Virus record (IMG/VR): IMGVR_UViG_3300032183_000002
Span: 1 to 24,320 of that record
Reading direction: 5' to 3' (one strand)
DNA: 24,320 nucleotides
DNA from: a virus
The notes under the pieces are model-generated. The model saw only the letters and a program-made list of their open reading frames with translations, was not told the origin of the DNA and did no database searches. The position numbers and the translations under genes were made by a program. Positions 1 to 24,320 of this stretch are shown piece after piece (the stretch's first letter is position 1; every line of letters begins with the position of its first letter).

Positions 1-12
1 TGTTAGATCCGG

Positions 13-28
13 GGAGTCCTTCGACTCC
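13..28. other. Perfect 6-bp stem-loop near left edge
   Basis: GGAGTC and GACTCC flank a CTTC tetraloop. No T tract follows, so it is not a typical intrinsic terminator. It lies upstream of the first complete gene. Short open frames from an upstream gene could run through it (one ends at 38-40, another at 102-104), so it may just be coding sequence. The rest of bases 1-117 shows no convincing promoter; GTGCA-T-TGCAC at 54-64 is a small inverted repeat. Confidence 0.3.
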
Positions 29-117
29 GCCCGGCCTTAGTAGCATCCGAGTAGTGCATTGCACAACTACCTGTAGGCTCCGGCGGCGGCTCATCTCTCT
101 TTAATAAGGAGCCTTTG

Positions 118-246
118 ATGCCAGCAAAGCAAGGTAATGAGCCCAGCTCGCCACGTGGTGACCGCGTGCCCAAGCGTCCAGCGCCGCCCCCGAGCAATCC
201 CATTGGTCCAGCCAGCGGTGTGCCGCCAGTAAGGAAGGGCCGCTGA
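118..246 (+). CDS. Small 42-aa protein preceding terminase, unknown function
   Basis: This short frame starts at an ATG with a strong ribosome binding site, AAGGAG at 106-111, six bases upstream. The product is rich in Pro, Gly, Ser and Arg (it ends PPVRKGR) and has no predicted fold that I can recognise. Its TGA stop overlaps the apparent CTG start of the terminase (CTGA), which suggests translational coupling. It is too short to be a normal terminase small subunit, which is not otherwise seen and may lie left of the window. Alternatively it is the N-terminal part of a terminase read through by a -1 frameshift. The existence of the frame and RBS is observed; its function is unknown. Confidence 0.5.
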   Translation: MPAKQGNEPSSPRGDRVPKRPAPPPSNPIGPASGVPPVRKGR

Positions 247-1538
247 GCGAAGCGGGCCCTACGCTCGAATACTTCGGGCTGCATCCTGGCCAGCTAGAAG
301 TCTGGGAGAGCCCAGCCAGGTTCAAGGTCCCTGCCTGCGGCCGTAGGTGGGGCAAGAACTATTACGCTGCCGCGTATCTCATAGATGCGACGATGCAGCT
401 GGAGCGCAACGGCAAGGACCTGAAGCCATTTGACAGCTACTACATAGCTCCAACCTTTGCCCAGGCCAGAGACATCATGTACCGGCTTGTGGACAGGTTG
501 GGGGAGCCTTGGATCAAGAAGTCCTGGCATAGCTCGCTGATATTTGAATTTGTCAGCGGGCGGTTTCTGCACCTCAAGGGCGCGGACCGCCCGGACCGGA
601 TGCGCGGTGTTGGCTTGGCGGATGCTGTTTTGGATGAGTATGCCACGATGCGCGCGGAGGTGTGGCCATATGTGGTTAGACCGACTCTCGCTGATTTGGC
701 GCCTGACTCCAGAGCGCTATTCATTGGGACGCCCAGCATCAAGTCCCGGAATCACTTCTATTACTTATGGAAGGCGGCTATGGATGGGAAGCCAGGCTGG
801 CAGGCTTGGCAATACAAGACCATCGATTCGCCGCTTATTCCGAAGGACGAGATAGAGGATGCCAGGCAGTCGCTTAGCGAGCATGCATTCCGTGTCGAAT
901 ACGAAGCAGACTTTGGAGACGCTTCTGATTGCCCGCTTAATCCTGACAAGATTGTGGTTGAGCATCAGCATGAGCATGATTTCACCCAGCATATCGTAAT
1001 CGGGGTTCGACTGCAGTCATTCGAGAAGGACTTGTCCGATGTATGGGACCCAAATCGGGTCGACATGACCAGCATCTGTGTCGTTCGCATGAGCGAGGAC
1101 AAGGCGCATGTGTTGGAAATGGAGCGTAACCGATTCAATGTGCGTGAGATATGCACTCGTCTTCTAGCCTTAGATAGAAAGTATCGACCTGAAACAATTG
1201 CCATGAATAACAAGCAATATGCAGCAATTGAGCCGCATCTCTCTGAGCGTGAGTTCAGGTATGGGCGTGCATTGTACATCAATGAGGTCAATGAACCGGA
1301 GAATATGGTAGCGACTCGATGCACTTTCTTGCTACAGCCGTTGCTGGATAGAGAGCGCATTACCTTTGAGGATGGCGATTACCTAATTGATCTTAAGACT
1401 CAGTTTGGCGCATTTCCGGATGAAAATCAGCATGACGATATGGTTAGAGCGCTAGCATATGCCTGTGAGCATATACCAGGCAAAACTATTGACCTAGAAG
1501 ATGATTGGGAGCCTATTGACGAGGCTATAGGATTCTAA
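243..1538 (+). CDS. terL: Terminase large subunit (ATPase/nuclease), apparent CTG start
   Basis: This is the DNA-packaging motor that binds the portal, translocates DNA with its ATPase and cuts it with a C-terminal RNase H-fold nuclease. The first ATG in frame (393) would remove the Walker A motif ACGRRWGKN (residues 31-39), which is encoded upstream. No ATG, GTG or TTG occurs in this frame between the stop at 159 and 393, so I place the start at CTG 243, just after AAGGAAGGG (231-239). That gives 431 aa, normal for the family. Walker B is VLDE (Asp131-Glu132), and ALFIGTP around 158-164 is the coupling motif. In the nuclease domain the late HDD motif (407-409) is present. The position normally Asp in GVD reads GVR (Arg266), and the second acidic motif reads IAMNN, so the active site may be unusual. 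Portal follows directly. Confidence 0.93.
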   Translation: MSEAGPTLEYFGLHPGQLEVWESPARFKVPACGRRWGKNYYAAAYLIDATMQLERNGKDLKPFDSYYIAPTFAQARDIMYRLVDRLGEPWIKKSWHSSLIFEFVSGRFLHLKGADRPDRMRGVGLADAVLDEYATMRAEVWPYVVRPTLADLAPDSRALFIGTPSIKSRNHFYYLWKAAMDGKPGWQAWQYKTIDSPLIPKDEIEDARQSLSEHAFRVEYEADFGDASDCPLNPDKIVVEHQHEHDFTQHIVIGVRLQSFEKDLSDVWDPNRVDMTSICVVRMSEDKAHVLEMERNRFNVREICTRLLALDRKYRPETIAMNNKQYAAIEPHLSEREFRYGRALYINEVNEPENMVATRCTFLLQPLLDRERITFEDGDYLIDLKTQFGAFPDENQHDDMVRALAYACEHIPGKTIDLEDDWEPIDEAIGF

Positions 1539-1539
1539 G

Positions 1540-3570
1540 ATGCCTGTAGATGGTCTTGCAGAAGAACTAACCGCTCGCGCTCAGAATTGGTCAGACCAAT
1601 ATGACCAAGATAACCGAGCGCGGAACCGTGAATACTATCGTATGTGGCGTGGCGAGTGGTCGCCGGAGGATAGGACGCGGGAAAGCGAGCGCTCAAGAGC
1701 TATTATGCCGAGCCTGTCTCAGGCTATTGATGCTGCTGTTAGCGATGTCATGGAGGCCTTTTTCTCCAGAGAGCAATGGTTGGATACTGGAGACGCTTTG
1801 CTGGATGATGCTCTTATTGCTGATTTTTGGGACGATAGACCTCACATAGAAGAAGCAACGCTTATTGGGGCGTTGTATGGGACTCTTACTGGCAAGATTA
1901 TTGTTCGACCTAAAAATGGTCGTCCATCTTTAAACATTCAAGCCTTGGAGCCTGGTGAATTAATTGTTGACCCAGCTGCGACTACACTAGATGAGTGTCT
2001 TGGTATTGGACACCATGTATTTATCCCTAGATGGATTATAGAGCGCAGGATGCGAGATGGAATTTATAATGAAGTCGAGCTTGAAGGCTCCGGCGAGATG
2101 TATCCAACTAATCCGGGGGAAAGTCAGCCTCGCGATACAGATTATATCGAGATATTGGAATGGCATGGACTTATCCCAATTAATGAGATTGCTGCCAGGG
2201 AGCGCACAGATCAGTTAAAAAATGCAGCTATTGGCGATGATGGCTTAGTTGAAGCCATTTGCACGATAGCCAATAAGGAAACCATTCTTCGCTGCGAGGC
2301 TAATCCATTTGGCTCGGATAGGCCGTTTGTAACAGCCCAATGGCATACCGTACCTCGCCGTATTCATGGCCGTGGCATTGGCGAGATGGCCTACTGGCCG
2401 CAGAAAAGCATCGATGCCGAGATGCGCGCTAGGCAGGATGCATTAGCATTTACCATTCCGATGATGGTCATCAATGGCCAGCAAGTACCGCGTAACCAGA
2501 GCTTCGAAATGCGTCCAGGTAGGCGCATATTTTCGCGCGGTGATTCCCGCACGGCTATTTCTACCGTGCAGTTCCCTGGGCCTGACCCAGGCACTTACCA
2601 GCAGACGATAGAGCTGCAGCGCATGATTGAGCTTGGCACTGGCCAACTTAGTCAAGCCAACCCCATCGGTGACATGAGCCGAACAGGCAGCGGCCCATTG
2701 TCTGCAGTGCTTGGTGCCAGCGTTAAGCGTCAATCTAGAACCATCCTTAATATCGAGCGCGACTTCATTGTGCCGATAGTGCAGAAGGCTGCGCTACGGA
2801 TGAATGCGTTGCGTCCGGAGGAATATCCTCAGCTCAATCGTAGACCGAAGATTAATTCTGGTGTTGGTATCATGATGCGTGAGCTTGAGAATCAGCAGCT
2901 CGCTACGCTTATGACCAATCTTCCGGATGGCCCAGCGCAGCTGCAACTGCTCAGGATGATTGTGGATGGCTCCAGCATCCGTGAGAAGTCTAGAGTATTG
3001 CAGATTATCGATGAAATGACCGAGCGTGCTATGGCGCCTGAGCAAATGACGCCGGACCAAGAGCTTGCAATGGCTAGCATGCAGCAAGCCAGTAAGGAGT
3101 CTGAAGCTCGTATTCAGCTAGATATGGCCAAGGTTAGGCTGGACACGCAGAAGGCCTCCAAGGAGCATGAGCGCCAGCTCTTGCAGATGCTAAGGCAAGA
3201 AGAAGAGTCTCGACGCTCCAATATCCTGGAAGAGAAGCGCATCAATTCCGAAGCTGTTAAACGGGATGCGGATAGCGTACTTGCTCTGGCCAAGGCAACG
3301 GATGGCATTACTGTAAGCCTTGAAGAGCTTAAGGCTCAAGTCGCATCGATGCCAGTGTCTGACAATGCGCCTCTGAATTTAAGCGCTGAAGCATTGACCA
3401 TGCTGGCGCAGCTACAAGAGCGGATTGATGGGATGCCAAGCGCCAATGGCAGAAGTCCTAGCGAGCCTGGGCCATTCAGGATAGAGCGTGATGCTCAAGG
3501 CTTGATTACGTCTATCGGTGGACTGCCTACGAGGCGTAATGCACAAGGCTTGATTGAGGAAGTTGGCTAA
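1540..3570 (+). CDS. Portal (head-tail connector) protein
   Basis: The 676-aa product fits a podovirus-type portal, the dodecameric ring at the capsid vertex through which DNA enters and leaves and on which the terminase docks. The N-terminal part contains SRAIMPSLSQAIDAAVSDVM (about 52-71), typical of this group in my recollection, and the position between terminase and scaffold/capsid supports the call. Residues about 503-603 are a long, highly charged Gln/Glu/Lys/Arg-rich helix, probably a coiled coil or barrel extension. The last 30 residues contain two copies of the short motif R(D/N)AQGLI. It begins two bases after the terminase stop and its TAA overlaps the next ATG. The portal call is confident; placement in a precise subfamily is not. 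Confidence 0.88.
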   Translation: MPVDGLAEELTARAQNWSDQYDQDNRARNREYYRMWRGEWSPEDRTRESERSRAIMPSLSQAIDAAVSDVMEAFFSREQWLDTGDALLDDALIADFWDDRPHIEEATLIGALYGTLTGKIIVRPKNGRPSLNIQALEPGELIVDPAATTLDECLGIGHHVFIPRWIIERRMRDGIYNEVELEGSGEMYPTNPGESQPRDTDYIEILEWHGLIPINEIAARERTDQLKNAAIGDDGLVEAICTIANKETILRCEANPFGSDRPFVTAQWHTVPRRIHGRGIGEMAYWPQKSIDAEMRARQDALAFTIPMMVINGQQVPRNQSFEMRPGRRIFSRGDSRTAISTVQFPGPDPGTYQQTIELQRMIELGTGQLSQANPIGDMSRTGSGPLSAVLGASVKRQSRTILNIERDFIVPIVQKAALRMNALRPEEYPQLNRRPKINSGVGIMMRELENQQLATLMTNLPDGPAQLQLLRMIVDGSSIREKSRVLQIIDEMTERAMAPEQMTPDQELAMASMQQASKESEARIQLDMAKVRLDTQKASKEHERQLLQMLRQEEESRRSNILEEKRINSEAVKRDADSVLALAKATDGITVSLEELKAQVASMPVSDNAPLNLSAEALTMLAQLQERIDGMPSANGRSPSEPGPFRIERDAQGLITSIGGLPTRRNAQGLIEEVG

Positions 3571-3881
3571 TGGCTACCGCTAGGCCAGGGCCGGATAGAG
3601 TTGGGCGTGGAGTTGAGCCTGCTGTTGTGATCAATGGGGTGCCTGGCAATGGAGGGACTCGGAACATTAATGTGAACATGGGTAGGGATGTACCAATCGG
3701 GGCTAGCATTACCGTTAGCTTTGTGCCTGATGGGGAGGTTGCAGAAGCCGTATGGGATAACTTGGATTGGTCAACTTCTAGAACAGCTCTTCGCATAGTG
3801 CAAGTCACACTTACTAATAACAATACGAGCACTGTCAATTTGGGGTCGGGCGACTTGATTGTTAAGGCGGTAGATCCCTAA
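3570..3881 (+). CDS. Small putative virion protein, unknown
   Basis: The 103-aa product is Gly-, Val-, Thr- and Asn-rich and looks all-beta, with NLGSGDLIVKAVDP at the end. I do not recognise a family. Overlap of both ends with neighbours as TAATG (portal upstream, LamG protein downstream) shows it belongs to the head operon. A capsid decoration, minor head or fibre-associated protein would fit the location and composition, but this is inference. A Pro/Gly/Arg-rich N-terminus (ARPGPDRVGRGVEP) precedes the presumed beta region. Confidence 0.72.
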   Translation: MATARPGPDRVGRGVEPAVVINGVPGNGGTRNINVNMGRDVPIGASITVSFVPDGEVAEAVWDNLDWSTSRTALRIVQVTLTNNNTSTVNLGSGDLIVKAVDP

Positions 3882-4897
3882 TGGCACAAGTTCTAGAACT
3901 CCACTTCAACGAGACCAGCGGGACCAATGCGCCGGATACTTCGCCGCAAAGCAACGACGGTACGCTCGAAAACGGTACGCTCTGGGATTCTGGCGGGCAG
4001 GGTAGTACCTATTGCTGCGATTTTGATGGGACCAATGATCGTGTAGATGTTGCCGATGATAACTCGCTAGACCTTGGAGGAAACTCCGGCACTATTATGA
4101 TGTGGGTTAAGCCCACGTCTAACTGGTCGAGCGGCTACGATACGGGGGTTATGAAACTTAATAGCGGTGGTACAGACAATGTCTACTGCTTATACATTCA
4201 TGACAACCAGGCGGCTCCGGGATTATGGTTTGCAGGTCAGAGATATCAAGGCAGCACAGCAGCTACCGGCGGTAACTGGACGCATATAGCTGTTACTTGG
4301 GATTTCAATAACGTTCGGTTTTATATCGGCGGCGTCCTGGATGTTACCCGTACGCAGGCGAATGACCCAGCCACTAGTACTGGCGAAGTTCAGATTGGCG
4401 GGAATACCGCATTCGGTGAGTATTTTGACGGCCTGATAGAAGATGTCAAGATCTTTGACACGACGCTAAGTCAATCAGAGATAGAAACAGAAAGAGACGA
4501 TCATAGCAGCGGCATTAGCCAGGCTATAGGGTTAACGACAGAGACAGATTCTTCTTTTGCTATGACCGCGTCATTAGGCGCAGTCACTATAAATGTAGGG
4601 CAGTCTACAGAGACAGATACAGCTCAGTCCATGACGGTTAGCCAGGCACAAGTTGTCTCGGTTAATCAAGCAAGTGAATCTGATACGTCATTTGATATGA
4701 CTGTGTCCCAGACTGGTCCACAAACAATTCAAATAGGAATAGCTTCTGAGAGTGATTATTCTTTTTCTCTAACCAGGATAGGTGGCGGCAAGGGTGGCGG
4801 ATGGGCAGCTAATCAGCGCCGTAGGCGCCAGCAGATTATCGAGGATGATGAGGTAGTAGCTTCATTGGTTGTTGCCATGCTTAAGAGGGTAGCTTGA
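3881..4897 (+). CDS. LamG/concanavalin A-like domain protein, candidate glycan-binding virion protein
   Basis: Residues about 5-205 resemble a LamG-like jelly roll (Laminin_G_3 type): HFNETSGTNAPDTS, CDFDGTNDRVDVADDNSL, GTIMMWVKPTSNW, NWTHIAVTWDFNNVRFYIGG and FDGLIEDVKIFDTTLS occur in the expected order. Such domains often bind carbohydrate and occur in phage decoration and fibre proteins. Residues about 212-300 hold four degenerate repeats built on (T/S)E(T/S)D(S/T)xFxMT, spaced roughly 25-32 residues. The C-terminus turns glycine- and arginine-rich (GGGKGGG, then RRRRQQ) and ends in a short hydrophobic helix. The gene overlaps both neighbours (TAATG, TGATG). A surface decoration or host-adhesion role is inferred from domain and operon. 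Confidence 0.8.
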   Translation: MAQVLELHFNETSGTNAPDTSPQSNDGTLENGTLWDSGGQGSTYCCDFDGTNDRVDVADDNSLDLGGNSGTIMMWVKPTSNWSSGYDTGVMKLNSGGTDNVYCLYIHDNQAAPGLWFAGQRYQGSTAATGGNWTHIAVTWDFNNVRFYIGGVLDVTRTQANDPATSTGEVQIGGNTAFGEYFDGLIEDVKIFDTTLSQSEIETERDDHSSGISQAIGLTTETDSSFAMTASLGAVTINVGQSTETDTAQSMTVSQAQVVSVNQASESDTSFDMTVSQTGPQTIQIGIASESDYSFSLTRIGGGKGGGWAANQRRRRQQIIEDDEVVASLVVAMLKRVA

Positions 4898-5367
4898 TGG
4901 CAGATTTGGTTTTCAATGTGGCAAAAGGCAAAGTCAATGAATATGTTGCCAGGGTAGATGGTAACGATCCAACTAATAGTGCTCTTATAGTTGTCGCTAT
5001 TGTCAGCACGGACACGGATGCAGCTATTCGTGACGTGGATACTCTGAGCGCTCTTTTGGCTTTGAGTAATACTGCGGAAGCTACTAATACGGGGTATGCC
5101 AGAAAGACATTAACTGATACGGATGTGACGGCTCCGACTCCGGATGATACTAATGACCGCATGGATGCTGACATACCAGACCAAACATGGACTAGCGTAT
5201 CTGCTGGTGATAATTGGACTGATCTTGTTATTTGCTATGACTCCGATACAACTGGGGGCACAGATGCCAACATTGTCCCATTGACTCTGCATGATTTTAG
5301 CGTGACGCCGAATGGCGGAGATATCACCGCGCAAATAAACTCTGCTGGATTCTATCGTGCCGCGTAA
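4897..5367 (+). CDS. Conserved phage structural-type protein, unknown
   Basis: The 156-aa protein begins MADLVFNVAKGKVNEYVARV and contains ATNTGYARKTL, DDTNDRMDADIPDQTW and DLVICYDSDTTGGTDANIVP. From memory this resembles a hypothetical family common in environmental tailed phages near head genes, but no function is known to me. It is acidic, threonine-rich and probably beta. I chose ATG 4897, which overlaps the preceding TGA, over the TTG one codon upstream. The end overlaps the next gene by 11 bases. A virion role is inferred from position. Confidence 0.78.
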   Translation: MADLVFNVAKGKVNEYVARVDGNDPTNSALIVVAIVSTDTDAAIRDVDTLSALLALSNTAEATNTGYARKTLTDTDVTAPTPDDTNDRMDADIPDQTWTSVSAGDNWTDLVICYDSDTTGGTDANIVPLTLHDFSVTPNGGDITAQINSAGFYRAA

Positions 5368-5611
5368 TGAGCCTTATACGGAGTCCGAGCTAGAGGACTT
5401 AGCTTCCCTTAGAGATCATCCAGGATGGATATTGTTGACGAATGGTATCAAGGAAGATATTGATGAGATACACAAAACCGAGATTTACAACTCCAAAACA
5501 GTAGAAGACCTGTACTTCAACAAAGGTTGGCTTGACTGTGCTCATACCATAGTAGAAGCCGCTAATGAGGCCAGAGATTCACTGAGCGAGGATGAAGATG
5601 TCAGAGAATGA
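5357..5611 (+). CDS. Small acidic protein of head operon, unknown
   Basis: The 84-aa product starts at GTG (GTG CCG CGT AAT) within the end of the preceding gene and overlaps the scaffold gene. It is helical and acidic, with ESELEDLASLRDHPGW near the start and an EDEDVRE tail. The motif LRDHPGWxxL is, as I remember it, seen in other small phage proteins located just before scaffold or capsid genes. No membrane segment or catalytic motif is visible. A head-assembly accessory role is possible but only inferred from context. Confidence 0.72.
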   Translation: MPRNEPYTESELEDLASLRDHPGWILLTNGIKEDIDEIHKTEIYNSKTVEDLYFNKGWLDCAHTIVEAANEARDSLSEDEDVRE

Positions 5612-6359
5612 TAGGCTAGTTGATCCTGCGACCATAACCGTGACCGATGCGGAGCCTAGCTCTGGCATTAGCAATGCGGATGGTGCAACCGTCGAGCCAG
5701 AGCGCCGGCTGGAGCCATCCATCGACATGCCCGTCGAGCTTCAAGGTAAAGAGTTACCTGAGATCGTTGAGCGATTCAGGAATAAAGAATCGGAGCGCGG
5801 TCGCTTAGCCAAAGAGGTTGGCGATCTTAGAAAGCGCATCCGTGAGTATGAAGCTGCAACGCAGCAGCCGCAGCAGCAAGAGGCGAATCCAGATTATTGG
5901 GATGACCCTCTGAAGGCTATCGATAGTCGTCTTGAGCCAATACAGAGCCAAATGAATGAGCTACGTGCGGATAGGCTCCGCGCTGAGCTTACTTCTACGC
6001 ATCCTGATTGGCAGGATACTATCAGCAAGCCTGAGTTCCAGGAATGGGTGAAAGAGAGAGAGTCCAGGGTGTTGCTAGCAACCTCTGGTGACGCTGGGAA
6101 TGTGAATGCAGCTCGGGAGCTTCTGGATTCTTATAAGGAAGCTCTTGATTCCGGCAACGCAACCCCCGCAGAAGCCGTGCGACGTGACCGCTTAGACCGC
6201 GCAGCCAGCCCTGAGCGTGGCACGAGCAGACGGCCTATGGGCAAGGTTTGGACCAACACAGAAATCCAAAACCTTAAGATTTACCAGCCCAGGGTCTACG
6301 ATGAGAAGCTCCCAGAGATTCGGAGAGCCTATGCGGAGAACCGGGTGCGAAATGAATAG
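5598..6359 (+). CDS. Putative capsid scaffolding protein
   Basis: The 253-aa protein is highly charged and mostly helical, lies directly before the major capsid gene and has the usual scaffold length. Residues about 35-100 are Glu/Arg/Lys-rich (LPEIVERFRNKESERGRLAK and a following coil) with a QQPQQQE linker, and the C-terminus is basic (RRAYAENRVRN). Scaffolds guide procapsid assembly and leave before maturation. I prefer ATG 5598 because GAGG (5588-5591) is six bases before it, while the in-frame ATG 5592 directly abuts it. The call rests on position, size and composition rather than a specific motif. Confidence 0.78.
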   Translation: MSENDRLVDPATITVTDAEPSSGISNADGATVEPERRLEPSIDMPVELQGKELPEIVERFRNKESERGRLAKEVGDLRKRIREYEAATQQPQQQEANPDYWDDPLKAIDSRLEPIQSQMNELRADRLRAELTSTHPDWQDTISKPEFQEWVKERESRVLLATSGDAGNVNAARELLDSYKEALDSGNATPAEAVRRDRLDRAASPERGTSRRPMGKVWTNTEIQNLKIYQPRVYDEKLPEIRRAYAENRVRNE

Positions 6360-6367
6360 GCTAATCT

Positions 6368-7279
6368 ATGGCTGCATGGGATGGCGCAACTGCGCAATCT
6401 ACAACCGAAACCGTTAATTTTCAGCCGGAGCTATGGTCAAACGAGGTAATTGCTTCTTATAAAGCTAACCTTGTCGCAGCTCAGCTGATTACTAACTTCA
6501 ACCACAGAGGACGAAAAGGCGACGCAATCAACATTCCGACTCCGGGGCGCCTAACGGCTTCCGACAAGTCCGAGAATGTTGCGGTCACGCTCAGCACTGA
6601 CCAGGCGACCAACACGCAAATCCTGCTGAACAAGCACAAGTGCGTGGCGATGAACATCGAGGACATTGCCAGTGTGCAGAGCTTGGATAGCATGCGTCAG
6701 CATTACACTGACGATATGGGATATGCCATTGCGACCGTTGTCGATACGGATGTGCTAGGGCTTTACACGGGTCTTACCAACATCGTGATTGGTGGTGATG
6801 GGTCGACAGCTTGGGATAACTCCGGTTCTGGTAATGGTACCGCATTGACCGATGACGGCATCCGCGAAATGATGCAGACACTGGACGATGCGAATGTACC
6901 GCAGGATAACCGGAACATCATTATCCCGCCTGTGACCAAGAAGCAGCTACTGGGGCTGCCTCGCTTCACGGAGCAAGCCTTCGTGGGTGAGGGTGGCGCC
7001 GAGAATAGCATCCGTAATGGACGCATTGGTGATATCTACGGCATGGGCGTGTATGTGAGCACCAATTGTCCGACGATTACCAACTACTCCGGCACGACCA
7101 GCTATCGCGTGGGGTTGCTGACCCATCGCTCTGCCTTTGCCTTGGCGACGCAGCTTGGCATGCGCCTGCAGGTCCAAAAGAAGCTGGAATGGCTTTCGGA
7201 CTTGCTGGTGGCAGATACCATCTACGGTGTGAAGACCTTGCGCACGGATGGCGCAGTTGCCTTCGTAATGCCTGCTTAA
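6368..7279 (+). CDS. Major capsid protein
   Basis: The 303-aa protein follows the scaffold gene, has the length and composition of an HK97-fold coat protein, and contains WSNEVIASYKANLVAAQLIT, FNHRGRKGDAINIPTPG and a long neutral alpha/beta body. It ends with VADTIYGVKTLRTDGAVAF, a terminal pattern common in coat proteins of this type as I recall them. It would form the icosahedral shell. The ribosome binding site is only AGG eight bases upstream, weak for a very abundant protein. The TAA overlaps the next ATG. Confidence comes from context plus general pattern; the exact family is not assigned. Confidence 0.88.
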   Translation: MAAWDGATAQSTTETVNFQPELWSNEVIASYKANLVAAQLITNFNHRGRKGDAINIPTPGRLTASDKSENVAVTLSTDQATNTQILLNKHKCVAMNIEDIASVQSLDSMRQHYTDDMGYAIATVVDTDVLGLYTGLTNIVIGGDGSTAWDNSGSGNGTALTDDGIREMMQTLDDANVPQDNRNIIIPPVTKKQLLGLPRFTEQAFVGEGGAENSIRNGRIGDIYGMGVYVSTNCPTITNYSGTTSYRVGLLTHRSAFALATQLGMRLQVQKKLEWLSDLLVADTIYGVKTLRTDGAVAFVMPA

Positions 7280-8172
7280 TGATCAATATAGAGCCTTGCA
7301 AGCTGGACCCTGTCCCGAGCCTTCGGGCCGGGGTCCTGAGCCCGGACGAAGTGACCAAGCGCATCGCGCCTGGGTTCATCAACTGGAACCCTGCCACTGG
7401 CAGGCCACCTGGGAATGCGCCTGCGCGCTTTGGGTTTCAGCGTTTTCAGGTACGATGGGCAGGTCCAAGGCTCATTAATGAGACGTCCAGGCAGATATTC
7501 AAGAGCCTGGATGAACAAGGTCAGATAAACCCAGTGGTGCTGTGGGCAAGATGGGGGAAGCTGTGGATAGCTTATGGCGGCACACGCGCCATGTGGGCAT
7601 GGAAAAATAAGAGGGAGCTTAAAGCACTTGTAGTAGATTATGACAAGCTCTACGAGCATTGGCGGCTAGTTGAGTATGAGAATATCAAGTCCGAGTATAC
7701 TCAGGCGCCGCTAGGCGTTGTTCCGCTTGAGTTCGGCTGGAAGGATGGAGAGGATTATGTCTTGCTTGATGCCAGAGAATGGACCATGCTCGACGAGTCC
7801 CAGTGGGCCGAATTTCGTATCAGGGAGGATTCGGAGCGTGAGGCTAAAAGCAAGCCAGCTGGAAACGGGCAGAGTGGGCGGTCATCCATACGCGATGGGG
7901 CCCCAGCGCCGACCCTATCTCCCCGAGACTTATTGGTATTACCCAATGCCGGACAAGCTTCTGGCAATGGACATGAAAGCAGCGGGAGAGAAGAGGCGGA
8001 AGATATGGGAGAGCCTAGACCGGGACGGCCAGGTCAACCCGATCTTAGTATGGTCTCGCTGGAACAAGCTCTTGCCTCAGTACGGGCATACGCGCGCGGC
8101 ATGGGCTATATCCAAGAAAAAGATCATATGGGCAATAGTGTGGGACGTGGACAACAGATTTCCGGCGCATAG
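7279..8172 (+). CDS. ParB/sulfiredoxin-like domain protein 1, with extension overlapping the next gene
   Basis: Residues about 72-125 resemble the ParB/Srx-like fold: SLDEQGQINPVVLWARWGKL followed by AYGGTRAMWA, matching the family's GQ..P and G.(R/T)R elements. ParB-like folds include nucleases, CTPases and kinases, so the reaction cannot be stated. ATG 7279 overlaps the capsid TAA. The domain reads naturally to about residue 186; the remaining 111 residues overlap gene 7838-8290 in another frame by 335 bases and look low-complexity (Gly/Ser/Pro/Glu-rich). The extension may be a real overprinted tail, or the original stop may have been lost. In the next frame a TGA at 7839-7841 overlaps the GTG start of the second gene. 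Confidence 0.68.
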   Translation: MINIEPCKLDPVPSLRAGVLSPDEVTKRIAPGFINWNPATGRPPGNAPARFGFQRFQVRWAGPRLINETSRQIFKSLDEQGQINPVVLWARWGKLWIAYGGTRAMWAWKNKRELKALVVDYDKLYEHWRLVEYENIKSEYTQAPLGVVPLEFGWKDGEDYVLLDAREWTMLDESQWAEFRIREDSEREAKSKPAGNGQSGRSSIRDGAPAPTLSPRDLLVLPNAGQASGNGHESSGREEAEDMGEPRPGRPGQPDLSMVSLEQALASVRAYARGMGYIQEKDHMGNSVGRGQQISGA

Positions 8173-8290
8173 AGAATTAACGATAGATGAGGCTAGAGGA
8201 CGATGGCGGCAACCACCGATAGGATGCATCCCGAGGGGTCTGCTATGGCACGAGATGGGAGGAGATCTCGTACTTGGGATGCGGATTTAA
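7838..8290 (+). CDS. ParB/sulfiredoxin-like domain protein 2 (diverged paralogue of gene at 7279)
   Basis: The 150-aa product repeats the architecture of its neighbour in another frame: ESLDRDGQVNPILVWSRWNK then QYGHTRAAWA, and later RQPPIGCIPRGLLW parallels TQAPLGVVPLEFGW in gene 1. This is an ancient tandem duplication, strongly diverged. GTG 7838 is chosen because AGGGAGGA lies at 7822-7829, eight bases upstream; the frame is also open back to a TTG at 7718. It overlaps the methyltransferase gene by 46 bases. Its role is unknown; with gene 1 and the methyltransferase it forms a three-gene cassette between capsid and tail genes. Alternatively the two domains are made as one protein by a +1 frameshift. 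Confidence 0.7.
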   Translation: MRLKASQLETGRVGGHPYAMGPQRRPYLPETYWYYPMPDKLLAMDMKAAGEKRRKIWESLDRDGQVNPILVWSRWNKLLPQYGHTRAAWAISKKKIIWAIVWDVDNRFPAHRELTIDEARGRWRQPPIGCIPRGLLWHEMGGDLVLGMRI

Positions 8291-8814
8291 TCAGCAGCTA
8301 CTACAAGCGTCTGCTCAGAGAAGACCACGCAGCCAATCCTAATTGGGGCACTACCGGCAAGCGATATGCGAACTTCATACATCCTTTATACCATATGCAT
8401 TCTTGCCTTAATATTTTGGACTATGGCTGTGGGAAGGCTACCCTTAGTCAATCTCTAGGGTTGCCTGTGCATGGCTATGACCCGGGCATCCCGGAGTTCA
8501 GCGAGCAGCCTACTCCGCATGATATGGTCGTGAGCACCGATGTCCTGGAGCATGTTCAGCCTGAGAGAGTAGACGCAGTGCTAAAGCATATCCATAGCTT
8601 GACTCGGAAGGTTGGCTTTCATGCCATAGCCCTGACCAAGGCAGCGCATAAGCTGCCTAATGGCAAGAATGCCCATCTTACGGTCAGGCGGGCAGATTGG
8701 TGGACAAAGAAGTTCGAGGCAGCGAAGTTCGATTATGCAGAAGTCTTCCTGCCATGCAATGCGCCTAGGTTCAGAGAGACAGTCCTAACCATAGCAGTAT
8801 GGCCAAATGTCTGA
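8245..8814 (+). CDS. Class I SAM-dependent methyltransferase
   Basis: The 189-aa protein has SAM-binding motif I in ILDYGCGKATLSQSLGLPVH and an acidic motif after it (GYDPGIP), followed by MVVSTDVLEHVQPERVDAV, typical of Methyltransf_11/25-type small-molecule or peptide methyltransferases. No DNA methylase catalytic tetrad (DPPY or NPPY) is present, so DNA is not the obvious substrate. I chose ATG 8245, with GAGGGG at 8233-8238 six bases upstream; in-frame ATGs at 8203 and 8224 have worse sites and longer overlaps. It is coupled to the ParB-like genes and overlaps the tail adaptor gene by eight bases. Substrate unknown. Confidence 0.82.
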   Translation: MARDGRRSRTWDADLISSYYKRLLREDHAANPNWGTTGKRYANFIHPLYHMHSCLNILDYGCGKATLSQSLGLPVHGYDPGIPEFSEQPTPHDMVVSTDVLEHVQPERVDAVLKHIHSLTRKVGFHAIALTKAAHKLPNGKNAHLTVRRADWWTKKFEAAKFDYAEVFLPCNAPRFRETVLTIAVWPNV

Positions 8815-9463
8815 CACCTATCTACAAGTAGTAAATAAGGTCCTGCGACGGCTTCGTTCTTCCGAGGTCAATAGCTTCTCGGACAGAGCCTATTCTAGGC
8901 TCGTGGGTGACTTTGTGAATCAGGCTTTGCGGGAGGTGGAGAACAAGGATTACTGGTCCGATTTGCGCACTACTACGACATTGTCGTTGACCGCCACGAC
9001 GCAGCGTTATTCCCTGACAGATTGGCAAGATAGAGGGCGAATCGATGAGGTTCGGAACGAGACTCGATCGCGCGAAAAGATCTTCCTTAAATCTAATACG
9101 GAATTTGATGGATTGTGGACACCGACTCAGTCAGGCATTCCATGCTTTTACCGCATTGGGCCGCAGGACGGAGCCGGAGACCCAACCATTGATTTTTGGC
9201 CAATCCCGAACGCAAGCTTCACCGTTTCTGTCACAGGATGGGTTGGGCAAGGCGATATTACTGCCGACGGAACGGTTATCAAAGTGCCCTCTCCGCCAGT
9301 GGAGCTAAGAGCGCTTGCTCTGGCTTTAGAGGAGCGAGGAGAGGATGCAGGCATATCCTTCAACGAAGCGATGGAACAGTACGATATAGCCTTGTTCGAA
9401 GCAATGGAGCGTGATGGTGCTTCGCGTGAAGGTGGCAGGATACCGGTATGGTCTCTCCCCTAG
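8807..9463 (+). CDS. Tail adaptor / tail tubular protein A-like
   Basis: The 218-aa protein has the N-terminal helical pattern of gp11-like (T7) head-tail adaptors: LQVVNKVLRRLRSSEV, RLVGDFVNQALREVE and a Trp soon after, then a beta region (TTTTLSLTATTQRYSL, IDFWPIP) and a C-terminal helix (ELRALALALEERG). These proteins form a ring below the portal and connect it to the tail hub. The length suits the family (T7 gp11 is 196 aa). It is followed directly by a beta-propeller tail hub, the canonical order. It overlaps that gene by 16 bases. Confidence 0.8.
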   Translation: MSDTYLQVVNKVLRRLRSSEVNSFSDRAYSRLVGDFVNQALREVENKDYWSDLRTTTTLSLTATTQRYSLTDWQDRGRIDEVRNETRSREKIFLKSNTEFDGLWTPTQSGIPCFYRIGPQDGAGDPTIDFWPIPNASFTVSVTGWVGQGDITADGTVIKVPSPPVELRALALALEERGEDAGISFNEAMEQYDIALFEAMERDGASREGGRIPVWSLP

Positions 9464-10938
9464 ACAGGATACCCATCCGGACGCCAGGCAACCTTGGCTT
9501 GGTAACGGACCAGGCTGGTGTTGCTGAGCAGCCGCAGTGGAGCTTGACGCTTCGCAACGCTGTCATTAACAACTCCAACCGTATAGCGTCCCGCAATGGC
9601 TGGTCCTTGGTCACGACGACCGGCGGACACTCTGACGATACTGAAGCGATCTTCGAGTACGTGGAGAGCGCTACGTCTACGCGCATTATCTCAGTTGCTA
9701 ATTCCACGCTTTATGAGGGAACCTCTACGCTCACCAATGTTACCGGCACAGCCACGGTGGGGGGCGACGATTGGCAGTTCGTCAACTACAACGGCAAGGT
9801 GGTGGGGGTCCGGCAAGGCGACCAGCCTATCATTAAGACCGGCGCGGGTAACTTCGCGGATGTGGTTGCCTCAGCGGGAACGGCACCCACTGGAAATGCC
9901 GCAGTCGCTACCCACGGAAGGATATACGCATTTGATAGCGATATGCAGACAATCCAGTTTTGCGTATTGCTCGACGAGACAGATTGGGGTGGAGCAGGGT
10001 CTGGCTCTCTGGATATGGCGAATGTGTGGCCAGTGGGCCTTGATGTGGGCGTTGCGATCGTCGAATGGAACAACTTCCTGGTGGTGTTTGGCGAGCGTAG
10101 CATCGTTATATTCACAGGACTAGACGATCCAGGAACCAACCTGGCGTTAGCCGGCACAGATGATATGGTGACCGGAGATGGCCTTGTCTCAAGAGACTCG
10201 GTCGTATCTACTGGCACTGATCTTATCTATCTGTCTAGAACTGGGCTTAGGAGCCTTCGGCGTGGAATTGCTTTTGATAAGCTCCCCCTCACAACCATAG
10301 CACCGCACCTGCAGCTAAAGCTTTCCAGCGATATTGATACTGCGCTCAGTGCAGCAACCCCTATCCGTATGGAATACCACCGTAAGCTCGGTGCCATTAT
10401 CGCAAGGATAGGCTCGGCTTACTGGTACTTCGATATTCGTACAGCCGGCGCAGTCAGAGCCTCGCAATGGGATAGCATAGATTGGGTCTGCGCGCGCTCG
10501 GTAGGCTCGACGCTATACCTTGGCCAGAACGGCGGAGTGGCTGAGTATACGGGTTACGATGATAATGGCTCGGCCTATAACTTCGAATGGCTATCACCTT
10601 GGTTTCGGGTAACCAGCCGTAGGTTTATCCCTAAGTCTGCCTTGGTCTATGTAGCTGCAGGCACGACCTATTCCCTGACGATGAGCTGGGCATGGGACTA
10701 TGATGCTAGCCCAAGGTATGAGACCCGCTCCCTAATGGTCAATGCCGTGTCGGAGTATAATGTTGCGGAATGGGGTATTGGGGAATGGGGCCCAGCCAAT
10801 CAGCTGGTAGCTCAGCAGTTCGATTTAGGCGGGGATGGCGACCAAATTCAGATAGGGTTATCCACATCCATCAATGGCGGGCAGCTGGAAATCCAAGAGG
10901 CTGACCTAATCGGCAAGCTTGGGAGGCTACATCGGTGA
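9448..10938 (+). CDS. Tail hub / stabilization protein, beta-propeller (tail tubular protein B-like)
   Basis: The 496-aa protein starts with a stretch common to podovirus tail hubs: a short extended N-terminus and then RNAVINNSNRIASRNGWSLV, after which repeated beta-blade motifs follow (GRIYAFDSDMQTIQF, VAIVEWNNFLVVFGERSI, GTDLIYLSRTGLRSL, KLGAIIARIGSAYWYFDI). This resembles P22 gp10-like stabilization proteins and T7 gp12-like nozzle proteins, which close the tail channel. The length is close to gp10 (472 aa). It sits right after the adaptor and ends in a GTGA overlap with the fibre-like gene. Assignment is by order, repeat pattern and N-terminus. Confidence 0.8.
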   Translation: MVSPLDRIPIRTPGNLGLVTDQAGVAEQPQWSLTLRNAVINNSNRIASRNGWSLVTTTGGHSDDTEAIFEYVESATSTRIISVANSTLYEGTSTLTNVTGTATVGGDDWQFVNYNGKVVGVRQGDQPIIKTGAGNFADVVASAGTAPTGNAAVATHGRIYAFDSDMQTIQFCVLLDETDWGGAGSGSLDMANVWPVGLDVGVAIVEWNNFLVVFGERSIVIFTGLDDPGTNLALAGTDDMVTGDGLVSRDSVVSTGTDLIYLSRTGLRSLRRGIAFDKLPLTTIAPHLQLKLSSDIDTALSAATPIRMEYHRKLGAIIARIGSAYWYFDIRTAGAVRASQWDSIDWVCARSVGSTLYLGQNGGVAEYTGYDDNGSAYNFEWLSPWFRVTSRRFIPKSALVYVAAGTTYSLTMSWAWDYDASPRYETRSLMVNAVSEYNVAEWGIGEWGPANQLVAQQFDLGGDGDQIQIGLSTSINGGQLEIQEADLIGKLGRLHR

Positions 10939-11885
10939 GCAACTACACACAGAATACCAACTTTGCCGCTAAGGATTCCTTGCCCACGGGGAATCCGGAG
11001 AAGACTATCCTTGGCGCTGATATCGATGGCGAGTTCTCTGAGATTGCCACGATGTCCGCCACCAAGATTGACTTGCCTGGCAGCCCTAGCGAAGGGGATG
11101 TGCTGACTTATACCAGCGGCGCTTGGGCTTCCAGCGCACCGGTAAGCACTGTGCCGCAAGGGTATCGCTACGGATGTGAGCTTAGCAATGGCACGGATGC
11201 TGCGCACGATATAGATATCACTACGGGAACGCTTAGGGATGTAGACAACGATGGGGCTATGATTCTGACTAGCGCCCTGACTAAGCAGATAGACGTTAAT
11301 TGGACGGAAGGTGACGATGCAGGTGGGTTCCCAAGCGGGTTGTCTCTCTCTGCTGATACCTGGTATCACGTATTCGTGATTGGCAAGGCAGATGGGACGG
11401 TAGACGCTGGGTTTGATACATCGCCGTTTTGCTCGAACCTATTATCGGACGCATCAGGGTATGTGTATTACCGTCGTGTAGGTTCTGTATTGACTGATGC
11501 TACCAGCAATATATTGGGGTTCTTCCAGTATGGCGATACGTTCTACTGGAAGTCCCCAATAGAAGATTTAGACAGCCAGGTAATAACAACTACGCAGTCC
11601 CTAATAACCTTGTCTGTGCCTCCGCAGGTGAATTGCGCTGCTATGTTTACGATCAGGTCTAACACCCAGAGCAGGGATGTGTATCTGCATCCTCCGGATG
11701 TGGATGACGAGGAAGCTGATACAACTGCAGCGAGATTTACCATTCAGACCGGAACGGTAGAGCAGGTATCCAATGGCCCTGTCATGATCGTTACTGACAC
11801 AAGCTCCAGGTTGGCAGCCAGAGCAGACGGCAATACGACCGTGGACCTGATGACCTTTGGTTGGCGGGACTTTTTAGACAACTAG
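10935..11885 (+). CDS. Tail fibre-like protein with conserved N-terminal anchor
   Basis: The 316-aa protein opens with NYTQNTNFAAKDSLPTGNPE and then ILGADIDGEFSEIATM, a pattern I recall at the N-terminus of many podovirus and siphovirus fibre proteins, taken to attach the fibre to the tail. The rest is Thr/Ser/Asp-rich, beta in character (TWYHVFVIGKADGTVDAGFD, YVYYRRVGSVLTDATSN), similar to proteins adjoining a glycan-binding tip. GTG 10935 overlaps the stop of the hub gene (GTGA). No catalytic residues are recognisable. The function as a host-recognition or structural fibre is inferred. Confidence 0.72.
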   Translation: MSNYTQNTNFAAKDSLPTGNPEKTILGADIDGEFSEIATMSATKIDLPGSPSEGDVLTYTSGAWASSAPVSTVPQGYRYGCELSNGTDAAHDIDITTGTLRDVDNDGAMILTSALTKQIDVNWTEGDDAGGFPSGLSLSADTWYHVFVIGKADGTVDAGFDTSPFCSNLLSDASGYVYYRRVGSVLTDATSNILGFFQYGDTFYWKSPIEDLDSQVITTTQSLITLSVPPQVNCAAMFTIRSNTQSRDVYLHPPDVDDEEADTTAARFTIQTGTVEQVSNGPVMIVTDTSSRLAARADGNTTVDLMTFGWRDFLDN

Positions 11886-11887
11886 CT

Positions 11888-12082
11888 ATGAGAACATCAC
11901 AACGTAGATCAATTGCAAACACTATTTTCCGAATGAAGGATGTTGTTGATCTTCAACGAGAAATGAAAGATAGAGGCCGGGCTGGTAGATCTATAAAAAT
12001 GAGAGATTGTTGCTCATCTTGGGATGATGAACCTCATCAAGCATGGTGCCCCAATCGTTATAAGCCTAAATCCACGAGGTAA
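11888..12082 (+). CDS. Small basic Cys-containing protein, unknown
   Basis: The 64-aa product is Arg/Lys-rich with a helical N-terminal half (IFRMKDVVDLQREMKDRG) and a C-terminal half carrying DCCSSWDDEPHQAWC, three cysteines that could bind metal. I do not recognise a family. ATG 11888 lies just after the fibre gene and has no clear Shine-Dalgarno; an in-frame TTG at 11861 would give 73 aa. The AGG-rich end supplies the ribosome binding site for the next gene (GAGG around 12076). The gene is AT-richer than its neighbours, which may signal later acquisition. Confidence 0.5.
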   Translation: MRTSQRRSIANTIFRMKDVVDLQREMKDRGRAGRSIKMRDCCSSWDDEPHQAWCPNRYKPKSTR

Positions 12083-12087
12083 CGGTA

Positions 12088-12843
12088 ATGGCATTCGGTA
12101 TTGGTGAAGCTATCGGCCTAGGGCAGTTAGCCCTGGGTGGGGCTGGGCTGTTGTTCGGCCAGGACTCGGCGGATACGCGTGCTCAGGAGATCTTGCAGGC
12201 ATCCAGGCCGGTCTCCGTGCGTAGCCCATTAGGTCGCTTCACGGTGGGTGATGACGGAGACCTACGGCTCGGCTTGAGCCGGCGCCAAGTCGGTAGCCTG
12301 AGGAATCTACAAGGTCTTGAGGGACAGCTCTTTGGGTTGCTCAATGATCCGGATTTCGTGCAGAGCGAGGTCGACCGACTGCGTGGCATTGCTCGCCCTC
12401 GCGAAGATGCGCTCCGGGCTCAGCTCCGTAGCCAGCTCTTCAACCGAGGCCGGCTTGGGCTAGGCATTGGTGGCGGACGTACCGGGGAGTTCTTCAATCC
12501 GGAGCTAGCTGCCCTGGAGGAAGCCTTTGCAGCTGAGGATACGGCCAGGGTTCAGGCAGCCAGGGGGGAGCAGCAGCGCCTTCTAGGCAATGTGTTCGGC
12601 CTCCTGGGGGCTCAGGAGGATATCCGTAGGCAACCGCTAGCAGCTGCTCAAGTCGGCATTGCTGGTCGACCCAGCCAGGCAGGATTGCAAGGCTTGGGCT
12701 TTGCCCAGGCTCGTGCCAGCAACAGTATAGATGCCTTCTTTACCTCCGCTGCGCAATCCCTGGGCGTGCTAGGACCTAGGATATTCAGGAGCCCTGGTGG
12801 CGCACCGCAGCAGATTCCGGTATCTGGGCTAGGGGTGATGTAA
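12088..12843 (+). CDS. Putative ejection (internal virion) protein, glycine-rich
   Basis: The 251-aa protein has a hydrophobic glycine-rich N-terminus (IGEAIGLGQLALGGAGLLFG), like small podovirus ejection proteins that enter the host envelope with the DNA. The rest is helical with Arg/Gln/Glu-rich segments (EVDRLRGIARPREDALRAQL) and glycine-rich turns (RLGLGIGGGRTGEFF). A GAGG site before the ATG is well placed. Its TAA overlaps the start of the large neighbouring protein (TAATG), a pairing typical of internal core genes that follow the tail hub. The call is context plus composition. Confidence 0.65.
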   Translation: MAFGIGEAIGLGQLALGGAGLLFGQDSADTRAQEILQASRPVSVRSPLGRFTVGDDGDLRLGLSRRQVGSLRNLQGLEGQLFGLLNDPDFVQSEVDRLRGIARPREDALRAQLRSQLFNRGRLGLGIGGGRTGEFFNPELAALEEAFAAEDTARVQAARGEQQRLLGNVFGLLGAQEDIRRQPLAAAQVGIAGRPSQAGLQGLGFAQARASNSIDAFFTSAAQSLGVLGPRIFRSPGGAPQQIPVSGLGVM

Positions 12844-14612
12844 TGCCTACTATCTTTGGCTTTCCGACCGAGTCCGAGGTCCGCCAGCAGCGCTTCGCCA
12901 ACATGGTTCAGCTGCTGAGTCAAGCGCCGCCTGGCGTTGGGCCTGGGGTGGCCGCAGGACAAGGTCTGGGTCGGTTCGTGGGCGGCGTGCTAGGTCTCCA
13001 GGACACCGAGGCTGCTCGTGCCCAGGCTCTGCAGGAGGTACAGCAGGAGGTCACTCAGCTAGGCTTGGCGCCTGGCCGGAAGGGCTTTATCGATGCCGTG
13101 GCCAATCGGTTGCGAGCCAAGGGCTTTGTGAACGAAGCGTTTCAGATCCAACAGGAAGGCTCGAAGCTAGAGAAGCAAGCCCTGGAGATAGAGAACCTTC
13201 GGGAGCGCACGACCAAGCTGCAGCTTGAGAACCTGCTGACCGCTCAGGAGCAAAACACGCTTAAGGCGTTGCCGGACAAGGCACAGCTTCGTATAAAGCT
13301 CCGGGACAAAATGACGGCCGAGGAGAAGGAGGTTTCCAACATTGCTGCTGGAGAGCTTGAGGGCGCTCAGCTCGGAAACGAGGAGTATGCTCGTCGCTTT
13401 CTGTCCAGAACCGCGGAGCTGATGGCTTTAGCGCAGACGACGCCTGGGCAAACCGTTACGCAGACGGTGGACTTCGAGACCGGGCGGACGGTCTCTACGC
13501 GTAGCCCAAGGCTCCCCATTGGCCGAGTTCCGGCAGCAGTACCTACTGCGCCTGTAGCGCCAAGGCAGGGGCAAGTTGCCCCAAGGCCGGCGCCGCCTAC
13601 GCCTGGCCCTGCACAGCCTGGGAGGCCGATACAGCCTGGCGAGGATGTCACGGTTGATTCCGCGACCAAGCGGGCTCGCGGCGGGAAGGTTCGCATTCGT
13701 GGCGAGCGCCCACGGGCACAGAGCAAGACGGACCAGGAAGTCATCACGGCTCAGGCTAAGGAAGCGGCTCAAATGATACCGGCTATCCAAAAGCTGATGC
13801 GCGGCTCCAATCGGATTGCCAAGATTATCGAGGAAGACGGGCAGTCCTTCCCGTCTCTATTTGCTCGGTACGCTGACACCCTACGCAGGGTAGGGGGTGA
13901 TTCCTTTGTGGCTGACCTGGGCCGTACCGTGGCGTCTGCTATGGAGATCTTTGACTTCCAGGACCCACGGGAACGCGCTGTGGTAGCCAAGCTGAATCAA
14001 GCTCTAGTGGACATGCAGCTCTCGGAGAAGGACCGCCAGAACCTTGGAGTTATTGCCGGGCCGGACATGTTCCTATTGAACAGCTTGATTCCAAGGCCAA
14101 CAGGACCACTGGCCAGGCTCTCCGGCATGTCCGCTTACTTCACCCTGGCTAACCAGTATTACCAGGGGTTGCTGGATTCGGCTCAGGATGCTACGAATCG
14201 CCGCGGCGGGACGATTGATTTCCCCGCGCCGCACCCCATGATTATGGTTGCGGGGCATGACAATGAGCTAAGGGACCTTGCAAGGGCAATGCAGGAGAAT
14301 CAAATGAATCCTCGGGATGCAGCAAGAGAAGCCAGTCGGCGTCTGGGCGTAGCAGTGAGCGGAGCTGCCATGATGATGATGGCTGGGACCGGAGCATTCG
14401 CGCCATTGGGCTCTGCTGGGGGGCAAGCTCTGGAAGCCTTTGGGAATATAGGTGGGGAAGCTGTAGAAGCTCTGGATTTGCCGAGCGAGCAGGACATCCT
14501 GGATAGGGCAACATCGCCGGAAGTAAGGTTCCGAGTGCGCGAAGCTCAGGAAGAAGAGGATGCATTGAACCTGCTACGTAGGAAGCTAAGGGACTTGGAC
14601 CTGATTAGATAG
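12843..14612 (+). CDS. Large internal virion / ejection protein
   Basis: The 589-aa protein is the largest after the tail hub and has helical, charged N-terminal coils (about 95-165, for example EKQALEIENLRERTTKLQLE), a Pro/Ala-rich linker (about 225-270) and a helical domain. Near the C-terminus (about 500-545) is a hydrophobic Ala/Met/Gly stretch, GVAVSGAAMMMMAGTGAFAP, followed by an acidic helical end. Such an arrangement suits proteins ejected with the DNA and inserted into the envelope. No lytic transglycosylase motif is visible. It is cotranscribed with the preceding ejection gene. Function by context. Confidence 0.65.
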   Translation: MPTIFGFPTESEVRQQRFANMVQLLSQAPPGVGPGVAAGQGLGRFVGGVLGLQDTEAARAQALQEVQQEVTQLGLAPGRKGFIDAVANRLRAKGFVNEAFQIQQEGSKLEKQALEIENLRERTTKLQLENLLTAQEQNTLKALPDKAQLRIKLRDKMTAEEKEVSNIAAGELEGAQLGNEEYARRFLSRTAELMALAQTTPGQTVTQTVDFETGRTVSTRSPRLPIGRVPAAVPTAPVAPRQGQVAPRPAPPTPGPAQPGRPIQPGEDVTVDSATKRARGGKVRIRGERPRAQSKTDQEVITAQAKEAAQMIPAIQKLMRGSNRIAKIIEEDGQSFPSLFARYADTLRRVGGDSFVADLGRTVASAMEIFDFQDPRERAVVAKLNQALVDMQLSEKDRQNLGVIAGPDMFLLNSLIPRPTGPLARLSGMSAYFTLANQYYQGLLDSAQDATNRRGGTIDFPAPHPMIMVAGHDNELRDLARAMQENQMNPRDAAREASRRLGVAVSGAAMMMMAGTGAFAPLGSAGGQALEAFGNIGGEAVEALDLPSEQDILDRATSPEVRFRVREAQEEEDALNLLRRKLRDLDLIR

Positions 14613-14656
14613 CCATATTTAACAAATGGTTACGGCATGATTCTGGCGCATGAGCT

Positions 14657-14998
14657 ATGGTTACAGATAGTTCATCTAAGCAGGATCAAATCTGGATGTG
14701 GCTGGAGCGCTCAGCGTTGGCCGCGATTGGCTTCCTCTCGGCCATGATGTATGTGGATGTCCGCGAGCTCAGGATAGGTCAAGCCGTGTCCGAGGAACGC
14801 GTCATGCATATAGAGGAGCAGGTTACCCGCATGCAGCTGCAGGCCGTGCCCGAGGAACGCGTCATGCATATAGAGGAGCAGGTTAACCGCATGCAGCTGC
14901 AGTTCGAAGCCCACTTGCGGGAACCATGGCATACCCGTGCTGGACATGAGATCGAGACGCTGAAGCGCAACTTCAAGATGCCTCCTGACTTGCCTTGA
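14657..14998 (+). CDS. Small membrane-anchored coiled-coil protein with 20-aa tandem repeat
   Basis: The 113-aa product has one probable membrane segment (about 14-34, MWLERSALAAIGFLSAMMYV) and a C-terminal coiled coil. Residues 42-61 and 62-81 are near-identical 20-aa repeats starting QAVxEERVMHIEEQV and differing only at Ser/Pro and Thr/Asn. One membrane helix plus a coil is the plan of inner-membrane spanins, and it also occurs in some holin-like proteins, but neither is proven. No good Shine-Dalgarno precedes ATG 14657. It is the last rightward gene; its 3' end overlaps the convergent remnant at 14973-15170. Confidence 0.66.
   Translation: MVTDSSSKQDQIWMWLERSALAAIGFLSAMMYVDVRELRIGQAVSEERVMHIEEQVTRMQLQAVPEERVMHIEEQVNRMQLQFEAHLREPWHTRAGHEIETLKRNFKMPPDLP
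14783..14902 (+). repeat. Two 60-bp direct tandem repeats in the coiled-coil gene
   Basis: Unit one is 14783-14842 and unit two is 14843-14902. They differ at only two bases (T/C at 14789/14849 and C/A at 14826/14886), which suggests a recent duplication. Both substitutions change an amino acid (Ser/Pro and Thr/Asn). The period is 20 codons, one residue short of three heptads, so the second copy shifts the coiled-coil register. Confidence 0.93.
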
Positions 14999-15170
14999 TG
15001 CAGGCGGCGATGATGGCTTCCTCGTCTGTTTCGAATTTAATTTGCGCCCGTCACGGCCTCCACGAAACTATAAGCCAAGCTTTTGGGGTAACCCTTCTCG
15101 CTTGCTCACGCGGTTGAACGTGTCTCGAATGCAGTCGTAACGGCCCCGGCGTCCATTTAACCTTGCTCAT
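14973..15170 (-). pseudogene. Remnant of a small protein gene, three single-base frameshifts
   Basis: The ATG (15170) begins MSKVKWTPGP and overlaps the TGA of the upstream gene (ATGA), but the frame ends at 15051-15053 after 39 aa. Removing one T from each TTA at 15138-15140, 15089-15091 and 15038-15040 gives one continuous 64-aa frame reading YDCIRDTFNRVSKREG, then YPKSLAYSFVEAVTGAN, then KFETDEEAIIAACIKASQ and ending at 14973. These segments look like normal helical protein. I cannot identify the family. Either the gene has decayed or the bases are sequencing errors; a genuine 39-aa product is the alternative. The tail overlaps the convergent gene by 26 bases. Confidence 0.45.
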
Positions 15171-15673
15171 TCTCTCTTGCCCTCCAGTTCCAGGATATGC
15201 TCCGGCTCCTTGACGGAATCAGCCGCGGCGATTTTGCACTGCACCCATGAAAGCATGCGCTTGTATCGATGCCCCGGATCTTCATCCACGGAAAATCCTT
15301 CTTCGTTTTGGTACATGATTTCGGAAGCGAGCATTGGCTTGATGCCTAGTTCTGCGGCAACCCAATCCCTATATCGGATCTTTTCTGAACGGATTTGGTC
15401 CAAGTCTGGGCTTTCAACATTCAATCCAGGATGAGTATCTAATCCACGAGAATGGAATACGCTTCCGAGCGCGCAATAATCTCCATCTCTTTCAAGGTTG
15501 CCCCCTATGAGCCGCTTGCTTTCGAGCTTCAGCAAGCACTGCTCAAGTTCCTCTAGGAACTTCAAGGACTTCTTGCCTTTCAGGCAACGACGCAAGTTTG
15601 CCATAAAGCCCATCTGGATTAGATTCTCAATCTCGTCCATGGGTTCCGCCTCAATCCAGCCACTTCTACTCAT
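15167..15673 (-). CDS. Conserved phage protein of unknown function
   Basis: The 168-aa product begins MSRSGWIEAEPMDEIENLIQ and has MANLRRCLKGKKSLKFLEEL followed by a leucine-rich helix, then DGDYCALGSVFHSRG. From memory similar helical proteins with an R(G/K)-K-x-FL-EL segment and a (V/Y)CALG motif occur widely in phages, function unknown. The C-terminus is helical and ends EHILELEGKRE, resembling the end of the 63-aa protein encoded upstream (AHILEMERGRE). No strong Shine-Dalgarno is seen; start overlaps the stop of the small gene upstream (ATGA) and the end overlaps the remnant gene. Confidence 0.75.
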   Translation of the reverse strand: MSRSGWIEAEPMDEIENLIQMGFMANLRRCLKGKKSLKFLEELEQCLLKLESKRLIGGNLERDGDYCALGSVFHSRGLDTHPGLNVESPDLDQIRSEKIRYRDWVAAELGIKPMLASEIMYQNEEGFSVDEDPGHRYKRMLSWVQCKIAAADSVKEPEHILELEGKRE

Positions 15674-15774
15674 GCCGATTTCTCAACCTTGCCGTAGTCT
15701 GGGTGTTTCGACTCTCTGCACAATGACTCATTAAATGCAGAAATATAGCAACCAATGAGCATATGATCGCCCAT
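15670..15774 (-). CDS. Very small ORF with strong ribosome binding site, frame uncertain
   Basis: A strong AAGGAGGT site (plus-strand 15787-15794) announces a short gene. Two overlapping readings are possible. ATG 15774 gives a 34-aa soluble peptide, MGDHMLIGCYISAFNESL and then CRESKHPDYGKVEKSA, whose TGA overlaps the next ATG (ATGA). Alternatively TTG 15779, at ideal spacing of eight bases, gives a 37-aa single-membrane-segment peptide beginning MRWAIICSLVAIFLHLM and ending at 15666. The first has natural-looking composition and coupling, the second better spacing. At least one is probably made. Function unknown. Confidence 0.42.
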   Translation of the reverse strand: MGDHMLIGCYISAFNESLCRESKHPDYGKVEKSA

Positions 15775-15822
15775 CTCAATAAAGTGACCTCCTTAAGATT
15801 GCATCTAACTCCAATTTCATCA

Positions 15823-16014
15823 TTACTCCCTCCCTCTCTCCATTTCCAAGATATGCGCAGGCGTGCCTTTGCCATCCAGGTACTCCCGAATAGCTCGCCC
15901 TATCACGTCACGATGAATGATGTAGCGCCGCCCAGTCGTGACATCCAATAGCCCAGAAACCGGCACCCTGCTATTCTCATCGAGGCTTCTTATCTTTTTC
16001 TCTAGCTCTAGCAT
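15823..16014 (-). CDS. Small 63-aa protein, unknown
   Basis: The product starts MLELEKKIRSLDENSRVPVS and contains GRRYIIHRDVIGRAIREYLD, basic and helical, ending in AHILEMERGRE. The ending resembles EHILELEGKRE at the end of the 168-aa protein downstream, so a shared short tail or a common origin is possible. No family is recognised. The start codon has only a weak ribosome binding site and overlaps the 44-aa ORF at 15977-16111. A DNA- or RNA-binding role is conceivable from charge but not supported by any motif. Confidence 0.6.
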   Translation of the reverse strand: MLELEKKIRSLDENSRVPVSGLLDVTTGRRYIIHRDVIGRAIREYLDGKGTPAHILEMERGRE

Positions 16015-16111
16015 TGTCTACTCGCTTTGGAACCAGCCTTGCATCCTCAGCCCTCTGCTTCCATTTAAGCTGTTCTAGCCTCCATTGCTCCGGTGTCTTT
16101 AGCTTGCTCAT
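15977..16111 (-). CDS. Very small Lys/Arg-rich protein, tentative
   Basis: The frame encodes 44 aa, MSKLKTPEQWRLEQLKWKQR and then AEDARLVPKRVDNAR with a KDKKPR end. GGAG lies seven bases before the ATG, so translation is plausible. It overlaps the end of the resolvase gene by 47 bases and the start of the 63-aa gene by 38 bases, long for real overlaps but seen repeatedly in this operon. Composition (basic, helical) looks non-random. It is too small for family assignment. Confidence 0.42.
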   Translation of the reverse strand: MSKLKTPEQWRLEQLKWKQRAEDARLVPKRVDNARAREKDKKPR

Positions 16112-16574
16112 TGCCGTACTCCGCAATCAATACTGCATCCGCAATACCAACGCTGTCTTTGGTCTTCAGCAGCTCCAGTATCTCCGGATGCTCTGTTCTA
16201 ACCTTGAGTCTGGACGCATCCTTGTCCTGCCGTAGCAGCCCAGCCCTGCGCTTCCATACGGTCGGCAGCACCCAGTACAAAGGAATGTTGAATGCTGCAG
16301 CGACGCCTTCTATCACCCCTACGCCATGCCCGAATGAGAACATGCTGGCAACACCTTGGTTCGGCCTTGCGGCGACTCTCTCTAGATAGATAGGGCACAT
16401 TCCGTATCTTGTCCACTTATACAGGATATGAGAAAGCTCGGCGCCATCTACTTGGTTGCCGGCTCTTCCATATGCCCTGGATATGACAGGCATTGGCTCG
16501 CACGCACGGACTCTGCCTTTATCATCCAGCAGTGCTAAGCCACCCTTTAGTCCTGGGTCAATTCCGATTCTCAA
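16065..16574 (-). CDS. RuvC-like Holliday junction resolvase
   Basis: The 169-aa product is an RNase H-fold resolvase that cuts branched DNA made during recombination and replication before packaging. The acidic active-site set appears complete: Asp6 in IGIDPGLKGGLALL, Glu65 in PIYLERV, and Asp140/Asp146 in KDSVGIADAVLIAEYG. The motif FSFGHGVGVIEGV (about 80-92) and PTVWK (about 104-108) are typical of phage RuvC-type enzymes. It starts at TTG with AGGAGGG seven bases upstream, and TTGA overlaps the stop of the preceding gene. Length matches bacterial RuvC (about 170 aa). Confidence 0.9.
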   Translation of the reverse strand: MRIGIDPGLKGGLALLDDKGRVRACEPMPVISRAYGRAGNQVDGAELSHILYKWTRYGMCPIYLERVAARPNQGVASMFSFGHGVGVIEGVAAAFNIPLYWVLPTVWKRRAGLLRQDKDASRLKVRTEHPEILELLKTKDSVGIADAVLIAEYGNEQAKDTGAMEARTA

Positions 16575-16744
16575 TACTTATCCCTCCTAGAGTTATTCTC
16601 TCGTGCCCGCTCTCGTATCTGTTTGTCTACATACAATAGTTCATATGGCCTATGCTCCGAGCCATGTATCGGACATCTGCCATGGCGCTTACCTGGCTTG
16701 AAGCAGCGCGGACAAGCCCAAATTGTTTTTGGTGGATTAGGCAT
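16571..16744 (-). CDS. Small Cys/His-rich (zinc-ribbon-like) protein
   Basis: The 57-aa product reads MPNPPKTIWACPRCFKPGKR, then HGRCPIHGSEHRPYELLYVD. CPRC and CPIH form a CxxC...CxxH pattern that could bind zinc. The C-terminal part is very basic (RERARENNSRRDKY). ATG 16744 overlaps the stop of the gene before it (TAATG). Its TGA overlaps the TTG start of ruvC, so it is translationally coupled. Position next to a resolvase suggests DNA-linked function, but this is inference. Confidence 0.68.
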   Translation of the reverse strand: MPNPPKTIWACPRCFKPGKRHGRCPIHGSEHRPYELLYVDKQIRERARENNSRRDKY

Positions 16745-17400
16745 TAGCGATGATAATCGACTGTTACAACTTCCCATTCTGAATCATCAATATTCATATT
16801 GGGGCCGCCCAAATCCTTTAGCCTATCCCTAAAATTGCTTATCCCAAGCCAGAAGGAGCCGTTCCAATCTACAGCTTGATGGCAAACCCCGTTCCAGTAT
16901 GAATCATGCAGAAGATATTTCAGACTAGGCTTGCCATCATGCCCAGAAGAAATAACTCCAAATGTACAGCATTTAAGAGCAAGATTTACTTCTTTAAGTT
17001 TCGTGATATCGAACTGACCTAGACCTTGGCCGCTGTGGTCAAATATCAACGCATGTTTGCCGCATCCAGGAAACATTTCCCTCCACTTAGCGTCTACTTT
17101 TTCTGCTTGCTCAGGAGGATCAAGCTGTTGCTTCCCCCGAACAACTGCGGATATAGTCACGCCTTCTTCTCTGCACCATTCTACAAAGGGACCAGTATCT
17201 ATCTCGCATAAGATGTGACTACCAGAAAATCGCCCCCCAATTACAAAGTAATCATAAAAGGCGTATGGGTTTCTATATCCATCCTCATCTTCATATTCAT
17301 AGTGCTCATTAAATTTCTTTAGAGCAACTCTTAGGATATCTTCGTGGTTGTCGCCATTAATAAGCATCTCGTCGATGACGAACTCAGCATGATAATGCAT
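16744..17400 (-). CDS. Conserved phage/bacterial hypothetical protein with GGRxSG motif
   Basis: The 218-aa product starts MHYHAEFVIDEMLINGDNHE and includes YDYFVIGGRFSGS, a pattern I recall as Y(D/Y)xYVIGGRW(S/T)G in uncharacterised phage proteins. It also has EMFPGCGKHALIFDHSGQGL and a run of cysteines (LKCCTFG). No catalytic site can be named. I place the start at ATG 17400, which overlaps the TAA of the ATPase (TAATG); an upstream start at 17460 would overlap that gene. AGGAGGAAT precedes the start and can serve as the ribosome binding site. Confidence 0.75.
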   Translation of the reverse strand: MHYHAEFVIDEMLINGDNHEDILRVALKKFNEHYEYEDEDGYRNPYAFYDYFVIGGRFSGSHILCEIDTGPFVEWCREEGVTISAVVRGKQQLDPPEQAEKVDAKWREMFPGCGKHALIFDHSGQGLGQFDITKLKEVNLALKCCTFGVISSGHDGKPSLKYLLHDSYWNGVCHQAVDWNGSFWLGISNFRDRLKDLGGPNMNIDDSEWEVVTVDYHR

Positions 17401-18425
17401 TACATATTCCTCCAGCCTCTGCCTTCTATTGGATCTGCATCCGCAGGTAACCAATACCAAACACCGTCTATCTGCTCTTGCTTCAAGCCTTTTATTCGCC
17501 TAGCTCGTGTCACATGCTGCCACCCCCACCCTGCATCCGTCGTTTGCTTCTTAATCTCTTTGATTGCAACGCCTCTAGGGTCCTTCACATTAGCTTCTAA
17601 CCATGCCCCTGCCTCTATCACATCCTCGCTTTCCCTGGAGCCAGTCACAATGTCCTCTAGGTTCTCTGCCGTAATCTCTTCCTCTTCCCACTGTATCGGA
17701 TGCTGCGTGTGCTCAGGGTCAATGCGATAAGCTAATGCCCACCTATCAGGGCCAATATTATTCTTCACACACATCATCAATATTCGGTCCCGTTCTCCTC
17801 TGTCTCGACCAATAAAATAGGATATCCTAGATGCCCCACTAAACTGGACACTTCCGCTGAGTCGATAAAGCGCAGCTTGTTCCGACGACTTATTAAGGTG
17901 TGCAACGATGACGACAGCGCAGCCAGTGCTGTCTGCTGCAGAACTAATTGGCCGAAAGGCCGATCTGATATACGTGTCTCGGTTAGAATCTGCGCCTGGG
18001 CCGAAGTAAGCGGAAATGGGATCAATAACCAGTAATCTTGCATCGACATTCTTTATTGCCCTCCGTATCACATCATGATTGTCTAAAGTCACAGGATAGA
18101 CATCCTCTGAGTCATCCGGCTGCATTCCCTGCAAAGCATGTACCCTGTTTAAGTCAGCGCCTAGCAGCTGCAGCCTTGGCTTGATGGTGTCGCTTAGGTC
18201 ATCCTCGCAATTCATGATGAGCACGTTGCCTTGCTCGCACTCCTCACCATCCGGCCATCTATTACCATTGGATACACGTGCTGCCAAGTCCAAGGTCAAC
18301 CAGGACTTCCCAAGCCCTGGGTCACCGGCTATCAGCGTTATCCTGCCTCTAGCTATGCGATTCGGCCAAAGCCAGGACAATGGCTTAAGCTCTACATCCT
18401 CCAGGCTTTGATAGACTGGTTTCAC
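17400..18425 (-). CDS. RepA/DnaB-like RecA-fold ATPase (AAA_25 type), probable replicative helicase
   Basis: The 341-aa product contains Walker A GDPGLGKS (34-41), NCEDDLSDTI after strand 2, Walker B LLVIDP (131-136, Asp135) and VVIVAHLNKS (171-180) as the sensor strand, the usual RepA/AAA_25 layout. Such proteins form hexamers that unwind DNA, or load partner helicases, at phage or plasmid origins. The C-terminal 90 residues (KEIKKQTTDAGWGWQHVTRA and on) look like a winged-helix DNA-binding domain, known in this family. It starts at GTG, overlapping the preceding stop (GTGA). No primase, polymerase or initiator is seen in the window. Confidence 0.85.
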   Translation of the reverse strand: MKPVYQSLEDVELKPLSWLWPNRIARGRITLIAGDPGLGKSWLTLDLAARVSNGNRWPDGEECEQGNVLIMNCEDDLSDTIKPRLQLLGADLNRVHALQGMQPDDSEDVYPVTLDNHDVIRRAIKNVDARLLVIDPISAYFGPGADSNRDTYIRSAFRPISSAADSTGCAVVIVAHLNKSSEQAALYRLSGSVQFSGASRISYFIGRDRGERDRILMMCVKNNIGPDRWALAYRIDPEHTQHPIQWEEEEITAENLEDIVTGSRESEDVIEAGAWLEANVKDPRGVAIKEIKKQTTDAGWGWQHVTRARRIKGLKQEQIDGVWYWLPADADPIEGRGWRNM

Positions 18426-18715
18426 TTAAGAAAATCATCCCTTTGGCTGTCAATAATAGAAGCAATCTCATCAAAAGACTTACCTACGTCATTGAGTGAA
18501 GAGAGAATTCGCTGATCTAAAGAGAATGGCCAATCATATGCTTTTAATAGCTTACCATATAAGCTTCCCTTGCATTCAGAAATATGCCTAAAAACACCCA
18601 AACAGCACATCTCTCCTCGGCTATTTCTCAAAGCCCCATACCCTTGCCTATACTCACCAGAACGTAAGGCTGCTATCCACTTATCCAATAGCTCGGATTT
18701 CTCTTGTCTATCCAT
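18422..18715 (-). CDS. Conserved small phage protein with CCLGV motif
   Basis: The 97-aa product begins MDRQEKSELLDKWIAALRSG and continues EYRQGYGALRNSRGEMCCLG VFRHI. W-(I/V)-AALRSG-x-Y-x-QG-x-G-x-L and CCLGV are hallmarks of a widely distributed phage hypothetical family, in my recollection, of unknown function. ATG 18715 is chosen because it overlaps the stop of the preceding gene by eight bases, whereas upstream in-frame ATGs would overlap much more. The end overlaps the ATPase start (GTGA), so expression is probably coupled to it. Confidence 0.78.
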   Translation of the reverse strand: MDRQEKSELLDKWIAALRSGEYRQGYGALRNSRGEMCCLGVFRHISECKGSLYGKLLKAYDWPFSLDQRILSSLNDVGKSFDEIASIIDSQRDDFLK

Positions 18716-19505
18716 CCCGCTCACCATAATATGCATCCCGAAATGTATTGCTCTTGATGATGTCCCGCTCTTCTTTGGTGAACGGACCACCTTTAGTTGG
18801 GGCTATCCATAATGCTTTCTTGATCTCATCGTCTAGCTCAAACCAACCTTCAGCGGCTTTGCGAAAATCATCATCCCTTATGCCTTCCCTGATGTATAGC
18901 AACGATTCCAAGCTGCTCATAATGCCTTGAATGCAAGCCTTAAGCTTATCTTCGTGCCCCTTGTCTCGCGTAAAATCTCGTCCAGCTACTTCCTCGTACG
19001 GCGTTGCCTCGTAACCTGCAAGCGTCATGCACCAGCTTAGAGAAGCCCGGCAGACTTTAGATATTGCTCTAGTTTGGGCCATCGATCGTTTGGAATACCC
19101 AGGTTCCTCATGCCAGTTAATAGAGCCAATATCCTTTTCATCTCCGCACTCAGCATCTGCACGGGAATACGCTTTTCCGGTACAGTCACGTAATTCAGCA
19201 ACAGCTGCTCTAGATCCATCATCAAGGACATTTGTTCCAACGATAGTTGGAGAGAGCCCGCAGAGCGCTGCAAGGACTGTCCATCCTTCGCATTTGACGT
19301 ATTGCTTGCCATTTAACTTAACGCTCCAGCCTTGCTTGTCGATGATTTGTCTTGCCTTCAGGGCCTTCTCTTCAGCAGCCTTCAAGCAAGCCTCGTTGTC
19401 CTCGAACATGAATGCGCCGAGGCGCGGTCCTATAATCGCTGTCAACGGCTCCAGGACAGCATCTTCGGTTAGCTCATGCGTTGGTATTTGCCCGTTGTCG
19501 CTCAT
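18708..19505 (-). CDS. Conserved phage protein with SMAQTRA motif, possible recombination role
   Basis: The 265-aa product has VKCEGWTVLAALCGLSP (about 70-86), AELRDCTGKAYSRADAECG (about 103-121) and YSKRSMAQTRAISKVCRASL (about 137-156) followed by AGYEATPYEEV. This arrangement is familiar from phage recombination/replication operons. The Ser-Met-Ala-Gln-Thr-Arg-Ala stretch suggests a DNA-annealing or nucleic-acid-related family, but I cannot name it. A functional assignment as single-strand annealing protein is a guess. AAGGAA before the ATG is a usable ribosome binding site. The end overlaps the next gene. Confidence 0.78.
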   Translation of the reverse strand: MSDNGQIPTHELTEDAVLEPLTAIIGPRLGAFMFEDNEACLKAAEEKALKARQIIDKQGWSVKLNGKQYVKCEGWTVLAALCGLSPTIVGTNVLDDGSRAAVAELRDCTGKAYSRADAECGDEKDIGSINWHEEPGYSKRSMAQTRAISKVCRASLSWCMTLAGYEATPYEEVAGRDFTRDKGHEDKLKACIQGIMSSLESLLYIREGIRDDDFRKAAEGWFELDDEIKKALWIAPTKGGPFTKEERDIIKSNTFRDAYYGERDG

Positions 19506-19507
19506 AG

Positions 19508-20110
19508 CTATTCCTTGGCAATTTCTGCAATCTTATTAGCAAGGTCAATAAGCAATGCATTAGAAGCCATCACGGGCTCATCATTTGGAATGGCTTCAAT
19601 TGCTTTATTGATTGCCTCAGATGCCAGTTCAAGGCTCCATTTAGCGTCGTTCAAATAACCAATGAAATCGCTTTCTGCGCTGCCATTGGCAGCTTTATTT
19701 CTACTTTCTTTTACCGCTGTTTTAGATTTAGACCGCCCCCATTTCTTAGGTAACTCCTCTGCAGGCGGTGGCATATGCTCCGGCAAAGGGTTGATCCTTT
19801 TGTAATATCTCCATAGAGACGGTGGGCCGCCCCAAGTACCGGCATCTCTAATTTCTCTATATCGACCCATATAGTGATACTTGCGCTCCCAATACTCCCG
19901 CATCACATTGCTGAGATTGCTTCTTTCGCCAAAGATCGCAATTAAATGCCCAAATCTTTCCCATAGCTCAGGCACTGTCAAAGCTTTTTCTTTTGTTGTT
20001 GGGAGGAAATGGGAGACAATAAACCCGCCCTTTTGGACGAAGGAACGAGTTTTGAGCAACTGCAGTTCATGGTCTGCAATTGGAATACCATGTATATCCA
20101 ATCTATTCAT
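19508..20110 (-). CDS. Phage protein of unknown function, replication operon
   Basis: The 200-aa product includes TVPELWERFGHLIAIFGERS, EYWERKYHYMGRYREIRDAG and TWGGPPSLWRYYKRINPLPE, an alpha-helical Trp/Tyr/Arg-rich core, then a Lys/Ser-rich linker (KKWGRSKSKTAVKESRNKAA) and a helical C-terminus with repeated Ala/Ile/Glu. A GAGG site lies six bases before ATG 20110. I do not recognise the family. Placed between the SSB-tail protein and the SMAQTRA protein, it is likely to act in replication or recombination, by context alone. Confidence 0.72.
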   Translation of the reverse strand: MNRLDIHGIPIADHELQLLKTRSFVQKGGFIVSHFLPTTKEKALTVPELWERFGHLIAIFGERSNLSNVMREYWERKYHYMGRYREIRDAGTWGGPPSLWRYYKRINPLPEHMPPPAEELPKKWGRSKSKTAVKESRNKAANGSAESDFIGYLNDAKWSLELASEAINKAIEAIPNDEPVMASNALLIDLANKIAEIAKE

Positions 20111-20118
20111 TACTCACC

Positions 20119-20448
20119 TCAAAATGGAATATCATCATCAGGATCTGAATTCAGCTCCTGCTGTCTTTGCGGCATGTTATAAGGCGCTGATTCACGCTTC
20201 TTATTCAAGCTCTTGTCAATCCTGGCGCCGCACATTGGGCAAACGTCATCTTTGACCCTTGGCAAGCGCTCAACACGATAGATAGCCAACCCCCCATCAT
20301 CGGCCTTGAACACCCTGTGCTTTACCACGGCCCGATAGCTAAAGTTCTTGGCCTCTACCGTCACTACCTCGCCTTCTTCCAGATCTTCCGCAGGACGAAC
20401 ACCAATACCCCAGGTATCGTCCTTCATCTTGTAAGGGTTAATTGCCAT
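20119..20448 (-). CDS. Small protein with CxxC and an SSB-type C-terminal DDDIPF tip
   Basis: The 109-aa product has a beta-rich N-terminal half (EEGEVVTVEAKNFSYRAVVK, LAIYRVERLPR), one CPMCG knuckle (about 70-74) and a disordered linker ending DPDDDIPF. In E. coli SSB the last six residues are also DDDIPF, and they recruit SSB partners. A single-stranded-DNA-binding or SSB-mimic role is therefore plausible, though no OB-fold is demonstrated. The first 17 residues (MAINPYKMKDDTWGIGV) are repeated in the Gly-Tyr protein upstream. GAGG is seven bases before ATG. Confidence 0.75.
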   Translation of the reverse strand: MAINPYKMKDDTWGIGVRPAEDLEEGEVVTVEAKNFSYRAVVKHRVFKADDGGLAIYRVERLPRVKDDVCPMCGARIDKSLNKKRESAPYNMPQRQQELNSDPDDDIPF

Positions 20449-20742
20449 TTAACGTCCTCTTTATTCGCAGGAACCGTTGACAGAGCCGTAGCCATAGCCG
20501 TCTCCATAGCCGTAGCCGAATCCAGAGATGTAGCCGGAGCCAAAGCCGAAGCCGTAGCCAAAACCGTCGCCATCGCCAAAGCCGGAGCTGTAACCGTCCC
20601 CGCAGCCGTTGCCGTAACCGCCACCGTAGCCGTCGCCGTAGCCGTCGCCGTAGCCGAATCCAGAGATGTAGTCGGAGCCGGCGCCGTCGCTGACACCAAT
20701 ACCCCAGGTATCGTCTTTCATCTTGTAGGGGTTAATTCTCAT
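20399..20742 (-). repeat. Near-identical 50-bp direct repeats covering two gene starts
   Basis: Plus-strand 20399-20448 and 20693-20742, 294 bases apart, share the sequence encoding the first 17 residues of both genes (INPYKMKDDTWGIGV). They differ at about five bases, and only the second residue of the product changes. The interval between copies contains the Gly-Tyr repeat array of the upstream gene. Confidence 0.85.
20461..20742 (-). CDS. Gly-Tyr-Phe-rich repeat protein with leader copied from the SSB-tail gene
   Basis: The 93-aa product opens MRINPYKMKDDTWGIGV, matching the start of the next gene, then switches to Gly-aromatic repeats such as GYGDGYGDGYGGGYGNG and GFGYGFGFGSGYISGFGYG. 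The unit S(D/G)YISGFGYG occurs twice. The start is chosen by the leader match and a GAGGG site eight bases upstream. No fold is recognised. Such Gly/aromatic composition is known from low-complexity, fibre- or condensate-forming proteins, so self-association is possible, but no function is established. The apparent origin is fusion of a duplicated 5' end to a repeat array. Confidence 0.7.
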   Translation of the reverse strand: MRINPYKMKDDTWGIGVSDGAGSDYISGFGYGDGYGDGYGGGYGNGCGDGYSSGFGDGDGFGYGFGFGSGYISGFGYGYGDGYGYGSVNGSCE

Positions 20743-20985
20743 GTAATCTGCCCTCTATTCCCTAACCGTAGCCGTAACCGGAGCCGTAACCGGAACCGGA
20801 GCCGTAACCGGAACCGTAGCCGTAACCGGAGCCGTAGCCGTAACCGGAGCCGTAACCGGAACCGTAGCCGTAACCGGAGCCGTCGCCGTAGCCGGAGCCG
20901 GAGCCGGAGCCGTCGCCGTAGATGGAGCCGTCGCCATAGCCGTAGCCGTCGCCGTCGCCGGAGCCGTAACCGGAACCGTAGCCGA
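20471..20985 (-). repeat. Gly-Tyr coding microsatellite-like repeat region
   Basis: On the plus strand this interval is dominated by imperfect 6-base units (CCGTAG, CCGTAA, CCGGAG, CCGTCG), interrupted by 20693-20761, which hold the copied leader and an intergenic bit. Units are arranged as mixed combinations rather than one pure tandem array. A longer internal copy containing TCCAGAGATGTAG occurs at about 20520 and about 20658. Confidence 0.85.
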
Positions 20986-20995
20986 TCTTATCCAT
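20762..20995 (-). CDS. Almost pure Gly/Tyr/Ser/Asp repeat protein
   Basis: The 77-aa product is MDKI followed by residues that are all Gly, Tyr, Ser or Asp except one Ile. GYGSGYG and GDGDGYGYG motifs alternate, with Gly at nearly every second position. ATG 20995 overlaps the end of the DUF6948-like gene by eight bases, which suggests coupling because the Shine-Dalgarno is poor. It and the 93-aa gene form a pair in the operon. Repeats with a 6-base core (GGYTAYGG-like) readily expand or contract, so length may vary between relatives. Function unknown. Confidence 0.65.
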   Translation of the reverse strand: MDKIGYGSGYGSGDGDGYGYGDGSIYGDGSGSGSGYGDGSGYGYGSGYGSGYGYGSGYGYGSGYGSGSGYGSGYGYG

Positions 20996-21332
20996 TGCTA
21001 GGGCAGCTCTGGATATTTCTCACAGCAACCTCCTTGCAAGAAATAATCTCGCATACTTCAGTGAGTGTCACGTCAACAGGCTCTCCAACCCTGCTTTTAT
21101 CATGTGCGAGCCCATGATTCGCAACGCCAGATAGCCATTTACCACTGGCCGGATACCATCGCCAAAGCCATCTGGAATTCTCCAACGCAACGACTTGCCC
21201 TTGTTGCTCCACAAGCCTGCCAGCATGCACGCCGGCTTGTGTGCAACGGCAAATCACGTATTGACCTACCTTGGAGATCTTGTTCTCCATCGGCGCCAAT
21301 TGCTCTTTATCGGAATCGTAATACGCTCGCAT
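20988..21332 (-). CDS. DUF6948-like phage protein
   Basis: The 114-aa product has VGQYVICRCTQAGVHAGRLV, then EQQGQVVALENSRWLWRWYP, SGVANHG and LTEVCEIISCKEVAVRNIQS. This order matches my recollection of the DUF6948 family, where Y-V-I-V-R-(T/C)-x-S-A-G-V is followed by an Arg-Trp segment and a C-terminal LTEAIEI. Function is unknown in the family. GGAG about nine bases before ATG 21332 is a reasonable site. The stop overlaps the start of the first Gly-Tyr gene. Confidence 0.78.
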   Translation of the reverse strand: MRAYYDSDKEQLAPMENKISKVGQYVICRCTQAGVHAGRLVEQQGQVVALENSRWLWRWYPASGKWLSGVANHGLAHDKSRVGEPVDVTLTEVCEIISCKEVAVRNIQSCPSNG

Positions 21333-21333
21333 A

Positions 21334-21546
21334 TCAATACTCCTCTACTTTGAACCGTATGCGTTTGCACTCACCCGGTTTAATCTTGAACTTGGTTGCT
21401 TTTATGAAATCATCTACGCATAAATTATCAATCAACTCAGAATCCCAAGTATAGATTCCATGAGCCTTAATATAAGTTGGCTTCCTGCGATGGATGCTAA
21501 TATAACAATTCCAAACCCCATTATCTCTGCTTATCCAGTAAGCCAT
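21334..21546 (-). CDS. Small phage protein, unknown
   Basis: The 70-aa product, MAYWISRDNGVWNCYISIHR at the start and KIKPGECKRIRFKVEEY at the end, appears alpha/beta with a basic C-terminus. A segment like YDLIDNLCVDDF is seen as ELIDNLCVDDFIKATKFKIK. No family is recognised. It follows the first gene of the operon with about ten bases between, and its TGA lies one base before the next ATG. Nothing links it to a specific task. Confidence 0.65.
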   Translation of the reverse strand: MAYWISRDNGVWNCYISIHRRKPTYIKAHGIYTWDSELIDNLCVDDFIKATKFKIKPGECKRIRFKVEEY

Positions 21547-21555
21547 TAGACATCC

Positions 21556-21756
21556 TCACCATTGAACTTTCTTTAGCTCAACAATTGCTCTCATCAAACT
21601 AGCACGCCAATAGGGCGCCCTCTCTCTGTGAATTGAATTAAGCTCATCGGATGAATCCAGGATGTTCTGCGCATCCTCGATCTCTTTGATGGCTGCCCAA
21701 AGCGTTCGCTCAAACTCTTCTCGGTCCGAGATATCCTGTAATGCTTGGTCTTTCAT
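21556..21756 (-). CDS. First gene of leftward operon, small helical protein
   Basis: The 66-aa product is helical and acidic (ISDREEFERTLWAAIKEIED, then AQNILDSSDELNSIHRERAP). I chose the second of two adjacent ATGs (21756) because AGGAGGG (plus-strand 21763-21769) lies at a better distance from it; ATG 21759 is the other option, and an earlier ATG at 21801 would precede the likely promoter start. Promoter -10 TATACT lies about 25 bases upstream. As the first gene it may be strongly expressed. Function unknown. Confidence 0.68.
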   Translation of the reverse strand: MKDQALQDISDREEFERTLWAAIKEIEDAQNILDSSDELNSIHRERAPYWRASLMRAIVELKKVQW

Positions 21757-21780
21757 CATCTGCCCTCCTATTTCATATCC

Positions 21781-21808
21781 AGTATAGATCCCCGTACCCA
21801 ATAGTCAC
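21781..21808 (-). promoter_or_regulatory. Sigma70-like promoter of the leftward replication operon
   Basis: On the minus strand GTGACT (plus-strand 21803-21808), a 16-base spacer and TATACT (21781-21786) match the -35 and -10 consensus at four and five of six positions. The predicted start falls near 21774, just ahead of the ribosome binding site of the first gene. The sequence GATCTATACT here is repeated exactly near 21910-21919. Confidence 0.6.
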
Positions 21809-21811
21809 GTT

Positions 21812-21826
21812 ACATTTTGGTAATGT
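21812..21826. promoter_or_regulatory. Operator-like inverted repeat beside the promoter
   Basis: ACATT-TTGGT-AATGT is a perfect 5-bp inverted repeat ending four bases upstream of the putative -35 box of the leftward promoter. Its position fits an activator or repressor site. No candidate regulator is recognised in the window, so the role is inferred only from location. Confidence 0.35.
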
Positions 21827-21833
21827 TATGGGC

Positions 21834-21860
21834 AAAAAGAAGCCCGGGGTTAGCCGGGCT
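21834..21860 (-). terminator. Intrinsic terminator for the leftward lipoprotein/spike unit
   Basis: On the minus strand AGCCCGG pairs perfectly with CCGGGCT around a 6-base loop, and TTCTTTTT follows. This ends transcription coming from the genes at 21922-24199 and separates that unit from the replication operon, whose own promoter lies just downstream. Confidence 0.88.
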
Positions 21861-21903
21861 GGAACTCTCTAGGCAGGAGGGAGTAAAGAATGACCTCGAA
21901 CGA
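21834..21903 (-). ncRNA. Possible short RNA from promoter-like site to terminator
   Basis: The promoter-like sequence GATCTATACT at 21910-21919 would start transcription near 21903, about 70 bases before the intrinsic terminator. No ORF on this strand fills the interval. The RNA would contain CTCG-TT-CGAG at its 5' end and CCCTCCT, which is complementary to AGGAGGG ribosome binding sites in this operon. The -35 for this site is weak (TTGCTG at 17-base spacing), so the existence of the RNA is speculative. Confidence 0.3.
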
Positions 21904-21909
21904 GCCCTG

Positions 21910-21938
21910 AGTATAGATCAATTATGGACAAGCAGCAA
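21910..21938 (-). promoter_or_regulatory. Second GATCTATACT promoter-like site
   Basis: TATACT (21910-21915) with the same upstream GATC as the main leftward promoter, and TTGCTG 17 bases upstream as a weak -35. It lies partly inside the 3' end of the lipoprotein gene. The exact 10-base match to the operon promoter is the main support. Confidence 0.4.
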
Positions 21939-22146
21939 CCAATGCTCTAAGCGCAGCTAGCGAGGTAACGCGAGCCCTGCGCTCCTTGCCCCCCATCGTT
22001 TCTGAACGCTCTTCAAATATGGCTTCTTGCACAGCCAAGGTGGAGCGATAGCCGGCGCAACGCTGCTCGAAGGTTGTGCCGGTCCTGTCATCCAGCTGCG
22101 CGCAGCCAGCCAGGATAACCATAAAGGAAAGAATAGCGAATCGCAT
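21922..22146 (-). CDS. Small lipoprotein (candidate superinfection-exclusion or spanin protein)
   Basis: The 74-aa product has a lipoprotein signal: MRF, then hydrophobic AILSFMVI and lipobox LAGC (Cys15). The mature part of 60 aa is helical and charged (QRCAGYRSTLAVQEAIFEER) and has two further cysteines. Lipidation at Cys15 would place it in a host membrane. A location next to a spike-like gene recalls lipoproteins such as T5 Llp, which block the phage receptor; a spanin outer subunit is the alternative, though it lacks the usual proline richness. It starts at the ATG overlapping the preceding stop and is the last gene before the terminator. Confidence 0.72.
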   Translation of the reverse strand: MRFAILSFMVILAGCAQLDDRTGTTFEQRCAGYRSTLAVQEAIFEERSETMGGKERRARVTSLAALRALVAACP

Positions 22147-22499
22147 TACCAGCTCGGCCTGCCTATCAGGAGCTTCACGGTGGCTCCGTTCATGGTATCA
22201 GCGTCGAAAGCCCCATCGCCATCACCCACCATCATGAGGCCCACAGCGCCATCTCTGCAGTACCAATATGGGACCATGCTATCGGCTCCATCGTCTGTGA
22301 TAATATCAATGGAAGAAGCCAGAACGACATCACCAAGCTGAACCCCATCCACATTGAATATCTGAGTGCCGCGGGTAGCGCCAATTGGCACCTGGTCCTG
22401 GTCATCCCAAGAAGCCTCTACCTTCCAGAACTTCTCGAATAGAGATTGGAATTGCACTCGCCCATCAATCTGAGAAACCTTAGTAACTGTATTTGCCAT
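22146..22499 (-). CDS. Small putative virion/spike-associated protein
   Basis: The 117-aa product starts MANTVTKVSQIDGRVQFQSL and contains VQLGDVVLASSIDIITDDG and MNGATVKLLIGRPSW. This resembles small beta proteins encoded near tail fibre genes in phages, in my recollection, where the pattern GDVV...VS and GATV..L..G recurs. No catalytic motif is present. GGAAAG is a good ribosome binding site before the ATG. It lies eight bases downstream of the spike gene, suggesting they work together, perhaps as cap or chaperone-like partner. This is inference. Confidence 0.7.
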   Translation of the reverse strand: MANTVTKVSQIDGRVQFQSLFEKFWKVEASWDDQDQVPIGATRGTQIFNVDGVQLGDVVLASSIDIITDDGADSMVPYWYCRDGAVGLMMVGDGDGAFDADTMNGATVKLLIGRPSW

Positions 22500-22507
22500 A
22501 GTCTTTC

Positions 22508-23866
22508 CTAGCTAAATCCAAATGAAGGATAACAACGGTAATGCGTATCGTAATCATCACCGGTCGCAGTGTTTACCCAGCGCCCAGCTTCCCAACCGAT
22601 CCGGCCATTGTCATTATGCACTGCTCTTAGCTGGCCGCCATTTTCGTATCGCTCCGATACCATATCCGCTTGACGCCAATTGCTGCCTGCAACTTGCTCA
22701 TATCTGGCTATAACACCTTCGCCATTCCAAGCTTCATTGATGCCTGGAATCACAGTATAAATGCTAGCAGAGCGAGTAGTGTCGACTAAGCTCGTATGAG
22801 GTATCCATGTAGCAACGCCAGTACTGGCAGAGCTTGCCCAAGGTATATCAGTTTCCTGCACAGACCAGGAGCCACTGGTTAATCTTGCATAGTAGATTGA
22901 GCCATCGCTATTATCGGCTTTGGTTACCTTACCCCAGCTGGTTAGGATGTCACTGGATAGCGTATCGTATAGCACATCCGAACATCGAAGGCTCTCTGTG
23001 GCAGCGTTAGCCGTATTATCCCAAATGCTGGTAACATCAGTGCTGGTAAAGCCATTGGCTGCGGTATAGGTTAACTCGGTACCGGCGCTATCGAAGAAGG
23101 ACATCTCATTGGTCACTGTCCCGGTCACAGGGAAGTCAGCGCCGGCTGCATCTGCCGCAAGGCTTACGTGCAAGGCTCTATCGGCTGTCGTTGCTGTGAA
23201 TGGTCTACCGTTGGCCGCTACGATATGGACTTCGTTGGTTCCATTCGTGACAAAACGCGGATAGAAGACACGCCCAGTCTCTTTGAATAGAAAGCCCTGC
23301 CGTATCCAGTTACCTGCCGTGGTTATCGCAAGATCGCCTGCGCATGTACCAATGTTATAATCATCCCCACCACGTCCAAAGACGATATATAGTCCATTCG
23401 ACCCGATACCAGATAGGTATGTAGCCCAAACATAGGTTGCAGGATTGGGCCAGAAGTTACTTAGCGTAACCAGTGATTGGCCAAGCAATGCTTGAGCTGA
23501 GTTAGGGGATGATGCCCGCCTCAGATAGACATGACGGTTATCATCATGCCCAGCAAACATGGTAACTAGGTGCTCGCTAGCATCAAAGAACAAAGTCGGT
23601 CCATTATGGCTATCGCCGCCATCGTTAACCGGATGGTTAATCGTTACTTGCTCTTTAAGGACCCCGGTGTATTGGTCATACTGCATGATTTGCATCTGGG
23701 AAACCGGCCCAGTTGCGCTCCCATGCATCCCGGCTACAAAGAGATCACCGTTCGGCCCTTTAATCATGCTGATTTGGGGCGGCGTACAGGATATCCGCCC
23801 CTGCGGTCCATAGAAGCGGCTATTATTGAACAGCATTCGCCTACGATAGGCAGCCAGTCGGCTCAT
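22508..23866 (-). CDS. BNR-repeat beta-propeller protein, candidate tail spike/polysaccharide depolymerase
   Basis: The 452-aa product resembles BNR_4-type propellers found among polysaccharide lyases and sialidase-like proteins: GPNGDLFVAGMHGSA, then DGGDSHNGPTLFFDASEHLV (His87), MFAGHDDNRHVYLRRASSP (His107) and GSIYYARLTSGSWSVQETDI. His and nearby charged residues could be catalytic, as in some lyases of this fold, but this is not established. No signal peptide is seen. A role as receptor-binding spike or capsule depolymerase is likely, though it is encoded on the opposite strand from the tail genes. The N-terminus (SRLAAYRRRML) is basic, unlike typical virion anchors. Confidence 0.72.
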   Translation of the reverse strand: MSRLAAYRRRMLFNNSRFYGPQGRISCTPPQISMIKGPNGDLFVAGMHGSATGPVSQMQIMQYDQYTGVLKEQVTINHPVNDGGDSHNGPTLFFDASEHLVTMFAGHDDNRHVYLRRASSPNSAQALLGQSLVTLSNFWPNPATYVWATYLSGIGSNGLYIVFGRGGDDYNIGTCAGDLAITTAGNWIRQGFLFKETGRVFYPRFVTNGTNEVHIVAANGRPFTATTADRALHVSLAADAAGADFPVTGTVTNEMSFFDSAGTELTYTAANGFTSTDVTSIWDNTANAATESLRCSDVLYDTLSSDILTSWGKVTKADNSDGSIYYARLTSGSWSVQETDIPWASSASTGVATWIPHTSLVDTTRSASIYTVIPGINEAWNGEGVIARYEQVAGSNWRQADMVSERYENGGQLRAVHNDNGRIGWEAGRWVNTATGDDYDTHYRCYPSFGFS

Positions 23867-23869
23867 AGA

Positions 23870-24199
23870 TCAGCATCCACAAAGCATGGCACAGGCCGCA
23901 GGAGATAGCGGCAAGGTGAGTGTAGGGGAGTCTAGGGGCTCTGGACACTGCGGCTCAGGGCGGCGCTCAAGCTCTGCTATCCTGGCTTCCAGCGTCCGGA
24001 TGAACTGGCGCAGACTGACGACCTCCGGGCACTTGCCGGACGCCTCGGAACAAACAGAGTCGAACCCTGGGTTGCCTGGGTAGAGCTGGAACTCGGTCTG
24101 CATCGGCGCCTGGAATCGTATGGGCTCGCCTTCGCTTCCTACAGTTGCAGCCGCCAGCAACACCACAGCTAAGGCAAGCCCGGTTGTCAGTCGGTTCAT
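23870..24199 (-). CDS. Secreted/membrane-targeted small protein with coiled coil
   Basis: The 109-aa product has a signal peptide-like start (MNRLTTGLALAVVLLAAATV), then a soluble part with FDSVCSEASGKCPEV, a coiled coil (VSLRQFIRTLEARIAELERR) and a Pro/Cys-rich end (CPEPLDSPTLTLPLSP, then CAMLCGC). Six cysteines in the mature part may form disulfides, and the location outside the cytoplasm would allow it. AAGGG lies six bases before the ATG. A lysis accessory such as a spanin-like protein is possible, but the pattern does not match a named family. The TGA is three bases before the spike start. Confidence 0.68.
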   Translation of the reverse strand: MNRLTTGLALAVVLLAAATVGSEGEPIRFQAPMQTEFQLYPGNPGFDSVCSEASGKCPEVVSLRQFIRTLEARIAELERRPEPQCPEPLDSPTLTLPLSPAACAMLCGC

Positions 24200-24320
24200 A
24201 GCTGTCCCTTATACGGACGAATCGCTCGGCCCAGCTGCAAGTGACTAGCCAGCTGTTAGCCTTCCTTGGCGCCCGTCTATCCCTAATCCATTGCTCTAAA
24301 GGAGCCTGGCCGACCGCATC
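23967..24320 (-). CDS. Possible partial gene running off the right edge
   Basis: From 24320 a single frame is open to the TGA at 23967-23969. The part upstream of the next gene reads naturally (EQWIRDRRAPRKANSWLVTC, then SWAERFVRIRDSYEP), but downstream of 24199 it overlaps the signal-peptide gene and looks like a shadow frame rich in Arg and Pro. A real gene would normally end near 24199, so either a large overlap exists or the frame is accidental. No start codon is within the window. Nothing on the plus strand in 24200-24320 looks coding. Confidence 0.28.
   Translation of the reverse strand, partial: DAVGQAPLEQWIRDRRAPRKANSWLVTCSWAERFVRIRDSYEPTDNRACLSCGVAGGCNCRKRRRAHTIPGADADRVPALPRQPRVRLCLFRGVRQVPGGRQSAPVHPDAGSQDSRA

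Follow-up and report, generated by a model that had tools for sequence, protein, structure and literature searches.

A conserved two-gene phage module that pairs the DUF6948 protein, predicted to be Sm-like, with a Gly-X repeat protein

Genes for Gly-X proteins, in which glycine alternates with a small set of other residues, form together with genes of the DUF6948 family a conserved, widespread and hitherto undescribed two-gene phage module. The reading that we favor, with a probability of roughly 45%, is that of a split Hfq-like module, in which an Sm-like core and a separate, acidic and disordered Gly-X tail would act on nucleic acid, possibly within a condensate. Low-complexity proteins of phages are usually dismissed as noise, and here one kind of them is tied almost without exception to DUF6948, so that two unknowns become one testable module. 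A literature search found no paper mentioning DUF6948 and none on Gly-Tyr repeat proteins of phages, and the paper on barbaviruses makes no mention of the Gly-X protein or of the module.

The Gly-X genes of the window

The stretch of DNA that was analysed, called the window here, is a virus record of 24.3 kb. It contains two adjacent Gly-X genes, GX1 and GX2, on the minus strand, and their coordinates, strands and lengths are exactly those claimed in the original prediction that was made from this DNA. The features of the region are as follows:

20988-21332, minus strand: DUF6948 gene, the first gene of the module, encoding 114 aa with a predicted Sm/LSm-like barrel (Pfam PF22253, AlphaFold2, Foldseek, VIA-align)
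20988-20995, minus strand: overlap of 8 nt between the 3′ end of the DUF6948 gene and the start of GX1 (from the open reading frames; 116 of 138 homologous pairs overlap)
20762-20995, minus strand: GX1, a Gly-X repeat protein of 77 aa, the second gene of the module (open reading frame; frame and position relative to DUF6948 are the same in relatives)
20764-20984, minus strand: array based on GGC-NNY hexamers that encodes GX1 (Tandem Repeats Finder score 288, codon tests)
20461-20742, minus strand: GX2, a second Gly-X gene of 93 aa, apparently a tandem duplicate with a borrowed leader (open reading frame, DNA alignment)
20692-20742, minus strand: first 17 codons of GX2, apparently taken over from the 5′ end of the SSB-tail gene (the two start regions aligned as DNA)
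20119-20448, minus strand: SSB-tail gene, encoding a 109-aa protein with a zinc-ribbon-like CxxC motif and the SSB-type C-terminus DDDIPF, the putative donor of the GX2 leader (sequence)

Both Gly-X proteins have mainly Tyr, Ser, Asp or Phe as X, with Asn also among these residues, and past residue 4 the only residue of GX1 other than G, Y, S or D is a single Ile, which is the one exception that had been counted. The repeats have a period of 6 or 48 according to Tandem Repeats Finder, which also scored 20484-20656 (101). Searches with the Gly-X protein gave sub-threshold low-complexity matches only in Pfam (e.g., TrAA12), nothing convincing in PHROGs and no match in PADLOC or NCBIfam.

The suggested kinship in makeup with self-associating low-complexity proteins is borne out, in that the proteins are rich in Gly, Tyr, Ser and Asn and are predicted to be disordered, and the earlier idea of a condensate made by them is plausible. 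The low-complexity domains of FUS and the hnRNP proteins combine Gly with Tyr, Ser, Asn, Asp and Phe in a sticker-and-spacer manner; unlike these, the Gly-X proteins show a strict two-residue alternation, contain almost no Arg or Gln, and belong to viruses of bacteria.

Linkage of Gly-X genes to DUF6948

When the array region was compared by blastn with 50,697 phage records, 135 of them matched, many more than chance would give; among the matches listed, all run through the array, and the same Gly-X frame was present in every record inspected. The isolates that were opened (Pectobacterium, Rhodobacter, Manatee Spring, Eggerthella and Iodobacter phages, and two Rheinheimera phages) have the array just 3′ of a small gene. 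Searches by tblastn with two types of the partner returned 13 and 120 phage records (133), nearly the same phages as the 135 with the array DNA, and the alignments of these window-type and barbavirus-type partners belong to one family (profile-profile probability 99.7).

The linkage was tested in both directions. For the forward test, the two partner alignments yielded 428 and 221 relatives in viral contigs; 80 loci were kept for each, giving 163 with three phage records, and a script looked for a Gly-X array at most 1.5 kb downstream of DUF6948 on the same strand, which it found in 139 of the 163. For nine of the other 24, the contig stops less than 200 bp from the match, and one (L163) starts at a contig edge with its upstream side cut off, its close relative L164 having the array upstream. 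In six more the array lies upstream of DUF6948, at a distance of about 500 bp, and seven were seen by eye to contain a short, degenerate or domain-fused array (L021, L073, L138, L150, L153, L155 and L172), which leaves L022 as the sole evaluable locus lacking a Gly-X gene. The gene is present, then, at 152 of 153 evaluable loci (145 by script, seven by eye). The reverse test used a DNA pattern of five GGN-KAY units, blind to DUF6948, and retrieved 82 arrays: DUF6948 lies within 2 kb of 39 of the 41 stand-alone Gly-X genes for which at least 500 bp of upstream sequence were available, and near 10 of 27 remaining arrays, which are Gly-Asp linkers in large proteins or are fused or atypical.

The script also found the array at 26 of 30 DUF6948 loci in bacterial genomes (one more ends at a contig edge), in Sphingomonas, Neisseria, Nitrosomonas, Chlorobiaceae, Bacteroidota and Gracilibacteria. 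For the Gracilibacteria locus, an alternative code with TGA read as Gly was considered and rejected, the array being free of TGA. A role of DUF6948 as a general bacterial gene was likewise rejected: it occurs in one of 791 sampled genomes (excluding two centre genomes that had been chosen for carrying it) and is therefore mainly a phage gene. The module spans phages of Proteobacteria, Bacteroidota, Chlorobi, Actinobacteria and candidate phyla.

The Gly-X gene mostly lies directly 3′ of DUF6948, and in the overlapping pairs its start is inside the end of the DUF6948 gene, the commonest overlaps being 17, 16 and 13 nt; we infer that the two genes are translationally coupled. Within groups, the Gly-X leaders are conserved (MSKLNKP, METxLTLDG, MGG).

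The DUF6948 protein and its predicted fold

The upstream gene of the window is a member of Pfam PF22253 (E 1.2e-23, 83.5 bits against a cut-off of 27 bits); for its Gly-X partner, the libraries searched contain no dedicated family. AlphaFold2, applied to the window protein together with 76 relatives, predicted a five-stranded barrel of the Sm/LSm type with a pLDDT of 91.3. The PDB matches listed by Foldseek for this model are Sm/LSm proteins or LSm subunits of larger complexes, the best E among them being 0.008 and none below 0.001; rank 2 is held by 3by7, a protein of Sm-like fold that has no sequence match to DUF6948 and that is presumably of phage origin. With VIA-align the rows listed are all Sm/LSm, and the best has a Z of 8.3 (rmsd 2.3 over 64 residues), where a Z of about 8 marks the border of a common arrangement. 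One DUF6948 relative gave a weak SM-ATX match (E 0.052). Since the DUF6948 profile found no sequence match at E<=1 among solved PDB chains, its membership of the Sm proteins rests on the predicted fold, and DUF6948 is best described as having a predicted Sm/LSm-like fold, of the RNA-binding type. Conserved Arg and Trp residues occupy positions 29, 54, 55 and 59, and the median net charge is 0, i.e., the protein is not basic overall.

Composition, parity and turnover of the arrays

In 137 distinct arrays (4,024 units) X is Tyr in 35%, Asp in 29%, Ser in 23%, Asn in 7% and Phe in 2%, with His and Cys, both one step from a Tyr codon, at less than 1% each. Ser is encoded by both TCY and AGY codons. 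The Gly positions are held by Gly in 97.15% of cases, Ser and Asp, the commonest X after Tyr, being seldom accepted there, and 11 parity shifts were counted in 8,710 residues, all within seven of the 137 arrays. The median array is 79 aa long, the net charge is -0.13 per residue, and 113 of 135 arrays have neither Lys nor Arg, so that tryptic proteomics would miss the Gly-X proteins.

A comparison of repeat length in related phages, as had been proposed, was made for Pectobacterium phages, the DUF6948 DNA of which is identical or 99.7% identical: their Gly-X proteins have 67, 73 and 85 aa and differ in the order of the units, and the leader and the composition are constant. Array sequence and length thus change quickly, and frame, parity and composition stay, which allows one to ask how selection holds composition and parity amid free change of sequence and length. 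These patterns indicate that selection acts on the Gly-X protein. The original prediction had named frequent frameshifts and chance low-complexity DNA as dangers to its reading; no frameshift decay was seen, the 137 arrays all being open, and the notion of neutral DNA made by slippage and annotated by accident, which would fit the hexamer periodicity and the quick length change between near-identical phages, is extremely improbable in view of the frame, leader, residue set, Gly positions and one-family linkage that are kept across unrelated phages.

The strict alternation bears on another explanation, namely that (Gly-X)n assembles by itself in the infected cell, into a gel, fibres or sheets of the silk type, and that DUF6948 serves to chaperone or anchor it. 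Composition alone would not demand alternation, and the arrays share strict Gly alternation with silk fibroin-type (GX)n. Unlike the latter, however, they lack Ala, are rich in Asp and acidic, and are short, whole-hexamer slippage would likewise keep the parity, and AlphaFold2, although weak on such repeats, finds no structure in them. Assembly of this kind was judged unlikely.

Codon bias of the Gly positions

GGC makes up 74-91% of the Gly codons of the arrays irrespective of genome GC, and 16-54% of those in other genes; the third base of the X codons, by contrast, tracks genome GC. The bias is absent from Gly-rich arrays that lack DUF6948 (GGC 24%). Two causes were considered and rejected. 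If out-of-frame stops were being avoided, the bias should depend on the next base in a particular way, which it does not, and mRNA structure showed no consistent effect and left the bias unaccounted for. With the bias unexplained, a role at the level of nucleic acid alongside that of the protein is possible.

Taken further, the codon bias could mean that the GGC-NNY array itself is what is bound, as mRNA or DNA, e.g., by the Sm-like protein for autoregulation, the peptide being secondary. The GGC excess, its absence where DUF6948 is lacking and the third base of the X codons, which follows genome GC, would all agree with this. However, X is confined to Y, D, S, N and F, with His and Cys rare, both kinds of Ser codon are used, leaders, start position and frame are kept, and mRNA structure did not account for the bias; such an element, with the peptide of lesser importance, has in our judgement only a slim chance of being the explanation.

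Origin of the second Gly-X gene

Codons 1-17 of GX2 (MRINPYKMKDDTWGIGV) and the ribosome-binding region are almost identical in DNA to the beginning of the SSB-tail gene, and the DNA immediately 5′ of the GX2 start resembles that 5′ of the SSB-tail gene. GX1 and GX2 therefore seem to have arisen by tandem duplication and not independently of each other. Judged from the alignment, the simplest account would be a duplication that reached from the interior of the array to codon 17 of the SSB-tail gene and that joined the Gly-X chain in frame to the leader of that gene; the new N-terminus may redirect the GX2 copy. The pairing of Gly-X genes on which the original prediction had dwelt is thus real for the window, but the pair appears to be a local duplication, most phages having a single Gly-X gene.

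The SSB-tail gene fared similarly. It does stand next to the pair and, as had been described, has an SSB-type tail, with the ending DDDIPF, but the constant partner is the overlapping DUF6948 gene upstream. The SSB-tail protein matched no family above cut-off in Pfam or NCBIfam, and a scan of viral contigs gave zero relatives, so that it was rejected as a conserved partner and regarded as local. An SSB gene is merely one among several recombination genes near the module, whereas the link to DUF6948 is nearly universal.

Genomic setting

Placement in an early replication and recombination region, which had been predicted as well, was found in the module loci, the neighbours of which include genes for Erf, RecT, a RecE/YqaJ exonuclease, SSB, RusA and HNH proteins. 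This setting would suit a counter-defence or decoy function, in which the two proteins inhibit a host defence or nuclease directed against early phage DNA and the acidic, disordered chain mimics nucleic acid, and the fast turnover of the arrays would suit it also. The same composition in phages of very distant hosts argues, however, against a single host target, and no PADLOC model was matched, in a library of defence rather than counter-defence proteins; we consider this function improbable. A structural role of the Gly-X protein, in the virion or elsewhere, is far less probable still. Some large phage proteins do contain Gly-rich stretches (e.g., L207, L251 and L178), but the early/recombination location speaks against such a role, and mass spectrometry of virions of the Eggerthella phage PMBT5 identified six virion proteins, the Gly-X protein gp38 not being among them, at a low titre and with an array to which trypsin is blind (PMC9394477).

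Fusions, tandem families and variants

One open frame (L199:4963-5622) joins DUF6948 and Gly-X in a natural fusion, which was found on a single metagenomic contig and might be an artefact of assembly or of an indel. AlphaFold2 gave its Gly-X half a pLDDT of 41-54 and no secondary structure. In PHROG 18306 the 3′ part matches DUF6948 and the middle part matches Gly-X proteins, which hints at further fusions of the two.

Tandem Gly-X genes occur elsewhere: five in L176, several in L074 and two in L299. Those of L176 (810-1985) have separate starts and all carry the leader MNIKIS, and their vicinity showed no DUF6948; the family of L074 (5349-7331) also has separate starts. In Bacteroidota-type phages (L186:10363-10935, L225:6982-7785, L244:1821-2510, L322:5267-5941 and L172) the array makes up the N-terminus of a larger protein, and these proteins share a C-terminal domain with the motifs YIDDIP, HGET and FxWHxxLTGSC, for which no Pfam family was found (L186, L225, L244, L322). 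L022 has a different repeat (GNHYGDHVGD-like, of the GNHYGDH type) 3′ of DUF6948, from about position 5315.

Proposed mechanism and known systems

The split Hfq-like module is proposed on the basis of the linkage, the overlapping starts, the L199 fusion, the predicted fold, the disorder and acidity of the Gly-X chain, the conserved Arg and Trp residues, the setting and the precedent of Hfq; the module, its linkage, fold prediction, coding constraint, predicted disorder and acidity, fusion and setting were all computed. In outline, the Sm-like DUF6948 protein would bind nucleic acid, probably as a ring, and the Gly-X protein, a disordered, acidic and Tyr-rich polymer, would dock on it in trans. 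Once docked, it might tune the binding of the nucleic acid or displace it, and in early replication and recombination the complexes could collect on the RNA or ssDNA of the phage as a condensate. Counting against the split-Hfq view are the lack of a basic character in DUF6948, the borderline Z, the missing match to solved chains and the possibility that the fusion is an artefact; a simple disordered tail, moreover, would not require strict Gly parity or the GGC bias. A more far-reaching version, which we regard as rather doubtful, holds that a ring of the phage Sm-like protein and the quickly evolving Gly-X polymer, made as a separate coupled protein, build an RNA-protein or ssDNA-protein condensate that serves early replication and recombination, where the GGC constraint may let the Sm-like protein read the message of its partner as well.

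The Hfq of A. baumannii consists of an Sm core followed by 12 GGFGGQ repeats and an acidic tip, and the number of repeats matters for its function (PMC11617691); in E. coli Hfq the acidic C-terminal domain mimics nucleic acid (PMC5606850). Hfq tails have also been reported, in work cited in the former paper (PMC11617691), to drive phase-separated bodies. Like the A. baumannii protein, the module combines an Sm core, here predicted, with a long disordered Gly/aromatic repeat and acidic residues. Unlike that single polypeptide, it is made of two overlapping genes in the window and in nearly all relatives, L199 being the exception; its repeat is GX instead of GGFGGQ, it is phage-borne, and DUF6948 has no detectable similarity to solved Sm proteins. 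With E. coli Hfq it shares an acidic disordered chain beside an Sm core (again predicted), but there the tip alone is acidic and acts in cis, whereas the Asp residues of the module are spread along the chain, which would act in trans. Whether phages assemble ribonucleoprotein bodies from Sm and low-complexity proteins is a question for which the module offers a simple test system.

Other observations in the window

Several other features of the window were recorded. An ORF at 14657-14998 contains a 60-bp tandem duplication (14783-14902, plus strand; 96% match), by which 20 residues are repeated. In the early operon, the ORF at 16065-16574 (minus strand), which starts with MRIGIDPGLKGGLALL, looks from its sequence like a RuvC-type resolvase. 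Judging by sequence, just 3′ of the major head protein lies an ORF that resembles ParB/sulfiredoxin (7066-8172, plus strand), and a methyltransferase-like ORF (8203-8814, plus strand) likewise comes after that protein.
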